From Rhizomicrobium palustre (GTDB lineage Bacteria > Pseudomonadota > Alphaproteobacteria > Micropepsales > Micropepsaceae), in NCBI RefSeq assembly GCF_011761565.1, contig NZ_JAASRM010000001.1, positions 372,139 through 436,138 of the forward strand: a stretch of 64,000 bases of DNA, given 5' to 3'. This document shows, in pieces, positions 1 to 64,000 of the stretch. Under the pieces are notes generated by a model. It was not told where the DNA came from and made no database searches. It saw only the letters and a list, made by a program, of their open reading frames with translations. Every line of letters starts with the position of its first letter. Position 1 is the stretch's first letter. Position numbers and translations under genes: made by a program.

Positions 1-20
1 GGTTAGAATGTATATAGTTC

Positions 21-56
21 TTGACGTCGGCTCCCAGACACCACAATATGTAGCCG
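21..56 (+). promoter_or_regulatory. nrdAB promoter with candidate NrdR box 1
   Basis: A TTGACG -35-like hexamer lies at 21-26 and a weak CAATAT -10-like hexamer at 44-49, 17 bases apart. This places transcription start near 56, just ahead of the riboswitch. The stretch 41-56 matches the NrdR box pattern (ACACWATATATWGTGT) at about 11 of 16 positions and overlaps the -10, as NrdR boxes usually do. The promoter and box are read by eye; NrdR control of nrd genes is known, but its use here is inferred. Confidence 0.5.
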
Positions 57-212
57 CTTCGGTCCGCTAGGTACAATATCTAGTGGCTAAGAGGGAAGCC
101 ATATGGCGCTGCCCCCGCAACTGTAAGCGGCGAGCTTGTTGACCGCCACTGGCCTGAAAAGGCTGGGAAGGCGATGCAGAGCTTTGACCCGCGAGCCAGG
201 AGACCTGCCGAG
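57..212 (+). promoter_or_regulatory. Cobalamin (AdoCbl) riboswitch upstream of nrdAB
   Basis: The conserved core of a B12 riboswitch is present in order: GGTCC near 61, GAGGGAA near 91-97, the CCCCGCAACTGTAAGCGG core at about 113-130, GCCACTGG near 145, GGGAAGGC near 165, and the B12 box AGCCAGGAGACCTGCC at 194-209. In the family, adenosylcobalamin binding turns off the downstream gene. Here that gene is class I ribonucleotide reductase, so with enough B12 the cell would use a B12-dependent class II enzyme encoded elsewhere (inference). A perfect 7-bp hairpin (259-275) and a stem flanking the nrdA start codon lie between the aptamer and the gene. Confidence 0.93.
71..86 (+). promoter_or_regulatory. 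Candidate NrdR box 2, inside a riboswitch hairpin
   Basis: This stretch matches the NrdR box consensus at about 12 of 16 positions. Its AATAT core lies 30 bases after the core of box 1, close to the three-helical-turn spacing typical of tandem NrdR boxes. The same bases form the loop and arm of a peripheral riboswitch hairpin (CTAG...CTAG), so the match may only reflect RNA structure. Confidence 0.4.
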
Positions 213-280
213 AGCAAACGACCCTGGGCGGGGTGCACCAATTGGGCCGCGGGAAGGTCAAGAACATGGTTCTTGGCATC

Positions 281-325
281 CTTCGGCGTCCCGCTCACGA
301 ATGACCGCCGTGATGGAGACCGAAG
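281..325 (+). promoter_or_regulatory. Possible expression-platform stem masking the nrdA start
   Basis: CTTCGG at 281-286 pairs perfectly with CCGAAG at 320-325, which ends one base before the nrdA ATG. The GGAG ribosome binding site at 315-318 lies just inside this stem. The geometry fits translational control by the riboswitch, but competing pairings with the aptamer were not computed. Confidence 0.4.
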
Positions 326-326
326 T

Positions 327-2156
327 ATGACTGTGCATCCCCGCCGATTTGATGGTCCCTTGCTGCGCACCCCGCCCAATCCGGCGGAGATTATTCTCGA
401 TCACAGCCGCGATGCGCTGATCACCGATTTCGGCAAAGCCACCCTCGCCGACCGCTATCAATTGCCGGGCGAAAGCATCCAGGCGATGTTCGCGCGCGTG
501 GCTTGCGCTTATGCCGACGACACCGCCCATGCCCAGCGGCTTTATGATGCCATCTCCAAGCTGTGGTTCATGCCGGCCACGCCGATTCTTTCCAATGGCG
601 GCACCACCCGCGGGCTTCCCATCTCCTGCTTCCTCAATGCCGTGCCCGATACGCTGGATGGCATTGTCGATACCTGGAACGAGAATGTGAAACTCGCCTC
701 CAATGGCGGCGGCATCGGCACCTATTGGGGCGGCGTGCGCTCCATCGGCGAAACCGTGCGCGGCTGCGGCGAAACCTCGGGCATCATCCCCTTCATCCGC
801 GTGATGGACAGCCTGACCCTGGCGATTTCCCAAGGCTCGCTGCGCCGTGGTTCCGCGGCCTGCTATCTCGATGTGCATCACCCGGAAATCGAAGAGTTCC
901 TGGAAATCCGCAAACCCTCGGGCGATTTCAATCGCAAGAGCCTGAACCTGCATCATGGCATCGCCATCACCGACGAATTCATGGAAGCGGTGAAGGAAGA
1001 CAAGATGTTCGGCCTGAAAAGCCCCAAGACGGGCGAAGTGCTGCGCGAGATTTCCGCCCGCCAGCTCTGGCAGAAGATTCTCGAAATCCGCTTGCAGACC
1101 GGTGAGCCCTATCTGCTCTTCATCGACACGGTGAACAAGGCGCTGGCGCCGCATCAAAAAGAGCTGGGGCTGAAGGTGCGCACCTCCAACCTCTGCGCCG
1201 AGATCACGCTGCCTTCCGGCGAGGATCACCTTGGAGAGATGCGCACCGCCGTATGCTGCCTCTCCTCGGTCAATATCGAGACCTGGGAAGAATGGAGCGT
1301 GGCGCCGGGCTTTGTCGAAGACGTGCTGCGCTTCCTGGATAACGTGCTGACCGCCTTTATCGATGGCGCGCCGAAGGGCATGGAACACGCTGCCTATGGC
1401 GCGTTGCGCGAACGCTCGGTCGGGCTGGGCGTGATGGGCTTTCACTCCTTCCTGCAGAGCCGCGGCATTCCCTTTGAAAGCGCGCTCGCCAAATCCTGGA
1501 ACATGCGCATCTTCAAGAAGCTGCGCGAAGAGGCCGACAAGGTCTCCAAGATCCTCGCCGAAGAGCGCGGCGCCTGCCCGGATGCCGCCGAACGCCATAT
1601 GATGGAGCGCTTTTCGCACAAGCTCGCGATCGCGCCGACGGCCTCCATCTCGATCATCTGCGGCGGCACAAGCGCTTGCGTGGAGCCGATCCCGGCCAAT
1701 GTCTATACCCACAAAACGCTCTCGGGCTCCTTCTCAGTGCGCAATCCGCATCTGAAAAAGCTGCTGGCCGAGCGTGGCGCCGATACGCCGGAAACCTGGC
1801 AGTCGATCATTGCCGCCGAAGGCTCGGTGCAGCACCTCGCCTGCCTCAATGACGACGAGAAAGCCGTCTTCCGCACCGCCTTTGAGCTCGATCAACGCTG
1901 GATCGTGGATTTGGCCGCCGACCGCGCGCCCTATATCTGCCAGAGCCAGTCGATCAACCTCTTCCTGCCGGGCGATGTTTCGAAGTGGGATCTGCACATG
2001 CTGCATTGGACGGCGTGGGAGAAAGGGCTGAAGAGCCTTTACTACTGCCGCTCCAAGTCGGTGCAGCGCGCCGCCTTCGCGGGCGACAAGCACGAGACGG
2101 CCGCGATGGAAGCTGCCGCCCCCACCAATTACGACGAATGCCTCGCCTGCCAGTAA
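327..2156 (+). CDS. nrdA: Class Ia ribonucleoside-diphosphate reductase, alpha subunit
   Basis: Catalytic subunit of the class I enzyme that reduces NDPs to dNDPs together with NrdB. The active-site pattern is visible: a cysteine in PISCF (C101), N288, C290 and E292 in the NLCAE motif, C310/C311 in AVCCLSS, the radical-transfer pair Y572-Y573 in SLYYC, and the C-terminal shuttle cysteines C605/C608 in ECLACQ. At 609 aa it is shorter than E. coli NrdA (761 aa), and no N-terminal ATP-cone is recognisable, so the usual dATP off-switch seems absent. The ATG was chosen because GGAG lies 8 bases upstream; the frame stays open further 5', but that part is the riboswitch. It forms an operon with nrdB, 20 bases downstream. 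Confidence 0.96.
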   Translation: MTVHPRRFDGPLLRTPPNPAEIILDHSRDALITDFGKATLADRYQLPGESIQAMFARVACAYADDTAHAQRLYDAISKLWFMPATPILSNGGTTRGLPISCFLNAVPDTLDGIVDTWNENVKLASNGGGIGTYWGGVRSIGETVRGCGETSGIIPFIRVMDSLTLAISQGSLRRGSAACYLDVHHPEIEEFLEIRKPSGDFNRKSLNLHHGIAITDEFMEAVKEDKMFGLKSPKTGEVLREISARQLWQKILEIRLQTGEPYLLFIDTVNKALAPHQKELGLKVRTSNLCAEITLPSGEDHLGEMRTAVCCLSSVNIETWEEWSVAPGFVEDVLRFLDNVLTAFIDGAPKGMEHAAYGALRERSVGLGVMGFHSFLQSRGIPFESALAKSWNMRIFKKLREEADKVSKILAEERGACPDAAERHMMERFSHKLAIAPTASISIICGGTSACVEPIPANVYTHKTLSGSFSVRNPHLKKLLAERGADTPETWQSIIAAEGSVQHLACLNDDEKAVFRTAFELDQRWIVDLAADRAPYICQSQSINLFLPGDVSKWDLHMLHWTAWEKGLKSLYYCRSKSVQRAAFAGDKHETAAMEAAAPTNYDECLACQ

Positions 2157-2176
2157 GTTCGCCAGTGAGCACCCAT

Positions 2177-3247
2177 ATGGAAATCTCGCATCTCAATCCG
2201 CTCGAGCTGATCGGCAAAAGCGGCATCGGCCTTCTCACCTCTTCCGGCACCTATAATGTCGAGCGCTATCCCTGGGCTTACGAGTACTGGAAGCGCCAGC
2301 AGCAGGTCCATTGGATGGGCGAGGAAGTGCCGCTGGGCGAAGACGTGAAGGATTGGGCCTCGGATCGCGTCAGCGACAACGAGCGCAACCTCCTCACCCA
2401 GATTTTCCGCTTCTTCACGCAGTCGGACGTCGAAGTCGCCGACAACTACATGAAGCGCTATCTGCCGATTTTCCAGCCTTTGGAAATCCAGATGATGATG
2501 GCCGCCTTCACCAATATGGAGACGGTGCATATCGACGCTTACGCGCTGCTGCTGAAAACCCTCGGCATGCCGCAGGTCGAATTCGAAGCCTTCCGCGATT
2601 ACGCCGCGATGCGCGACAAGGCCGATTACATGCACACTTTCGGCGTCGGCACGGTGGCGGACGTTTCGCGCACGCTTGCCATGTTCGGCGCCTTCACCGA
2701 AGGCATGGCCCTCTTCGCCAGCTTCGCGATGCTGCTGAACTTCCCGCGCTACAACAAGATGAAAGGCATGGGCCAGATCGTGACCTGGTCGGTGCGCGAT
2801 GAGAGCTTGCATTGCGATGCCATGATCCAGCTCTTCCATGCCTGGAATGCGGAGACCGGCGCCCTCTCCAAATCCGTGAAGGACGACATCATGGATGTCG
2901 CCAAGACCATGGTGGGCCTCGAAGAGCGTTTCGTGGAACTCGCCTTCGAGCTTGGCAGCGTGCAGGGCATGAAGGCCGAGGATATCAAGGCCTATGTCCG
3001 CTACATCGCCGATTGGCGCCTGACGCAGCTGAAGCTGCCGGTGCTGTTCGGCCATTTCGAGAAGAACGAAGCGGGCTATAAGCAGATCAAGGCCCATCCC
3101 CTGCCCTGGCTGGTGGAAGTGTTGAACGGCGTCGAGCATGCCAATTTCTTCGAACAGCGCGCCACCGAATATTCCAAAGCCTCCAGCCTTGGCGCCTGGG
3201 ACGGCGTAGACGGCGTCTGGGCCATGTTCGACAAACGGGCGGGATAA
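2177..3247 (+). CDS. nrdB: Class Ia ribonucleoside-diphosphate reductase, beta subunit
   Basis: Radical-generating di-iron subunit that partners NrdA. With this start (356 aa) the metal ligands and tyrosyl-radical residue fall at D84, E115, H118 and Y122 (motif ETVHIDAY), followed by E175 (TEGMAL), E209 and H212 (RDESLHCD). The first four have the same numbers as in the E. coli protein. The radical Tyr is present, so this is an ordinary Fe2-Y enzyme. No ATP-cone is fused at the N-terminus. A GTG 12 bases upstream is an alternative start, and neither has a strong ribosome binding site, so translation may be coupled to nrdA. A strong terminator follows. Confidence 0.96.
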   Translation: MEISHLNPLELIGKSGIGLLTSSGTYNVERYPWAYEYWKRQQQVHWMGEEVPLGEDVKDWASDRVSDNERNLLTQIFRFFTQSDVEVADNYMKRYLPIFQPLEIQMMMAAFTNMETVHIDAYALLLKTLGMPQVEFEAFRDYAAMRDKADYMHTFGVGTVADVSRTLAMFGAFTEGMALFASFAMLLNFPRYNKMKGMGQIVTWSVRDESLHCDAMIQLFHAWNAETGALSKSVKDDIMDVAKTMVGLEERFVELAFELGSVQGMKAEDIKAYVRYIADWRLTQLKLPVLFGHFEKNEAGYKQIKAHPLPWLVEVLNGVEHANFFEQRATEYSKASSLGAWDGVDGVWAMFDKRAG

Positions 3248-3267
3248 GTTTTTCCCAGATAGACGAA

Positions 3268-3298
3268 AAGGCCGGGATCGCTCCCGGCCTTTTTTGTT
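3268..3298 (+). terminator. Intrinsic terminator of nrdAB, probably bidirectional
   Basis: The arms AAGGCCGGGA (3268-3277) and TCCCGGCCTT (3282-3291) are perfect complements with a 4-base loop, followed by a T-run. The A-rich 5' flank lets it also end the convergent SDR operon on the minus strand. Confidence 0.92.
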
Positions 3299-4060
3299 TC
3301 ACCCCACCGGGATGGGATTATCGATCAGGCTTTGGTTGAAGGCGTTGATCAGCGCGTGTTCATTCACGCCCGGATTATCGCGGATCGCCGCAATCGCATC
3401 GACATAGATTTCGTCCGCTTCGGTGCCGAGCTTTGCCATGGTTTCGGCGATGAAAGCGTCGAGCGGCATGGCGCGCGGATCACCGCTCTTATAGATGAGA
3501 TCGGTATCGACCCATGGCGGGGCGATTTCGAGCACCTTCACGCCGGTCTCGCGCAAGGCAAAGCGCTGGGTGAGCGTGTAGCTGTGCAGCGCTGCCTTGG
3601 TCGCCGAATAGACCGCATTGGCCGCCAGCGGCAGATAGGCCACCACCGAGGTGTTATGGATCACCGCCGCGCGCGGCTTGGATTTCAAATGCGCGATCAG
3701 GGCCGAGGTCATGCGGATGGGACCCAAGAGGTTGGTATTGATGATCGCGGTCGCCACGCGGTCGTCGATTTCCTCCGCCGGATCGTCGAACGGCATGATG
3801 CCGGCATTGTTGATCAGCACATTGAGGTCCGGGTAATCGCGGATCAGCGTCTCAGCGGTCGCAGCAATGCTGTTCGGATCGGTGATGTCGAGTTCGAGCG
3901 CAGCCATACCGGGATTGGCTTTGCTCACCTCTTCCAGCGCAGCCTTGCGGCGGCCCGCGATGATGACCTTGTTGCCGAGCTTGTGAAAGGCTTCGGCAAG
4001 GCCGCGGCCAATGCCCGAACCGCCGCCCGTGATAAAAATGGTGTTGCCGGTGAGATGCAT
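3299..4060 (-). CDS. Short-chain dehydrogenase/reductase (DltE-like)
   Basis: A 253-aa NAD(P)-dependent oxidoreductase of the classical SDR fold. The N-terminal Rossmann motif TGGGSGIG (about residues 11-18), the NNAG motif (about 87-90) and the active-site Ser/Tyr-x3-Lys (YSATK, about 153-157) are all present. It is the last gene of a three-gene minus-strand operon (SDR, AhpD-like protein, SDR) with gaps of 23 and 26 bases, divergent from an AraC-type regulator that probably controls it. The substrate cannot be read from sequence. Its stop lies at the edge of the nrdAB terminator. Confidence 0.9.
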   Translation of the reverse strand: MHLTGNTIFITGGGSGIGRGLAEAFHKLGNKVIIAGRRKAALEEVSKANPGMAALELDITDPNSIAATAETLIRDYPDLNVLINNAGIMPFDDPAEEIDDRVATAIINTNLLGPIRMTSALIAHLKSKPRAAVIHNTSVVAYLPLAANAVYSATKAALHSYTLTQRFALRETGVKVLEIAPPWVDTDLIYKSGDPRAMPLDAFIAETMAKLGTEADEIYVDAIAAIRDNPGVNEHALINAFNQSLIDNPIPVG

Positions 4061-4083
4061 GGGAAGTCTCCAAAGAAAACGGA

Positions 4084-4626
4084 TCAGGCGGCCAGGATTT
4101 CAGTTTTGGGGAAATCGAGCGTGGTGCCGACAATGTTGTTGATGGCGTTGGTGAGCTGGCTGATGGAGACATGGGCGGCGGTTTCCAGAATCTCTGCATC
4201 GCTGAGGCCCGCCACGCGCGCCGTCTCGACCGCATCCTCGGCGCCTTTGCCATGGGTGGCGTTGATCACCCGCGCCAAATCCAGAATGGCCTGCGTTTTA
4301 GCATCCGACACCGTGCCGAACTGTGCCGCGGCGCGATCTTCCGCACTCACGCCCACCGCCCGCGCCGCGCCGGTATGGGCCGAGAGGCAATATTCACAGC
4401 CATTGGCGGCGGCGACCGTGATGGCGATCTGTTCCTGTACCTTGGGGCTCAAGACGCCTTTGGAGAGCGCGCCTTTGGTGTCGAGATAGACATCGAGCAC
4501 CGACGGGGCATGCGCCATGACACGCAAGAGGTTCGGCACCTTGCCCATCGCGGCTTTGGCTTGCGCGAAACGTGCAGCCACTTCGGGCGAAACTTCGGCA
4601 TCGGTCAGCGCAGTGATCTTAGACAT
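4084..4626 (-). CDS. Carboxymuconolactone decarboxylase/AhpD-like protein
   Basis: A 180-aa all-helical protein of the CMD/AhpD superfamily. The redox signature CEYCLSAH (CxxC followed by His) sits near residues 96-103 and is typical of AhpD-like peroxidase-related proteins. Family members act as alkylhydroperoxidase partners or thiol-disulfide enzymes. Between two SDR genes and under an AraC-type regulator, a role in electrophile or peroxide detoxification is likely but inferred. Confidence 0.9.
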   Translation of the reverse strand: MSKITALTDAEVSPEVAARFAQAKAAMGKVPNLLRVMAHAPSVLDVYLDTKGALSKGVLSPKVQEQIAITVAAANGCEYCLSAHTGAARAVGVSAEDRAAAQFGTVSDAKTQAILDLARVINATHGKGAEDAVETARVAGLSDAEILETAAHVSISQLTNAINNIVGTTLDFPKTEILAA

Positions 4627-4652
4627 GGAGATGTTCCTTTCAGAGAGGTGGT

Positions 4653-5462
4653 TCAGGCGTTTGTCTTCACGCCAAAGCGCGGGGCGGGATGCTGGCTGGA
4701 GAGATGTGGCTTCAGCGCGTTGCGCGCGGCTTCATAGGCCTGCCACAAGGTCACGTCGTTCAACGCGGGGATGGTGACGCGCTCGCCGGCATCGAAAGCA
4801 GCCAAAGCGGCATCGACCATTTCGCTGGCGGGCATGACGATTTCGCTGGGCAAATTTTCCACCGGCAAGCCGCCCAATTCCCAGAAATCGGTGCGGGTGG
4901 CACCGGGCAAAACCGCCTGCACGCGGATGCCCTTATCGGCAAGCTCGTGGTTCAGCGAGGTAGAGAAAGCGAGCACGAAGGCTTTGCTGCCGCCATAAAC
5001 GCCATTCAAAAGCTCCGGCGCGATGGCGACGATGGAGGCGGTGTTGATGATCGCGCCTTTGCCCCGCGCCACCATGCCGGGCACGATGGCATAGGTCAGC
5101 CGCGTCGGCGCCAGCACATTGAGGCGCACCATCTTGTCCATGCGCTCGACATCGCTATCGAGCAGTGTGGAATGCGTGCCGATGCCAGCGTTGTTCACCA
5201 GAAGCGTGATGCTGGCGTCCTGGCGCAGCTGCGCTTCCACGCGGCGAAGGTCGGCATCGTCGGAAAGATCGGCGGCGAGCACTTCCACCGCGCGCCCGGT
5301 TTCATCGCTGAGGCGGCGGGCGAGCGCGTCCAACTTGTCTTTGCCGCGGGCGACAAGAATGAGGTCATAGCCGCGGCGGGCCAAGCGATCGGCATAGATG
5401 GCACCGATCCCGGTCGAAGCCCCGGTGACGACGGCGGTTCCAAGATAAGGGGTGTTGGTCAT
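4653..5462 (-). CDS. Short-chain dehydrogenase/reductase, first gene of the operon
   Basis: A 269-aa SDR. The nucleotide-binding motif TGASTGIG is near residue 14, NNAG near 91 and the catalytic YGGSK Tyr-Lys pair near 155. The ATG was chosen over a 20-codon upstream extension because GGAG lies 7 bases before it and SDRs start close to the Rossmann strand. It is the first of three co-directional genes, with the AhpD-like gene 26 bases downstream. The 107-base gap to the divergent AraC regulator holds an inverted repeat suited to an operator. Substrate unknown. Confidence 0.9.
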   Translation of the reverse strand: MTNTPYLGTAVVTGASTGIGAIYADRLARRGYDLILVARGKDKLDALARRLSDETGRAVEVLAADLSDDADLRRVEAQLRQDASITLLVNNAGIGTHSTLLDSDVERMDKMVRLNVLAPTRLTYAIVPGMVARGKGAIINTASIVAIAPELLNGVYGGSKAFVLAFSTSLNHELADKGIRVQAVLPGATRTDFWELGGLPVENLPSEIVMPASEMVDAALAAFDAGERVTIPALNDVTLWQAYEAARNALKPHLSSQHPAPRFGVKTNA

Positions 5463-5525
5463 AGCGGGCTCCTGTTGGCCGGTTGATACCGAGGAATATG
5501 GGGCCGCTTGCTCATGTCTCAAATG

Positions 5526-5540
5526 ACGTATAAGCTACGT
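5526..5540. promoter_or_regulatory. Inverted repeat between SDR operon and AraC regulator
   Basis: ACGTA-TAAGC-TACGT is a perfect 5-bp inverted repeat in the divergent promoter region. It is a candidate operator for the adjacent GlxA-type regulator, though AraC proteins more often bind direct repeats. Confidence 0.35.
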
Positions 5541-5569
5541 TTTTAGGACATCCCGAATTCGGACCCCAA

Positions 5570-6514
5570 ATGCCTCATGTCGCCATGCTTGTTTCCCCCG
5601 GTTTCCAGGTTATGGCGCTGGGGGTGCAGACCGCCTTCGAACTCGCCAATATCGTGACGGAAGAAGCGTTTTATACCGTCCACCTCGTCTCGCTGACGGG
5701 CGGGATGGTGGAGACCTCGTTGGGTTTCAAGGTGGAGACCAAGCCGCTCGCCGCCCTCAAGAACATAGACACGCTGATGCTGCTCGCCGGCACGCTGCCG
5801 CCCGATGATCTGCCGCCCGACACTATCAAAACCCTGAAGACCACGATGAAGCGGGCGCGGCGCGTGGCGGGGCTTTGCACCGGCGGTTTCCTGATGGCGC
5901 AAACCGGCGTCTTGAACGGCAAGCGCGCCACCACCCATTGGCTCTATGCGAAGGAGATGCGCGCGCGCTTTCCCGAGATCACGGTGGAAGACGACCGCAT
6001 CTTCATCAATGAAGGGCCTTATTGGACCTCGGCCGGGCTGACGGCGGGGCTCGATCTTGCGGTGGGCTTGGTCGAAAAGGATTTGGGCGCGGAGGTGGCG
6101 CGTTCGGTCGCGCATAAGCTTGTGATGCATCACCGCCGCGCGGGCGGGCAAAGCCAGCATAGCGAGCTTTTGGAACTCGCGCCCAAGACCGACCGCATTC
6201 AGAACGCGCTGATCTATGCGAGGAAGCATTTGAAGAACGCGCTTTCGGTGGAGGAATTGGCGGAAGTTGCGCGCCTCAGCCCGCGCCAGTTCAGCCGCGC
6301 CTTTCGCATCGAAACCGGCCAAAGCCCCGCCAAGGCGGTGGAGCAGCTCCGCCTCGAACAAGCGCGCATCCTGCTCGAAGAAACCACGCACCCCTTAGAG
6401 ACGGTGGCGCAGGAAACCGGCTTTCAGGACCTCCGCCGTATGCGCGAGACCTTCATGCGCCGCTACGGCCAGCCCCCGCAGACGATACGGCGGAGTGCAA
6501 GAATGGCGGTGTGA
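5570..6514 (+). CDS. GlxA-family transcriptional regulator (DJ-1/PfpI domain plus AraC HTH)
   Basis: A 314-aa regulator with two domains. Residues 1 to about 170 form a DJ-1/PfpI (class I glutamine amidotransferase-like) sensor with the nucleophile-elbow Cys in GLCTGGF. Residues about 212-310 carry two helix-turn-helix units of the AraC/XylS type (LSVEELAEVARLSPRQFSRAF and the downstream FQDLRRMRETF unit). GlxA-like proteins usually activate a divergent catabolic or detoxification operon, here the SDR/AhpD/SDR genes. The ligand is unknown. The start follows a short leader that contains the inverted repeat. Confidence 0.9.
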   Translation: MPHVAMLVSPGFQVMALGVQTAFELANIVTEEAFYTVHLVSLTGGMVETSLGFKVETKPLAALKNIDTLMLLAGTLPPDDLPPDTIKTLKTTMKRARRVAGLCTGGFLMAQTGVLNGKRATTHWLYAKEMRARFPEITVEDDRIFINEGPYWTSAGLTAGLDLAVGLVEKDLGAEVARSVAHKLVMHHRRAGGQSQHSELLELAPKTDRIQNALIYARKHLKNALSVEELAEVARLSPRQFSRAFRIETGQSPAKAVEQLRLEQARILLEETTHPLETVAQETGFQDLRRMRETFMRRYGQPPQTIRRSARMAV

Positions 6515-6537
6515 GAGGACGGGAAGCACGTTCCATT

Positions 6538-6592
6538 TCTGCCCCCGTCCTTCACGGGGGAAGTGGCGCGCAGCGCCGAAGGGAGGCCTTCG
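6538..6592 (+). repeat. Palindromic repeat R3, left copy (+ orientation)
   Basis: A GC-rich element with the core GCCCCCGTCCTTCACGGGGG followed by AAGTGGCGCGCAGCGCCGAAGG. A related copy lies in reverse orientation at 7961-8018. Together they bracket the AT-richer island that holds the 49-aa ORF and the DUF6615-type gene. Confidence 0.6.
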
Positions 6593-6717
6593 CCGCAATC
6601 GCGAAACACCAGTGCGGTCAAACAGCTCACATAATGTGGGAAGCTGACGGGATTGGTTTCAAGATGATAGCGGAGCGATATTAGCTGCAACTGGATTCGC
6701 CACGGCGGGGTCGGAAT

Positions 6718-6867
6718 ATGGCGAAAGGCGAGGAAGACGAATGCGCTTATGATGCATTCCTGTGCGCACGCGTCGAACTAGGCCGCACCGAGATGCGGGC
6801 GGGACTAGACCGCATCAATGAAGAGGTGGAGGCGGACGCTGCAATATGGCGGAACGAAATTCTCTAA
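6718..6867 (+). CDS. Small antitoxin-like protein, 49 aa
   Basis: A short, highly acidic ORF not otherwise explained. The segment AYDAFLCARVELGR resembles the YDAF-x-(R)AKVE motif of small plasmid-stability or antitoxin proteins, and the C-terminal part (LDRINEEVEADAAIWRN) is a predicted amphipathic helix. No RelE/ParE-type toxin gene follows; the next genes are a 20-aa leader ORF and a nuclease-like protein. It could be an orphan antitoxin, a remnant, or the partner of the downstream gene. The family assignment is memory-based and weak. The purine-rich GCGGGGTCGG before the ATG can serve as a ribosome binding site. Confidence 0.5.
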   Translation: MAKGEEDECAYDAFLCARVELGRTEMRAGLDRINEEVEADAAIWRNEIL

Positions 6868-6887
6868 GGTATTAGGGAGCAGAAGCC

Positions 6888-6950
6888 ATGAGTGGAAAAC
6901 ATACGAAATTTACTTTGATGACAAATACTAAGGCTCACGATGTTCGCTGA
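6888..6950 (+). CDS. Possible 20-aa leader peptide overlapping the next start
   Basis: This ORF has the best ribosome binding site of the island (GGGAG at 6875-6879, 8 bases from the ATG). It encodes 20 residues beginning MSGKHTKF and stops 11 bases inside the downstream gene in another frame. The layout suits translational coupling of the nuclease-like gene, but such a short ORF may be chance. Confidence 0.35.
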   Translation: MSGKHTKFTLMTNTKAHDVR

Positions 6951-7794
6951 ATTACTCAAAACCCTACTAGAACTCGGTCATGCGACATCCCAAAATCTGG
7001 AATTCGCGCATCAGGAAGACGTGCATGTGAGCTATGGCGAAGAAACGATAACCGAAACTAATTTGCTGGAGCTAAGGCGGCGAAATCCCGAAATTATACG
7101 CCTGAAGACTTTTACCAAGAAAAAAGAGTCACTGATTGGTGCCGACTGGGAGTGGCACATAATTGGTCGTCACCGCATATTTCGGATGAGGATTCAAGCC
7201 AAGCGCCTTCAGAAGAACGGGATTCTAAGGATACCGCATAAAATTAGATCATCAGAAGAAGAACAGATTGACCTCTTAATTCGTGGGGTAAAAGCTGCAC
7301 CAGACGAACCTATGCCAGTCTATTGCTTCTACACATCGAACAATCAGAATAACATTTGGAAGGTGCCCCCACAGCAAAACGGAATTATTCCTTTTGAATA
7401 TGGGTGTTTGCTGGCGCCCGCCGAAGTGGTTAAGCTTACGATGCCCAAACAGCTTTCCGACATAGAACAGCAGTGCATTCCATGGCATTACTTGTTGAAG
7501 CCCGAAAGGTATGAATTCGCGAAAAATGTGCTTATGTCTGAAAGACTAGAGTTCATAAGGGCTAAATCTAGTTTGGCGCCTACCGCTGCCACCGCCGGTG
7601 AAGTCACACGTCAAATCATCCGCCAATTTCCAACCATTGACGAACTCAACACCATTCCCCCTCCCGACAGGCAACTTCAGGGCCTCAAAGATCGCACGCC
7701 TTTCGCCCAAGCGCCTTTCGGCGAAAAGGCTGAGCGGCACTCAGAGGAATTTGGCGTAAGCAAACTCCTTCAAACATACGTCGGAGATTTTTAG
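6940..7794 (+). CDS. DUF6615-type protein, predicted PD-(D/E)XK nuclease fold
   Basis: A 284-aa cytoplasmic protein without signal peptide or membrane segment. The N-terminal half has the pattern I associate with DUF6615: EETITETNLLEL (34-45), then GADWEW (67-72) and RIQAKRL (84-90), followed by a helix with EEEQIDLL (106-113) and the strand MPVYCFYT (125-132). E35, D69 and Q86-x-K88 in that order resemble the E-D-QxK catalytic layout of Mrr/HJR-like restriction nucleases; this reading is inference. The C-terminal 100 residues are not recognised. Codon use and base composition are clearly AT-richer than the neighbours, and inverted R3 repeats flank the locus, so transfer is likely. The start follows AAGG at 6930-6933, and an in-frame stop at 6919 rules out a longer form. 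Confidence 0.8.
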   Translation: MFAELLKTLLELGHATSQNLEFAHQEDVHVSYGEETITETNLLELRRRNPEIIRLKTFTKKKESLIGADWEWHIIGRHRIFRMRIQAKRLQKNGILRIPHKIRSSEEEQIDLLIRGVKAAPDEPMPVYCFYTSNNQNNIWKVPPQQNGIIPFEYGCLLAPAEVVKLTMPKQLSDIEQQCIPWHYLLKPERYEFAKNVLMSERLEFIRAKSSLAPTAATAGEVTRQIIRQFPTIDELNTIPPPDRQLQGLKDRTPFAQAPFGEKAERHSEEFGVSKLLQTYVGDF

Positions 7795-7960
7795 GCTCCC
7801 GACGACCTAATCAAGTCTATGAGCCTAAATCCGCAGAAGGCTTACCCCTCACCCGGATTGCCTGAGGACTTACTGCGTAAGCCCAAGGCAATCGCCCCTC
7901 TCCCTCAAGGGGGCGAGGGAAAGAAGCTTCGCATCCCCGTCATGCACAGTCTCGCCCAGC

Positions 7961-8018
7961 CGCCCCCCTTCGCCCCTGCGGGGCACTTCCCCCCGTGAAA
8001 AAACGGGGGGCAGAAAAG
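7961..8018 (-). repeat. Palindromic repeat R3, right copy (reverse orientation)
   Basis: Read on the minus strand this copy gives TGCCCCCCGT, TTCACGGGGGGAAGTG and GCGAAGGGGGG in the same order as the left copy at 6538. The two copies are inverted relative to each other around the island. Confidence 0.6.
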
Positions 8019-8160
8019 TGGGGAGCGAATCTGCACGCTGCAGCTCGCCCCTCACCGACGTCTCCATCACATCCCCGTTAGCCCCGCCTTTGCCGCAGTC
8101 GCTGAAATTGACACCGGTGGACAGAATGGGGCTAGGTGCGGGGACGCCGGGGCCGTAGCC

Positions 8161-8200
8161 TGGCGCACAAAAGAATATCCTGACGCACAAAAGAATATCT
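8161..8200 (+). repeat. 20-bp tandem direct repeat upstream of GH43 gene
   Basis: Two adjacent 20-base units share the core CGCACAAAAGAATATC and differ at two positions. The array ends exactly at the GGAGGAG ribosome binding site, so it sits in the leader or over the promoter. It could be a duplicated regulator half-site or replication slippage. Confidence 0.7.
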
Positions 8201-8209
8201 GGAGGAGCC

Positions 8210-9856
8210 ATGACCAGCCGCCGTTCGGCTTTGCAAGCTTTGGGGTTAGGCCCGCTCGCGCTTGGGGCGCTGGGATTGGGCGCGCGCGCGGAAGCTAAAG
8301 CCGCCGACACGAAGACCTCAGCGAAGGGCGCGCCCGCCGCCACCCCCGCCTATGCCACCAGCTTCGATGGTCAGCGCAAGGCCGATCTCGGCAATGGCTT
8401 CTTTCTCAACCCGATCATGGCGGGCGATCATCCCGATCCGGCGATCCTGAAGGATGGCGCGGATTACTACATGACCTTCTCGTCCTTCGAGGCTTATCCC
8501 GGCTGCACCATCTGGCATTCGCGCGACCTCGTGAACTGGAAGCCGATCACCGCGGCGCTGAAGAAGAACATCGGTTCGGTCTGGGCGGTGAGCCTGGAGA
8601 AGGCGAACGGCAAATATTATCTCTACATCCCGACCAAGGCGACCTCGCCCGGCACCAAGACCTCCATCTATGTCATCTGGGCGGACAAGATCACCGGACC
8701 ATGGTCGGAGCCCATCGATCTCGGCCTCACCACCCATATCGATCCTTGCCATTTTCAGGATACGGACGGTTCGCGCTGGCTGTTTCTTTCCGGCGGCGAC
8801 CGGGTGCGATTGTCCGAGGACGGATTATCCTGCGTCGGCGCGCCCGAGCATATCTATGACCCCTGGCATTATCCCGAAGATTGGGATGTGGAGGGTTTCT
8901 CGCCGGAAGGCCCCAAGGTCTATAAGCACGGCAAATACTATTACATCGTCACTGCGGTGGGCGGCACGGCGGGCCCGCCAACCGGCCATATGGTGATCGC
9001 GGCGCGCTCCGAAAAGCTCGGCGGGCCGTATGAAAACCATCCCGGCAATCCTTTGGTGCGCACGGTGTCCACCGCCGAAAAATGGTGGTCGCGCGGCCAT
9101 GCCTCGCTGATCGAAGGGCCGGGCGGGGATTGGTGGAGCATCTATCACGGCTATGAGAATGGCTACTGGACGCTCGGTCGTCAGGCTTTGCTCGCACCGG
9201 TGACCTGGACCAAGGATGGCTGGTTCGAGATCGGCGGCGGCGATTTATCGAAGCCGATTGCCAAGCCCAAAGGCACGGCGGGTCTCGCGCAACCGCATGG
9301 CCTGCCGCTCTCGGATGATTTTTCCACCGACCGCACCGGCACGGTGTGGAATTTCTTCCGCCCCGCGCCCACGGAAATGCAGCGCGTATCGCGCGATGGC
9401 GATGGGCTGGTGCTGCAAGCCGCAGGCACCACGCCGAAGGATTCCTCGCCCCTTTTGATGGTGGTGGGCGATCAGGCCTATGAAGTGCAATGCGATATCG
9501 AGGTGACGGGCGGCGCGCGCGCAGGGCTGGTGCTCTTCTATGACGACAGGCTTTATTGCGGCCTCTCCTTCGACGCCAAAAACTTCCAAGTGCATCAATA
9601 TGGGCAGGATCGCTCTCGCCCGGCGAATCCGCATGGCGCGCGGCTTCTGATGAAGATCAGGAACGACCGCCATATCGTCTCCATTTTCACCTCTGGCGAT
9701 GGCGGCAAAACCTGGAAGCGTTATGACCGGGGCATGGAGGTTTCGGGCTATCACCACAATGTCCGCAACGGCTTCTTGATGCTGAAACCGGGGCTGTTCG
9801 CGTCCGTGGCGGGGGCGGCGCGCTTCCGCAACTTCCAATACCGGGCGCTGCCGTAA
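8210..9856 (+). CDS. Secreted glycoside hydrolase family 43 protein (Tat signal)
   Basis: A 548-aa exported enzyme predicted to cleave arabinose/xylose-type glycans. The N-terminus (TSRRSALQALGLG...) has a twin-arginine signal with an Ala/Gly-rich segment ending near residue 32. The five-bladed GH43 propeller follows: catalytic base in DHPDP (about residue 75), pKa-modulating Asp in HIDPCHF (about 182) and acid Glu in FSPEGPK (about 232). A C-terminal beta-sandwich of about 180 residues resembles the DUF1349-type domain found behind some GH43 modules. No sugar transporter or regulator adjoins it. Exact specificity cannot be told. Confidence 0.92.
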   Translation: MTSRRSALQALGLGPLALGALGLGARAEAKAADTKTSAKGAPAATPAYATSFDGQRKADLGNGFFLNPIMAGDHPDPAILKDGADYYMTFSSFEAYPGCTIWHSRDLVNWKPITAALKKNIGSVWAVSLEKANGKYYLYIPTKATSPGTKTSIYVIWADKITGPWSEPIDLGLTTHIDPCHFQDTDGSRWLFLSGGDRVRLSEDGLSCVGAPEHIYDPWHYPEDWDVEGFSPEGPKVYKHGKYYYIVTAVGGTAGPPTGHMVIAARSEKLGGPYENHPGNPLVRTVSTAEKWWSRGHASLIEGPGGDWWSIYHGYENGYWTLGRQALLAPVTWTKDGWFEIGGGDLSKPIAKPKGTAGLAQPHGLPLSDDFSTDRTGTVWNFFRPAPTEMQRVSRDGDGLVLQAAGTTPKDSSPLLMVVGDQAYEVQCDIEVTGGARAGLVLFYDDRLYCGLSFDAKNFQVHQYGQDRSRPANPHGARLLMKIRNDRHIVSIFTSGDGGKTWKRYDRGMEVSGYHHNVRNGFLMLKPGLFASVAGAARFRNFQYRALP

Positions 9857-9878
9857 AAATCAGCACACCGAGTTTTGC

Positions 9879-9917
9879 ACAGGCGCGATGCAGATTTTCC
9901 TTCTGTGTCGCGCCTGT
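9879..9917 (+). terminator. Hairpin after the GH43 gene
   Basis: ACAGGCGCGA (9879-9888) pairs perfectly with TCGCGCCTGT (9908-9917) across a 19-base loop, 23 bases after the stop codon. Only a weak T-run follows, so termination may be partial. Confidence 0.5.
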
Positions 9918-9969
9918 CTTGTTATGGTTGGGCTTCACAGGTGCCGGATGGGGCAGCGCATTCCCATTC

Positions 9970-10052
9970 GTCATGGCCGCCCTTGAGGCGGCCATCCAGT
10001 CTCTCGCCCGCCGAGAAGAAAGATGGATGGCCGGGTCGGGCCCGGCCATGAC
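9970..10052. repeat. Dispersed palindromic repeat R1, copy a
   Basis: Two palindromes in tandem: GTCATGGCCGCC-CTTGAG-GCGGCCATCCA, then TGGATGGCCGGG-TCGG-GCCCGGCCATGAC. The outer edges are GTCATGGCC and GGCCATGAC. It lies between the GH43 and M28 genes. Related copies are at 35656, 42368, 48090 and 53539. Confidence 0.85.
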
Positions 10053-10094
10053 GGAAGAAGAGTGAGGCGGGTCGGTCCGGTTTTAGGGGGCCCT

Positions 10095-12311
10095 ATGCGC
10101 AAGATTCTCGCGATTACCGCGTTTCTCCTCTCCACCACCGCCGCGATTGCCGAGCCAGGGCTTCCTGAGAAACTCGACGCCTCCATCAGCCCCACCGAGA
10201 TGGGCCAATGGATGAAATTCCTCACCAACGAGCCGAGCCAGGTGAGCTCCCCCTTCAACAAGACCATCGCGGACTGGACGCTGGCGAAGTTCAAATCCTT
10301 TGGCTGGGATGCGCATATCGAAAAATACGACGTGCTTTATCCGACGCCGATTTCCGAAAGCGTCGAGCTGATTTCGGCCAAGAAAGTCTTCAAGGCGACG
10401 CTGAACGAGCCCTGGACCAAAGAAACACCCAAGCCGAAAGACAAATGGCTGCCCGCTTATGTCGCCTATCAAGGCGATGGCGATGTCACCGCGCCGCTGG
10501 TCTATGTCAATTACGGCATGAAGGATGATTACGAGGCGCTGGCCCGCATGGGCATCAGCGTCAAGGGCAAGATCGTGATCGCGCGCTATGGCCAGGGCTG
10601 GCGCGGCCTCAAGCCCCGTCTCGCGCAAGAGCATGGTGCCATCGGCTGCCTGATCTATTCCGATCCACGCGATGATGGCTATAGCGTCGATAGCGTCTAT
10701 CCCAAGGGCCCGGCGCGGCCCGCTGGCGGTTTCCAGCGCGGCTCGGTACAGGACATTACGATTTCTTCCGGTGATCCGTTGACGCCGGGGTTTGTCGCTG
10801 GTCCCAGCAAGCCGCGGCTGACGCGCGAGACCGCACCGAACATCTTGAAAATCCCCACTTTGCCGATTTCCTATGGCGATGCGAAGGTGCTGCTCGCGAG
10901 CCTCAACGGCCAAGTGGTGCCGCCCAATTGGCGCGGCGGGCTGCCGATCACCTATCGCGTCGGCCCTTCCACCGCCACCGTGCATCTGGCGGTGAAATCG
11001 GATTGGAGTCTGAAAACCGTCTATGACGTGATCGCAAAAATCGACGGCTCGACTTATCCCGATCAATGGGTAATCCGCGGCAATCACCATGATGGCTGGG
11101 TCTTCGGCGCCACCGATCCGCAAGCCGGTCACATCGCCGTGCTGGCGGAAGCCAAAGCAATTGGCGAGCTGGTGAAGTCCGGCTGGAAACCCAAGCGCAC
11201 CATCATCTATACGAGCTGGGATGGCGAAGAGCCGGGGCTTTTGGGCTCCACCGAATGGGCCGAGGATCATGCCGACGAACTGAAAGCCAAGACCGTCCTC
11301 TACATCAACTCCGACACCAATGCGCGCGGCTTCCTCGAAGCTGCAGGCAGCCAGGATTTCTCGGCCTTTGTCGGCGCAGCGGCGGCCAGCGTCACCGATC
11401 CCGAAACCAAGGTCTCTGTGGATGCGCGTCTGCGGGCCAAGCTCCGGCTTGGCGAAGGGCGCGACAAGGAAGAAGCCAAGCTCGCCGCCAAAGCCGCTGC
11501 CGATCCCAAAGCGGTAGTGCCGATCGAAGCGCTGGGCACGGGATCGGATTACACCGGCTTCCTGCAGCATCTCGGCATTCCCGCCCTCGATCTTGGCTAT
11601 GGCGGCGAAGCGATCTGGGGCGGCATCTACCACTCCATCTACGATTCCTATGACCACCACGCCCGCTTTGTCGATCCTGGCTTTGTCTATGACGCACTTC
11701 TGGCCAAGACCGCGGGCCGCATGGTGCTCGCTGCCGCCGATAGCGATCTGCCTTTGCAGCGGCCCAAGGCTTTCGCGGATTCCGTCGCGCTTTATGTGAA
11801 ACAGGTGAAGCATCTCGCAAACGAGAAGCGTGAGGCGGCTGAACATCAGGCGGGCCTTTTGAAAGATGGCGTCTTTGCCCTTACCGCCGATCCCACCAAG
11901 CCGAGTGCGCCGCCCCGCGCCCTGGCGCCGGTGCCGGAGATCGATTTCGCCCCGCTGGATGCGGCGAGCGATAAGCTTACGGTGTCTGCCAAAGCTTATG
12001 AAGCAGCGCTGGATAAAGCGGGCGCCAGCCTCTCCCAGGCCAAGCGCGAAAAGCTGTTCGGAGTGATGCTCACCATCGATCAGACTCTGGCCCCCGAGGA
12101 CGGATTGCCGGGGCGGCCCTGGTACAAGCATCTCATTTACGCGCCGGGGCGCCAGACAGGCTATGGCGTCAAAACCCTTCCCGCCGTGCGCGAAGGCATC
12201 GAAGAGGAAAACTGGGCCGAGACCAAAACCTATATCCCCGTAACGGCGCGCGCGCTTTTAGCTTATGCGACGCGGCTCGACGCGGCGACGGCGCTGCTGT
12301 CAGAGCCTTAA
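10095..12311 (+). CDS. Secreted M28-family metallopeptidase (glutamate carboxypeptidase-like)
   Basis: A 738-aa exported zinc peptidase resembling glutamate carboxypeptidase II and transferrin-receptor-like proteins. A Sec signal peptide covers about residues 1-20. A PA (protease-associated) domain with LVYVNYG and GKIVIARYGQ covers about 110-270. The M28 catalytic domain holds the zinc ligands: His/Asp in GNHHDGWVFGATDP, the Glu pair in DGEEPGLLGS, Asp in INSDTN and His in YHSIYDSYDHH. The C-terminus is a helical dimerisation domain. The start was chosen at the signal peptide. Likely periplasmic peptide scavenging. Confidence 0.93.
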   Translation: MRKILAITAFLLSTTAAIAEPGLPEKLDASISPTEMGQWMKFLTNEPSQVSSPFNKTIADWTLAKFKSFGWDAHIEKYDVLYPTPISESVELISAKKVFKATLNEPWTKETPKPKDKWLPAYVAYQGDGDVTAPLVYVNYGMKDDYEALARMGISVKGKIVIARYGQGWRGLKPRLAQEHGAIGCLIYSDPRDDGYSVDSVYPKGPARPAGGFQRGSVQDITISSGDPLTPGFVAGPSKPRLTRETAPNILKIPTLPISYGDAKVLLASLNGQVVPPNWRGGLPITYRVGPSTATVHLAVKSDWSLKTVYDVIAKIDGSTYPDQWVIRGNHHDGWVFGATDPQAGHIAVLAEAKAIGELVKSGWKPKRTIIYTSWDGEEPGLLGSTEWAEDHADELKAKTVLYINSDTNARGFLEAAGSQDFSAFVGAAAASVTDPETKVSVDARLRAKLRLGEGRDKEEAKLAAKAAADPKAVVPIEALGTGSDYTGFLQHLGIPALDLGYGGEAIWGGIYHSIYDSYDHHARFVDPGFVYDALLAKTAGRMVLAAADSDLPLQRPKAFADSVALYVKQVKHLANEKREAAEHQAGLLKDGVFALTADPTKPSAPPRALAPVPEIDFAPLDAASDKLTVSAKAYEAALDKAGASLSQAKREKLFGVMLTIDQTLAPEDGLPGRPWYKHLIYAPGRQTGYGVKTLPAVREGIEEENWAETKTYIPVTARALLAYATRLDAATALLSEP

Positions 12312-12382
12312 AAGGGGCGTATAAATTCTGACGCGCAGGCCGTGTAAGGGTCTGCAAGCAGTAACGGTCTTGGGGCGTGACA

Positions 12383-13489
12383 ATGGCGGCGAAGATTCTG
12401 ATCCTGGGCGGAACCGGCATGACCGGGCGGCTGATCGTGCGCCACCTTCTGGAACGCTCCGACGCCATCATCACCATCGCCAGCCGTCGCCTGGAAAAGG
12501 CGCAGGAACTCGCCGCTGATCTGGGCCGCGATCAACCCGAGCGGCTTCTCGCCGTGCGCGCGGTGGCAGGCGATGCGGAGTCGTTAAAAGCGGCGATGCC
12601 GGGCCATCAGATTGTCGTCGTCGCCTCGCCCACCACCCAATATACCGAGATGGTGGCGCGCCACGCTTTGCTCTTCGGGCTTGATTATCTCGACATCCAG
12701 TTGGGGGCGCAGAAACTCGCCACTCTTCGCACCCTCGAATATGAAATCGCCAAGGCCGGGCGCTGTTTCATCACCGAGGCAGGCTTTCATCCCGGCCTGC
12801 CCTCGCTTTTGGTGCGCTATGCTGCCGAGCAGTTCGACCGGATCGAAACGGCAATCACGGCCTGCTACCTCTCCATCGACAAGGACATTCCGTATACGGA
12901 TTCCGTCGACGAGCTGGTGGAGGTCTTCCGCAATTACCAGCCGCAGATTTACACCCACAAGCATTGGACCATACCGGGCGTCTTCAACATGAAGAAGATC
13001 GCCTTCGGCGGCGATATCGGCACCCGCGACAGCTATTCGATGTTCTTTGAGGAGCTGCACCCGCTGCCGGAAATGTATCCCTCGCTAAAGGAGACCGGCT
13101 TCTTCATGGCGGGCGGCCATTGGTTCACCGACTGGGTGGTCTATCCCACCGCCATTGCGGCGCTGAAAATGGCGCCTGCCGCGCGCCGACCTATCGGGCG
13201 CTATCTGTGGTGGGGCATGCGCCGTTTTCAGAAGGCACCTTATCGCACCGAACTGATCGTGCAGGCGAGCGGGCTGCATGCCGGCCAGCCGACCCATTTC
13301 GAAGCCGCCGTTTCACATCGCGATGCTTATGAGCTGACCGCCATTCCGGTCACCGCCATGCTGCTGCAATATCTCGAAGGCATGGGACGGCGCGCCGGGC
13401 TGTGGATGATGGGCCATATCGCCGAACCCCGCCGCCTTCTCACCGATATGAAGCGCATGGGCGTGAAGGTACGCAGCACGACGCATTAA
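12383..13489 (+). CDS. Saccharopine dehydrogenase family protein
   Basis: A 368-aa NAD(P)-binding protein. The N-terminal Rossmann fold begins with ILGGTGMTGR (about residues 7-16), and a conserved turn ITEAGFHPGLPSLL (about 130-143) matches the saccharopine dehydrogenase NADP-binding family, whose members also include trans-acting enoyl reductases. The catalytic specificity is unknown. The ATG is preferred over a GTG two codons earlier because GGGG at 12372 then has 7-base spacing. It overlaps the convergent quinone oxidoreductase by 4 bases. Confidence 0.88.
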   Translation: MAAKILILGGTGMTGRLIVRHLLERSDAIITIASRRLEKAQELAADLGRDQPERLLAVRAVAGDAESLKAAMPGHQIVVVASPTTQYTEMVARHALLFGLDYLDIQLGAQKLATLRTLEYEIAKAGRCFITEAGFHPGLPSLLVRYAAEQFDRIETAITACYLSIDKDIPYTDSVDELVEVFRNYQPQIYTHKHWTIPGVFNMKKIAFGGDIGTRDSYSMFFEELHPLPEMYPSLKETGFFMAGGHWFTDWVVYPTAIAALKMAPAARRPIGRYLWWGMRRFQKAPYRTELIVQASGLHAGQPTHFEAAVSHRDAYELTAIPVTAMLLQYLEGMGRRAGLWMMGHIAEPRRLLTDMKRMGVKVRSTTH

Positions 13490-14433
13490 GCCGTCACAAA
13501 CACCGTACGCTGGCTGCTGTCCTTGGCGGACCAGGCTTGCGCGATATCCGCCAGAGCCACCTTACGCGCCACGACCTGAAAATTGCTGGGCACAGCGGCG
13601 TTCAAGACATCGCCGATACTGGCAATAAGCTTCTCGCGCGGAACGCTGCCAAGCCCGCTTCCCATCATCAGGATGGACGAGGAACGCAACACGGCTGCAG
13701 GCAGAGCAATTTCATCGCCCGCCATCGAACCGACCTGCACGAAGCGAACCGGCACCCGCTCAGGGCCGGATTTCGCCGCAGCGATCAAGAGACTGCGCGC
13801 ACTCTCCCCCCAAAGATAATCGATCACCACATCGACGCGCTCGGTGAACACCTCCCGAAAGCGATCTTCCAGCGCTTTTTCATCTTCCACCAGCGGAACG
13901 GTGATGTCGGCGCCAAGCGCGCTCAAGGCTTCGAGATTGCGGCCCGTGGCGATCACCTTCGCGGCACCGAGATGTTTGGCGATCTGAATTGCGAGGCGCC
14001 CAGAAATGCCCGTTGCGCCGTTGATGAGGACGGTTTCGCCTTGCTTAAGCCCCGCCCTTTCGCGCAAGGCCGCCCAGGAGGACATTCCAGGATTGGCCAT
14101 CGCGGCGGCCAATACATCGTCCAGCCCATCCGGCAACGGCAGATACTGGCCTTCGGGCACGACGGTGTATTCAGCCATGGAACCGAAGGGCGCGCGCGGC
14201 AGCATGAAATAGACCCGTTGGCCGCTCTCGAGGCGCCCTACCCCATCCACGCCGGGAACAAAGGGAAAGCGCGCTTCGGAACTATAATGGGTGCCAGAGG
14301 CCCGCCCGAACGCCAAATGGCTGAGCGCGGCTGCCGCGACATGGATGCGGACCTCGCCTTCCACCGGCACAGGATCAGCGAAATCAGCATAAACGGGGGC
14401 TTGTCCGGCGGCTTGGATGATCGCGGCTTTCAT
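13486..14433 (-). CDS. Zinc-independent quinone oxidoreductase (MDR family)
   Basis: A 315-aa medium-chain dehydrogenase/reductase of the quinone oxidoreductase type, which uses NADPH to reduce quinones or enones. GroES-like N-terminal half, then the nucleotide-binding motif in VLINGATGISGRLAIQ (about residues 150-165). The zinc-ligand cysteines of alcohol dehydrogenases are missing. The start codon follows AAAGG; upstream codons in frame run through the MarR gene on the other strand and were rejected. It diverges from a MarR regulator across a 58-base gap holding a perfect palindrome, so it is the likely regulated target. Confidence 0.9.
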   Translation of the reverse strand: MKAAIIQAAGQAPVYADFADPVPVEGEVRIHVAAAALSHLAFGRASGTHYSSEARFPFVPGVDGVGRLESGQRVYFMLPRAPFGSMAEYTVVPEGQYLPLPDGLDDVLAAAMANPGMSSWAALRERAGLKQGETVLINGATGISGRLAIQIAKHLGAAKVIATGRNLEALSALGADITVPLVEDEKALEDRFREVFTERVDVVIDYLWGESARSLLIAAAKSGPERVPVRFVQVGSMAGDEIALPAAVLRSSSILMMGSGLGSVPREKLIASIGDVLNAAVPSNFQVVARKVALADIAQAWSAKDSSQRTVFVTA

Positions 14434-14457
14434 GGCGGTGCCTTTCGTCCGGTCGTG

Positions 14458-14478
14458 ATATGTGTATATTGCACATAT
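14458..14478. promoter_or_regulatory. MarR operator palindrome
   Basis: ATATGTG-TATATTG-CACATAT is a perfect 7-bp inverted repeat between the divergent MarR and quinone oxidoreductase genes, placed to block both promoters. Confidence 0.75.
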
Positions 14479-14491
14479 ATGGAGAGAGCGG

Positions 14492-15004
14492 ATGGCGTCA
14501 AGGAAAAGCGTGCAAAATACACATATGCGGGAAAAAATCCGCCTGCTGCACGGCGCCCTGCTCGATATCGTAGCAGCCATAAACCGCCCACAGCGCGATG
14601 AAATCATGATCCAGAAGGCCGGAATTTCCCTGGAAAGAGGGCTTTTCCCGCTTTTGGTCTGCATCGAGCGTTTCGGGCCGATTGGGGTGGTGGAGCTTGC
14701 GGACAGGGTGGGGCGCGATCACACCACGGTCAGCCGGCAAGTGGCGAAGCTGGAAAGCCTCGGCTTGGCGAAACGCGTGAAAAATGCCGCTGATGGCAGG
14801 CTGCGCCAAGCCGTGATCACCGCCAAAGGCAAGGCGATGACCGACCGCATCGATCTGGCGCGCGATCAGTTGGTCGGGGCCATTTTCGAGAACTGGCCCA
14901 GCCATGAGATTGATGCCCTGGCACAGCTGACCCGGAAATTCGCGGACAGCTTCTCCGCGCAGGATGGAACGCCAGTTAAGGCGCCGTCTTCGCCAGCGCG
15001 ATGA
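14492..15004 (+). CDS. MarR-family transcriptional regulator
   Basis: A 170-aa winged-helix repressor. The recognition-helix region (VGRDHTTVSRQVAKLESLGLAKR) and wing (NAADGRLRQAVITAKG) sit at about residues 72-108. Family members release DNA on binding phenolic or oxidising ligands. The start follows GGAGAG at 14481; a further in-frame ATG at 14525 lacks a good ribosome binding site. A second copy of the operator sequence lies inside the first codons. The 3' end overlaps the convergent LysR gene by 29 bases. Confidence 0.9.
   Translation: MASRKSVQNTHMREKIRLLHGALLDIVAAINRPQRDEIMIQKAGISLERGLFPLLVCIERFGPIGVVELADRVGRDHTTVSRQVAKLESLGLAKRVKNAADGRLRQAVITAKGKAMTDRIDLARDQLVGAIFENWPSHEIDALAQLTRKFADSFSAQDGTPVKAPSSPAR
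14510..14526. promoter_or_regulatory. Second MarR operator copy inside the MarR coding start
   Basis: GTGCAAAATACACATAT matches the reverse complement of the upstream operator (14458-14478) at 16 of 17 bases. It lies in the first 12 codons of the repressor gene, where bound repressor could act as a roadblock. Confidence 0.6.
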
Positions 15005-15872
15005 TCGTCTCTCGCAGCCAGCGTTGCGCGGGATGGCTGTGACCCCGTTCATGCCAGACCATGCCGACGGAGAATCCTGCCACCGGCAAAGGCGGCTCAA
15101 GCACACGGAACTCAGAGGCGCGGCCCTTTACCAACCGTTCCGGCACCAGCGCCGCGAAATCGGTGCGCGCCACGATATCGAACAGGATCAGGAAAGACGC
15201 GACCGACAGCACCACGGAGCGTTTCAGCCCCTGCGCAGCAAGGCTTTGATCCACCGCCGTCGCAAATTGCCCGCCGCTGGGCGACACCATCACATGCTCC
15301 AGCGCGAGATAGTCCTTCAGGCTTAGCTTCGCCTTGGGGTGGGCTTTGCGCAGGATAAGTACATAGCGTTCTTCGAACAGGGTGCGATAGCGCAAGCCTT
15401 GCGGTGCGAGTTCCGGCGTCATCAAGGCCAGGTCGGCCTCGCCACGCGCCAGATGCTCTTCAATGCGCGCTGGGTCCAGCGCCCGTAATGACAAGCGCAG
15501 ATGCGGCGCGATTTTGCGCAAGCGCAAGACCAGCGGCACCCCAACCACGCTTTGGGTGTAATCCGAACAGGCAAGCGAGAACGTCGCCCGCGCCTTGGCG
15601 GGATCGAAATTCTGCTGGGCGAGCGTGCCGCGCACCTGATCCAGCGCGGGGCGCAACTCTTCCAACAGCTCCAGCGCTTTTGCGGTCGGCGTCATGCCGC
15701 GATGTGCCGGGATCAGTAAGGGATCACCGAAAAGATCACGCAGGCGCTTTAGTTGCGCGCTAACGGCGGGTTGGCTGAGCTTTAACCGCGCGGCGGCGCG
15801 GGTGACGTTACGTTCCGCAAGCAGCGCTTCCAGCGTCACCAGCAGATTCAGGTCTAGCCGAGAACTATCCAT
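14976..15872 (-). CDS. LysR-family transcriptional regulator
   Basis: A 298-aa regulator. The N-terminal winged HTH (LLAERNVTRAAARLKLSQPAVSAQLKRLRDLFGDPLL, split here over residues 17-50) is followed by a LysR substrate-binding domain from about residue 90. It faces the flavodoxin-fold quinone reductase across 90 bases, the usual arrangement of a LysR protein and its target. GCTTC-GT-GAAGC at 15935-15946 in that gap is a possible binding site. Confidence 0.92.
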   Translation of the reverse strand: MDSSRLDLNLLVTLEALLAERNVTRAAARLKLSQPAVSAQLKRLRDLFGDPLLIPAHRGMTPTAKALELLEELRPALDQVRGTLAQQNFDPAKARATFSLACSDYTQSVVGVPLVLRLRKIAPHLRLSLRALDPARIEEHLARGEADLALMTPELAPQGLRYRTLFEERYVLILRKAHPKAKLSLKDYLALEHVMVSPSGGQFATAVDQSLAAQGLKRSVVLSVASFLILFDIVARTDFAALVPERLVKGRASEFRVLEPPLPVAGFSVGMVWHERGHSHPAQRWLRETIIALAKTAP

Positions 15873-15934
15873 GAGATGAATAGTAGATCAAAACGAAGAC
15901 AATTTCACAAATACATTCCAGGCGCCCAATTCTA

Positions 15935-15946
15935 GCTTCGTGAAGC
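15935..15946. promoter_or_regulatory. Inverted repeat in LysR/quinone reductase intergenic region
   Basis: GCTTC-GT-GAAGC, 5-bp arms, 17 bases before the quinone reductase ATG. It is a candidate LysR site or a small hairpin in the leader. Confidence 0.3.
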
Positions 15947-15962
15947 CACCCCGGAGCCCGCC

Positions 15963-16733
15963 ATGTCCAAGACCGTGCATATCGTCTTCGCCCATCCCGA
16001 TCCCAATTCGCTGACCCGCCAGATGGCAGACACCGCGAAGGAAGCGCTGGAGGCCGAAGGCCATAGGGTGCTCACCTCAGATCTTTACGGTATGGGCTGG
16101 AAAGCGGTCTATGGGCCGGAGGATTTCCCCGAGCGGCTTAATCCCGAACGCCTTAGCTTCCCGCGCGAATCCGGCCATGCGCGCGAGAGCGGCACCCAGC
16201 CCGCCGACATCGCCGCCGAGCAAGAAAAACTTTTGGCGGCCGACGCGCTGATTTTGCAGTTTCCGCTGTGGTGGTTCTCCATGCCTGCCATCCTGAAAGG
16301 CTGGATCGATCGCGTCTGGGCTTATGGCCTCGCCTATGGCTATCAGAATGCGGGCAACACCCATCGCTATGGCGAAGGCGGCTTTGCCGGGCGGCGCGCG
16401 CTTGTTTCCGTCACCACCGGCGGGCCTGAAGCCGATTACGGCCCGCGCGGCATCAATGGCCCGCTGGATCAACTGCTCTTCCCGCTCACCCATGGCGCGC
16501 TATTTTACCCGGGCATGGAGGTACTGCCGCTCCAGGCTGTCTATGGCAGCTCACGCCTGACGGAAGAGAGCGTAGAGGCCGCAAAGGCAGCGATGCGCGC
16601 GCGGATGAAAACACTTTTCACCGAAACGCCCATCGCCTATCGCAAGCAGAATGGCGGCGACTTCCCCGACCGCCACACCATGGCCGATCACATCCCTCCC
16701 GGCCTTACCGGCATCACGGCACATATCGCATAA
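15963..16733 (+). CDS. NAD(P)H:quinone reductase, flavodoxin-like fold (MdaB/NQO type)
   Basis: A 256-aa FAD/FMN-dependent two-electron quinone reductase. The N-terminal HPDPNSLT loop for flavin phosphate (about residues 10-17) and the family signature PLWWFSMPAILKGWIDRV (about 99-116) are clear, with a TTGG flavin loop near 152. Two-electron reduction avoids semiquinone radicals, which suits the quinone and electrophile theme of the neighbouring genes. Divergent from a LysR regulator. Confidence 0.92.
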   Translation: MSKTVHIVFAHPDPNSLTRQMADTAKEALEAEGHRVLTSDLYGMGWKAVYGPEDFPERLNPERLSFPRESGHARESGTQPADIAAEQEKLLAADALILQFPLWWFSMPAILKGWIDRVWAYGLAYGYQNAGNTHRYGEGGFAGRRALVSVTTGGPEADYGPRGINGPLDQLLFPLTHGALFYPGMEVLPLQAVYGSSRLTEESVEAAKAAMRARMKTLFTETPIAYRKQNGGDFPDRHTMADHIPPGLTGITAHIA

Positions 16734-16761
16734 GTCACCCTGCGGCGGATTTACGCTGGCG

Positions 16762-16805
16762 GCGCGGCAGAGATGAAGGTTCCAAACGGAATCCCTCTGC
16801 CGCGC
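16762..16805. terminator. 11-bp inverted repeat after the quinone reductase gene
   Basis: GCGCGGCAGAG (16762-16772) and CTCTGCCGCGC (16795-16805) are perfect complements with a 22-base loop. No T-run follows, so it may be a factor-assisted terminator, an mRNA-stabilising hairpin or an unrelated element. Confidence 0.4.
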
Positions 16806-16945
16806 AAAGATTTACAGCCCCTGCCCGGGCTATACGCAAAAGCCTCGCAATCACGCAAAAAATGCGTCCGCCGTTTAATTTCTATTTTTCCTGTAGACAT
16901 TATCGGCGCAAAGTACATGACGATCTGTTGTTGAGGGGAAAATCC

Positions 16946-17569
16946 ATGACACGCTTGTATTATCGAGTGCTTGCGGTTTTTGCGGCATTCTTCGCGTTCA
17001 CCACGGCTGCTACGGCAGAGCCTTATGAGGCGGGAACAATCCTCTTGCGCTTGCGCGCGGTGGAGGTCGTGCCGGATGTCTCATCGACCGTCAGCATTGG
17101 CGGCAAGGTCTCCATCACCGATACCGTCATTCCCGAAGCGGACATCACCTACTTCTTCACGCCCCATTGGTCGGTGGAGGCCATCGCGGGCACCAACAAG
17201 CACGCCATCTATTATAATGGCTCGACCAAGCTTGCGAATGTCTGGCTCCTGCCGCCGACGGTGACACTGCAATATCACTTCGATCAAATCGGCGCTTTCA
17301 AGCCCTATCTCGGCGCGGGCCCCAATTTCACGCTCTTTTATGACCGCTCCACCGGCCCGCTCGGCAAGCTGCGCACCACCGATAATTGGGGCTTTGCGCT
17401 GCAGGCGGGCACCGACATCGCACTGGATAAAGACGAGCGTTATTTCCTCAACATCGATGTGAAGCGGCTGTGGCTTTCGACGCAAGCCTCCTTCACCGGC
17501 GCGCCGGTGACCGCGAGCGTCAACATCAATCCCTGGCTGATCGGCACCGGCATCGGTGTGCGCTTCTAG
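16946..17569 (+). CDS. OmpW-family outer membrane protein
   Basis: A 207-aa outer membrane beta-barrel. A Sec signal peptide ends after ATA near residue 24. The OmpW pattern follows: LRAVEVVPD early in the barrel, PEADITYFFTPHWSVEAIAGTNKH, the extracellular turn before LPPTVTLQYHF, KPYLGAGPNFT and a C-terminal strand ending in GVRF with the terminal Phe used in barrel assembly. OmpW barrels conduct small hydrophobic compounds. AGGGG lies before the chosen ATG. MetY follows 113 bases downstream, probably unrelated in function. Confidence 0.9.
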   Translation: MTRLYYRVLAVFAAFFAFTTAATAEPYEAGTILLRLRAVEVVPDVSSTVSIGGKVSITDTVIPEADITYFFTPHWSVEAIAGTNKHAIYYNGSTKLANVWLLPPTVTLQYHFDQIGAFKPYLGAGPNFTLFYDRSTGPLGKLRTTDNWGFALQAGTDIALDKDERYFLNIDVKRLWLSTQASFTGAPVTASVNINPWLIGTGIGVRF

Positions 17570-17682
17570 GCGCGGAGAGGACATCCATCATGGTCTTCGG
17601 TCTTTTCCGCAAAAAATCACAACCAAGCAAAGGCCCGAAAGGCTTCGCTGACGACGACACTTCTCACACAGGAGCATCACAC

Positions 17683-18951
17683 GTGTCTGAACCCGGATTT
17701 TCGACCAAGAGCGTTCACGCAGGCGCCAAGCCAGATCCCACCACCCACGCGCGGGTGACGCCGATCTATCAGACGACGTCCTATGTCTTCGACAACACCG
17801 ATCACGCCGCCAATCTGTTCGGTCTCAAGGAATTCGGGAACATCTATTCGCGCATCATGAACCCGACCAATGATGTCTTGGAACAGCGCGTGGCAGCGCT
17901 GGAAGGCGGAGCGGCAGCGCTTGCGGTTGGCTCAGGCCATGCCGCGCAGCATCTTGCGCTCTACACGCTGCTCAATCCCGGTGATGAGGTGGTGGCGGCG
18001 CGCCAGCTTTACGGCGGCACGGTCAATCAGTTCAACCACGCCTTCAAGAAATATGGCTGGGGTGTGCAGTGGGCCGACGGCACCAAGCCGGAGAGTTTCA
18101 AGCCGCTGATCACGGATAAGACCAAAGCGATCTATGTCGAAAGCATCGCCAATCCCGGGGGCGTGATCACCGATCTCGAGCCCATCGCGAAAATCGCCCA
18201 TGACGCGGGCGTACCCTTGATTGTCGATAACACGCTGGCGACGCCTTATCTCATCCGGCCGATCGAATGGGGCGCGGATATCGTCTTGCATTCGGCGACG
18301 AAATTCCTCGGCGGGCATGGCAATTCCATCGCCGGAGTGATCGTGGATGCGGGCAAGTTCAATTGGGGCAATGGCAAATTCCCCACCCTCACCGAACCGA
18401 ACGGCTCCTATCACGGCCTGAAAATCTGGGAGACCTTTGGTCCCATTTCTTTCATTTTGGCGACACGCGTCTTGGGCCTGCGCGATCTTGGACCAGCGCT
18501 TTCGCCCTTCAACGCCTTTCTGGTGCTGACAGGCATCGAAACCCTGCCCTTGCGCATCGCTCAGCATAACAAGAATGCGCAAGAGGTCGCCAAATGGCTC
18601 TCGGTCAATCGCGCGGTCGAATGGGTGAATTACGCAGGCCTGCCGGAGAACGCAGGCTACGAGCTCCACCGCAAATACAGCCCCAAAGGCGCGGGCAGCG
18701 TCTTCACCTTTGGTCTCAAGGGCGGCTTCGAAGCCGGCAAGAAGCTCGTCAACTCCGTCAAGCTCTTCAGCCATCTCGCCAATATCGGCGATACAAGGAG
18801 TCTCATTATTCACCCCGCCTCCACCACCCATAGCCAGCTTTCGGCGGAAGAGCTGATCAAGGCGGGTGCCTCGCCGGAAACCGTGCGCGTCTCGATTGGC
18901 ATTGAAGACGCCGCCGATATCATCGCCGATCTCGAACAGGCATTGGCGTAA
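17683..18951 (+). CDS. metY: O-acetylhomoserine sulfhydrylase (aminocarboxypropyltransferase)
   Basis: A PLP enzyme of the Cys/Met metabolism family that makes homocysteine from O-acetylhomoserine and sulfide. The PLP lysine is in SATKFLGGHG (about residue 208), with YSRIMNPTNDVLE near 55 and the phosphate-binding SGHAAQ near 84. The GTG start gives 422 aa, the usual family length, with AGGAG 8 bases upstream. An in-frame ATG at 17590 with its own ribosome binding site would add 31 residues, but that part uses many A/T-ending codons unlike the rest, so I treat it as leader. No SAM riboswitch was recognised. A strong hairpin follows. Confidence 0.92.
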   Translation: MSEPGFSTKSVHAGAKPDPTTHARVTPIYQTTSYVFDNTDHAANLFGLKEFGNIYSRIMNPTNDVLEQRVAALEGGAAALAVGSGHAAQHLALYTLLNPGDEVVAARQLYGGTVNQFNHAFKKYGWGVQWADGTKPESFKPLITDKTKAIYVESIANPGGVITDLEPIAKIAHDAGVPLIVDNTLATPYLIRPIEWGADIVLHSATKFLGGHGNSIAGVIVDAGKFNWGNGKFPTLTEPNGSYHGLKIWETFGPISFILATRVLGLRDLGPALSPFNAFLVLTGIETLPLRIAQHNKNAQEVAKWLSVNRAVEWVNYAGLPENAGYELHRKYSPKGAGSVFTFGLKGGFEAGKKLVNSVKLFSHLANIGDTRSLIIHPASTTHSQLSAEELIKAGASPETVRVSIGIEDAADIIADLEQALA

Positions 18952-18961
18952 ACAGGCGGCC

Positions 18962-18991
18962 GGAAAGGCGGGCTGGGGCGCCCGCCTTTCC
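18962..18991 (+). terminator. Terminator-like hairpin after metY
   Basis: GGAAAGGCGGGC and GCCCGCCTTTCC are perfect 12-bp arms with a 6-base loop, 11 bases after the stop. A true T-run is missing. Confidence 0.7.
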
Positions 18992-19074
18992 TGTTACAAA
19001 CTCTGTTACAATTAAGCCATGGAACTTTCAGGCGTCGCGCGTTTTTATGACGCGTAGAGTTTCACGGTGATGCC

Positions 19075-19437
19075 ATGTCCGTCATGCTCCGGGCCACCCT
19101 TATTGCCGCCGCGGTTACCACTGCCGCGCTCGCTACCCCTCAACGCGATCCTATGGCCAGCTTCTACGGCAATACCTTGGTGTGTTTAGATAAAGGCATA
19201 ATCAGCCACTTCTATTACAAGCCCGATCACACCTTCACGGGTAAGGTTCCCAGCTATGCCATGGAATTCAAAGGCACCTGGGAGCGCAAAGCCGATGGCA
19301 CGATTTGCCGGAATTTCGATCCGCCGCTACCCACGATGAAGAATCCCGATTGCGGGCCGATGTCGGTCAGCAAGGTAGGCGATCGCGTGAAGAACGCCGA
19401 TGGCCATGGCGAAAAGCTGGTTGCCGGGATTCAGTAA
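19075..19437 (+). CDS. Small secreted protein of unknown function
   Basis: A 120-aa protein with a likely signal peptide (residues 1 to about 21, cleavage near ALA). The mature part has three cysteines (LVCLDKG, TICRNF, PDCGP) and several aromatic residues around FYYKPDHTFTG, which could form a small beta fold in the periplasm. No family recognised. It lies alone between metY and the convergent TPR gene, 18 bases from the end of the latter. Confidence 0.6.
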   Translation: MSVMLRATLIAAAVTTAALATPQRDPMASFYGNTLVCLDKGIISHFYYKPDHTFTGKVPSYAMEFKGTWERKADGTICRNFDPPLPTMKNPDCGPMSVSKVGDRVKNADGHGEKLVAGIQ

Positions 19438-19455
19438 AATCAGATCACCTGAAAT

Positions 19456-20199
19456 TCAGGCCAATTGCTGCCGGGCGATTTGGACCCATTCACGCTGGCG
19501 CGAGCGGTAATAGCCGGGCGCGTGCTTAACGGAAGCCACGATCTCGCGGAACAGCGCCTGGGCGCGATCGGTCTGGCCGATCTGCTGCAACAGCAGCGCA
19601 TAGCGGCAGCGCGCTTCCTCGCCGGGGTAACGCGGCACCACGCATTCATATTGGCGCAAGGCTTCGTCGGTGCGCCCCACCAGCGCCAGCGCGCGCGCGT
19701 AATCAAGCTCGGTATCGGCATCGAACGCGGCGCGGTCGAGGTCCTTCAGCTTCTCGAAGGCGTCCGCGGCGCCCTTGCCGTCGCCCGCGAGCAGCTTGGC
19801 GCGCGCAAGGCCCTTCAAGAGCACCGGATCGCTCTCGCCTATCGGGCCCTGCATGGCGCCCTGATAAAGCTCCACCGCGTCCTGGAAGAGGCCGCGCTTG
19901 ATGCATTCCTCCGCCAGCGCCCGCTTGGCATCGGCGGAGCCGACACGCTCCACCTCGCGCAGCTTCTCGCGATAGCCGCGGCCGGGATCGGCCATCGCGG
20001 CAACGTTATCGGCAAAACGGCGGGCAGAGGTGCTCGCGAACATGTCGGGCACGATGGCGAAGATGATGTAAGCGGCCCAGCCGATGGGGCCCAGCATGCC
20101 GATCACGAGCAGCCACCACCATGGGCGGCCACTGCGAATGCAGTGATATGCAAACGCTAGCGAGATCAGTAATACGCCAAAGCCGGTGCCGAACAGCAT
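19456..20199 (-). CDS. Membrane-anchored tetratricopeptide repeat protein
   Basis: A 247-aa protein. Two hydrophobic segments at the N-terminus (about residues 2-22 and 31-53, the second containing GPIGWAAYIIFAIVPD) anchor it in the inner membrane. The remainder is made of helical TPR-like repeats (about 85-235; GLFQDAVELYQGA, GRTDEALRQYE, GQTDRAQALFREI). Such proteins usually scaffold complexes; the partner is unknown. The start at the first Met before the membrane segment is preferred to a 30-residue upstream extension without membrane character. Confidence 0.8.
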   Translation of the reverse strand: MLFGTGFGVLLISLAFAYHCIRSGRPWWWLLVIGMLGPIGWAAYIIFAIVPDMFASTSARRFADNVAAMADPGRGYREKLREVERVGSADAKRALAEECIKRGLFQDAVELYQGAMQGPIGESDPVLLKGLARAKLLAGDGKGAADAFEKLKDLDRAAFDADTELDYARALALVGRTDEALRQYECVVPRYPGEEARCRYALLLQQIGQTDRAQALFREIVASVKHAPGYYRSRQREWVQIARQQLA

Positions 20200-20322
20200 G
20201 AGTATGACCTGTGTTTCCTCGTCCCCGTTTTCAATAGGTCTTTTCTGACGGGGTGTGGGCAGATAGGCAGGCGAATCCTGCCAAATCAACCCCTTGTTAT
20301 TACCAGCTTTTGAGACGCGGCT

Positions 20323-20784
20323 TTAGGCCTGTTTTTCCCACCGGCCGCTGGGACTTTCTTTCCAATATGTAACCTCATGCCCGCCCGCCTTGGCCGCTTT
20401 CCAGGCCGCGCGTGCGCCCGCAAGCGCCTCCTCATCGCGGCCATCGAACAGAAGCACGATGCGGGTGAGTTCGCTCGCCATCGCACCGCACCAATCGGGC
20501 GGAACAGCCCCCCCGGTCAGGAACAGGATGGCGGCGGCGTTGGGGTTGCCCTCTTCCACCGTGATCAGCACCGGCTGGCGGCTCGCCGTACCATCGCCGA
20601 GCTGCGCATGGGGCAGGAAGCCGTCATTGAAGGTCCAGAGCAGGGTATCGAGCGCATCGGCACGGTCGGCGGATTCGCATTTGATCAGTACCTTCCAGCC
20701 CCGCTCAAGGCTCTTCTCGACCAGGCCGGGAAGCACATCTTCGAGCGAACGGCGCTCCAGGTGATAAAACAGGGTTTCAGCCAT
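20323..20784 (-). CDS. holC: DNA polymerase III chi subunit
   Basis: A 153-aa clamp-loader accessory subunit. Family features are the N-terminal FYHLERRSLEDVLPGLVEKSL, a middle segment with DALDTLLWTFNDGFLPH (about residues 44-60), and PVLITVEEGN. HolC links the clamp loader to SSB. In many alphaproteobacteria holC adjoins pepA; here parDE and a Sel1 gene lie between them. Divergent from parD. Confidence 0.92.
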   Translation of the reverse strand: MAETLFYHLERRSLEDVLPGLVEKSLERGWKVLIKCESADRADALDTLLWTFNDGFLPHAQLGDGTASRQPVLITVEEGNPNAAAILFLTGGAVPPDWCGAMASELTRIVLLFDGRDEEALAGARAAWKAAKAGGHEVTYWKESPSGRWEKQA

Positions 20785-20838
20785 AGCGGTGTCCGGCGCC
20801 CGCTAGATTGGCGCAGGCATTACGATTTGCTATGGTAT

Positions 20839-20862
20839 GTCAAAGCTTTGAGCCGTCAAAGC
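20839..20862. promoter_or_regulatory. Candidate ParD operator upstream of parDE
   Basis: Two direct copies of GTCAAAGC (20839-20846 and 20855-20862) lie 16 bases apart, and the first overlaps a perfect palindrome CAAAGCTTTG (20841-20850). The site precedes parD by 18 bases, where ParD autorepression is expected. Confidence 0.4.
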
Positions 20863-20880
20863 GGTAAGAGAGGCGCCAGC

Positions 20881-21132
20881 ATGACCGCCACCATCCAGCT
20901 CACCCCGGAAGAAGAAGAATTTGCCCGCGCTTGCGTGGAATCAGGCCGGTACGAAACGGTCGGCGATGTCCTGCGCTCCGGCCTCGCGCTGCTGCAAGAG
21001 CAAATCGAGCGTCGCAAAGCCTTCGACAAGATGATCGCGGAAGTACGCGAGGAAGGCGAACGCGAAGGCTATTTCACCCTCGATGAAGTCCTCGCGGAGA
21101 TGGACGCTGTCATTGCTGGCGAAAAGGAATGA
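20881..21132 (+). CDS. parD: ParD-family antitoxin
   Basis: An 83-aa antitoxin. The N-terminal ribbon-helix-helix (TATIQLTPEEEEFARACVESGRY, then VGDVLRSGLALL) covers residues 2-40, and the acidic C-terminal helix would wrap the toxin. It overlaps parE by 4 bases (ATGA) for coupled translation, and the antitoxin is made first as usual. Confidence 0.92.
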   Translation: MTATIQLTPEEEEFARACVESGRYETVGDVLRSGLALLQEQIERRKAFDKMIAEVREEGEREGYFTLDEVLAEMDAVIAGEKE

Positions 21133-21431
21133 AACCCGCAATCCTCGAGCCCCGGGCGCGCAAAGACCTGCTCGAGGCCGTACGATGGATTGCAAAGGAC
21201 AACCCGAAAGCAGCTGCGGAATTACGCAAGGCAGTTGCCGCCGCAGCGGGACGCATCGGCACCCACCCAGGACTTGGCGTCGAAAGGCCTGATATTACCG
21301 AAGAGCCGATTAGGTTCCTTATCCTGACCGGTTATCCCTACATCATCGCCTATGATCCATTTCATGCGCCGCCATTGATCCTACGTGTCCTGCATGGCGC
21401 GCGCGACATTCCCCATCTGATGGGCCGTTAG
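21129..21431 (+). CDS. parE: ParE/RelE-superfamily toxin
   Basis: A 100-aa type II toxin. The N-terminal helix (PRARKDLLEAVRWIAKDNP), the strand IRFLILTGYPYIIAYD and the ending LRVLHGARDIPHLM are typical of ParE, which poisons gyrase; some relatives cut mRNA instead. The gene looks intact. It overlaps the end of the convergent Sel1 gene by 4 bases. The parDE pair is inserted between holC and the Sel1/pepA genes. Confidence 0.92.
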   Translation: MKPAILEPRARKDLLEAVRWIAKDNPKAAAELRKAVAAAAGRIGTHPGLGVERPDITEEPIRFLILTGYPYIIAYDPFHAPPLILRVLHGARDIPHLMGR

Positions 21432-22324
21432 CCCCCGGCATCGTGTTCGGTGCTAGGTTTGGAATCGCCTGCTTTCCAATTGGCGGAATCGGTCAGCACC
21501 TTGGCGAGCGAACCTGGGCCGGGCGTCCATTTCTCCGCTTCCTTCTCGGCAGCCCGCGCCTCTTCCACGCTGAGCAGATGCGCGATGGAATAGCGGGTCT
21601 CGTTGAGCCGGGAGATGAGCTGGTATTGGGTTGGCGGAATGCGTTGCTGCGCGGCAGAGATCAGGATCATCGCCTGATGCAGATCCTTCGGCAGGCCATC
21701 GCCATTCATATAGCTCTTGGCAAGGTTGGAGAGCGCGACAGCGATGCCCTGCTCCGCCGCCTTCACCGTCCAAGCGATGGCTTCCTTCTTGTCGGTTTTC
21801 ACGCCGCGTCCGGCAAAATAGAGATAGCCCAGCATCGTCTGCGCCCGCGCATCGCCTGCCTTGGCAGCGCGTTTGATCCACATCGCGCCATCTTCTTCAT
21901 CGACATTGCCACCCTTGCCGTAGATCAGCGCCTGACCGAGAAGAAACTGCGCCGGGACATCCTGCTTGGCCGCGGCTTTACGCAACCACGACAAGGCCCC
22001 CTTCTTGTCGGTGGGCATGTTGCAGCCCTCGCGCAGCAGGAGCTGGCCCAATTCGCGCTGGGCTTCGACATTGCCGTCCTCCGCCAGCGGGCGCAGATGC
22101 GCCGCGGCGCGCTGGACATGGTTCAGGCGCAGCTCCTCGCGCGCGGCAAAAAGATTTGGGATGATTTTCGGCGACGACGGGTCGTCACCCTTCACCGCAG
22201 GACAGCGCGGTGCGGTGGTGGTCATCCCGCTCGCCACCGGCGGGCTGTTCTCATCGGCAAAAGCCGCGGCTCCCGTCACGAGACCCGCGGCCAGCCCCAC
22301 TAGAATGAAATTCCGTACACGCAT
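21428..22324 (-). CDS. Secreted Sel1-repeat protein
   Basis: A 298-aa protein with a signal peptide (residues 1 to about 23) and four or so Sel1-like repeats between about 75 and 220 (GNVEAQRELGQLLLREG, DVPAQFLLGQALIYGKGG, GDARAQTMLGYLYFAGRGV, GIAVALSNLAKSYMNGDGL). Sel1 repeats form alpha-solenoids that mediate protein contacts, often in the periplasm. Downstream of and co-directional with pepA, 48 bases away. Confidence 0.85.
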   Translation of the reverse strand: MRVRNFILVGLAAGLVTGAAAFADENSPPVASGMTTTAPRCPAVKGDDPSSPKIIPNLFAAREELRLNHVQRAAAHLRPLAEDGNVEAQRELGQLLLREGCNMPTDKKGALSWLRKAAAKQDVPAQFLLGQALIYGKGGNVDEEDGAMWIKRAAKAGDARAQTMLGYLYFAGRGVKTDKKEAIAWTVKAAEQGIAVALSNLAKSYMNGDGLPKDLHQAMILISAAQQRIPPTQYQLISRLNETRYSIAHLLSVEEARAAEKEAEKWTPGPGSLAKVLTDSANWKAGDSKPSTEHDAGG

Positions 22325-22372
22325 GACACACCCCCGCTTAGAAACGGCGAACCGTTCAATCGAGGGTACAGG

Positions 22373-23869
22373 CTAGTCCTCGTATTTATCAGCCACAAGA
22401 CGGTCAAGAACGCGCACGCCCCAGCCGGTGCCCCAGCTCGGGATCAGCGGCTTCTGCTCGCCGTCCTGCCAAGCCACGCCCGCGATATCGAGATGCGCCC
22501 AAGGGGTCTTCTCTTTCACGAAGCGCTGCAGGAACTGGGCGGCGGTGATCGATCCGGCATGCTGGCCGCCGATGTTCTTCATATCGGCGATCTTGGAGCG
22601 GATAAGTTTGTCATAGCCCTTGGCCAGCGGCATGCGCCACACCGGTTCGCCCACGGCCTTACCGGCTTCGGCGATCTGGCCCGCCAGCGCGTCATCGTTT
22701 GAGAACAGGCCCGCATGTTCGGCACCGAGCGAGATGAGGATCGCGCCGGTGAGGGTGGCGAGATCGATGACGAATTTGGGGGCGAATTTGTCCTGGGTGA
22801 ACCACAGCGCGTCGGCGAGCACGAGGCGGCCTTCGGCATCGGTGTTGAGGACTTCGATGGTCTGGCCCGACATGGATTTCACCACATCGTCGGGGCGCTG
22901 GGCCTTGCCATCCGGCATGTTTTCCACGAGGCCGATGACGCCCACGGCATTCACCTTGGCCTTGCGGGTGGCGAGCGCCTTCATGGTGCCGATCACGGCC
23001 GCGGCCCCGCCCATATCGCCCTTCATGCCCATCATGCCCGCGCCGGGCTTAAGGCTGAGGCCGCCCGAGTCGAAGCAGACGCCCTTGCCGACGAAGGCGA
23101 TAGGGGCGGCGGTTTTCTTGCGAGAACCTTTCCATTCCATGACCACAAGCTGACTTTCGCGCTCGCTGCCCTGGCCGACGCCCAGAAGTGCATTCATGCC
23201 GAGGCGCTTCATCTGTGCCTCACCGAGCACGCTCACCTTCACGCCGAGCTTGGTCAGCTCCTTGGCGCGGCGGCCAAATTCCACCGGCGAGAGCACATTT
23301 GGCGGCTCGTTAACGAGATCGCGGGCCAGGAACACGCCGGACGCCACCGCATCGAGGCGAGCGAAAGCCTTGCGGGCGGCGGCGACATCACCTGTTACCA
23401 CCGTCATCTTGCCGAGTTTCGGGCCTTCTTCCTTGTCCTTGGTGCGGTAATGCTCGAAGGAATAGCTCTTGAGCTGAGCCCCCAGGGCGATATGGGCAGC
23501 AAGCTCCGCGCCCGAGACTTTGGCGCCCTTCAGCCCTTCAAAATCGACCGTGACGGCGGTATCAGCACCGCCCTTCAACTTGGCGACCACCGCCGCGCCT
23601 GCAAGCTCCGCCGCCGCGCCGTCGAATTCCTCGGCCTTTCCCAGACCCAGAACGATCAGCCGGGTCACGGAAAGCCCCGCCGGGGCCAAGATATCCACAA
23701 GCTGGCCGGATTTTCCCGTGAAGCGGGAGGCGGCAAGCGCTTTCTGAACCGCGCCCTTGCTGGCTTTATCGGCTTTTGCGGCGGCTCCGAGCAGAGCCGG
23801 GCCTTCGCTCGCCCCTACAACCAGCGTGCCCTGTGTGGCAGCGGTGACTGCGGCAAAGGTAAAATGCAT
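22373..23869 (-). CDS. pepA: Leucyl aminopeptidase (M17)
   Basis: A 498-aa two-metal aminopeptidase. The M17 catalytic domain carries the metal and active-site residues in [17 protein letters not shown] (about residue 262-278), MKGDMGGAA and the signature NTDAEGRL (about 345-352). The N-terminal 170 residues are the macro-domain-like part. Cytosolic; a hexamer in the family. Divergent from lptF, a common arrangement in proteobacteria. Confidence 0.95.
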
Positions 23870-23980
23870 GGAAAACTCTCCTGAATTTCGGTCCGGTTGC
23901 GCGATAGCCGCAAGGGGATGCTAAAGAAGGGATAGCTAATCTAAGTCGAATCGCCCCGGGGGCAAGCGGGCGCATCTGGG

Positions 23981-25093
23981 ATGTCCATGCCGAAGCTGTC
24001 CACCTATGTCCTGAAACAGTTGCTCGGGCCCGTGGCGCTCTTCGCCTTCCTGATGACCGCGGTCATCTGGCTGACCCAGGCGCTGAGCCTTCTGGACAAG
24101 GTCATTAACCGTGGTCAGTCGGCCACGACCTTCGCCTATCTCACCCTTTTGGTGATCCCGAGCCTTTTGATCATCATCCTGCCGCTCGCCTTCTTCTTTG
24201 GCGGGCTTTACGCCCTGTCGCGGCTGCAATCGGATAGCGAGCTCGTGGTGATGGCCTCGGCAGGCTTCTCGCGGGCCCAAATGACGGTGCCAGTGCTGGT
24301 GGCGGCGGGGATCATCATGGTGGCGACCTATGCCTGCGGCCTCTATCTGATGCCGGCCGGCCAGCGCGCCATGAACGACAAGCTCTTCGACATCCGCGCC
24401 AATATCGGCGCCTCGCTGCTCAACGAAGGCACCTTCAACACCCAGACCAAGGGGCTGACGGTCTTCATCCGCGAGATCGACGATCATGGCGGGATTTACG
24501 GCGTCCTGGTGCATGACAACCGCAACCCGAAGGCGCCCGTCACCTATCTCGCCGAGAGCGGCCAGCTCTTGCAGACCCCGGCAGGCGCCCGGCTCTTGAT
24601 GCAGAACGGCACCATTCAGTGGGCCCGTAAAAACGGCGCACGTCTGGAAGTCGCAAAATTCGAAAGCTATCCCTTCGATCTCGATCAGTTCGTCAACAAG
24701 AACCAGGCGATCGAGCGCAAGACCAGCGAGCTCTACCTGAACGAGCTGCTATCGCCGGATCCCAAGCTCAAGCCCAAGACACGCAAGGCCTATATCGCCG
24801 AGGCACATAACCGCCTCTCGGTGCCGCTCTATTGCATTCCCTTCGCGCTGATCGCGCTCGCCGCGGTGGTGCGGGGAAGCCGCGCGCGCGGAGCACATGT
24901 GCTGCGCCTGACGGCGGCGTGTTTTGCGGCGGTGGGCTTGCGTATCGCAGGCTATGGCGTGCAAGGCATGGTCGCCTCGAACAACAGCCTCGTCTTCCTG
25001 TTTTATGTCCTGCCGCTTCTGGGAAGTGTCGCAGCAATCCTGCTCTTGCGCGGCCTCCATCCCAAGCCTGCGCTGGCGGCGGAGGCGGCATGA
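23981..25093 (+). CDS. lptF: LPS export ABC transporter permease LptF
   Basis: A 370-aa inner-membrane permease of the LptB2FG transporter, which extracts LPS from the inner membrane. Three helices at the N-terminus (from YVLKQLLGPVALFAFLM), a periplasmic beta-jellyroll (about 135-260) and three C-terminal helices (ending LPLLGSVAAILLLRGL) match the family. A second Met two codons in (23987) has better spacing to the GGGA sequence and is an equally likely start. It overlaps lptG by 4 bases (ATGA). Confidence 0.94.
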   Translation: MSMPKLSTYVLKQLLGPVALFAFLMTAVIWLTQALSLLDKVINRGQSATTFAYLTLLVIPSLLIIILPLAFFFGGLYALSRLQSDSELVVMASAGFSRAQMTVPVLVAAGIIMVATYACGLYLMPAGQRAMNDKLFDIRANIGASLLNEGTFNTQTKGLTVFIREIDDHGGIYGVLVHDNRNPKAPVTYLAESGQLLQTPAGARLLMQNGTIQWARKNGARLEVAKFESYPFDLDQFVNKNQAIERKTSELYLNELLSPDPKLKPKTRKAYIAEAHNRLSVPLYCIPFALIALAAVVRGSRARGAHVLRLTAACFAAVGLRIAGYGVQGMVASNNSLVFLFYVLPLLGSVAAILLLRGLHPKPALAAEAA

Positions 25094-26181
25094 GCTGGTC
25101 CTGGACTCTCTACCGCTATCTGGCGCGCCATTTCGCGGGCGGTATCGCCACGGTCTATGCCGGCTTCCTGCTGCTCGCCTTCTCCATCGATATGGTGAAC
25201 CTGCTCAATCGCACCTCGGAGAACAACGTCTCCACCAGCCTGATCGCGGCCATGGCGCTGCTGCATCTGCCCGTGCTCGGCATCAAGATGCTGCCCTTCG
25301 CCGTGCTTCTGGGCGGGGTGTTCTGCTTTGTGCGTCTGTCGCGAAATCAGGAATTGGTCGCAACCCGCGCGGCGGGCGTCTCGGCCTGGGATTTCCTCTT
25401 GCCCCCCTTGGCGGTGGCGGTGGCGCTGGGCGTGGCGGTGGTGCTGGCCGCCACTCCAGTCTCCTCGGTGATGCTCAACCAGTTCGCGGCTCTGGAGGCC
25501 AAATACGTCAAGGGACAGGCCTCGCAATTGTCGGTCTCGGCCAATGGGCTGTGGCTGCGCCAAGGCACCAAACAAGCCCAATCGGTGATTCACGCCCTTT
25601 CGGTCTCCGACCAGGGGGTACATCTGGAAGATGTTATCGTCTTCAATTATGGCGCCAAGGACCACCTGGAAGGGCGGATCGATGCCAAAAGCGCGCAGCT
25701 CGGCAATGGCGCCTGGATGCTGAAAGACGCCTGGGTCTCCGGCCCGGACGGCATTCCGAAGCATTACGATCTCTATCCCCAGAAAACCACGCTCACCCCG
25801 ACTCAGATTCAAGAAAGCTTCGCCTCGCCGGACACACTCTCCTTCTGGGCCCTGCCGCAGTTCATCCAGGCCGCGGAAAACGCAGGTTTCTCGGCGATCC
25901 GCTACCGGCTTTACCTCTATTCCCTCCTTACCCTGCCGGTGCTATTGGCGGCGATGGTCTTCATGGCCGCGAGCTTTTCGCTCAAACTTTCCCGCGCCGG
26001 AGGGCTCGGACGCGTGGTATTGATCAGTGCCCTTTCGGGCTTCGGCGTATATTTCTTCACGGATTTGACGCGCGCGCTCGGTCAGACCGCCATTCTGCCC
26101 GCCTGGCTTGCGGCCACGGCACCGGCATTGGCGGCCATTCTGATCGGCATGACGCTCGTCTTCCACCAGGAGGACGGATGA
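25090..26181 (+). CDS. lptG: LPS export ABC transporter permease LptG
   Basis: A 363-aa partner permease of LptF with the same six-helix plus jellyroll plan: N-terminal helix from LYRYLARHFAGGIATVY, the coupling region RLSRNQELVATRAAGVSAWDFL (about residues 78-99), periplasmic domain about 125-260 and C-terminal helices. ATGA overlaps with lptF before and lptD after show tight translational coupling. The ATPase LptB is not in this window. Confidence 0.95.
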   Translation: MSWSWTLYRYLARHFAGGIATVYAGFLLLAFSIDMVNLLNRTSENNVSTSLIAAMALLHLPVLGIKMLPFAVLLGGVFCFVRLSRNQELVATRAAGVSAWDFLLPPLAVAVALGVAVVLAATPVSSVMLNQFAALEAKYVKGQASQLSVSANGLWLRQGTKQAQSVIHALSVSDQGVHLEDVIVFNYGAKDHLEGRIDAKSAQLGNGAWMLKDAWVSGPDGIPKHYDLYPQKTTLTPTQIQESFASPDTLSFWALPQFIQAAENAGFSAIRYRLYLYSLLTLPVLLAAMVFMAASFSLKLSRAGGLGRVVLISALSGFGVYFFTDLTRALGQTAILPAWLAATAPALAAILIGMTLVFHQEDG

Positions 26182-28403
26182 CACCGCCCTTAAAAACCTT
26201 GTTGCGACGGATTCTGCTTGGCGGCGCGGCGATCACTGCCCTCACCCTTTCGGCGGCGGCGGCGGAAGAACGCGCACCTGCGAAAGACATGCTCCTGCAG
26301 GCCGATAAGGCCGATTACGATTCCAAGGCCAAGCGAGTCATCGCCTCCGGCCACGTCGAGATCGATTACGACGGCAGCATCCTCATCGCCGATAAGGTCA
26401 GCTACGACCAGAACACCGATGTCGTCACCGCCGATGGCAATGTCACGGTGATGGATAAGACCGGCAATGTCGCCTTCGCCAAGCATGTCGTCTTGAAAGA
26501 CAAGCTGCGCGAGGGCGCGCTGACAGGCTTCGGCGCGCTGCTCGGCAGCCATGGGCGCCTCGTGGCGGCAAGCGCCGAGCGCAAGGAAGGCGGGCGCATC
26601 ACCATCGCCAACCATGTCGCTTATACGCCGTGCAAAATCTGCCAGCAGGACGGCAGCAAAACCCCGGTGTGGCAGATCAAGGCTGTGCGGGTGGTGCATG
26701 ACAACGAAAAGCACCGGGTCAAATTCACCGATGCCACGCTGGCCGTTTTTGGCATTCCGATCTTCTACACCCCGATCCTGACCGAACCCGATCCGACCGT
26801 GCATCACTCCTCCGGCTTCCTCCTGCCGGACGTCGGCAATTCGAGCGCCAACGGTTATTTCATCTCGATCCCTTATTACTGGTCGATCTCGCCCAGCCGC
26901 GACGCCACCTTGCAATCCACCTTCACCACCAAGGGCGGACAGGTGCTGGAAGGCGAATATCGCGAGCGCTGGAACGACGGCGGCATGTGGTTGCAAGGCT
27001 CCGTGGCGCATACGCCGAACGGCGGCACCAGCCAGGATCAGACCCAATACTATTCGCATTTGTTCGGCTCGGGCCGCGCCAAGATTGCCGAGAACTGGAC
27101 CCTCGGCTACGACGCGCAGCTCACCTCCAATGACACTTATCTCAAGCGCTACAACATCTCCCAGCTTGACCGCTTGGTGTCGGATCTCTTTGTCAGCGGC
27201 GAACAAGGCCAAAGCCGCTTTGCCCTTTCGAGCTATTTCTTCCAGGGCTTGCGCGCTTCGGACGACAATCACAGCTTCGCCATTCCGCTGCCGCTTATCG
27301 AATACACCTACATTCCGATGCAGAAGCTGGCGGGTGGCCGCTTCCGCCTGGATGTGAATTCGGTTTCGCTCTATCGCCAATCGGGCGCCAACAATCAGCG
27401 TGTCACCGCCGAAGCAAGCTGGCGCTTTCCGCTGGTCACGCAAATGGGCCAGCTCTGGACCTTCCAGATCAATGCGCGTGGCGATGTCTATCACACCGAT
27501 ACGCCGCTGGATGGCGACAGCAGCCATTATGCGACGCGTGCCATTCCCTATATGGCGCTCGATTGGCGCTGGCCTTTCATCGCCAATCGCGGCGGGGGCC
27601 ATTCCATCCTGCTCGAACCTATCGCCCAGGTCATCGCGCAGCCTTATGGCGGCAATTTCTCCAACGTCCAGAACGAAGACAGCCTGAACGTCGAGCTCGA
27701 CGAGAACAATCTGCTCTCCTTCGATCAGGTGCCTGGCTATGATCTCGTCGTCTCCGGGCCGCGCGCCAACTTCGGCTTGCGCGCAGAGATGCGTTTCGAT
27801 TCCGGATATGCCGAGGCGCTGATCGGCCAAGCCTATCGCCTGCACAAGGATCCGGGCCTGTCGGATATCTCCGGCTCGGGCTTCACCGACAAGCATTCCG
27901 ACTTGGTGGGCCGTTTCAGCCTGAAATTCCCGCCTTACCTGGACCTTACCAATCGTCTCGACATAGATGAACAGACCGGTAATGTTTCGCGAGATGAAGT
28001 TTATGTCACCGGCACGCTGGGGCGCAGTTCGGTACGCGTTTCCTATGTGCAGTTGTCGGCGATGCGCGGCGTGCCCAACTTCGTGGAACCGGACGGCCAA
28101 TTGCTCCCGGCCCGCCAGGAAATTACCGCCCAGATGGACGTGAATTTCTATCGTAACTGGCAGGCTTTTGCGGCCATCCGCCGCGATTTGAAGGCCGAAC
28201 AGACGCTCGATAACGAATTCGGGCTTGGTTACGAGGATGAATGCCTGGGGATTTCCCTCGGCTACCGCCGCAAATACACGACCGACCGGGATTTGCGCCC
28301 CTCGACCAGCTATATTTTGCGGATAAAGCTTAAGACGACCGAGACGACGATCCAGCCGTTCAGCCTGTTTCCGCAAGATGTCTTCTCCTATGGGCGTCCT
28401 TGA
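26178..28403 (+). CDS. lptD: LPS assembly outer membrane protein LptD
   Basis: A 741-aa outer-membrane translocon that inserts LPS with LptE. A signal peptide (residues 1 to about 28) is followed by the OstA/LptA-like jellyroll (about 33-160; LLQADKADYDSKAKRVIASGHVEI in pieces) and the large beta-barrel. The closing motif YEDECLGISLGYRRKY near residue 695 is the typical LptD C-terminal sequence. Cysteines in TPCKIC (about 151-154) and the C-terminal one may form the structural disulfide. It starts inside the lptG stop codon. Confidence 0.95.
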   Translation: MTPPLKTLLRRILLGGAAITALTLSAAAAEERAPAKDMLLQADKADYDSKAKRVIASGHVEIDYDGSILIADKVSYDQNTDVVTADGNVTVMDKTGNVAFAKHVVLKDKLREGALTGFGALLGSHGRLVAASAERKEGGRITIANHVAYTPCKICQQDGSKTPVWQIKAVRVVHDNEKHRVKFTDATLAVFGIPIFYTPILTEPDPTVHHSSGFLLPDVGNSSANGYFISIPYYWSISPSRDATLQSTFTTKGGQVLEGEYRERWNDGGMWLQGSVAHTPNGGTSQDQTQYYSHLFGSGRAKIAENWTLGYDAQLTSNDTYLKRYNISQLDRLVSDLFVSGEQGQSRFALSSYFFQGLRASDDNHSFAIPLPLIEYTYIPMQKLAGGRFRLDVNSVSLYRQSGANNQRVTAEASWRFPLVTQMGQLWTFQINARGDVYHTDTPLDGDSSHYATRAIPYMALDWRWPFIANRGGGHSILLEPIAQVIAQPYGGNFSNVQNEDSLNVELDENNLLSFDQVPGYDLVVSGPRANFGLRAEMRFDSGYAEALIGQAYRLHKDPGLSDISGSGFTDKHSDLVGRFSLKFPPYLDLTNRLDIDEQTGNVSRDEVYVTGTLGRSSVRVSYVQLSAMRGVPNFVEPDGQLLPARQEITAQMDVNFYRNWQAFAAIRRDLKAEQTLDNEFGLGYEDECLGISLGYRRKYTTDRDLRPSTSYILRIKLKTTETTIQPFSLFPQDVFSYGRP

Positions 28404-28474
28404 TCCGAATGCGGATTTGCTTATCCTCCGGCCCCTGTTAAAGGTTGGCCTTCATTGGGAAAAAACGTCCGGCC

Positions 28475-29908
28475 ATGGCCCTGAAATCGCGTACCTTGCA
28501 AATTCGCAGCCTCGCCCCGGTTCTAGCGGCGCTGGCCGTTCTGGTGCCAGGCGTTATCGCCCCTCTGGGCGCCGCACCCTTGCAGCGCGAAGCGCGCGTG
28601 GACCCGGCCGCGGCGACCACGCCCGGTGCTGCCCCCGAAAAGGGCGAAGCCAAGGTGCCAGCCAAACCCAAGAAGCCGCATTTTCAGAACGGCATTGTTG
28701 CGCTGGTTAACGACACGCCGATTACCTCTTACGAATTGCAGCAGCGCATGGCGCTGGTGATGACCACCTCCAATATTCCGCGCACGCCGGAAATGGAGAA
28801 GAAGGTCCGCGATCAGGTGCTGGAGCAGCTCGAGACCGAGGTCTTGCAGCGCGCGGAAGCCAATAAGAACGACATCACCGTCTCTGCGGTCGAAGTCGAC
28901 AAGTACATGCAGGAGATCATCAGCGAAAATCACATGTCGCTGGATCAGCTCAAGGAGATCCTGGCGCGCGGCAATGTTCAGCTCGCCACTTTCCGCGCTC
29001 AACTCGCAGCGCAAATTCAGTGGCAGAAGGCCGTGAACGAACACTTCCAAGGCCGTGTCACCATTTCGCCGGAAGCGGTCGATGCCGAAATGGCGCGTAT
29101 CAAGGAAGGTGACAACAAGGCCCATTTCGCGGTCTCCGAAATCTTCCTCGCGGTGGAAAATCCCGATCAGGACGAGAAGGTGCGCAAGGATGCCGAAGGG
29201 CTCGTGACGCAGCTTAAATCCGGCGGCCAGTTCACCTCCATCGCGCGCCAGTTCTCGCAGAGCCCCTCGGCGGCGCAGGGCGGCGATATCGGCGTGGTGT
29301 TCGATGGCCAGCTTGCGCCCGAATTGAACAAGGTGCTCGCCACCATGAAGACCGGTGATATGTCGGAGCCGGTCCGTTCCACGGGCGGCTATTACATCCT
29401 GGTGCTGCGCCAGCGCTTCGAGCCGGAAGGCACCAAGATCGAAGACAAGAAGCCGACCGAAGCCGGCCTGCCCGCCACCCTGCCGCTTGGCCGCGTGCTT
29501 CTGCGCCTGCCGCCGAAGGCGCCGCAGGATTACGTCACCAAGGTGCTGGAAATCGGCAAGACGATCCAGAACGCGATCACCTCTTGCGACATGGCCGAGA
29601 AGACCATTCCGAAATCGGTGCCGGGCTCGCTCTATTTCGCCCTCGGCAATGTCCGCATGGCCGATCTCAACGAGAAGACCCGCGAAGTGCTGGGCAAGAC
29701 GGAATCGGGCGGCGTTGCCGATCCCTTCCTTTCCGACGCCGGTATCGAAATCTTCGTGCGTTGCGATAAGCGCGAGATCAAGCAGGTCGCTTGGCAGAAG
29801 CCCACGCGCGAGCAGATCGAGCAGCAGCTTTTCAACGAGCAGATTTCGGCCCTGGCCCGCCGCTATAACCGGGACCTGCGCCGCAATGCCAATATCGAGA
29901 CCCGCTGA
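28475..29908 (+). CDS. surA: SurA-like periplasmic chaperone/peptidyl-prolyl isomerase
   Basis: A 477-aa exported chaperone for outer membrane proteins. The signal peptide spans about residues 1-33. A SurA N-domain follows (GIVALVNDTPITSYELQQRM, about 70-89), then a parvulin domain (AHFAVSEIFL to GGYYILVLRQR, about 210-310) and a second region that is parvulin-like but degenerate. A TTG ten codons upstream was rejected in favour of the ATG. Placed between lptD and pdxA, the standard surA neighbourhood. Confidence 0.93.
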   Translation: MALKSRTLQIRSLAPVLAALAVLVPGVIAPLGAAPLQREARVDPAAATTPGAAPEKGEAKVPAKPKKPHFQNGIVALVNDTPITSYELQQRMALVMTTSNIPRTPEMEKKVRDQVLEQLETEVLQRAEANKNDITVSAVEVDKYMQEIISENHMSLDQLKEILARGNVQLATFRAQLAAQIQWQKAVNEHFQGRVTISPEAVDAEMARIKEGDNKAHFAVSEIFLAVENPDQDEKVRKDAEGLVTQLKSGGQFTSIARQFSQSPSAAQGGDIGVVFDGQLAPELNKVLATMKTGDMSEPVRSTGGYYILVLRQRFEPEGTKIEDKKPTEAGLPATLPLGRVLLRLPPKAPQDYVTKVLEIGKTIQNAITSCDMAEKTIPKSVPGSLYFALGNVRMADLNEKTREVLGKTESGGVADPFLSDAGIEIFVRCDKREIKQVAWQKPTREQIEQQLFNEQISALARRYNRDLRRNANIETR

Positions 29909-30839
29909 GCCACTTCTTCTTTCCATGGGAGAACCGGCCGGCATTGGGCCGGAAGTGGCCGCCGCCGCCTTTCATGCGCTGGGCGGGGCCATTGGCGCGC
30001 GGGCGCTGAAGATTGTCGGCGATCCTGATGTCTTCGAAGGGCTCGACCTTCCCGCCAGCGCATTCATTGCGACCACCGCAAAAGCCAAGCGCCAGCCCGG
30101 CAAGCCCTCTCCGGATAACGCCGCCGCTACGGTGGAAGCGATTTCTCTGGCGGTATCGCTCTGCCAAAAAGGCGAGGCCGGCGGGCTCGTCACCGCGCCC
30201 ATCAACAAGCATGTCCTGATGCAGACGGGCTTTGCCTATCCCGGTCATACCGATTACCTGCAGCATCTGACGGGCGCCAAGCGCGCCGTGATGATGCTGG
30301 CGAGCAAAGCTTTGCGCGTGGTGCCGATGACGGTGCATGTGCCGCTCGCATCCGTGCCGGGGCTGGTCACGCGCGAGGCCATCATCGAGACCGCCGAGAT
30401 CACTCTTGCCGCCCTCCAGAAGGATTTCGGTATCGCGGCCCCCCGCCTTGCCATTGCCGGGCTGAACCCGCATGCGGGCGAGAATGGCGCCCTCGGCGGC
30501 GAAGAAGATGCGGTGATCGCGCCCGCTATTTCCGAACTTCGCGCGCATGGCCATCACGTGATAGGGCCCCTGCCCTCCGACACCATGTTCCACGAGGAAG
30601 CGCGCAAAGCCTATGACGCGGCGCTGTGCATGTATCACGATCAGGCGCTGATCCCGATCAAGACGCTGTCCTTCTGGGATGGCGTCAACGTCACGCTCGG
30701 CCTTCCCATTGTGCGCACCTCTCCCGATCACGGCACCGCCTTCGAGATCGCGGGACAAGGCAAAGCCGATCATAGAAGCATGCTCGCCGCCATCGCCATG
30801 GCTGGGGAGATGGCGGACGCACGGAACCAGCAAAAATGA
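29886..30839 (+). CDS. pdxA: 4-hydroxythreonine-4-phosphate dehydrogenase
   Basis: A 317-aa enzyme of the DXP-dependent pyridoxal phosphate pathway. The start [11 protein letters not shown] and the metal-binding histidines in MTVHVPL, NPHAGE and MYHDQALIP are conserved, as is [19 protein letters not shown]. The ATG chosen lies 23 bases inside surA; the long in-frame extension upstream is only a shadow of surA. It is coupled to rsmA by a 4-base overlap. Confidence 0.94.
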
Positions 30840-31690
30840 CCGATACCCTGCCGCCGCTGCGCGAGGTGATTTCAGCCCATGGGCTGATCGCCAAAAAATC
30901 GCTTGGTCAGAACTTCCTTCTGGACCTCAACCTCACCCGCCGTATAGCGCGCGCCGCCGATTGCGAAGGCGCCATCGTCTATGAAGTGGGGCCGGGACCG
31001 GGCGGGCTGACACGCGGGCTTCTCGATGAAGGCGCCAAACATGTCATCGCGGTGGAGCGCGACGAGCGCTGCATCGAAGCCCTCACCGAAGTGGCCCTCG
31101 CCTATCCCGGACGGCTGACGGTGGTGTCAGGCGATGCCATGAAGGTGGACGAAGCCGCGCGCCTTGCTGAACTCGGCATCGGCGAGAAAGTACGCATCGC
31201 CGCCAATCTGCCCTACAACATCGGCACCGCGCTTCTCATTAAATGGCTCACGGTGCCGGTCTGGCCGCCCTTCTTCGCAAGCTTGACCTTGATGTTCCAG
31301 CGCGAGGTCGGCCTTCGCATTGTCGCTCCTCCGGGCACGGAGCATTACGGGCGGCTTTCGGTGCTGGCCCAGTGGCGATGCGCCCCGAAACTTCTCTTTG
31401 ATGTGGCCCGCACCGCCTTTGTGCCGCCGCCCAAGATCACCTCCACGATTGTGCGCCTCGATCCTTTGCAGGAACCAGTCGCAGAAGCGGAGCTGCCCAT
31501 GCTGGAGGCCGTCACCGCCGCCGCCTTCGGCCAGCGCCGCAAAATGCTCCGCCAGAGCCTTAAAAGCCTGATGCCGCAGCCAGAAACCCTCCTGGAAGCG
31601 GCCGGAATCGCCCCTACGGAGCGCCCGGAGCATTTAACGGTTGCGCAATTTGCCGCTCTCGCGCGACAATTGGCAGGTGTGCGGTTGTAA
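30836..31690 (+). CDS. rsmA: 16S rRNA (adenine1518-N6/adenine1519-N6)-dimethyltransferase
   Basis: A 284-aa KsgA/RsmA enzyme that dimethylates the two adenines of helix 45. SAM motif I is [16 protein letters not shown] (about residues 48-63), with the [10 protein letters not shown] start and the catalytic NLPYNIGT (about 124-131). Last gene of the lptFG-lptD-surA-pdxA-rsmA run, which is a standard proteobacterial order. Confidence 0.96.
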
Positions 31691-31698
31691 GAGGTACA

Positions 31699-31708
31699 AC
31701 GTATACGT
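31699..31708. promoter_or_regulatory. Palindrome upstream of hybrid kinase gene
   Basis: ACGTATACGT is a perfect 10-bp palindrome with GTAC on both sides (31694-31697 and 31707-31710). It lies between rsmA and the hybrid kinase gene and may be an operator. Confidence 0.3.
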
Positions 31709-31791
31709 ACATCTCCGAGTTGCTGACGCCGCTACACGTCTGGCTATAGTTTCCTAGACGTTAATCGCAGCGAAAGCAGTTCCGGGGTTAT

Positions 31792-33801
31792 ATGCCTGCT
31801 AAGAGCCAAACCCGCTTGATCTGCACCATGGAACAGCTTCAGTCCTTATTGGCGCTGTCACCCGAGCCGATGCTGGTACTCGAGGCCGATGGCGTGATCG
31901 CCGCCGCGAACGACGCGGCCCTGCTGCTGCTTGGCTATATACAATCCGATCTTCTCGGCAAGCCTCTCGATACCATCGTGCCCTCATTCCGGCGCGGGCG
32001 TGAAAGCCTGTTCGCCAACCGCACCAGTGGCATGCAGGCTGGCGCGCTCGATCGTCTTGGTAAGGACGTTCCCGTCGAGCTCAGCTTCAACAGCATAACC
32101 CAGAACGGCACGGAGCGGGTTGTTTGCATCCTTCACGATATGCGCAAACACGCCGCCGTGACCGATCACCTGCGCAACACCAATGAGGATCTAGAGCGTC
32201 GCCTGCGCGCCGCCGACATCGACCTCAAGCGCGCCAACGAACATTTCAAGCTGTTCCTGAAACATGCGCCCGCCGCGATTGCCTTGCTCGACCGGCAGAT
32301 GCGCTATCTCATCGTCTCCGACCGCTGGCTCACCGACTACGGTTTCACCTCGCGCGATTTGCATGGGCTTAGCCATTACGATGTCTTCCACGACATGCCG
32401 GAGCGCTGGCGCGAAACCCATAAGCGTTGCCTCGCGGGTGAGACCATCCGTTCCGACGAAGACAGTTTCACGCGCCGCGACGGCACCACCGAATGGCTGC
32501 GCTGGGAGCTGCAGCCCTGGTATGCCAGCGACGGCAAGATCGGCGGCATGCTGATCTATAGCGAGCTGATCACCGCGCGCAAACGCGCCGAACAGGCCTT
32601 ACTGCAAAGCTATCAGGAACTTGAGCTGCGCGTCAGCGAACGCACCGCCGCCTTACAGGAATTGAAGAACGAAGCCGACCGTGCCAACGCCCAGAAATCC
32701 TGGTTCGTCGCCGCCGCAAGCCACGATCTGCGCCAGCCCTTGCAGGCCTCGCTCGCCTATCTTTCCGTGCTGGCCCGCAAGAGCGCGCATTACGACGATG
32801 AAGACCTCGCCGACCGGGCCCGCCAGCCCTTGAAAGCGATGAGCGACATACTCGATGTGCTGCTCGATATCTCCGATCTCGAAAGCGGCCATGTGAAGCC
32901 CCGGCGCGAGGATTTCTCCATCGCCGAGCTGATCGGACGCGTCGTCGCCAATACCCAGATGCAGGCGATGGAAAAGGGCCTGCGCCTTTCCTATATCCCT
33001 GACGATTTCATCGTGCACAGCGATCCCAAGCTCTTGGAACGCATCATCGCCAATTTCGTCATCAATGCCATCCGCTATACCGCCAAGGGACTGATCGGCA
33101 TTTATTGCGAACAGGTCGGCGACAAGATTTGCGTCTCGGTGACCGATACCGGCATCGGCATTCCCGCCGAAGCCATCGAAGCGATTTTCGAAGACCATGT
33201 GCAGCTCGCCAATCCCGCGCGCGACCGCCGCAAGGGCTTGGGTCTCGGTCTCTCCATTGCGAAGCGCATTGCTGACAGCCTTGGCCACCGCATCTCGGTG
33301 CATTCCGAGCTTGGTTCCGGCTCGTCTTTCTCCATCGAGCTTCCTGCCGCGGAAAGCCAGTATGTGCCCGTCCCGGCCAAGGCGGAGTCGCCCGCCAGCA
33401 CGCCGCGCACCAGCGAATATCCTGTGGTGCTTCTGATCGATGATGATCAGGACGTCGCCGAAGCGATGCAGATGCTGCTGCAATCCTATGATTGCGAGAC
33501 CTATATGGCGGGCACACCCGATGCCGCGCTGGCGATGCTGGAATCCGGTCTGACCCCGGGCCTGATCCTGTGCGACTATCGCTTGCCTGGCGCCAATGGG
33601 CTTGATGTCATCCGCACCATTCGCCGCCGCCTCAACAGCAATGTCGCCGCTGTGTTAATGACCGGCGACACAGGTTTGAAGGCGATGCCGGAAGACATGA
33701 CCAATTGCGCGCTTCTGCATAAGCCGATGGAAGTGGAAGCCTTCTTTGCCGCGATCGCAGGCCTTGATACCCGCGCGAACCGCTTTGCCGAGGCGTCTTG
33801 A
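31792..33801 (+). CDS. Hybrid sensor histidine kinase (PAS-PAS-HisKA-HATPase-REC)
   Basis: A 669-aa soluble hybrid kinase. Two PAS domains (about residues 15-120 and 150-270) are joined by a helical linker. A coiled coil leads to the H-box AAASHDLRQPLQA with phospho-acceptor H311, and the HATPase has N-box NFVINAIRY and GLGLGLSIAK. A C-terminal receiver (about 540-660) has the DDD acid pocket, phospho-acceptor D595 in LCDYRLPG, T in MTGDT and K in HKPM. No membrane segment, so it senses a cytoplasmic signal. The H-box resembles NahK/FirL-type kinases. No separate response regulator is encoded nearby. Confidence 0.93.
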   Translation: MPAKSQTRLICTMEQLQSLLALSPEPMLVLEADGVIAAANDAALLLLGYIQSDLLGKPLDTIVPSFRRGRESLFANRTSGMQAGALDRLGKDVPVELSFNSITQNGTERVVCILHDMRKHAAVTDHLRNTNEDLERRLRAADIDLKRANEHFKLFLKHAPAAIALLDRQMRYLIVSDRWLTDYGFTSRDLHGLSHYDVFHDMPERWRETHKRCLAGETIRSDEDSFTRRDGTTEWLRWELQPWYASDGKIGGMLIYSELITARKRAEQALLQSYQELELRVSERTAALQELKNEADRANAQKSWFVAAASHDLRQPLQASLAYLSVLARKSAHYDDEDLADRARQPLKAMSDILDVLLDISDLESGHVKPRREDFSIAELIGRVVANTQMQAMEKGLRLSYIPDDFIVHSDPKLLERIIANFVINAIRYTAKGLIGIYCEQVGDKICVSVTDTGIGIPAEAIEAIFEDHVQLANPARDRRKGLGLGLSIAKRIADSLGHRISVHSELGSGSSFSIELPAAESQYVPVPAKAESPASTPRTSEYPVVLLIDDDQDVAEAMQMLLQSYDCETYMAGTPDAALAMLESGLTPGLILCDYRLPGANGLDVIRTIRRRLNSNVAAVLMTGDTGLKAMPEDMTNCALLHKPMEVEAFFAAIAGLDTRANRFAEAS

Positions 33802-33822
33802 AGCGTTAAGCTCGCGTTGAGA

Positions 33823-33839
33823 TGAGCGTGTCACGCTCA
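33823..33839. promoter_or_regulatory. 17-bp palindrome between kinase and PPK2 genes
   Basis: TGAGCGTG-T-CACGCTCA is perfect, with 8-bp arms. It could be an operator for ppk2 or a weak terminator for the kinase gene; no T-run follows. It ends at an in-frame upstream ATG of ppk2. Confidence 0.45.
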
Positions 33840-33865
33840 TGCGTCATTCGCGAAAGGCCATTACG

Positions 33866-34747
33866 ATGGGCCACCCCAAATTGGGCGGAGAAGTGTTGCG
33901 TAACGCGCAAGAGCGCGCGCAATTGGAACGGCATTGGGAAATCCTCGGCGACGCCAAGCCGCCCAAGCCGCCGCATGGCAAGCACTATCACTATGTTGAT
34001 GAACTCGCCCGGCTGCAATTCGAGCTTTTGAAGATGCAGGAATGGGTCCGCCTGCAAGGCCTGAAGGTGGTGGTCATTTTCGAAGGGCGCGATGCGGCGG
34101 GTAAAGGCGGCGTCATCAAGCGTATTACGGAGTGCCTTAATCCGCGCTCCTGCCGGGTCGTGGCGCTCGCCACCCCGACCGAAAAAGAACGCGGGCAATG
34201 GTATTTCCAGCGCTATGTCGAACAGCTTCCGTCCAAGGGTGAGATCGTGCTCTTCGACCGCTCCTGGTATAACCGCGCGGGCGTCGAGCATGTCATGGGC
34301 TTCTGCTCCAAGGACGAATACAAGGAGTTTTTGCGCGCCTGCCCGCTCTTCGAAGAGATGCTGGTGCGGTCCGGCATTATCCTGCTCAAATACTGGTTCA
34401 GCGTAAATGACGAGGAGCAGGAGAAACGCTTCCTCGAGCGGATGAAGAATCCGATCAAGCGCTGGAAGCTCTCGCCGATGGATATCGAAAGCCGCGAGCG
34501 CTGGGTGGAATATTCCAAGGCCAAGGATGTGATGCTGAAGCACACCGACACCAAACTCGCGCCTTGGTATATCGTCGATGCGGATAACAAGAAGCGGGCG
34601 CGGCTCAACTGCATCGCCCATTTCCTGCGGCAAATTCCGTATAAGGATCTAAAGCCGATCCAATTCGAACTGCCCGCGCGCCAGCCCGACAACAGCTATA
34701 AGCGCCCGAAAAAATCCGATCAGCATTGGGTGCCGGAGCGGTATTGA
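33866..34747 (+). CDS. ppk2: Polyphosphate kinase 2
   Basis: A 293-aa PPK2-family enzyme that transfers phosphate between polyphosphate and nucleotides. Walker A is EGRDAAGKGG (about residues 73-82) and Walker B is FDRSWYNRAGVE (about 130-141), with the lid SPMDIESRERW. Length and single domain fit class I PPK2 (NDP phosphorylating or polyP forming). The ATG is chosen because AAAGG lies 8 bases upstream; an in-frame ATG 9 codons earlier overlaps the palindrome and is less likely. Confidence 0.93.
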   Translation: MGHPKLGGEVLRNAQERAQLERHWEILGDAKPPKPPHGKHYHYVDELARLQFELLKMQEWVRLQGLKVVVIFEGRDAAGKGGVIKRITECLNPRSCRVVALATPTEKERGQWYFQRYVEQLPSKGEIVLFDRSWYNRAGVEHVMGFCSKDEYKEFLRACPLFEEMLVRSGIILLKYWFSVNDEEQEKRFLERMKNPIKRWKLSPMDIESRERWVEYSKAKDVMLKHTDTKLAPWYIVDADNKKRARLNCIAHFLRQIPYKDLKPIQFELPARQPDNSYKRPKKSDQHWVPERY

Positions 34748-34753
34748 GAAAAC

Positions 34754-34776
34754 TCCACCCTCCCTTTGAGGGTGGA
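34754..34776 (+). terminator. Hairpin after ppk2
   Basis: TCCACCCTC and GAGGGTGGA are perfect 9-bp arms with a 5-base loop, 7 bases after the ppk2 stop. There is no long T-run. Confidence 0.5.
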
Positions 34777-34805
34777 CTATCGCTTTGGGTTTACGAGCGC
34801 ATGTT

Positions 34806-34948
34806 GTCATCCCGGACGCGCCCGCCAAGATCGTGTCATCTGGTACAAGGGCGCGATCCGGGACCCACTCAGAAATCTGAACATTGTCGAAGTGGATCCC
34901 GGCTCTACGTGCTCTCTGCTTCGCAGCGCGCACTGCGGCCGGGATGAC
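34806..34948. repeat. Dispersed palindromic element R4
   Basis: Bounded by GTCATCCCGG at the left and CCGGGATGAC at the right, with inner copies GATCCGGGACCCA and TGGATCCCGG. The plan is the same as R1 (outer GTCAT, inner TGGAT) but the core sequence differs. It fills the ppk2-gmk gap. Confidence 0.7.
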
Positions 34949-34973
34949 AGTTTGAGTTGATCTCCAAAAGCCC

Positions 34974-35609
34974 TCAGCCGCCCTTCACCAGCCCATCGAC
35001 AAAGCTCAAAAGGCCCGGCTGGCGGGTGCGCTTTAAGCGTTCGGCGGCGAGAATGGCCGTCACCTGGGTTTGCGCCACCGCGACATCATCGTTGACCACC
35101 ACATAATCGTATTCCGACCAGCGGCTGATCTCGTTGGAGGCTTTGGCCATACGCTGGGCGATGACTTCGGGCGTATCCTCGGCGCGGCCACGCAAACGGC
35201 GCTCCAGTTCGGCGCGCGACGGCGGCAGAATGAAAACGCTGACCATGTCATCACCGGCGAGCGCCCGCAGCTGCTGCGCGCCCTGCCAATCGATATCGAA
35301 CAGCACGTCCTGGCCGCTGGCGAGGGCCTCCATCACCGGCTCTTTCGGCGTGCCGTAGTGATTGCCGAAGACTTCGGCGTGTTCGAGGAATTCCTTGTCC
35401 TGCACCATGCGCTGAAATTCGCCCAAGCCCACGAAGTAATATTCGCGGCCATGGGTTTCGCCGGGGCGCGGAGAGCGCGTCGTCGCCGAAACGCTCATGG
35501 TGAGGTTGGGTTCGGATTTCAAGAGCCCGCGCGACAGGGTGGATTTGCCCGCCCCCGAAGGCGAGGACAACACAAACATCAAGCCACGGCGTTTGATTTC
35601 AACGGTCAT
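34974..35609 (-). CDS. gmk: Guanylate kinase
   Basis: A 211-aa kinase converting GMP to GDP. P-loop SSPSGAGKST is at residues 15-24; the GMP-binding segment has TTRSPRPGETHGREYYFV (about 43-60), and the lid RLRGRAEDTPEVIAQRM is conserved. Last gene of the minus-strand run fab-mltG-yicC-gmk; yicC lies 125 bases upstream, with an R1 repeat between. Confidence 0.96.
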   Translation of the reverse strand: MTVEIKRRGLMFVLSSPSGAGKSTLSRGLLKSEPNLTMSVSATTRSPRPGETHGREYYFVGLGEFQRMVQDKEFLEHAEVFGNHYGTPKEPVMEALASGQDVLFDIDWQGAQQLRALAGDDMVSVFILPPSRAELERRLRGRAEDTPEVIAQRMAKASNEISRWSEYDYVVVNDDVAVAQTQVTAILAAERLKRTRQPGLLSFVDGLVKGG

Positions 35610-35655
35610 TTACTACCACCTAATCGTCATGGCTTGACGGGCCATTTTCTTCTTC

Positions 35656-35732
35656 GTCATGGCCGGGCCTGACCCGGCCATCCATCTTATTACCAGCACC
35701 GCCCGGATGGCCGCCTCAAGGGCGGCCATGAC
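35656..35732. repeat. Dispersed palindromic repeat R1, copy b
   Basis: Nearly the reverse complement of copy a: GTCATGGCCGGG-CCTGA-CCCGGCCATCCA, then CGGATGGCCGCC-TCAA-GGGCGGCCATGAC. The left/right asymmetry is conserved between copies, which shows the pair moves as one unit. Confidence 0.85.
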
Positions 35733-35734
35733 GG

Positions 35735-36622
35735 TCACTCCACATTCTGCAACTGCTCGCGGAACTGATCGATCGCAGCTTTAAGGTCAAGGCCGATACG
35801 TGTCAGCGCGATGTCGGTAGACTTCGAGCACAGCGTATTGGCTTCGCGATTGAATTCCTGCGCCAGAAAATCGAGACGGCGGCCCACCGCATCACCCGCG
35901 GCGAGCAAACGGCGCGCTTCGGCGACATGGGCATTCAGCCGGTCGATTTCCTCGCGGATATCGGCGCGGGTCGCCAGCATCGCAATTTCCTGTTCCAGGC
36001 GCTCGCCCGACACCGTGCCCGGCGTCACAAGATCAGCAAGCTGCTGCTTCAAGCGCTCACGAATGGCGGCGGGCTGGGTGGCGGCGGCCTCACCGGCTTC
36101 TGTCGTCAGTCGCGCGATCTCTTCGATCTGGCCGTTCAGAATGGTGGCGAGCTTGGCACCTTCGCTGGCGCGCGCCTTGGCGAGGGCATCAAAGCACTGC
36201 GCCAGGGTTTCGAGAATAGCGGCATCGCGTTTCGCAAGTTCCTCGGCATCGGCGAGGATGCCTTCATCCTGCACCAAGACGCCTTTCAGCGCCAAAAGCC
36301 CATCGATACGCGCGGGCGGCAGGCCGGTTTCATTCGCCACTTCTTTGGCAATCTTGACGGCGGCAGCAAGCGCGGCAGCATCGACGCGAAGCCCGCGCGC
36401 CCCGAGCCCGGCATCGAAATTCAGCGAGGCCTGGATATTGCCGCGCTTGAAACGGCTGTTGGCGAGGGCGCGCGCGCCCGGCTCGATGCTTTCGAAACCG
36501 GGTGGCAGACGCAACCGCAGTTCCAGCCCGCGGCCATTGACGCTACGCGCTTCCCAGCGCCAGCGCGCCGTCTCACGCCCGCCGAGCCCTTCGGCAAAAC
36601 CAGTCATACTGACGAGCGGCAT
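35735..36622 (-). CDS. yicC: YicC family protein (endoribonuclease-like)
   Basis: A 295-aa protein. It starts with the invariant SMTGF motif and ends with the DUF1732 domain (GRRLDFLAQEFNREANTLCSKSTD, in two pieces around residue 255-275). E. coli YicC and relatives have been reported to be RNA endonucleases. The next gene is gmk, a conserved pairing in proteobacteria. Confidence 0.93.
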   Translation of the reverse strand: MPLVSMTGFAEGLGGRETARWRWEARSVNGRGLELRLRLPPGFESIEPGARALANSRFKRGNIQASLNFDAGLGARGLRVDAAALAAAVKIAKEVANETGLPPARIDGLLALKGVLVQDEGILADAEELAKRDAAILETLAQCFDALAKARASEGAKLATILNGQIEEIARLTTEAGEAAATQPAAIRERLKQQLADLVTPGTVSGERLEQEIAMLATRADIREEIDRLNAHVAEARRLLAAGDAVGRRLDFLAQEFNREANTLCSKSTDIALTRIGLDLKAAIDQFREQLQNVE

Positions 36623-36680
36623 AGAAAGCTCCCTTGATTTGGCCGGAACTTACAGCCTGGCCTCACTAGACAAAAGCCCT

Positions 36681-36879
36681 ACCCTCCCCTTGAGGGAGGG
36701 TCGAATTTGCGAAAGCAAATTCGGGGAGGGGTATGTCGCGCCACCAAAGAATATGAGGAGGAACGGGCCGTTTTGGGATGCCATGCTAGTTCCAACACGG
36801 AGCTAAGCTTAGCAGACCTCGGCATACCCCTCCCCGAAAAATGCTCTCGCATTTTTCGACCCTCCCTCAAGGGGAGGGT
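36681..36879. repeat. Paired palindromic element R2, copy a
   Basis: The left part runs CCCTCCCCTTGAGGGAGGGTCGAA through CGGGGAGGGGTATG; the right part is its inverted counterpart, GCATACCCCTCCCCG through TCGACCCTCCCTCAAGGGGAGGG, with about 90 bases of non-repeated DNA between. It fills the yicC-mltG gap. A second copy is at 53619. Confidence 0.8.
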
Positions 36880-36890
36880 TGAAATCCCGC

Positions 36891-37868
36891 TTACTTCCCC
36901 TGCCCGATATGGATCTTGCGCCAGGCGGCGACGTGGATGTTTTGCTGTTCCACGGTCTCGGCGAAGACATGCCCGCCGGTGCCATCGGCGACGAAGTAAA
37001 GGTCCTTCGACTCGATCGGATTAAGCACGGCGGCGATGGCATCCTTGCCGGGATTGCAGATCGGATGCGGCGGCAGGCCCGCGATGACATAGGTGTTGTA
37101 GGGCGTCGCCGCTTCGATCTCGGAACGGTTGATACGCCGCCCCAAAGGATAGCCCTTGGTGATGCCGTAAATGATGGTCGGGTCCGATTGCAGGCGCATG
37201 CCGATCTTGAGCCGGTTCATGAACACCGAGGCGATATGCGGGCGCTCCGACGGAATGCCGGTTTCCTTCTCCACGATGGAGGCGAGGATCAAGGCTTCCT
37301 GTTTGGTCTTGATGGGCAGGTTCGGCGCGCGATTTTCCCACAGCCGATCCAGCACCTCCTTCTGCGCCTTCTTCATCTTGGCGAGGAGGTCTTTGCGGGT
37401 TTCGCCGCGCTGGAAAAGATAGGTCTCGGGCAACAGACTGCCTTCCGCCGGCACCGCGCCCGCTTCGCCCAAAAGCACCGGATCATCCTTCACCAGATCA
37501 TAGGCCATCTGGCTCGTCAGCCCTTCGGCGACGGTGAGCTTATGCTGGATGGATTTGCCTGCGATCAGGATATCCATGATCGCCTTCATCGAGGCGCGGT
37601 CGGGGATAGCGTATTCGCCCGCCTTCAGCGCCTTGTTGCGGCCGGTGGCATAAGCGGCAATCGCAAAAACTTCGGGATGATCAGTAACGCCCGCGTCCTT
37701 CAAGCTGTCGGCGATCGCCTTGGTGCCGATGCCGGGCTTGATCACGACGATGGTTTCCTTGCCCTCTTTGGCGACAGGTCCCGGCGCAGTGAAAGCGGCA
37801 TAGCCCCATTCGATGATGCCCGCGATGAGCACACCGACAACGACAACAAACGCGATGAAGTTCTTCAT
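36891..37868 (-). CDS. mltG: Endolytic murein transglycosylase MltG
   Basis: A 325-aa inner-membrane enzyme that cuts nascent glycan strands and helps end peptidoglycan chains. One N-terminal membrane helix (about residues 3-25), a LysM-like region, then the YceG catalytic domain with the Glu of ASIVEKETG (about 203-211), SVFMNRL and RLQSDPTIIYG. The PYNTYVIAGLPPHPICNPG segment is typical. Located between fabF and yicC, the usual alphaproteobacterial order. Confidence 0.94.
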   Translation of the reverse strand: MKNFIAFVVVVGVLIAGIIEWGYAAFTAPGPVAKEGKETIVVIKPGIGTKAIADSLKDAGVTDHPEVFAIAAYATGRNKALKAGEYAIPDRASMKAIMDILIAGKSIQHKLTVAEGLTSQMAYDLVKDDPVLLGEAGAVPAEGSLLPETYLFQRGETRKDLLAKMKKAQKEVLDRLWENRAPNLPIKTKQEALILASIVEKETGIPSERPHIASVFMNRLKIGMRLQSDPTIIYGITKGYPLGRRINRSEIEAATPYNTYVIAGLPPHPICNPGKDAIAAVLNPIESKDLYFVADGTGGHVFAETVEQQNIHVAAWRKIHIGQGK

Positions 37869-37908
37869 AGGCGCCCCCCACTACGACTTACGGGCGCGCC
37901 TCGGCCTA

Positions 37909-39165
37909 TTACGGACGCGCCAGAATCAAGCATGCATTCGTGCCGCCGAAGCCGAAGGAGTTCGACATCACGACATTCACCTCGCGCTTGATGGCTTCGT
38001 GCGGCACCAGGTTCAACTTGGTGTCGACGGCCGGATTGTCGAGGTTGATGGTCGGCGGAATAATGCCATCGCGCATGGCGAGAATGCAGAAGATCGCTTC
38101 CACAGACCCGGCCGCGCCCAAAAGATGGCCGATGGCCGATTTGGTCGAGCTCATGGGCTTGCCGATCGCGGCATCGCCCAGGAAGCGTTCCACAGCACCG
38201 GCTTCGATGCCGTCCGCCATGGTCGATGTGCCATGGGCATTGATGTAATCGATATCCGCAGCCGAAAAGCCCGACTTCTTCAGCGCCATCTTCATGGCAC
38301 GGAAACCGCCATCGCCGTCTTCGGCCGGCGCGGTGATGTGATAGGCGTCGCCCGAGAGGCCATAGCCCTTCACTTCCGCGTAAATCTTGGCGCCGCGCGC
38401 CTTGGCATGCTCGTACTCTTCCAGCATCACCACCCCCGCGCCCTCGCCCATCACAAAGCCGTCGCGGTCCTTATCGTAGGGACGCGAGGCCTTTTCAGGC
38501 GTGTCGTTATAGGCGGTGGAAAGCGCACGGCAGGCGTTGAAGCCCGCGATGCCGATTTTGCAGACAGCCGCTTCCGCGCCGCCCGCCAGCATCAGATCCG
38601 CATCGTCCAGCGCGATCATGCGGGCCGCATCGCCGATGGCGTGGGCGCCGGTGGCGCAAGCCGTCACCACAGCGTGGTTGGGGCCTTTGAAACCGAAACG
38701 GATAGAGGCGTAACCCGAGACCAGATTGATGAGGCGGCCCGGAATGAAGAACGGAGACACGCGCCTTGGGCCTTTTTCGGCCATCAGCAACGTGGTCTCC
38801 GCAATTCCTTCGAGCCCGCCGATGCCCGAGCCGATCAGAACGCCTGTGCGCTCTTTCTCTTCCTCGGTCTTCGGCTCCCAACCGGAGTCGGCAACCGCCT
38901 GCGCCGCGGCAGCCATGCCGTAGACGATGAACTCGTCCACCTTGCGCTGCTCTTTGGGGTCCATGCCGGAATCAGGATTGAACGTTCCGTTCGTTCCATC
39001 ACCTTTGGGGACCATGCAGGCGATCTTCGTCGCCAGATCGTCGGTATTGAACTTCTCGATGCGCCGGGCGCCAGACTTGCCCTGGATAAGGCGCGACCAT
39101 GAGTTTTCCACGTCGCCCGCAAGCGGCGTGACCAACCCTAGCCCCGTCACGACTACTCTACGCAT
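37909..39165 (-). CDS. fabF: 3-oxoacyl-ACP synthase II
   Basis: A 418-aa condensing enzyme of fatty acid elongation. The catalytic triad is clear: Cys in VTACATGAH (about residue 166), His in NAHGTSTMADG (about 306) and His in KSAIGHLLGAAG (about 343). GFGGTNACL closes the protein. Nineteen bases downstream of acpP, its substrate carrier. Confidence 0.96.
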   Translation of the reverse strand: MRRVVVTGLGLVTPLAGDVENSWSRLIQGKSGARRIEKFNTDDLATKIACMVPKGDGTNGTFNPDSGMDPKEQRKVDEFIVYGMAAAAQAVADSGWEPKTEEEKERTGVLIGSGIGGLEGIAETTLLMAEKGPRRVSPFFIPGRLINLVSGYASIRFGFKGPNHAVVTACATGAHAIGDAARMIALDDADLMLAGGAEAAVCKIGIAGFNACRALSTAYNDTPEKASRPYDKDRDGFVMGEGAGVVMLEEYEHAKARGAKIYAEVKGYGLSGDAYHITAPAEDGDGGFRAMKMALKKSGFSAADIDYINAHGTSTMADGIEAGAVERFLGDAAIGKPMSSTKSAIGHLLGAAGSVEAIFCILAMRDGIIPPTINLDNPAVDTKLNLVPHEAIKREVNVVMSNSFGFGGTNACLILARP

Positions 39166-39184
39166 GAGTACCGACTATCTTTTG

Positions 39185-39424
39185 TTATTTGCCGCTCTGC
39201 GCATCGATGAAGGCGACCGCGTCCTTCACGGTGACGATCTGCTCAGCAGCGTCATCGGGAATTTCGATGCCAAATTCTTCTTCGAAGGCCATAACCAATT
39301 CGACCGTGTCCAGGCTGTCAGCGCCGAGATCGTCGATGAACGACGCGCCTTCGACGACCTTGTCGGGCTCCACGTTCAGGTGCTCGACGACAATCTTCTT
39401 CACGCGTTCGGCAGTATCGCTCAT
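39185..39424 (-). CDS. acpP: Acyl carrier protein
   Basis: A 79-aa acidic carrier. The phosphopantetheine Ser is in [10 protein letters not shown] (about residue 38). The start was set at MSDTAERV, giving the standard length; the upstream in-frame codons are rich in Cys/Arg and non-coding in character. Between fabG (157 bases upstream) and fabF. Confidence 0.97.
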
Positions 39425-39581
39425 TGGTAGTCCTAAGCCTTTCCTTTGCTCTTCACACCGCGCTTGCATTCGCCTTGGCCTGCGGCACGGGCCCTCACAA
39501 CACATTTACCGGTGGGGGTCAGCCGTTTCGTAACACAAAGCCTTACGTCCCGCCACAGGCATTAAACTATTGAAAACCCTG

Positions 39582-40322
39582 TCAGATCATCGCCATGCCG
39601 CCATTGACATGGAGAGTCTGGCCGGTCACGTAGGCCGCTTCCTCGCTGGCGAGATAGGCGACCGCACCCGCAATTTCGGCCGGAGACCCCATTCTTTGGG
39701 CCGGAATACGCGCCGAAATGGCTTCTTTTTGCTGCTCGTTGAGCACATCCGTCATCGCCGTGGCGATGAAACCGGGGGCGACGCAGTTCACGGTGATTCC
39801 ACGGGTCGCGACCTCATAGGCCAGCGATTTGGACATGGCCGTGAGACCGCCCTTGGCCGCGGCATAATTACACTGACCGGGGTTGCCGATCGCGCCGACG
39901 ATGGAAGTCACAGAGATGATCCGCCCCCAGCGCTTTTTCATCATGTTCCGCGTAACGGCGCGGGAAAGACGGAAGGCCGCGGTGAGATCGACCGCGATGA
40001 CCTGATCCCATTCCTCATCCTTCATGCGCATGGAGAGATTGTCTTTGGTCACGCCGGCATTGTTGACCAGGATATCGATCGGCGCACCGGCAGCGGCTTC
40101 CGCCGTCTTGGGCAGCGCTTCGACCGACGCGGGGTCGGAAAGATTGCAGGTGGCGACAAAGGCGCGTTCCCCAAGCTCCGCCTTCAAGGCTTCGAGAGCC
40201 TCGGCGCGGGTGCCGGAAAGAACAACGCTCGCGCCCTGCGCATGCAGCGCCTTGGCGATGGCGTTACCGATCCCGCCGGAAGCGCCAGTGATCAGCGCGA
40301 CCTTGCCGGTCAAATCAAACAT
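39582..40322 (-). CDS. fabG: 3-oxoacyl-ACP reductase
   Basis: A 246-aa SDR of fatty acid synthesis. Contains TGASGGIG (about residues 13-20), NNAGVTKDNL with the FabG-typical TKD, the catalytic Tyr/Lys in YAAAKGGL, and a C-terminal YVTGQTLHVNGGM. Its ATG shares one base with the fabD stop, so the two are coupled. Confidence 0.96.
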   Translation of the reverse strand: MFDLTGKVALITGASGGIGNAIAKALHAQGASVVLSGTRAEALEALKAELGERAFVATCNLSDPASVEALPKTAEAAAGAPIDILVNNAGVTKDNLSMRMKDEEWDQVIAVDLTAAFRLSRAVTRNMMKKRWGRIISVTSIVGAIGNPGQCNYAAAKGGLTAMSKSLAYEVATRGITVNCVAPGFIATAMTDVLNEQQKEAISARIPAQRMGSPAEIAGAVAYLASEEAAYVTGQTLHVNGGMAMI

Positions 40323-41278
40323 TAAAGGGTCCTCGCGAAGGCTTCGATGTCTGCGGGGGTGTCGAGGCTGACGGTCAGAAGATCCTTGTCGATCCGCTTG
40401 ACCATGCCGGTAAGCACCTTGTTGCCGCCGAATTCGACCGTGGTTTCGACGCCAAAAGAGCGCAAAGCGGCGATGCTTTCGCGCCAGCGCACGCGGCCCG
40501 TGACCTGTTCGACCAGAAGGCGGCGCACCGCTTCGGGCTCATTGGTTTCGGCGGCGATCACATTGGCGACAACCGGCGCCTTCAAGGGCGCGATGGTCAC
40601 GGCGGCGAGCGCTTCGGCCATGGCTTCCGCGGCGGGCTGCATCATCGGGCAATGGAAGGGCGCGGAAACAGCCAGCGCCAGGGCGCGCTTCACGCCCTTC
40701 GCCTTGGCAAGTTCGCCTGCGCGATCCACCGTCGCCTTGCGGCCAGAGATCACCACCTGGCCCGGCGCATTGTCATTGGCGACGACGCAGACGGGATCAG
40801 ATTCGGTCGCGGCCGCGACGGCTTCTTTGGCCACCTCTTCGGCGAGCGCAATATCGGCGCCGATCAAGGCATACATCCCGCCCTCGCCCACCGGCACGGC
40901 GGCCTGCATGGCGCGGCCACGGATTTTAAGGAGCTTCGCGGTATCGGCCAACGTAAAGGCCCCCGCGGCGCAAAGCGCGGAATATTCGCCGAGCGAATGG
41001 CCAGCCACGAGGCGGGCATGCTTGGCAACGTCAAGACCGCCTTCTTTCTCCAGCACGCGCAGAACCGCGATGGAGGCGGCCATGATGGCCGGCTGAGCGT
41101 TCTCGGTCAGAACCAGATCGGATTCGGGGCCTTCCCACATCAGCTTGGAAAGGTGCTGCGACAGCGCTTCGTCGACCTCTTGGAAGACCTCGCGCGCAGG
41201 CGCGAAAGCCTCGGCCAGCGCCTTGCCCATGCCGACAGCCTGGCTGCCCTGTCCCGGAAAAATGAAAGCCCGCGTCAT
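40322..41278 (-). CDS. fabD: Malonyl-CoA:ACP transacylase
   Basis: A 318-aa acyltransferase loading malonate onto ACP. GQGSQAVGMG near the start, nucleophile Ser in AGHSLGEYSA (about residue 92), SAPFHCPMM with the catalytic His, and a final substrate-loop GGNKVLTGM. The start was placed at MTRAFIFPGQGSQ; the 18 upstream in-frame residues are not family-like. First gene of the fab cluster on this strand. Confidence 0.96.
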   Translation of the reverse strand: MTRAFIFPGQGSQAVGMGKALAEAFAPAREVFQEVDEALSQHLSKLMWEGPESDLVLTENAQPAIMAASIAVLRVLEKEGGLDVAKHARLVAGHSLGEYSALCAAGAFTLADTAKLLKIRGRAMQAAVPVGEGGMYALIGADIALAEEVAKEAVAAATESDPVCVVANDNAPGQVVISGRKATVDRAGELAKAKGVKRALALAVSAPFHCPMMQPAAEAMAEALAAVTIAPLKAPVVANVIAAETNEPEAVRRLLVEQVTGRVRWRESIAALRSFGVETTVEFGGNKVLTGMVKRIDKDLLTVSLDTPADIEAFARTL

Positions 41279-41412
41279 ACGCGTCCTTAAGATTTGCAGC
41301 CGCAAGCGAAGCGGCGAATGGGGGCGACACAAATCAAGGGCTGGAAGCTAAGTCAAGCGCGTCCAGAGGGTTGAAAGCTGAACTTGGCTAACGCGGACCA
41401 GAAATCCGGGCT

Positions 41413-42099
41413 TCATGACGCAGAATCATCCCTGCGCGCGGCCTGGGAGAGGGTGTCATTGCCATAAGCGGCCAGAAATACCCCCGTGATCCGCTTGGCT
41501 TCCCGTTCCAACGCCTCCGGTGCAACCTTTTCGACGGCATTCCACAACCTTTGAGTGTGAAGATTGCCCGCGGCGAGATCCAGGAAGCTTTCGGCGGCTT
41601 CTACTGGATCGCACAGACGCAACGTCCCATGCGCCATAGCCTCGGCGAAATAATGGGCGAGTCTCTCCGCCCCGCGCCGCACCGAGAGCTCATAGGTCTG
41701 TTTGCCCATCTCCGGGAATCGCCCCGCCTCGGCGATGATCAGGCGGTAGCCCGCGATGATGGTGTCGGACAAAAGCCCGTGGAGACAGCGGCGCACGAAA
41801 TCCTGAAACGCGGCGGCGGTCGGCTCGAAAGAGAGCTGTGTCTTGAAAATCTCGTCATAAAGCTGCTGCGTCTCGCGATCGGTCACCGCGATGAAGAGCT
41901 CTTTCTTCGATGGAAAGTAGCTGTAGAGCGTGGCTTTCGATCCACCGACCTCGGCTGCGATGCGCGACATCGAGGTGCCCGAATAGCCATCCTGCAAGAA
42001 GGCTTCGCGGGCGATATCGAGAATGGCCGCGCGCCGTTCGTCGGGCGTCAGCTTGCGGCTTTCGGAAAGAGTGGGCTTGCGCCCTTCGACCATAACCAT
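41413..42099 (-). CDS. TetR-family regulator, paralogue 1
   Basis: A 228-aa repressor. The HTH (GTSMSRIAAEVGGSKATLYSYFPSKKELF, about residues 41-69) is nearly identical to that of the next TetR gene, and the ligand domain is of the AcrR/TetR_C type. AAAAGG precedes the start. Its own upstream region has the palindrome ACTGTAC-C-GTACAGT, so autoregulation is likely. Confidence 0.92.
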   Translation of the reverse strand: MVMVEGRKPTLSESRKLTPDERRAAILDIAREAFLQDGYSGTSMSRIAAEVGGSKATLYSYFPSKKELFIAVTDRETQQLYDEIFKTQLSFEPTAAAFQDFVRRCLHGLLSDTIIAGYRLIIAEAGRFPEMGKQTYELSVRRGAERLAHYFAEAMAHGTLRLCDPVEAAESFLDLAAGNLHTQRLWNAVEKVAPEALEREAKRITGVFLAAYGNDTLSQAARRDDSAS

Positions 42100-42181
42100 G
42101 ACAGCCTTTTAACGGGCAAAGCCATCCTTGCGGTAGCCCTGCGGCACGCCGTTGCATTGACTTTGGCGCCGCAGATGATGT

Positions 42182-42196
42182 ACTGTACCGTACAGT
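42182..42196. promoter_or_regulatory. TetR operator palindrome
   Basis: ACTGTAC-C-GTACAGT, a perfect 15-base palindrome upstream of TetR paralogue 1. Its inner word GTACTGTACCGTAC (42180-42193) recurs with one change before the efflux operon. Confidence 0.75.
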
Positions 42197-42367
42197 TGAA
42201 GGTTTGAATAGCTTTTGGAACGAACCTTCCTACGAGATACCGGCTCCAACAAGCCGGTCATTGCAAGGGCGGCGGCGATATTATCCCGCCATGGCACGTT
42301 TCCCCCAAAAAAACTGGCCTAGCCGCCCTTGCGATTTCTTTCGAACGCTCCCCCCTTTCCCGATTTG

Positions 42368-42489
42368 TCATGGCCCGCGACTGCGGGCCACCCAGGTCTC
42401 GCGGCTTTGCCCTTCCAGGAAAGGCCTGATTTTTCAGTGACTGGAATTGGGCAACACAATCTGGATGGCCCGCAGTCGCGGGCCATGAC
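42368..42489. repeat. Dispersed palindromic repeat R1, copy c (diverged)
   Basis: GTCATGGCCCGCGACTGCGGGCCACCCAG at the left and TGGATGGCCCGCAGTCGCGGGCCATGACA at the right keep the R1 outer GTCATGGCC and inner GGATGGCC edges, with different loop bases and a longer spacer of about 75 bases. Confidence 0.75.
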
Positions 42490-42527
42490 AATTGGGGCAT
42501 AGAAGCCTCCTCATAGGGGGAGAGGTT

Positions 42528-43178
42528 TTACGCCCTCGCCGCCCTGCTCAGCGCATCATTGCCAAAGGCCGCGAGGAAGGTGTTCGCGATGCGCCCCGCC
42601 TCGGCAAGGATCATCGCCTCAGGCACCATGGTCACCACATTCCACACCCGCTTATCGCGCAGGAGCCCGCTTGCGAGCGCGATGAAATGCTCGGCGGCAT
42701 GGGCGGCGTTGCAGCGGCGCAAATACCCCTCATCTATCGCGCGCGCGAAATAGGCGGTGAAGCGCACCACGCCCCGCTCCAGCGCCATAGCGTAAGCGGT
42801 ATGACCGATTTCCGGAAAGCGGCCCGATTCGGCGACGATCAGGCGATAGGATTCCACCATCTCATCCTCCAGCATGGCGCCCAGCATCCGGCGCGCCAGA
42901 TCGATGATGCGGGTTTTGAAATCGGCCCCAGCCGCCTCGGTTCCGAACACCGCATCAAGCAGCCGCGCCGTCTCGCGATCCGTGACCGCGACGAAGAGAT
43001 CTTTCTTGGAGGGGAAGTGGTTATAGAGCGTGGTCTTGGAGCCGCCGAGTTCGCCCGCAATGCGCGACATCGAGGTGCCCGCATAGCCATCGCGGATGAA
43101 AAGGCGATGCGCCACATCGAGGATGAGGTCATGGCGCGCCTCCGAGCTGAGTTTCTCGCCGTCTTTCCCTGTAAACAT
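42528..43178 (-). CDS. TetR-family regulator, paralogue 2 (efflux repressor)
   Basis: A 216-aa repressor. The HTH (GTSMSRIAGELGGSKTTLYNHFPSKKDLF) and the following AVTDRET match paralogue 1 almost residue for residue, so the two arose by duplication. It is divergent from the NodT-EmrA-EmrB operon across 88 bases that carry the shared operator, the classical layout for a local efflux repressor. Confidence 0.92.
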   Translation of the reverse strand: MFTGKDGEKLSSEARHDLILDVAHRLFIRDGYAGTSMSRIAGELGGSKTTLYNHFPSKKDLFVAVTDRETARLLDAVFGTEAAGADFKTRIIDLARRMLGAMLEDEMVESYRLIVAESGRFPEIGHTAYAMALERGVVRFTAYFARAIDEGYLRRCNAAHAAEHFIALASGLLRDKRVWNVVTMVPEAMILAEAGRIANTFLAAFGNDALSRAARA

Positions 43179-43230
43179 GCCGCTGCCTTACCCGACGAGA
43201 ATTTCTTGACTCTCGCGCGTTCCTGGTATT

Positions 43231-43252
43231 CGTACCGTACTGTATCGTACAC
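43231..43252. promoter_or_regulatory. TetR operator at efflux operon promoter
   Basis: Contains GTACTGTATCGTAC (43237-43250), 13 of 14 bases identical to the word before TetR paralogue 1, plus an extra GTAC half-site on the left. It lies 15 bases before the NodT start. Confidence 0.7.
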
Positions 43253-43266
43253 AATCCGAGGTCTCC

Positions 43267-44700
43267 ATGTCACGGGCGAAGTCTTCGGTACTCCAGGCGA
43301 TTCTCGTCGGCTCGAGTCTGACGCTGACGGCTTGTGTGCCCGATCTTGGCCCCCGCCCCGAACTTGCCACCCCTGCGAAATTCGACAGCGCGCAAAGCCT
43401 CTCCGCTGAGACCGCGGCCTGGCCAGAAAACGCGTGGTGGAAATCCTTTGGCGATGCCGCGCTCGATCAGTTGATCGCCGACGCGCTGAAAGACTCGCCC
43501 GATCTGAAAATGGCCGCCGCGCGCGTCAAAGCCTCCGAAGGCGTGGCCGATGTTTATGGCTCGCTGTTGTGGCCGACGGTGGAAGGCAATGCCACCTTCA
43601 TGGAGACCGAGATCACGCAGAACATCGGCTTTCCCGCGATGTTCCAGCCCTATCTGCCCAAGGGCTTTCATAACGCCGCGCTTTTGACGCTCGGCATGCA
43701 GTACCAGCTCGATCTTTTCGGGAAGAACCGCGCCAATTTCGCCGCCGCCCTCTCCACCGCCGAAGCCGCCAAAGCGGAGCAAGAAGAAGCGCGCCTGCAA
43801 ATCTCGGCGGGCGTTGCCGCGCTTTATGCCGCCCTGACCCAGATTGAAGCCGATGGCGCCACCGCCGATGAGGCCATCCGCATACGGAGCGAAAGCCTGA
43901 CGCTCGTGGAAAAACGTTTCGCGGCGGGACTGGAAAACGAAGCCAGCCGCTCGCAGGCCCGCGCTCTTGTGGAAGCTGCCAAGGTGCAGAAGGAAGCGGT
44001 GAATGCCGCCAATGCCCGCGTGCGCCATGCCATCGCCGCGTTGATTGGCAAGGGCCCCGATTACGGGCTTCAAATCAAAGTCATGCGCGCCCATCCCTTG
44101 CGCTCGTCGGGCCTGCCGCAAAAACTGAGCCTTGATCTTATCGGACGCCGCCCAGATCTCGTCGCCGCGCGCGCTTATGCTGAAGCCGCCGCCAAAGGCA
44201 TCGATGCGGCAGAGGCCAATTTCTATCCCAATATCGATCTCACCGGGCTTTATGGCTTTGGCACGCTGGATGCGAAATCGCTGCTGAAATCCTCCTCCGA
44301 GATGGCAGGCATAGGCCCGGCCTTGCGGCTTCCCATTTTCGATTATGGCCGCAACACCGGCATCTATCGCGCGGCGGGCGCCAAATACGAGGCCGCGGTG
44401 GCGCTCTATGACAAGACGCTCGGCAATGCTTTGCGCGATGTCGCGGACGCCTATTCCAACCGCAAGGCGCTGGAAGGCGAACTCAGCCACGCCCGCAACG
44501 CCCTATCGGAAAGCGAGAACGCCTATCGCGTCATCCGCACCCGCTATCAGGCGGGCATGGCGCGCTACCTCGATGTCCTCGCGGTGGAAGACCGCCTCTT
44601 GGTGCAGCGCATGGCCGTGGCCGATTTCGAAGCGCAAGCCTTTGCCTATGACATTGCCCTGATCCGCGCCCTTGGTGGCGGATATAGCGCGAAGATGTGA
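43267..44700 (+). CDS. NodT-family outer membrane efflux lipoprotein
   Basis: A 477-aa TolC-like outer membrane channel. A lipoprotein signal with lipobox LTAC ends at Cys24. Two outer-membrane efflux (OEP) repeats follow, with WWKSFGDAALDQLIADAL near 57-74, the barrel segment LDLFGKNRA and the second-half equivalent IFDYGRNTG. First gene of a tripartite operon with an HlyD-type adaptor and a DHA2-type MFS pump. Confidence 0.93.
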   Translation: MSRAKSSVLQAILVGSSLTLTACVPDLGPRPELATPAKFDSAQSLSAETAAWPENAWWKSFGDAALDQLIADALKDSPDLKMAAARVKASEGVADVYGSLLWPTVEGNATFMETEITQNIGFPAMFQPYLPKGFHNAALLTLGMQYQLDLFGKNRANFAAALSTAEAAKAEQEEARLQISAGVAALYAALTQIEADGATADEAIRIRSESLTLVEKRFAAGLENEASRSQARALVEAAKVQKEAVNAANARVRHAIAALIGKGPDYGLQIKVMRAHPLRSSGLPQKLSLDLIGRRPDLVAARAYAEAAAKGIDAAEANFYPNIDLTGLYGFGTLDAKSLLKSSSEMAGIGPALRLPIFDYGRNTGIYRAAGAKYEAAVALYDKTLGNALRDVADAYSNRKALEGELSHARNALSESENAYRVIRTRYQAGMARYLDVLAVEDRLLVQRMAVADFEAQAFAYDIALIRALGGGYSAKM

Positions 44701-44708
44701 GACCCATC

Positions 44709-45686
44709 ATGGCCGACCAAAATCTTTCCGGCGCCCGCAAAACCTATTTCGCCTGGTTCGGTATCGGCATTGCCGTGCTGGCGGTAATCGCGATCGGCTA
44801 TTGGTGGCTGGTGGCGAGCAATTACGTCTCCACCGAAGACGCTTACGTGCAGGTCTCCTCCGCGCAGGTGACGCCTCTTACCAATGGCCGGGTACAAGAG
44901 GTGCGGGTGCATGACAGTGAGGAGGTGCACCAAGGCGATGTGCTGGTGGTGATCGATCCCGCCGACGCCAAGCTCACGCTTGCGCAAGCTGAAGCCGCGT
45001 ACGGCGCGATGACCCGCAAGGTGGAAACCTATTTCGCGGCGGCTGAAGCACGCCGGGCCGATTATCTGCGCACCAAGCTTGATTACGAACGCCGCCTGAA
45101 AATCCAGGGCACCGGCGCGATGTCGAATGAAGAATTCACTTCCGTCCGCGCCGCTTATGAAGCCGCCAAGGCCGCATTGGGCGCTGCCGAGGCCTTAACC
45201 CGCAACACCGATGTCGCCCATCACCCCGAAGTGCTGGCGGCGGCAGCGCAGCGCGATACCGCAAAACTCAATCTGGAGCGTACCGTGATCCGCGCGCCCG
45301 TCACCGGCATCGTGGCGCAGAGGAATATCCAGGTCGGCCAGATGGCGGCGGCGGGCCGCCCGGTGATGACGGTCGTTCCTGTCGCCGATGTTTATGTCGA
45401 AGCCAATTTCAAGGAAGACCAGCTCGCCCATGTGAAGAAAGGCCAGCCGGTCACGCTGATCAGCGATCTTTATGGCTCCAGCGCGAAGTTCCACGGCACT
45501 GTTGCCGGGCTTGGCGGCGGCACTGGCGCGGCCTTCGCGATCATTCCGGCCCAGAACGCCACCGGCAATTGGATCAAGGTGGTGCAGCGCATTCCGGTCC
45601 GCATCACGCTCGACCGCGATGAGCTGAAGGCGCATCCCTTGCGCGTCGGCCTCTCCATGAAAGCCACCATCGACGTGTCGAACTGA
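44709..45686 (+). CDS. EmrA/HlyD-type membrane fusion protein
   Basis: A 325-aa periplasmic adaptor. One N-terminal membrane helix (about residues 14-36), then the lipoyl half-motif VSTEDAYVQVSSAQVTPLTNGRV, a coiled-coil hairpin (about 85-165), the second half VIRAPVTGIV, and a beta-barrel with VYVEANFKEDQLAHV. A GTG four codons earlier, overlapping the previous stop, is an alternative start. It joins the NodT channel and the EmrB-like pump. Confidence 0.93.
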   Translation: MADQNLSGARKTYFAWFGIGIAVLAVIAIGYWWLVASNYVSTEDAYVQVSSAQVTPLTNGRVQEVRVHDSEEVHQGDVLVVIDPADAKLTLAQAEAAYGAMTRKVETYFAAAEARRADYLRTKLDYERRLKIQGTGAMSNEEFTSVRAAYEAAKAALGAAEALTRNTDVAHHPEVLAAAAQRDTAKLNLERTVIRAPVTGIVAQRNIQVGQMAAAGRPVMTVVPVADVYVEANFKEDQLAHVKKGQPVTLISDLYGSSAKFHGTVAGLGGGTGAAFAIIPAQNATGNWIKVVQRIPVRITLDRDELKAHPLRVGLSMKATIDVSN

Positions 45687-45690
45687 GGCC

Positions 45691-47223
45691 ATGAGCGCGG
45701 GCGGCAAAAAAGAACCTTCGGGGTTTGTCCTCGTCGCCATTGTGCTGGTGCTGGCGATGGCGAACTTCCTCGCCATTCTCGACATCACCATCGTCAATGT
45801 GCTGGTGCCGCAGATCGCGGGCGGCCTCGCGGTCTCTTCCGCCGACGGGACTTGGGTGATCACCGCCTATGCCGTCGCCGAAGCAATCATGGTGCCGCTG
45901 ACCGGCTGGCTCGCCGAGCGTTTTGGCCCCGTCAGGGTGTTTGTCACCGGCATTTTCGGTTTCGGCATTGTCTCGGTGTTGTGCGGCCTTGCCACCAGCC
46001 TGCCGATGCTGATCGTCTTCCGCATCCTGCTCGGCATGTGCGGCGGGCCGCTGATCCCGCTCTCGCAAACCCTCCTCCTGAAAGTCGTGCCGCAGAAGCA
46101 TGAGGTCGCCGCCCTCGCCGTCTGGTCCATGACCACCATTCTCGCCCCTGTCGCGGGGCCAGCGCTGGGCGGCATCATCGCCGATCAATGGAGCTGGCCT
46201 TGGGCCTTCCATTTCAAGCTGCCGCTGGCTTTGCCGCTCGCCGCGCTCGCCTGGTATGTGCTCAAGGACCATGAAATGCCCACGATGAAATCCCGCGTCG
46301 ACTTCGTCGGCCTTGGCCTGTTGGTGCTCTGGGTCGGCGCATTGCAGATCATGCTCGGCAATGGCCAGAACATGGATTGGTTCAATTCCGATTTCATTGT
46401 CGCGCTGCTGGTCACCACCATTCTCGGCTTCATCGCCTTTGTGATCTGGGAGATGACCGATACCAATCCCATCGTGAATTTACGCGTCTTCGCCAACCGC
46501 TCCTTCTCAGTCTCGATGGTGGTGATCGCGCTCGCCTACGGCGCCATGTTCGGCGCGGTGGTGCTGGTGCCGCTCTGGCTCCAGAACATTCAGGGCTACA
46601 CCGCCACCCTTGCCGGCTATAACACCGCCTTCGCAGGCATCTTCTCGGTGATCCTGGCACCCATCACCACCAAGCTGATGACCAAATTCGATCACCGCCT
46701 GCTCATCATGGTGGGGCTGCTCTTCTGCGCCGGCTCATCCTTGATGCGCATCTTCTTCAATGGCGAGATGACCTTCGAGATGCTGCTCTGGCCGCAAGTG
46801 CTGCAAGGTCTTTCTTTCCCGCTGATCATCATTCCCTTGATGGACATGTCGGTCAGTTCCCTGCCGCCGAAGGATACTGCCGCCGGCGCGGGCCAGTTCA
46901 ATTTCATCCGGACCCTGTCGGGCGCCATCGCCACCGCTGTGGTGGTCGCCGCCTGGGAGAACGCCATCAAATGGAACAAGGCGGTTTTGGTCAGCCGCGT
47001 TCGGCACGGCCAGGACATGATGGCGGCTTTACAGGCAGGTGGCTTCACTGAACAAAAAGCGCGCAGCCTCTTTGACCTGGGCGTGCTGCAACAAGCCGCG
47101 CAGCTAGGCACCAACCAGACCTTCCTCGCCATCGGCGTGGTGTTATTGTTCACCGCAGCCGCTGTCTGGATCGCGCCCAAGCCGCCACGTCATGCGAATG
47201 GGAAACCTCCAGTGGGGCATTAG
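45691..47223 (+). CDS. EmrB/QacA-type MFS drug exporter (DHA2)
   Basis: A 510-aa 14-helix proton antiporter. Motif D1 LDITIVNVLVPQI near residues 30-42, WVITAYAVAEA, motif A GWLAERFGPVRVF and motif C GPALGGIIAD are present. With the NodT and EmrA-like partners it forms a tripartite system exporting hydrophobic compounds across both membranes, presumably induced when the adjacent TetR repressor releases its operator. Confidence 0.94.
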   Translation: MSAGGKKEPSGFVLVAIVLVLAMANFLAILDITIVNVLVPQIAGGLAVSSADGTWVITAYAVAEAIMVPLTGWLAERFGPVRVFVTGIFGFGIVSVLCGLATSLPMLIVFRILLGMCGGPLIPLSQTLLLKVVPQKHEVAALAVWSMTTILAPVAGPALGGIIADQWSWPWAFHFKLPLALPLAALAWYVLKDHEMPTMKSRVDFVGLGLLVLWVGALQIMLGNGQNMDWFNSDFIVALLVTTILGFIAFVIWEMTDTNPIVNLRVFANRSFSVSMVVIALAYGAMFGAVVLVPLWLQNIQGYTATLAGYNTAFAGIFSVILAPITTKLMTKFDHRLLIMVGLLFCAGSSLMRIFFNGEMTFEMLLWPQVLQGLSFPLIIIPLMDMSVSSLPPKDTAAGAGQFNFIRTLSGAIATAVVVAAWENAIKWNKAVLVSRVRHGQDMMAALQAGGFTEQKARSLFDLGVLQQAAQLGTNQTFLAIGVVLLFTAAAVWIAPKPPRHANGKPPVGH

Positions 47224-47242
47224 TCCGCACACTGGGGGACGT

Positions 47243-48079
47243 ATGTACGACATCCTGAAGGACTTCCTGGAGCGCCCCGAACCGTTTTCGGTCTATACGG
47301 CCGAAGATTTGTGGACGGATGAGCATATCTCCGAGCGCATGCTGCATCACCACTTGGATCCCGCGACCGATCTAGCCTCGCGCCGCCCGGAAAGCATCGA
47401 CCGGCTGGTGCGCTGGATCGAATCCCGCCTCGGCCTTGCGGGGCAGCGCATTTGCGACCTTGGCTGCGGGCCTGGGCTTTATACCGAGCGGATGGCGATG
47501 TATGGGGCGAGTGCCTGCGGGGTGGATTTCTCCGAACGCTCGCTTAATCACGCCCGCTGGTCGGCGGCGGCCAAGCGGCTGAAGATCACCTATCACAAGG
47601 CAAATTACTTGAACGACGCGCTGCCCGGCTCCCAGCATGTCGTGACCTTGATCTATGGCGATTATTGCGCCCTCTCGCCGGGGCAGCGTCGCCATCTTTT
47701 GAAGCGTGTGCACGACATGCTTTTGCCGGGCGGGCATTTCGTCTTCGATGTCTTCTCGCGCGCCCAATTCGGACCTGTGGAAGAAGAATTTGTCTGCGAG
47801 CGAAATCTGATGAACAGCTTCTGGGCCGAGGGCGATTACATCGGCTTCAAGGTCACCCACCGCTATAACGAGATATATCTAGGCCTCGACCGCTATCTCA
47901 TTGTCGAGCCGGGGCGCCAGCGCCAGATCTATAACTGGATGCAATATCTCTCGCCGCATCAGGTCGAGCTTGAGCTGAAACAAGCCGGGCTCACGCCGGT
48001 CGAGATTTTTGATCTCAACACCGGCGCCGGCTGGATCGAAAAAGCCCTGCCGTTCGGGGTGCTGGCAAAGCGGGGCTGA
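47243..48079 (+). CDS. Class I SAM-dependent methyltransferase
   Basis: A 278-aa methyltransferase. SAM motif I ICDLGCGPGLYTERMA (about residues 68-83), acidic post-I in ACGVDFSERSL, and the motif IV region VVTLIYGDYCALS. The C-terminal half (QIYNWMQYLSPHQVELELKQAGL) resembles ubiquinone-type methyltransferases. Substrate unknown. GGGGGA precedes the ATG, 19 bases after the pump gene, so it may be transcribed with the efflux operon and modify a substrate, but this is speculative. Confidence 0.88.
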   Translation: MYDILKDFLERPEPFSVYTAEDLWTDEHISERMLHHHLDPATDLASRRPESIDRLVRWIESRLGLAGQRICDLGCGPGLYTERMAMYGASACGVDFSERSLNHARWSAAAKRLKITYHKANYLNDALPGSQHVVTLIYGDYCALSPGQRRHLLKRVHDMLLPGGHFVFDVFSRAQFGPVEEEFVCERNLMNSFWAEGDYIGFKVTHRYNEIYLGLDRYLIVEPGRQRQIYNWMQYLSPHQVELELKQAGLTPVEIFDLNTGAGWIEKALPFGVLAKRG

Positions 48080-48089
48080 TCCTAATCTC

Positions 48090-48197
48090 GTCATGGCCGG
48101 GCTCCGACCCGGCCATCCATATAGAAGCCACTCCAGCACATTTAATGTGCCAGATTTCCACGCTGTCTGGATGGCCGGGCCGGAGCCCGGCCATGAC
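48090..48197. repeat. Dispersed palindromic repeat R1, copy d
   Basis: GTCATGGCCGGG-CTCCGA-CCCGGCCATCCA then TGGATGGCCGGG-CCGGAG-CCCGGCCATGAC, separated by about 50 bases. It fills the gap between two convergent genes (methyltransferase and hemN). Confidence 0.85.
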
Positions 48198-48215
48198 GAA
48201 TAAGAAGATGCGCCC

Positions 48216-49550
48216 TTAAACCGCCACCGCGTGCACGGCTTTGCTTTTGGCGAGGTAGCTGTCGAACACGGACGCCACCAGGCGCACGGCGGCGCGGGCG
48301 GTTTGCGGCACCTTGAGCACCGCGCCATCGACCACCACAAAGCCTTCCTGGATCAGCGGGGCAAGTGCCTCCATCTCAGCCGGGAAATCGCCCGTAGACT
48401 TGCCGAAAGCGCTGAGATCGACCTCTAGGAAACACATCAGCTTTTCGATGATGCCACGGCGGAGCTTGTCGTCTTCCGACAGCGCGATACCGCGCGCCAC
48501 CGGCAATTCGCCCGCTTCCACATCCTTGCGCCATTCGGGCACTTCGGGCTTGTTCTGCACATAGCCTTGCGGCAGCGCGGAGATGGAGGACGCCCCCAGC
48601 CCGATCAGCGCCGGCGCGTCATCGCTGGTATAGCCCTGGAAATTACGTTGCAGGCTGCCGTCCTTCATGGCGATGGCCATGGAATCTTCCGGCACCGCGA
48701 AGTGATCGAGCCCGACCGCGACATAGCCCGCCGATGACAGCAGCGAATGGGCGAGCTCGAACTGCTCGAAACGCTCTTCGGCCTGGGGCAACGCGTCTTC
48801 CGGGATGAGCTGCATGTGCTTCTTGAAATGGGGCACATGGGCATAGCCGAACACCGCGAAACGCTGCGGCTTCAAAGTGAGCGCAAGTTCAATGGTGCGC
48901 GCGACATTCGCGTTGGTCTGATGCGGCAAGCCATAGATGAGATCGATGTTGAGCGAAGCAACGCCCGCCGCGCGCAAGGCATCCACCACCGCCTTGGTCT
49001 CATCATAAGGCTGAATGCGGTTGATCGCCTTCTGCACTTTGGGGTCGAAATCCTGCACCCCGATGGAGGCGCGGTTCAGCCCGCATTCAGCGAGCGCCGT
49101 GATCATCTCCTGTTTCATGCCGCGCGGATCGATCTCCACCGCGAATTCCGCATCAGGGGCGAAATCGAAAGCCTCGTCGAGGGCCTTCTTCACCTTGCGC
49201 ACATCATCGGGCGCCAGCATGGTCGGCGAACCGCCGCCCCAATGCAGATGCGTGACCTTGTGGCCCTTCACGAGAGGACCCATCGTGGCGATCTCGGCGA
49301 GCAGGTTCTGCAAATAGGACTGCACCGGCGAATAACGGTTCACCACCGTCGTATGGCAGCCGCAGAACCAGCACAGCGTGTCGCAGAACGGAATGTGCAG
49401 ATAAAGCGAGAGCGGCAGGCCTTCAGGCAGATTGGCCAGCCACTCGCGCATGGTTGCACTCGTCACACCGGGATGGAAATGCGGCGCGGTGGGATAAGAG
49501 GTGTAACGCGGCACGCGTGCAGAGAAGAGATCGACTCGAGTGTTCATCAT
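48216..49550 (-). CDS. hemN: Oxygen-independent coproporphyrinogen III oxidase
   Basis: A 444-aa radical-SAM enzyme making protoporphyrinogen without oxygen. PRYTSYPTAPHFH is the family start, and the 4Fe-4S motif CDTLCWFCGC (CxxxCxxC plus an extra Cys, about residues 55-64) is intact, as are LHWGGGSPT and the HemN C-terminal domain. Tandem ATGs at 49550 and 49547 are the likely start; an upstream GTG (49589) has no ribosome binding site. A weak FNR-like half-site TTGAT lies at 49576. Confidence 0.94.
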   Translation of the reverse strand: MMNTRVDLFSARVPRYTSYPTAPHFHPGVTSATMREWLANLPEGLPLSLYLHIPFCDTLCWFCGCHTTVVNRYSPVQSYLQNLLAEIATMGPLVKGHKVTHLHWGGGSPTMLAPDDVRKVKKALDEAFDFAPDAEFAVEIDPRGMKQEMITALAECGLNRASIGVQDFDPKVQKAINRIQPYDETKAVVDALRAAGVASLNIDLIYGLPHQTNANVARTIELALTLKPQRFAVFGYAHVPHFKKHMQLIPEDALPQAEERFEQFELAHSLLSSAGYVAVGLDHFAVPEDSMAIAMKDGSLQRNFQGYTSDDAPALIGLGASSISALPQGYVQNKPEVPEWRKDVEAGELPVARGIALSEDDKLRRGIIEKLMCFLEVDLSAFGKSTGDFPAEMEALAPLIQEGFVVVDGAVLKVPQTARAAVRLVASVFDSYLAKSKAVHAVAV

Positions 49551-49632
49551 CAGGCCATTACGAAGCTGAGGTTTATTGATATCACGCACTGCGTCTGAAC
49601 GTATAAGACATAGCGCGTAGGCGGCGTTTTTC

Positions 49633-49660
49633 TTGACTTTTGCCGTAGATAGTGCATACT
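49633..49660 (+). promoter_or_regulatory. Sigma-70-like promoter of candidate RNA gene
   Basis: TTGACT (49633-49638) matches the -35 consensus at 5 of 6 bases. CATACT (49655-49660) matches the -10 at 4 of 6, with a 16-base spacer. The predicted start is near 49667, and no ORF follows on this strand. Confidence 0.55.
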
Positions 49661-49666
49661 AATACT

Positions 49667-49800
49667 CACCTAGCTCGCCGGTTCCCGGCGACGCAAAAGG
49701 TGCAAAGGACGGGCCCGCCCGCCGGGCCGGTCGACCCATTTGGCTGCGAGCCGGGGTCTTGATAGGGCGCTGCCTTTCGCGACAGCGCCCGCACCTTTTG
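49667..49800 (+). ncRNA. Candidate structured small RNA, unassigned family
   Basis: The transcript predicted from the upstream promoter would fold strongly. A 5' hairpin CGCCGG-TTC-CCGGCG (49676-49690) is followed by a closing helix CAAAAGGTGC (49694-49703) with GCACCTTTTG (49791-49800). This helix encloses three hairpins: GGCCCG/CGGGCC (49712-49728), GACCC-GGCT/AGCC-GGGTC (49733-49758) and GGGCGCTG/CAGCGCCC (49765-49790). The result is a four-way junction. The last hairpin followed by CCTTTTG could also act as a terminator. It does not fit tRNA, tmRNA, 4.5S, 6S or the riboswitch classes I know. Strand is inferred from the promoter; expression is not proven. Confidence 0.55.
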
Positions 49801-49978
49801 TAGGGGTATAGAAATCATTCCGACAGCTTAGCGCAGACGACACCGGGATTCCTATCCCTGGTTTCGCGTGTGATGCGCAAGATGGAGTTGGGATGTGCAC
49901 GCGGCTTTCCTCCCCCGCGTTGCGAGGGCGACAGAACTGGGAAATTGCGGAGAAAGCGGGGGCGGAAAGACGAGTGGC

Positions 49979-51961
49979 TTACGCCGCCGCGATGGCCGCT
50001 TCGGTCAGCATGGGCAGGTAGATGGTGAAGACCGTTCCCTGCCCCGCCAGCGAGCGGACATGGCAGCAACCCTGGTGGGAATCGACCACGCCATGCACCA
50101 CAACAAGCCCCAGGCCGGAACCTTTGCGCCGTCCTTTGGTGGTGAAGAAGGGCTCGAAGATGCGATCCATCACTTCGGCGGGAATGCCATGGCCGTTATC
50201 GGAGACCCGCACATAGCAATAGCGCCGCGTGGGATCGATGGAGCCCAAAATCCGCTCCTCCGGCGGCAGCGCATGGGCTTTCAACACCATGAGCTCGTTG
50301 TGCTCGGCCAGCCCCGCCGAAATCACGATACGGCCCGCTTCGCCTTCACAGGCATGTATGGCGTTAACGGCAAGGTTCTGCACAAGCTGCAAAAGCTGGG
50401 CGGCATTGCCATCCACCGGCAGGGCATCCTTGGGCAGCGCCAGCGATACCGTGGCGGGCGTCTCGCTGTCGCTCGGCACGACATCAAGGCTGGTGGAGAG
50501 AAGCTGGGTCAGATCCAGCGGCGTGCGCTCCACCGAGGCGGTCCGGGCAAAGCCAAGAATTTCATCGGTCAGCGACTTGCCGCGCTTGCACACGCCCAGA
50601 ATGCGCTCGGTGAGGTTGCGCTCCATGGCGTTGTCCGGCTCGGAGACGGCCGCTTTCTTTTCCAGAAGCCGCGCTTGGTTCTGAGCGAGCCCCAGGATCG
50701 CGCCGAGGATATTGTTGAAGTCATGCGCGATGCCCGCCGCCATCTGTCCCATGGCTTGCAGCTTGGCGCTTTCCTTTACCTGCTCTTCCAGGCGTTTGGC
50801 CTCCGCCAAAGCGGCGTTGCGGGCGGTGACATCTTCCACCCGCACCAGCACTTCACCGCCGGGCAAGCGGGCGCGATAAAGCTCGTAATCATGGCCCGCC
50901 AGGGTGATGGCACGATCATCCTTCTCGGCATGCAGAGGCTCGAGCACAAAAGGCAGAAGCGGCACATCACCGGTGCTTTGGGGCGAAATCGCGCGCGCCG
51001 CCGCATTGGCATATTCCACCGCACCATCCTGGCCGAGCACGAAAATGCCCTGGCTGACGCGATCCAGCCGCTCCAGCGTGCGCTGATTATAATCGAGGGC
51101 GAAGATCAGAGCGACAACCTGGGCCACCGATTTGGCGAAGGTAATCTCGCGCTCGCTCCAGGCATGGGGCGTGGGCGAGGAAATGATCAGCGAGGCCACC
51201 ACATCGCCGCGATAGGCCGCCGCCACATGCAGCACGGCGCGGATATTGTAGCGCGCGAAATACTCCCGCCCGGGCTGAAAATCCGGCGCGGTCATGACAT
51301 CCTCGGCAACGGAAACAAGGTCATTGCCGAGAAGGCTCGGATAGACATTCTCGATACAAGGGGGCGGTTCGGTGCCCTTGAGGTGACGGTTCACGCGCTG
51401 GTCATAGATATCGTGGAAGCGAAATCCCTGCCCGCCCTCTTCGATACGCCCTACGCAAGCCCTGGGATGGCCCATAACCCCGGCGGTCCATTCGGTAATG
51501 ATCTCCAGCCGCTGGTCCAGGGATTTGTCGGAGGAGAGCGCCAGCCTGGTGATCTTGCGCAGCGCCTCCTGATGGGCGGCAAGCTCGCGATCGCTGGCGG
51601 CAATTTCAGAGCGGGTCCCCAACATGCGCTGCAGCATGGCGGCGACCACCACGATCACCACCAGCCCGAACACGCGCGACGAAATGATTTCGGGCAGGGG
51701 CCTTTGCGCCTCCCCCCCCAGGAAAGGCGCCAGAATGGTGAGTGCGGCGCCAAGCCCAGCACTCCACCACATTGGGCGGGCACCAAACGCCGCCGCGGCG
51801 GCGATCACCAGCCCATAGGAAGCGCCATCGGCAGCGCCTCTCAGAGGCGTCATGTCGAGGAGGAATATGAAGCCAGAGGAGAGCAGGATTCCCACCCCCA
51901 CTAACCGGCTTTTGGTCTCGTTCTGCGGCCGCCACATTGCTTTGGTCCCGGCCCCCAACAT
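49979..51961 (-). CDS. Membrane sensor histidine kinase (GAF-PAS-HisKA-HATPase)
   Basis: A 660-aa kinase. The N-terminus has three to four membrane helices (about residues 20-110), then a GAF domain (about 140-300), a PAS domain (about 310-390), the H-box MAAGIAHDFNNILGAI with H413, N-box NLAVNAIHAC, and G-boxes in DNGHGIP and GSGLGLVVVHG. There is no receiver domain and no neighbouring response regulator. A start at Met9 is also possible, since GGGGCCGGGA precedes it. Signal unknown. Confidence 0.9.
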   Translation of the reverse strand: MLGAGTKAMWRPQNETKSRLVGVGILLSSGFIFLLDMTPLRGAADGASYGLVIAAAAAFGARPMWWSAGLGAALTILAPFLGGEAQRPLPEIISSRVFGLVVIVVVAAMLQRMLGTRSEIAASDRELAAHQEALRKITRLALSSDKSLDQRLEIITEWTAGVMGHPRACVGRIEEGGQGFRFHDIYDQRVNRHLKGTEPPPCIENVYPSLLGNDLVSVAEDVMTAPDFQPGREYFARYNIRAVLHVAAAYRGDVVASLIISSPTPHAWSEREITFAKSVAQVVALIFALDYNQRTLERLDRVSQGIFVLGQDGAVEYANAAARAISPQSTGDVPLLPFVLEPLHAEKDDRAITLAGHDYELYRARLPGGEVLVRVEDVTARNAALAEAKRLEEQVKESAKLQAMGQMAAGIAHDFNNILGAILGLAQNQARLLEKKAAVSEPDNAMERNLTERILGVCKRGKSLTDEILGFARTASVERTPLDLTQLLSTSLDVVPSDSETPATVSLALPKDALPVDGNAAQLLQLVQNLAVNAIHACEGEAGRIVISAGLAEHNELMVLKAHALPPEERILGSIDPTRRYCYVRVSDNGHGIPAEVMDRIFEPFFTTKGRRKGSGLGLVVVHGVVDSHQGCCHVRSLAGQGTVFTIYLPMLTEAAIAAA

Positions 51962-52261
51962 GGAGATATTCTAGCATTACTGCCGGTAAAGTTGAAATTA
52001 TTCTTAGTCGGTATCATGGTTTTTCAAATACCATTATTACAAGAAATTGCCGCGACTGCCCCGACTTGGGGCATTTGGAGCCATCGCTTGCCCCCGGGGG
52101 CCCTTTCGGCTATACGCCCGCCCTTCGTGGCTTCGGTCGCGGGAGGGCCATCAGTTTCCTAAACTGAGGGCCATGCCGGATGGTCCGGTTTCCTGCGAGC
52201 CAATGCACTTTCGGGCTTAACCCGGCCCTGGTGCACCGCAGCCCTACAAGGGAACGCGAGA
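51962..52261 (+). other. Upstream region of rpsF: promoter and structured leader
   Basis: No gene fits here. The left half is AT-rich. TTGCCC (52088-52093) and TATACG (52111-52116), 17 bases apart, are the best promoter candidate, giving a leader of about 140 bases with two hairpins. Confidence 0.5.
52146..52188 (+). promoter_or_regulatory. Structured rpsF leader, possible S6:S18 autoregulatory site
   Basis: Hairpin 1 pairs GGCC-A-TCAGTTT with AAACTGA-G-GGCC (52146-52172) around a CCT loop; hairpin 2 is CCGGA-TGG-TCCGG (52176-52188). Many bacteria have an S6:S18-binding element in the rpsF leader. I cannot confirm its conserved bulge here, so the assignment is tentative. Confidence 0.4.
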
Positions 52262-52627
52262 ATGGCTCTTTATGAGCATCTCCTGATCGCGCGCCAGGAC
52301 ATCAGCGCGCAGGCGGTTGACGCCCTTGCTACCCACCTCAAAACCATCGTCGAAGGCGAAGGCGGCAAGGTCGAGAAGCAGGAATATTGGGGTCTTCGTG
52401 GCCTCGCTTACCGCATCAAGAAGAACCGCAAGGGGCATTATGTGCTCCTCAACATCAACGCCCCTGCCAAGGCCGTGATCGAGCTGGAACGTCAGCTCAA
52501 GATCAACGAAGACGTCCTGCGCTTCCTGACCGTGAAGGTCGAAGCGTTCGAAGTGTCTTCGAACAAGGCGCGTCGTGACGACCGCGCCGACAAGCCGGAA
52601 GCCGAAAACACTGAGGAGCTGGTCTGA
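52262..52627 (+). CDS. rpsF: 30S ribosomal protein bS6
   Basis: A 121-aa protein with the bS6 ferredoxin-like fold: [12 protein letters not shown] at the start, [25 protein letters not shown] (residues about 37-61) and [10 protein letters not shown]. The C-terminal 25 residues are charged and disordered. Its stop and the rpsR start share one base. Confidence 0.96.
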
Positions 52628-52935
52628 TGAGCTTTGGTGGACAAGGCGGCGGCGAGCGCCGCGAACGTAGTGGTGGCGATCGCGAAGGCGGTCACGGCGG
52701 AGCCGGCGGTCAGCGCCGTCCCTTCTTCCGTCGTAAGAAGACCTGCCCCTTCTCGGGCGCGAATGCCCCGAAGATCGACTATAAGGACGTGAAGCTGCTG
52801 CAGCGCTTCATTTCCGAGCGCGGCAAGATTGTGCCGTCGCGCATCACGGCGGTCTCCGCCAAGAAGCAGCGCCTGCTCGCCAATGCGATCAAGCGCGCCC
52901 GCTTCATGGCGCTGCTCCCCTATGTGATCGACTGA
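52627..52935 (+). CDS. rpsR: 30S ribosomal protein bS18
   Basis: A 102-aa bS18, longer than the E. coli protein (75 aa) through a Gly/Arg-rich N-terminal extension of about 30 residues. The conserved part is [35 protein letters not shown] and [19 protein letters not shown]. Partner of bS6 on the 30S platform. Confidence 0.96.
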
Positions 52936-52949
52936 GGGAGACACGACCA

Positions 52950-53528
52950 ATGCAAGTGATCCTGCTCGAACGCGTCGAAAAGCTCGGCCAGATCGGCGAC
53001 GAAGTGAAGGTGAAGGACGGCTTTGCCCGTAATTACCTGCTTCCGCAGAAGAAGGCCCTGCGCGCGACCAAGGCGAACCGTGAATACTTCGCCACCCAGA
53101 AGGCGCAGATCGAGGCCAACAACCTCGAGCGCAAGAAGGATGCCGAAGCCGTTGCCGTGAAGCTGAAGGACCAGGTGTTCGTCCTTCTGCGTCAGGCCGG
53201 CGACCGTGGCCAGCTCTATGGCTCGGTCTCCCCGCGCGATATCTCCGACATCATCACCAATGGCGGCTTCACCGTCGCCCGCACCCAGGTCCCGCTGGAT
53301 AAGCCGATCAAGACCATCGGCCTGTTCCCGCTGACCGTCGTGCTGCATCCCGAAGTGCGCGTGAGCGTGACGATCAACGTCGCCCGCACCGAGGAAGAAG
53401 CCGAACGTCAGGCCCAGGGTGAGGACGTGCTGGCCGAGAAGACCGATGCCGAGGAAGCTGTGGCTGCCGCGGAAGAAGTCTTCGAAGAAGGCGCCGGCCT
53501 CAACGACGAAGAAGCGGTGGAAGAGTAA
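52950..53528 (+). CDS. rplI: 50S ribosomal protein bL9
   Basis: A 192-aa bL9 with the N-terminal domain ([30 protein letters not shown]) joined by a long helix to the C-terminal domain. Compared with E. coli (149 aa) it has an extra acidic tail of about 40 residues rich in Glu/Ala. Fourteen bases after rpsR; the DUF2232 membrane gene that some alphaproteobacteria have between rpsR and rplI is absent. Confidence 0.96.
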
Positions 53529-53538
53529 ACTTCCCTCC

Positions 53539-53569
53539 GTCATGGCCGGGCTTGACCCGGCCATCCAGA
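53539..53569. repeat. Dispersed palindromic repeat R1, half copy e
   Basis: A single palindrome GTCATGGCCGGG-CTTGA-CCCGGCCATCCA; the second half of the usual pair is missing. It lies between the rplI stop and its terminator. Confidence 0.75.
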
Positions 53570-53574
53570 ATAGA

Positions 53575-53606
53575 AAAGGCCCGGAGCAATCCGGGCCTTT
53601 TTGTTT
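53575..53606 (+). terminator. Intrinsic terminator of rpsF-rpsR-rplI
   Basis: AAAGGCCCGG (53575-53584) and CCGGGCCTTT (53591-53600) are perfect arms with a 6-base loop, followed by TTGTTT. Confidence 0.9.
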
Positions 53607-53618
53607 ACATATATCCCT

Positions 53619-53826
53619 ACACTCCCCTTGAGGGAGGGTCGAAATTTATCGCGAGCGGTAGCGAGCGGAAATTTCGGGGAGGGGTATGCCGAGGCGCACC
53701 CACGCACACCACCTCTCAGAACAATTCCGAACGCACCGCCTGCCTGCAGCCTCCTGTAAACGGCACGACATACCCCTCCCCGAAATTTGCTTTCACAAAT
53801 TTCGACCCTCCCTCAAGGGGAGGGTA
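53619..53826. repeat. Paired palindromic element R2, copy b
   Basis: CTCCCCTTGAGGGAGGGTCGAAATTT through TCGGGGAGGGGTATGCCG on the left, and its inverted mate CATACCCCTCCCCGAAATTT through TCGACCCTCCCTCAAGGGGAGGG on the right, with about 75 bases of unrelated DNA between. Same plan as the copy at 36681. Confidence 0.8.
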
Positions 53827-53834
53827 AAATCAGG

Positions 53835-55016
53835 CTACTTCCCCGCCCTCGTCTTCGCACGCGTTTCGAAAAAGCGTTCGCCGGGGGCGACGGTTTGGGC
53901 GGAGGTCTCTAGCGTCTGCGCGGGCGAATAGGCGGGGTAATCGACATAGCCTTTGGCGCCACCGGTATAGAAGGTGGCGCGATCCGCTGCCGCCAGCGGC
54001 GCATGGCTTTCGAAGCGCGCAACGAGATCGGGATTGGCGATATAGGCGCGCCCAAACGCCACCAGATCGGCATAGCCTTCTTCCAGCGCGCGATTGGCGC
54101 TTTCCTGGCTGTAATCGACGCCCGCGATGATGGTGCCGTGATAGAGCGGGCGGAAATAGGCCGCCACCGAAGGCGCAAAGAGCTCTTTGGGCAGATGCTC
54201 ATGCGCATTGGTCGGCTCGGTGATGTGCAGATAGCCAATCGGCGAAGCATTGATGCGCGCCACGATATGGCGATAGACGGCCAAGGTCTCGTCATCGAAC
54301 AGCACACCCGCAAAACCATCCGCAGCCGGATTAAGCTTCAGCCCGATACGGTCGGCGGGAAATTCCTGGCGCACCGCTTCGATCACCTCGAACAAAAAGC
54401 GGGTGCGGTTTTCGATCGAGCCGCCATACCGGTCTGTGCGCTTATTGGTGCTGGCCGATAAGAACTGCTGGATGAGATAAGCATTGGCGCCATGCAGCTC
54501 CACGCCATCAAAGCCCGCCGCCGCAGCGCGCGCCGCAGCCAGACGAAAATCCTGCACGATGGCGGCAACCTCTTCGGTTTCCAGCGCCCGCGGCGTCACG
54601 GTCGGCTTGAAGCCGTCCTGTGTGTAAGCCTTGGTTTCGGGATTGATTGCCGAGGGCGCCACCGGCAATGCGCCACCGAGCAGATCAGGATGCGAGATCG
54701 CGCCGACATGCCAAAGCTGGGCGAAGATGCGCCCGCCCGCGGCATGGATCGCGGTCGTCACCTGTTTCCAGGCCTCAGCCTGCTCGGCCGTATACATCCC
54801 CGGCACATTGATAAAGCCGATACCCTGTGTACTGACGAAGGTGCCTTCGGAGATGATCAGCCCCGCCGTGGCGCGCTGGGCATAGTATTGCGCGGTCAAC
54901 CCCGTGGGCAGATTGCCGGGATTGTCGGCGCGGTTGCGCGTCATCGGCGCCATCACCACGCGGTTGGGAAGTTCGAGGGAACCAAGTTTGTAGGGGGACA
55001 GAAGCGCTTGAGACAT
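53835..55016 (-). CDS. Old yellow enzyme family alkene reductase (NemA-like)
   Basis: A 393-aa FMN-dependent ene-reductase that reduces activated C=C bonds and nitro-esters with NAD(P)H. TRNRAD carries the flavin-tuning Thr near residue 28, QLWHVG the Gln/Trp/His strand near 100, and HGANAYLIQQF the His/Asn substrate pair with the proton-donor Tyr (about 180-190). GYADLVAFGRAYIANPDL binds FMN phosphate. AAGGAGA precedes the chosen ATG. It is downstream of an MFS gene (28-base gap) in the same operon. Confidence 0.94.
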   Translation of the reverse strand: MSQALLSPYKLGSLELPNRVVMAPMTRNRADNPGNLPTGLTAQYYAQRATAGLIISEGTFVSTQGIGFINVPGMYTAEQAEAWKQVTTAIHAAGGRIFAQLWHVGAISHPDLLGGALPVAPSAINPETKAYTQDGFKPTVTPRALETEEVAAIVQDFRLAAARAAAAGFDGVELHGANAYLIQQFLSASTNKRTDRYGGSIENRTRFLFEVIEAVRQEFPADRIGLKLNPAADGFAGVLFDDETLAVYRHIVARINASPIGYLHITEPTNAHEHLPKELFAPSVAAYFRPLYHGTIIAGVDYSQESANRALEEGYADLVAFGRAYIANPDLVARFESHAPLAAADRATFYTGGAKGYVDYPAYSPAQTLETSAQTVAPGERFFETRAKTRAGK

Positions 55017-55044
55017 GGGACTCTCCTTCAAGAGATGAATGGGT

Positions 55045-56214
55045 TCAGACGGAAGCAACGCGGCGGCGGGGCGTGGCTTCGACCACAGCCGCCAAAGCGG
55101 TGAGTGCGAGGGCGAAAGCGGCGACACCGCCCCAGCCCGCGGCGCTGTACGCTGCACCAGCCGCGGCCGAGCCGAGTGCGCCGCCGAGAAACATGCCGCT
55201 CATGAAAAGCGTGTTGAGGCGGGCGCGGGCTTCGGGCCGCAAGGCGTAGATGATGTGCTGGTTGGAGATCAGCGCGCCTTGCACGCCGAAGTTCAAAAGC
55301 GCGACGGCGAGAACCAGACCGGCGATGGAGTTCCAGAAAGCCAGCACCGCCCAAGCGACCGCCGCGAAAGCAATGCCGAGCACCACCAAGGTTTTGGGGC
55401 CGCGTGTATCGGCCATGCGTCCGGCCAAAGGCGCTGCGGCCACGCCGACAATACCAACCAGACCGAACAGGCCCGCCGCATCGGCGCCGAGGCCAAAGCG
55501 CGGCTCTTGCAGATGCAGTGCCAGCGTCGCCCAAAGCGAAGAGAAGGCCGCGAACAGGCTCGCCTGCACCAGCGTGGCTTTACGCAAAGCGGGTTCCTCG
55601 CGCCAGATATGGCCGAGCGAGGCGATCACGCTCTTATAGCGCTGACGGCTCGCGGCATGATCCTTCGGCAGCATCAGCGCCATCAACAACGTGCCCAGCA
55701 GCGTCACCGGCACGCCCAGCCAGAACATCAGCCGCCAGCCGCCATGGGCGCCTACCAGCCCCGCCAAGGTCTGGCTGAGGAGGATGCCGCCCAGAAGCCC
55801 GGCCATCACGCTGCCGACGGTCTTGCCGCGCGTATGCGGGCTCGAAAGATGCGCCGCCAAAGGAATGATGTGCTGCGCGCCGGTGGCGCCGATCCCGACC
55901 AAGAGGCTCGCCGCGATCAGCCACCCCGCGGAGGGCGCCAAAGCGGCAGCAGCCAGCGCGACCGCCAAAAGCAGGAATTGGCCCAGGATCAGTTTGCGCC
56001 GGTCCTGCAGATCGCCCAGCGGCACCAGAAGGAAAAGCCCCGCCGCATAACCCAGCTGGGTCACGGTCGGCACCAGCTTGATCAGCGGGCTATGAAAACT
56101 CGCCCCCAACAGGCCCAGCATCGGCTGATTGTAATAGATCCCGGCCACCGAGATGCCGCTGGCGAGCGCCATGGCGAAGGTCAGGCGGGGCGTAATCTGC
56201 GAAGGTTGCTGCAT
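55045..56214 (-). CDS. MFS transporter, 12 TM
   Basis: A 389-aa major facilitator. SVAGIYYNQPMLGLLG begins helix 1; motif A-like LGDLQDRRKLILGQF (about residues 65-79) and AGRMADTRGPKTLVVLG at the equivalent loop of the second half are clear. Upstream and co-directional with the old yellow enzyme gene and divergent from a LysR regulator, so it may export the same electrophile or its product. Substrate unknown. Confidence 0.9.
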   Translation of the reverse strand: MQQPSQITPRLTFAMALASGISVAGIYYNQPMLGLLGASFHSPLIKLVPTVTQLGYAAGLFLLVPLGDLQDRRKLILGQFLLLAVALAAAALAPSAGWLIAASLLVGIGATGAQHIIPLAAHLSSPHTRGKTVGSVMAGLLGGILLSQTLAGLVGAHGGWRLMFWLGVPVTLLGTLLMALMLPKDHAASRQRYKSVIASLGHIWREEPALRKATLVQASLFAAFSSLWATLALHLQEPRFGLGADAAGLFGLVGIVGVAAAPLAGRMADTRGPKTLVVLGIAFAAVAWAVLAFWNSIAGLVLAVALLNFGVQGALISNQHIIYALRPEARARLNTLFMSGMFLGGALGSAAAGAAYSAAGWGGVAAFALALTALAAVVEATPRRRVASV

Positions 56215-56224
56215 GGCGGGCGGC

Positions 56225-56247
56225 CTCTGGTTTTTGACGATCCAGAG
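56225..56247. promoter_or_regulatory. Inverted repeat in MFS/LysR intergenic region
   Basis: CTCTGG (56225-56230) and CCAGAG (56242-56247) are perfect 6-bp arms with an 11-base spacer, 11 bases before the MFS start. Candidate LysR binding site. Confidence 0.35.
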
Positions 56248-56314
56248 CTACCACCCTATCGGTTTCTGCAATATACATGCGAAACGCAGTGCCAGTGTAA
56301 CGGATTACGCAATA

Positions 56315-57202
56315 ATGAACACGGAAGACGTGGCGGTGCTGGTGGCGGCGGTGGCGGCAGGCAGTCTGGCGGCGGCCGCGCGGCGCCTCGGCATCACCCC
56401 CATGGTGGCGACACGGCGGCTCGCCGCGCTGGAACGCGAGCTGGGTGTCCGGCTGATGCAGCGCACCACCCGCTCGCTGTCGCTGACGCCCGAAGGCGAA
56501 AGCTTCCTGCCCTTCGCCCAGTCGCTGGTGGAGAATGACGAGGCGGGCCGTGCGGTGCTGCGCAGCTCCACCTTGGGCGCTTCGGGGCTGTTGCGCGTCA
56601 CCACCTCGCTCGCCTTTGGCCGCAAAGTTCTGGCGCCGATGATCCCGCGCCTCCTCGCCGCGCATCCCCATCTTCGCGTCGATCTCGAAATGACCGATCA
56701 CCAAGTCGATATCGTCGCCTCGGGCACTGATCTTGCCATCCGCATCGCGCGGCTGAGAGATTCCAGTCTGATCGCGCGCCGCATTGCGCCTTCGGCCCGC
56801 ATCTTATGCGCCGCGCCCTCTTACATCGCCGCGCGTGGACGCCCCAGCCGCTTGGAGGAATTGCTCGGCCATGATTGCCTCGCCCAAACCGGCACCACCC
56901 ATTGGACCTTTCGCCAGGATGGCCGCGAACAGCGTGCCCGCGTGATGGGCCGCTTCACCTCCAACGCCATCGAGGGGCTGCATGCGGCCTGCCTGGGCGG
57001 CGCCGGCATCGCGCTCCTCTCCGAATGGAATGTGCGCGAGGATATGCGCGACGGTCGCCTCATCGAGATCACCCTTGCCGATGCCGTACCCGACGATCTT
57101 TCCATCTGGGCCGTCTACCCCACCACCAAACAAGTCCTGCCCAAACTGCGCATTTTCGTGGCGGCGCTCGAAGCGGAATTGGCGACCGCCTCCGCAAAAT
57201 GA
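56315..57202 (+). CDS. LysR-family transcriptional regulator
   Basis: A 295-aa regulator. HTH SLAAAARRLGITPMVATRRLAALERELGVRL lies at about residues 17-48, followed by RTTRSLSLTPEG and a type 2 periplasmic-like effector domain. It faces the MFS/old yellow enzyme operon across 100 bases and probably controls it. The long in-frame extension upstream runs into the MFS gene and was not used. Confidence 0.92.
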   Translation: MNTEDVAVLVAAVAAGSLAAAARRLGITPMVATRRLAALERELGVRLMQRTTRSLSLTPEGESFLPFAQSLVENDEAGRAVLRSSTLGASGLLRVTTSLAFGRKVLAPMIPRLLAAHPHLRVDLEMTDHQVDIVASGTDLAIRIARLRDSSLIARRIAPSARILCAAPSYIAARGRPSRLEELLGHDCLAQTGTTHWTFRQDGREQRARVMGRFTSNAIEGLHAACLGGAGIALLSEWNVREDMRDGRLIEITLADAVPDDLSIWAVYPTTKQVLPKLRIFVAALEAELATASAK

Positions 57203-57232
57203 AAAGGCCCAGAAAAACCGGGCCTTTTTTTT
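57202..57232 (+). terminator. Intrinsic terminator of the LysR gene
   Basis: AAAAGGCCC (57202-57210) and GGGCCTTTT (57220-57228) with a 9-base loop and a T-run. It starts in the stop codon and ends just before the convergent gene's stop. Confidence 0.88.
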
Positions 57233-57240
57233 CAACCAAA

Positions 57241-58011
57241 TCACCAGCTGAAGCCAACGCCGACACGACCCTCAGCATATCGGCTTTGTGACGTGCTTAT
57301 CGCAACACCGGCGTTCACATCCCAGCCGCCCGACACATGCGCGTAATTCAACCCCATCGCACTCTGTCCCTGCACCGTAGCCATATTGATGCCAAGCCTA
57401 TTGGTCTTGCCTTCGGCCGGCGCTACAGCCACAAGCGCCGAGGCCAATGCCGACCCGATCCAGGCGTGCTTTTCGGTTTCCCGCTGGGCCACCACCAAAC
57501 TCGCGACTTGATTGCTGATAATCGCCAGATCTTTGGTGACGGCAGCCATTTGCGCATTTAACGCAGTATTCTGTCCCTGCAGGTTCAAGATGGCCTGGCC
57601 CTGATTTCCGACAGTATCTTGCAGAGAAACGAGCGATTTGCCTTGCGATCCCACAAGAGCCTGCAAAGAAGCAAGCGACCCGCCCTGCGCCCCGAGCAAA
57701 CTCTGCAAATTGGCAACAGAATTAGCTGAAGCGAACCGATTTAGGGAAACAAGACCAACCCCCGTCGCAAGTGCGCTTCCGGTGGGGCTGGATGATGTCG
57801 GCATCATGCCCGCTATGGCTATGTAAGCATTATTCAGATCAAGCGCAGAGCCCGACGGAGCTGGTGTGGAATCAGAGCAGTAGAGCATGCAAATACGCGC
57901 TACCTCCCCCGCACCAATATCGTAATTCGTGCCGCTCCAAGAATCTGCGTCAGCAGCTCCAAGACCAGCAACGACAGAAAAAACAGCACTGATAACGAAA
58001 CGCAATCGCAT
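57241..58011 (-). CDS. Miniature trimeric-autotransporter-like protein (YadA-type anchor)
   Basis: A 256-aa exported protein. A signal peptide (residues 1 to about 22) is followed by a small passenger with a Cys pair (C41, C45). Then come three 14-residue repeats with the pattern (S/N)LQxLVGxQGxSLx at 101-114, 115-128 and 129-142, continuing into a coiled coil to about 180. The last 73 residues resemble a YadA membrane anchor: an amphipathic helix then four beta strands ending SQSRYAEGRVGVGFSW, with terminal Trp. It is far shorter than typical adhesins. Base composition is AT-richer than the neighbours. Function unknown; surface display is inferred. Confidence 0.7.
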   Translation of the reverse strand: MRLRFVISAVFSVVAGLGAADADSWSGTNYDIGAGEVARICMLYCSDSTPAPSGSALDLNNAYIAIAGMMPTSSSPTGSALATGVGLVSLNRFASANSVANLQSLLGAQGGSLASLQALVGSQGKSLVSLQDTVGNQGQAILNLQGQNTALNAQMAAVTKDLAIISNQVASLVVAQRETEKHAWIGSALASALVAVAPAEGKTNRLGINMATVQGQSAMGLNYAHVSGGWDVNAGVAISTSQSRYAEGRVGVGFSW

Positions 58012-58172
58012 GTTATCCCCACATTGAACATTGTTGAAACGTTAGAATATTCGCTACTACCGCGAAAATGAGAGGCGAGCGCTCAAAAAAGATATGAACG
58101 TAATAAAAACTTCCGTTCCTTTTGGTCGTACATGCGACATCGGGCTTGCGATACCTCTCGCGCAGAAATGAA

Positions 58173-58194
58173 AAAGGCCCGGATATCTCCGGGC
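58173..58194 (-). terminator. Intrinsic terminator after the M13 peptidase gene (minus strand)
   Basis: On the minus strand the GGGCCCGGA/TCCGGGCC stem (one bulged base) is followed by a T-run, a few bases after the peptidase stop. The A-run on the other side could also serve plus-strand transcripts. Confidence 0.8.
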
Positions 58195-58202
58195 CCTTTA
58201 TC

Positions 58203-60287
58203 CTACCAGATGCGCACCCGGTCCTCGGGCGGCACATAGAGTTTTTCGCCGGGTTTGACGCCGAAGGCCTGATACCAATCATCGAGATTGCGCACCACGC
58301 CATCGACGCGGAAGCGGCGCGGGGAATGAGGGTCACTCGCCACCTGCCGCTTGATCGCATCATCGCGCAGCTTGCCGCGCCAGGCCTGCGCCCAGCCGAG
58401 GAAGACGCGTTGATCGCCCGTGAGCCCGTCGATCACTGGCGCGGGCTTGCCGCCCAGCGAAGCGCGATAGGCCGCCAGCGCCAGCGTCAGCCCGCCAAGA
58501 TCGGCGATGTTTTCGCCCAGCGTCAGATCGCCATTGATATGCACGTCCGGCAAAGGTTCGAAAGCGGAGTATTGCGCCGCGAGCTTCTTGGCGCGCGCGA
58601 CGAATTTGGCGTCGTCCTCCGCCGTCCACCAATCGCGCAGCGCACCCGCCGCATCGATCTTGCGACCCTCATCATCAAAGCCATGCGTGAGTTCATGCCC
58701 GATGATCGCGCCCGCCGCGCCGTAGTTGATCGCAGGATCGGCCTCGGCATCGAAGATCGGCGGCTGCAAAATACCGGCCGGAAAGACGATATCGCGCAAG
58801 GAGCCGTTATAGGCGTCATTGGTCTGTGGCGTCATCAACCAGTCACTACGATCCACCGGCCCATTGAGCCGCTTCACGTAAAAAGCCCAAGCATGCGCAG
58901 CGGTGCGGCGCACATTGCCGATGAGATCATCGTCGCGAATGATGAGCGCCGAATAATCGCGCGGCGTATCGGGATAGCCGACCTTGATGGTATAGGTATC
59001 GAGCTTCTTCAGCGCCTCCACCTTGGTGGCCGGGCTCATCCAATCTAGATTTTGGAGGCGGGTGCGATAGGCCGCCTTCACATGCGTGACCAGATCTTCG
59101 ATTTTCTCCTTGGCGCTCGCGGGGAAATATTTCGCCGCATACATCTGACCGACGCCCCAGCCCATGCTGCCGAAATAATCGAACCGGTCGCCTGCCCCGT
59201 AATCGCCACCACTCACCGCATGCACGCCGCGTTTCCAGCGGACGGTTTCAACCTCCTGCCCCGACAGCGTCTTGTCATGCATCTCAAAGAACGCATCGGC
59301 GAAAGGCTTGGAGAGATAGGGCGAGGCATTGGCGGCGATATTGAAGGCCGCCCAGGCGCGTAAGGTGGAGAGCGGCGTCTCGCCATAGATCGCGGCGAGT
59401 TTCGGAAAGGCTGATTTTTCCGCCACCACCACACGCGAAATATCCTTCACGCCTACCTCGGCGAAAAAGCGATCCCAGGCAAAGCCCGGCGCGAAAGCTT
59501 TCAGCTCTGCGGGGCTCATCGGGTTATAGACGGCGTTGAGATCACGCTGCTGCACCTTGGTCCAGCTCGCCTCGGCGATCCTTGTTTCGAGCGCCACAAC
59601 CGCCTTGGCTTCCGTCTCCGCATCAGGCCAGTTCAGCAGCGTGAGGAGCTTGAGCACAAAGGCTTCATATTGCGCCTTCTGCTTGGCAAAGCCCGCTTGC
59701 AGATAATAGTCGCGATCCGGCAACCACAGCCCGGCCTGACCGACATAGAGGGCATAGCGCGACGGGTCTTTCAGATCGGCATCGATATTGACGCCGAATA
59801 GCGAGCCTTCGAAATCGGCATTGTTGCGCCCCATCAGAGCGGCAAGATCGTCGCGCGATTTGGCGGCGCGCACCTCATCGAGAAGCGGCTTGAGCGGCGC
59901 GGCGCCAGCCTTTTCCACCGCCGCTTCCGCCATGAAGGATTTATAGAAAGCCCCGAGCTTGCCTTCGAGATCGCTGGGCGCGTGCCCGGCATGGGCGGCG
60001 GCCTCTTCCAGCAGGGCACGCTGGCGCTGCTCGGTCAAATCCGTCATCGCGATACGCAGCGTGTACATCGCCTTGTCCGCGGGGATGGCGGTTTTGTCGA
60101 GCCAGCTGCCATTGGCGTAGCGGAAAAAACTATCACCCGGCTTGGTAGCAGGATCAACACCAGCGGCATCGAAACCCCAGCTTCCATATTTCAGTTTCAA
60201 ATCCTCGGCCGATCCGGCCGCGGAAACGGCCATCAGAACGGCGCCGAGGGCAACCCCGGTAAGAGCTTTGCGCAACATATCCATCAC
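58203..60287 (-). CDS. M13-family metallopeptidase (neprilysin-like)
   Basis: A 694-aa secreted zinc endopeptidase. A signal peptide (residues 1 to about 27), the large M13 N-terminal domain, and the catalytic motifs IIGHELTHGFDD (HExxH, about residues 526-537) and ENIADLGGL (ExxxD, about 588-596). The ending with PGEKLYVPPEDRVRIW is typical of the family. Met3 or Met4 could also be the start. It follows the cytochrome gene by 55 bases. Confidence 0.94.
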   Translation of the reverse strand: MMDMLRKALTGVALGAVLMAVSAAGSAEDLKLKYGSWGFDAAGVDPATKPGDSFFRYANGSWLDKTAIPADKAMYTLRIAMTDLTEQRQRALLEEAAAHAGHAPSDLEGKLGAFYKSFMAEAAVEKAGAAPLKPLLDEVRAAKSRDDLAALMGRNNADFEGSLFGVNIDADLKDPSRYALYVGQAGLWLPDRDYYLQAGFAKQKAQYEAFVLKLLTLLNWPDAETEAKAVVALETRIAEASWTKVQQRDLNAVYNPMSPAELKAFAPGFAWDRFFAEVGVKDISRVVVAEKSAFPKLAAIYGETPLSTLRAWAAFNIAANASPYLSKPFADAFFEMHDKTLSGQEVETVRWKRGVHAVSGGDYGAGDRFDYFGSMGWGVGQMYAAKYFPASAKEKIEDLVTHVKAAYRTRLQNLDWMSPATKVEALKKLDTYTIKVGYPDTPRDYSALIIRDDDLIGNVRRTAAHAWAFYVKRLNGPVDRSDWLMTPQTNDAYNGSLRDIVFPAGILQPPIFDAEADPAINYGAAGAIIGHELTHGFDDEGRKIDAAGALRDWWTAEDDAKFVARAKKLAAQYSAFEPLPDVHINGDLTLGENIADLGGLTLALAAYRASLGGKPAPVIDGLTGDQRVFLGWAQAWRGKLRDDAIKRQVASDPHSPRRFRVDGVVRNLDDWYQAFGVKPGEKLYVPPEDRVRIW

Positions 60288-60299
60288 CCCAATTGCGCT

Positions 60300-61244
60300 C
60301 TAATTCTTCACCGATGCGAGATACGCCGCAAGCGCAATGCGATCCTTGGCGTTCAGATGCGCCACTACGGGCTGCATCTGCGCTACGGCGGGGCCTTTTC
60401 TGAAGCCGTATTGGATATTGTAGAGCTGGCGATAGAGGTAGCTCGGCGAACGGCCTGCGAGCGGCGGCGCGCTGCCAGCACCTTTCAAATCCGCGCCATG
60501 GCAGGCCGCGCAGGCCATCACGCCCGCCCCGCCCCGCGCCAGCGTCTTGCCGCGCGCGATACTGCCCGGCGGCACATAAACGGTAACCGGCAAACGCCAA
60601 TCGCCCATTAGATAGCGGTTGAGGTCAGCGGGCATTTCCAGAACGCGCGCGCCAATCGGTTCAAGCCCCGCGCCTTTCACCGGCATATAGGCGAACCACA
60701 CCAGCTCGGCTTTCGGCACCATGGCGGCTTCCTGCACCACCATGCGGGAGCGGTAAGGCTGGCGCGCGAAATAGGCCGCGGCCTCACGCAGATCGGCAGG
60801 CGAGAGCGCGGCAGCGATGCCAGCCATCTCCTTGGCGCAATCGCCCGCGCAGGCCCTGCGGCCCGAACGGAATTCCTCGACCTGGGCCACGATATAATCG
60901 GCGGAGAGCCCCGCCAGCGGCGCGCTATCAGGCCCGCCCGCGCCCGTCGCCAGATGACACAGCGCGCAAGGCTGAAGCTTCTTTTCTTTGCGTCCCTGCC
61001 CCACCACAGCAGGCATAGGGGTGTGATCGGCGGGAAACCAATCAGCGATGAACGCACTGTCGGCGAATTTTCCACCCGGCACTTTCAGCGTCGAGCCCGG
61101 CGCGGAGAAGAGCTTGTCTTTGGCAAGCTCAGGGCCGGGTTTCATGCCGGCAAAAGCCCATTTGGGCGGCGGATCACTCGGCGCAGCAGCACCACCGCAC
61201 AGCACAAACATCGCGGCTAAAGCCGCAGCCTTCAAAACTCGCAC
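60300..61244 (-). CDS. Di-haem cytochrome c family protein
   Basis: A 314-aa periplasmic protein. A signal peptide (about residues 1-21) and two covalent haem sites, CALCH (about 92-96) and CAACH (about 241-245), in two cytochrome-c domains each ending with a candidate Met ligand. Extra cysteines (RACAGDC) may form a disulfide. The GTG start, 5-6 bases after AGGGGA, is chosen over a TTG one codon earlier. Probably an electron carrier for an unidentified periplasmic dehydrogenase; the M13 peptidase is the downstream neighbour. Confidence 0.88.
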   Translation of the reverse strand: MRVLKAAALAAMFVLCGGAAAPSDPPPKWAFAGMKPGPELAKDKLFSAPGSTLKVPGGKFADSAFIADWFPADHTPMPAVVGQGRKEKKLQPCALCHLATGAGGPDSAPLAGLSADYIVAQVEEFRSGRRACAGDCAKEMAGIAAALSPADLREAAAYFARQPYRSRMVVQEAAMVPKAELVWFAYMPVKGAGLEPIGARVLEMPADLNRYLMGDWRLPVTVYVPPGSIARGKTLARGGAGVMACAACHGADLKGAGSAPPLAGRSPSYLYRQLYNIQYGFRKGPAVAQMQPVVAHLNAKDRIALAAYLASVKN

Positions 61245-61337
61245 CAAATTCCCCTGCCCCGCATACGCACCGCGATCCTAAAGGCAGAAGACTTGCCGCA
61301 TCTACGTACAAATTGAACGCCTGCCGCAAAGGAGGGA

Positions 61338-62012
61338 TCACGCCCGTTCCAGCACTGCCACATCCACCTCGGCGCGGATTGCAAAACCGAGGCTTTCATA
61401 CAGCCTGATGGCGGCGCTGTTGCTGGCCCAGGCATGCAGAAAAGGCGTCTCGCCGCGCGCCGCAATCTTTGCCGCCACCACCGCCGAGAGTTTATGCGCC
61501 AAGCCATGCCCTCGAAAATCAGGATGGGTGCAGACCCCGCTCACCTCGGTAAAGCCGGGAAAGCGGAAGCGTTCGCCCGCCATCGCCGCGAGACGGCCAT
61601 CGATGCGGATACCCAGAAACGCGCCCATCAGATGCGTGCGCTGAAGAAAAGGCCCAGGCTCGGTAAGCAGCGCCAATTCCAGCATCTCCGCCGCATCGTC
61701 TTCGCCCAGCGCAACAATATCCGTCTGCGGAATATTTTCGAGATCCCGCGCGGCCACCATCTGAACGCCACGCGCCCGCTTGGCCTCAACCAGTCCCTCT
61801 GGAACAACAATCTCGGGCACTTGCAGCAAATAAACTTGGCGCCCCGCCGCCACCAACTCAGCCAAGGCGGCAAGGGCCTCGGGGCTTTCATCCACCGCGC
61901 CTGCGAAAACATTCACGTCCGGCACATAGCACTTGGCGCGCGCCCCGCCTTCGGAAAAACCGGCATGAGTGGTGGTAAGGCTATTCCAAATCGGGCGATC
62001 CAGCGGATGCAT
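61338..62012 (-). CDS. GNAT-family N-acetyltransferase
   Basis: A 224-aa protein. The GNAT fold is in the C-terminal half: GFTEVSGVCTHPDFRGHGLAHKL with the acetyl-CoA loop RGHGLA (about residues 165-170) and NSAAIRLYESLGF (about 199-211). The N-terminal 100 residues are less conserved. Three bases after the HxlR regulator on the same strand, so the two form an operon. Substrate unknown. Confidence 0.88.
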   Translation of the reverse strand: MHPLDRPIWNSLTTTHAGFSEGGARAKCYVPDVNVFAGAVDESPEALAALAELVAAGRQVYLLQVPEIVVPEGLVEAKRARGVQMVAARDLENIPQTDIVALGEDDAAEMLELALLTEPGPFLQRTHLMGAFLGIRIDGRLAAMAGERFRFPGFTEVSGVCTHPDFRGHGLAHKLSAVVAAKIAARGETPFLHAWASNSAAIRLYESLGFAIRAEVDVAVLERA

Positions 62013-62015
62013 CGC

Positions 62016-62372
62016 TTATTCCGCCGCGATCTGGCTCGGCAGACTGCCGATGCGCGCCATGTATTTTGTGCCCCATTGGCAGAGCGGCTCCAGCGTGTGG
62101 GCAAGCTCTATCCCGAAGGGCGAAAGGCTATATTCCACCCTTGGGGGCACTTCGCCGAAATCCTTGCGGGAGACGATGCCGTCCAGCTGCAGTTCCTTCA
62201 GCTCCTGGATCAGCATCTTTTCGCTGATGCCGTGAATGCTGCGGCGAAGTTCGCTGAAACGCTGCGTCTTATTGTTGGCCAGCGCCCAGAGGATCATGAA
62301 TTTCCATTTGCCGCTGATGATCGCCAAAACCGCTTCCATGCCGCAAGAATATGTCTTCTTCCGTTTGCGCAT
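62016..62372 (-). CDS. HxlR-family transcriptional regulator
   Basis: A 118-aa winged-helix protein. The family signature is complete: a Cys near the N-terminus (TYSCGMEAVLAIISGKWKF), ILWALANNKTQRFSELRRSIHGISEKMLIQELKEL and the wing PPRVEYSLSPFG. HxlR/YodB relatives sense quinones or aldehydes through that Cys. The start follows GAGGG; a TTG-like longer form was rejected. Divergent from an SDR gene, its probable target. Confidence 0.92.
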   Translation of the reverse strand: MRKRKKTYSCGMEAVLAIISGKWKFMILWALANNKTQRFSELRRSIHGISEKMLIQELKELQLDGIVSRKDFGEVPPRVEYSLSPFGIELAHTLEPLCQWGTKYMARIGSLPSQIAAE

Positions 62373-62412
62373 AGCTGACCCTCGAAAAATCGTGGCACGA
62401 ACCAAAAGGTAA

Positions 62413-62435
62413 GTACTGGCAGACCTCCCAAGTAC
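62413..62435. promoter_or_regulatory. Candidate HxlR operator
   Basis: GTACT (62413-62417) and AGTAC (62431-62435) form an inverted repeat with a 13-base spacer; AAGTAC also occurs twice as a direct repeat. It sits between the HxlR and SDR starts. Confidence 0.45.
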
Positions 62436-62480
62436 ACCCCAACTCTCTGGCTACGCAACACGGAACCAGAGAGAAAGATC

Positions 62481-63233
62481 ATGACCGGCAAATTGGAAGG
62501 AAAGGTGGCACTTGTCACCGGCGGCACGACCGGCATCGGCCTTGCCATCGCCCAGGAATTTGTGAACCAGGGCGCTTATGTCTTTATTACCGGCCGGCGT
62601 GAAGCCGAACTTGCCAAAGCCAAGGAAACCATCGGACGCAACGTCACCGCCGTGCAAGGCGATGTCGCCAAGCTCGAAGACCTCGACAAGCTTTATGACG
62701 TCGTAGGGCGCGAAAAGGGCAAGCTCGATATCGTGGTCGCCAATGCCGGCATCGGCAAGCTTGCCTCGACCGCGGAAACAACGCCGGCTGATTTCGATGC
62801 CGTTTTCAACGTCAATGTCCGCGGCGTGTTTTTCACGGTGCAGAAAGCGCTCAAGCTTTTGCAGGATGGCGGCTCGGTCGTCGTGGTGGCCTCCAACGCG
62901 CAATATCTCGGCATTCCGGGCTTCGCGCCTTATTCGGCGACCAAGGCGGCGGTGCGTACCTTCGTGCGAAGCTGGGCGGCCGAATTCAAGGATCGCGGCA
63001 TTCGCTTTAACACCTTGAGCCCCGGCCCGATCGACACGCCGATTTTCAACACCGTCATCCCTGATCCTGAAGCCGCCGAGGCCGCCAAGAAAGGCTTTAC
63101 CGCGCAGGTTCCGCTTGGCCGCATCGGCCGCCCGGAAGAAATGGGCAAGGCGGCGCTGTTCCTGGCTTCTGATGATTCCAGTTTCTCCACGGGTATCGAT
63201 CTCGTCGCGGATGGCGGCATGAGCCAAATCTAA
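62481..63233 (+). CDS. Short-chain dehydrogenase/reductase under HxlR control
   Basis: A 250-aa SDR. TGGTTGIG (about residues 13-20), VANAGIG, the catalytic YSATK (about 152-156) and SPGPIDTPIF are conserved; the C-terminal GIDLVADGGM is typical of glucose-dehydrogenase-like SDRs. The divergent HxlR gene suggests induction by an electrophile. GAGAGAAAG precedes the ATG. Confidence 0.92.
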   Translation: MTGKLEGKVALVTGGTTGIGLAIAQEFVNQGAYVFITGRREAELAKAKETIGRNVTAVQGDVAKLEDLDKLYDVVGREKGKLDIVVANAGIGKLASTAETTPADFDAVFNVNVRGVFFTVQKALKLLQDGGSVVVVASNAQYLGIPGFAPYSATKAAVRTFVRSWAAEFKDRGIRFNTLSPGPIDTPIFNTVIPDPEAAEAAKKGFTAQVPLGRIGRPEEMGKAALFLASDDSSFSTGIDLVADGGMSQI

Positions 63234-63288
63234 CGCCGCAAGATCTGATCAGCCTTCCCTCTCCCCCCAAGGGCAAGGCTTGTGGAGA

Positions 63289-63327
63289 CGAATGGCCGGG
63301 TCCCCCTCCCCCGGCCATTCGCTTTTT
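63289..63327 (+). terminator. Intrinsic terminator after the SDR gene
   Basis: CGAATGGCCGGG and CCCGGCCATTCG are perfect 12-bp arms with a 9-base loop, followed by GC and TTTTT. Confidence 0.88.
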
Positions 63328-63826
63328 ATGTTCCTGGCCTCAGCTCGTGTTTGCCGAAGGTCACGACATGGGTGACTTCACCGTCGGCGCCCAGCGGCAG
63401 CACCACGGCTTCGCGCTGGATGAATTTGGTGACCCCGCCATCCAGGCCCGAGGTGACGCGATAGCCATGCGGTAACCCATCAAGGGCGGTCCGGCGATAA
63501 CGCTCCATCCAGCCCGGAAAGACGGTCGGCGCCTCCAGAATAATATCGCTCAACAAACGATGATTGAGGGGCACGTCATAGGCGCGCTGCACCTCGTCCC
63601 CCACAATGGACATCATGAAATCGGCGGCCCCATCGATGACCTGGATCAGGACAAGGTGGCGCAGAATGTCCCGGATCGGCTGGGGGCGCATGTCCGAGCG
63701 GGTCGGATAAGGCCGCGCGCCGCACAGGCTAAGCCAATAGCGATACCCCGCCACCACGGGCTTGGCTTCCATCTGCTCGACGGGGATTTCTTCGAAGGAC
63801 GATTTGGCGGGCACGTAAAGCACCAT
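63326..63826 (-). CDS. PAS-domain protein (PAS_5 type)
   Basis: A 166-aa single-domain protein resembling the alphaproteobacterial PAS_5 family (PF07310): GYRYWLSLCGARPYPTRSDMRPQPIRDILRHLVLIQVI (about residues 28-65) then DFMMSIVGDEVQRAYDVPL. It may sense a small ligand or redox state; no output domain is attached. The ATG follows AAAGGGG; a TTG 16 codons upstream was rejected. Confidence 0.85.
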   Translation of the reverse strand: MVLYVPAKSSFEEIPVEQMEAKPVVAGYRYWLSLCGARPYPTRSDMRPQPIRDILRHLVLIQVIDGAADFMMSIVGDEVQRAYDVPLNHRLLSDIILEAPTVFPGWMERYRRTALDGLPHGYRVTSGLDGGVTKFIQREAVVLPLGADGEVTHVVTFGKHELRPGT

Positions 63827-63889
63827 CGCACAGCCCCTTTTGACCGAACTACCGCGTAGCGGCAGGACCTTCAAAACGAAGTTAAACGA

Positions 63890-63913
63890 GTAGCTAAAAT
63901 ACGTATTCGCTAC
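63890..63913. promoter_or_regulatory. Nested inverted repeat upstream of PAS gene
   Basis: GTAGC (63890-63894) and GCTAC (63909-63913) enclose a perfect palindrome AATACGTATT (63898-63907). A candidate operator, placed 64 bases upstream of the PAS gene. Confidence 0.4.
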
Positions 63914-63937
63914 GATCCGCCGCAGTGTACGGACGTA

Positions 63938-64000
63938 TTATCCCGCCACCGCCACCCCGATCAGCTTGCCGATGGCAAAGGTTAAGGCCGCCGCACCAAA
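63938..64000 (-). CDS. C-terminal end of a membrane protein (partial)
   Basis: The last 20 codons of a minus-strand gene cut by the window edge. They encode FGAAALTFAIGKLIGVAVAG, one hydrophobic helix, which resembles the last helix of VIT1/CCC1-type metal transporters. The family guess is weak. Confidence 0.45.
   Translation of the reverse strand, partial: FGAAALTFAIGKLIGVAVAG

Follow-up and report, generated by a model that had tools for sequence, protein, structure and literature searches.

We believe that the plus strand of the 64,000-nucleotide stretch of Rhizomicrobium palustre DNA analysed here (the window) very probably carries a stand-alone gene for a small structured non-coding RNA, which judging from its sequence would have its own sigma-70-type promoter and which, as far as we have searched, belongs to part of one genus. 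The element looks like a new, uncatalogued family of structured RNA, and our analysis supports the preliminary description of this DNA in reading it as a structured RNA gene. What is new beyond that description is that two competing helices, A:B and B:C, are arranged around one middle strand. Most likely this is the gene of a trans-acting RNA and not a leader, because a promoter-like site is kept in front of it, no reading frame is conserved in it, its neighbours change and it persists in genomes where hemN was not found.

The locus and the predicted fold

The RNA is predicted to run from 49665 to 49801 on the plus strand (about 137 nt), its start being placed by promoter spacing and its end by the end of the modelled structure. 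It is preceded on the same strand by a -35-like hexamer TTGACT (49633-49638) and a -10-like hexamer CATACT (49655-49660) with a spacing of 16. The preliminary description had called this spacing good, and in the scan the pair is the sole promoter-like site in 49560-50000, with 0.2 expected in shuffled sequences. No ORF of 80 or more amino acids in the ORF list overlaps 49633-49800, and the stretch indeed lies between hemN upstream (TIGR00538, 445 bits) and a histidine (sensor) kinase gene downstream, both on the minus strand. The kinase gene is the first identified gene 3' of the element and the next identified gene on the plus strand is rpsF (ribosomal protein S6) at 52262; the preliminary description had likewise seen no gene on that strand that could be a riboswitch target.

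Between hemN and the RNA promoter there is also a TTGAY...CGCAA- or CTCAA-like site at 49576-49589 (TTGATATCACGCAC), which we take to resemble an FNR/FixK box. It probably serves hemN, and it could touch the RNA promoter. Comparable sites lie upstream of the element in the relatives L023, L024, L029, L030 (TTGACATCGCTCAA) and L031.

Folding of 49640-49800 gives a 5' hairpin and a closing helix around three further hairpins, with an energy of -77.9 kcal/mol where shuffled sequences average -61.5 (z -3.5; one of 200 shuffles was equally good); the folds of eight homologues have z values of -2.7 to -5.8. All parts are on the plus strand. Strand A (49667-49671) is the 5' arm of the outer helix P0 and pairs with 49698-49702 in strand B. 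The inner 5' hairpin of P0, predicted by folding, occupies 49673-49694, and its last pairs, at 49693-49694, overlap the start of P1. Strand B (49694-49703) is the 5' arm of the closing helix P1, and its positions 49698-49702 are at the same time the 3' arm of P0. The alignment then defines P2 (49708-49732), with bulged positions and a conserved sequence; P3 (49733-49758), with a conserved base and a variable far end that is longer in some relatives; and P4 (49765-49790), with a nearly invariant stem that is possibly the stem of a terminator. Strand C (49791-49800), placed by folding and duplex calculations, is the 3' arm of P1 and ends in a short run of T. No nucleotides separate P2 from P3, and zero or one separates P4 from P1.

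The five helices of the preliminary description are all found, although, contrary to its claim of perfect helices, some of the hairpins are imperfect: P2 and P3 contain bulges or internal loops and P4 has a mismatch near its loop. Its ten-pair closing helix does exist as a duplex (49694-49703 with 49791-49800), but in the full fold P1 has nine pairs, 49694 being taken there by the 5' hairpin, and the helix is one of two alternatives, since the 5' strand also pairs with the 5' arm of P1.

The earlier statement that the element matches no known RNA family holds as well. At the gathering score, Rfam 15 finds in the whole window just a cobalamin riboswitch at its start (43-226, plus strand, 115 bits). 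When E values up to 10 are admitted for the region, a single sR12 match, which we put down to chance, lies upstream of the element and none lies on it; at E values up to 1, none of the 20 homologue loci covered (of the 22 described below) has a match on the element. In the open-access literature covered by our search we came across no description of this RNA. 6S RNA (RF00013) is comparable as a stand-alone structured bacterial RNA gene; its fold, however, is one long hairpin opened by a bubble in the middle, which the element lacks. We rejected a diverged 6S RNA, given that the element has no RF00013 match and that the 6S RNA of this genome lies at another place (G000:C1:2270079-2270236, 48.4 bits).

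Homologues and compensatory changes

Of 61 related genomes searched with BLASTN, 10 gave a match, that of the window being one of them. A covariance model built from nine sequences extended this to 27 of 69 genomes of the genus at E 0.01 or better. We regard as strong homologues the 22 with E 1.4e-12 or better and treat the remaining five (E 0.004 to 0.0083) as chance; the true figure is at least 22 of 69, since genome searches score part of the first-look candidates. A second model, built from these 22 and run on 96 genomes of the order, recovered exactly this set, and no strong homologue appeared in the 27 order genomes that belong to other genera. Two overlapping draws from the class, of 289 and 385 genomes, yielded beyond the genus weak matches alone (E 6.4e-4 to 0.008), and these are too weak for us to accept as homologues outside the genus. 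Six weak matches were inspected (L085, L047, L052, L053, L054 and L055, of which L047 is from the genus of the window itself). Five resemble the element chiefly in a GC hairpin of the P4 kind, the GC-rich hairpins of L052 are different ones, and the conserved P2/P3 strand is seen in none of the six.

The exact P2/P3 pattern, run over 84,980 species genomes, matched 16 records, and the model confirmed 14: two MAG records of Rhizomicrobium together with R. electricum DSM 21034, ten Alphaproteobacteria MAGs and one Proteobacteria MAG. The pattern matches in Streptomyces and Micromonospora were discarded, the model match there spanning just 23-25 of 107 positions. With up to three mismatches allowed, the P2 strand is found in 16 of the 69 genus genomes, all within the 22, and the reversed P2 control pattern in none of the 69.

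P2, P3 and P4 are present in all 22 homologues and the 5' hairpin P0 in 20, while P1 is largely a feature of the 11 nearest relatives (L022-L032), which we call the hemN group; L033-L043 are the others. The predicted size of the RNA across species is about 120-195 nt. In some species (L022, L027) P3 is enlarged and its base unchanged. A T run of four or longer comes after P4 in 12 of the 22 C strands, and the predicted 3' end is placed tentatively.

The preliminary description had named covariation among homologues as a check, and here the helices prove to be kept with compensatory changes, for which reason we consider the structure to be more than a product of chance. The alignment of the 22 sequences has 659 cells, of which 95.9% are paired, a value that none of 500 shuffles reaches; because the alignments were fitted to the structure of the model, such counts lean towards that structure. 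Double-sided changes occur at 17 of 30 pairs where shuffles give 7.5, the covariation score reaches 0.286 compared with 0.121 for shuffles, and pairing falls to at most 47.6% once the partners are slid by one to three columns. Either half of the alignment gives the same result by itself (hemN group: 97.9% paired, 7 pairs with double changes; others: 93.6%, 11 pairs), and in neither does any of 500 shuffles match it on percentage paired, double changes or covariation score. For 'further pair types' both halves are unexceptional (294 of 500 shuffles for the hemN group, 28 of 500 for the others). G-U pairs make up 38 of the 659 cells and would be lost if the opposite strand were read; together with the promoter-like site they favour the plus strand.

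The stem of P4, with 1.94 bits per column, and that of P2, with 1.72, are better conserved in sequence than the loops, the junctions and the distal part of P3, for which the values are 0.5-1.4. In front of the RNA, TTGAC stands at the matching place of the -35-like hexamer in 20 of 22 homologues (in L023, L024 and L029 as the second-ranked pair of the promoter scan), with TTGAT in L042 and TCGAC in L041. GATACT, GATAGT or CATACT serves as -10-like hexamer in about half of the homologues, the rest matching worse. Spacing across the homologues is 16-18, all these sites being the best of many by consensus match, with no shuffled control.

Two helices around one strand

When the 5' fragments are folded to minimum energy, strand A pairs with strand B in 20 of the 22 (the exceptions are L024 and L026); some of these fragments are not unusually stable, with z values of -1.1 to -4.0 against mononucleotide shuffles. 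We compared the duplexes that each RNA forms from its own strands with duplexes of strands swapped between homologues, using unaligned strands and p values that ignore relatedness. Over all 22, own A:B and own B:C duplexes beat the swapped ones (p 0.0002 each), and own A:C and A:D pairs were no better than swapped. For B:C the test is significant in the hemN group alone (p 0.0002-0.0006; others p 0.16). For A:B it is significant in the others alone (p 0.005-0.012; hemN group p 0.45-0.50, where A:B hardly varies). Between the two single duplexes, B:C is the stronger in 8 of 11 RNAs of the hemN group and in 2 of the 11 others; the closing helix appears in the full-length minimum-energy folds of 9 of 11 and 1 of 11, respectively, and 76.6% of its cells are paired in the other 11. 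Based on the subgroup tests and these fold counts, an exchange among A, B and C is well supported in the hemN group, to which the window belongs, and P0 would be the main helix elsewhere. A wider outer helix that would join strand A to DNA lying beyond C is not significant over the 22 (p 0.20) and was dropped; strand B against this DNA gives p 0.08.

How would such an RNA work? In our model it would act in trans through its folded core. Strand B would pair with strand A, at the 5' side, during synthesis and would later be captured by strand C from the 3' side; the state of the 5' end, free or paired, would then depend on completion of the RNA or on a partner bound to the core. The strongest form of this idea, a free-standing two-state RNA in which B swaps its 5' and 3' partners and a trans-acting partner on the core exposes or hides the 5' end, is in our opinion improbable, though worth stating; it would amount to the logic of a riboswitch in an RNA to which no gene is attached. 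In the hemN group P2/P3 and P4/P1 could stack as the two arms of a four-way junction, and the stacked arms would present the near-invariant stems, most likely to a protein. We consider this presentation of a folded core a reasonable possibility that falls somewhat short of an even chance. Recognition of the core, perhaps by a protein, is favoured over a seed-type sRNA because the conserved letters are mainly in the stems of P4 and P2, with the caveat that any GC-rich stem would serve folding or termination.

A trans-acting antisense RNA, dependent on Hfq or independent of it, in which strand A, freed from B, would pair with ribosome-binding sites of mRNAs, is possible but in our judgement rather unlikely. 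Strand A lies at the predicted 5' end and is rich in C and U (CCUC, GCCC, CACCU), so that in our reading it resembles a Shine-Dalgarno complement, and Hfq is encoded in the genome. On the other hand, strand A differs between the subgroups and changes along with B, and conservation along the RNA is among the lowest at the junctions and in the far part of P3. Alphaproteobacterial trans-acting sRNAs such as AbcR1 and AbcR2 (PMC8844928) are similar in that the element, too, is a small RNA of an alphaproteobacterium and would probably act in trans; the element differs in having no Rfam family and in carrying its conserved letters mainly in stems. To some mechanism other than core presentation or antisense pairing we would likewise assign a minor share of the likelihood.

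Genomic neighbourhood and the remaining alternatives

The adjacency to hemN noted in the preliminary description extends to 13 of the 22 homologues (the hemN group with L034 and L041), but not to the other nine, which adjoin AsmA-like, Crp-like and other genes; this comparison covers flanks of about 1.5 kb with automatic choice of ORFs, and some of the neighbours could be named. A search of these nine genomes at E 1e-60 located hemN elsewhere in four and did not find it in the other five, three of which are 98-99% complete. A position beside hemN is accordingly not essential to the element. In L037 (629-1411) and L042 (708-1418) the RNA gene follows a gene for a Crp/FNR-type regulator (cNMP_binding, HTH_Crp_2). 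The 13 hemN proteins linked to the element fall on one side of a tree branch with 10 proteins from genomes that lack it on the other (support 94/96). These 10 come from 28 element-free genomes of the genus in which hemN was sought at E 1e-100, and none of the 10 genes has the element upstream. The simplest reading is inheritance in one lineage with a changing neighbourhood, independent of hemN.

One alternative is a cis-acting leader, that is, a riboswitch or attenuator with P0/P1 as its switch and P4 as its terminator. Mutually exclusive A:B and B:C helices beside a terminator-like hairpin are what such a leader would have, and riboswitches and attenuators (PMC10907184) share with the element two helices that compete for one strand; the element differs from them in having no consistent downstream gene. 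The first identified gene downstream in the window is on the other strand, neighbours differ between homologues, and a co-oriented gene directly downstream that is conserved across the homologues was not found within flanks of about 1.5 kb. Hence we regard a leader as very unlikely; orientation, distance and changing neighbours weigh against one for hemN, for the sensor kinase or for the S6 operon.

We also rejected a reading of P4 as a general terminator of the genus, as far as a strict pattern can show: its hairpin with the full nine-letter stem was recovered from 6 of 69 genomes and in every case lay at an element, though the pattern misses the other 16 elements, that of the window included, whose stem has a mismatch near the loop. 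For a looser form, the whole-genome basis is a BLASTN search of the window's own genome, where the best other place, a weaker look-alike of the P4 part, has 29 bases at 86% (E 0.011).

This look-alike, the GC-rich inverted repeats and the occurrence in more than one genomic context are what could be said for a DNA-level element (a repeat, a terminator cassette or a mobile end) whose RNA folding would be incidental. We find it hardly credible: each genome has one strong copy, a promoter-like site is kept upstream, the G-U cells would break on the other strand, the hemN-linked copies keep to one side of the hemN tree branch, and the exact P2/P3 pattern has no match in viral contigs.

A short protein gene starting at ATGAGG in strand B has next to no likelihood, for although an ATG occurs in strand B of 12 of the 22 homologues and a frame exceeding 40 codons is common to the sister species L022 and L027, such an ATG is absent from the window copy, indels are not multiples of three, and the other frames end or shift; no reading frame is conserved among the 22 predicted RNAs, the longest frames (5-60 amino acids) being different ones, and we therefore rejected a strand-B peptide.

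As a strongly covarying new RNA family from a soil lineage that has received little study, the element offers a ready test case. The named strain Rhizomicrobium electricum DSM 21034 carries it, and its single copy would allow a clean knock-out. If the exchange among strands A, B and C is true, it would mean conformational switching in a stand-alone RNA.
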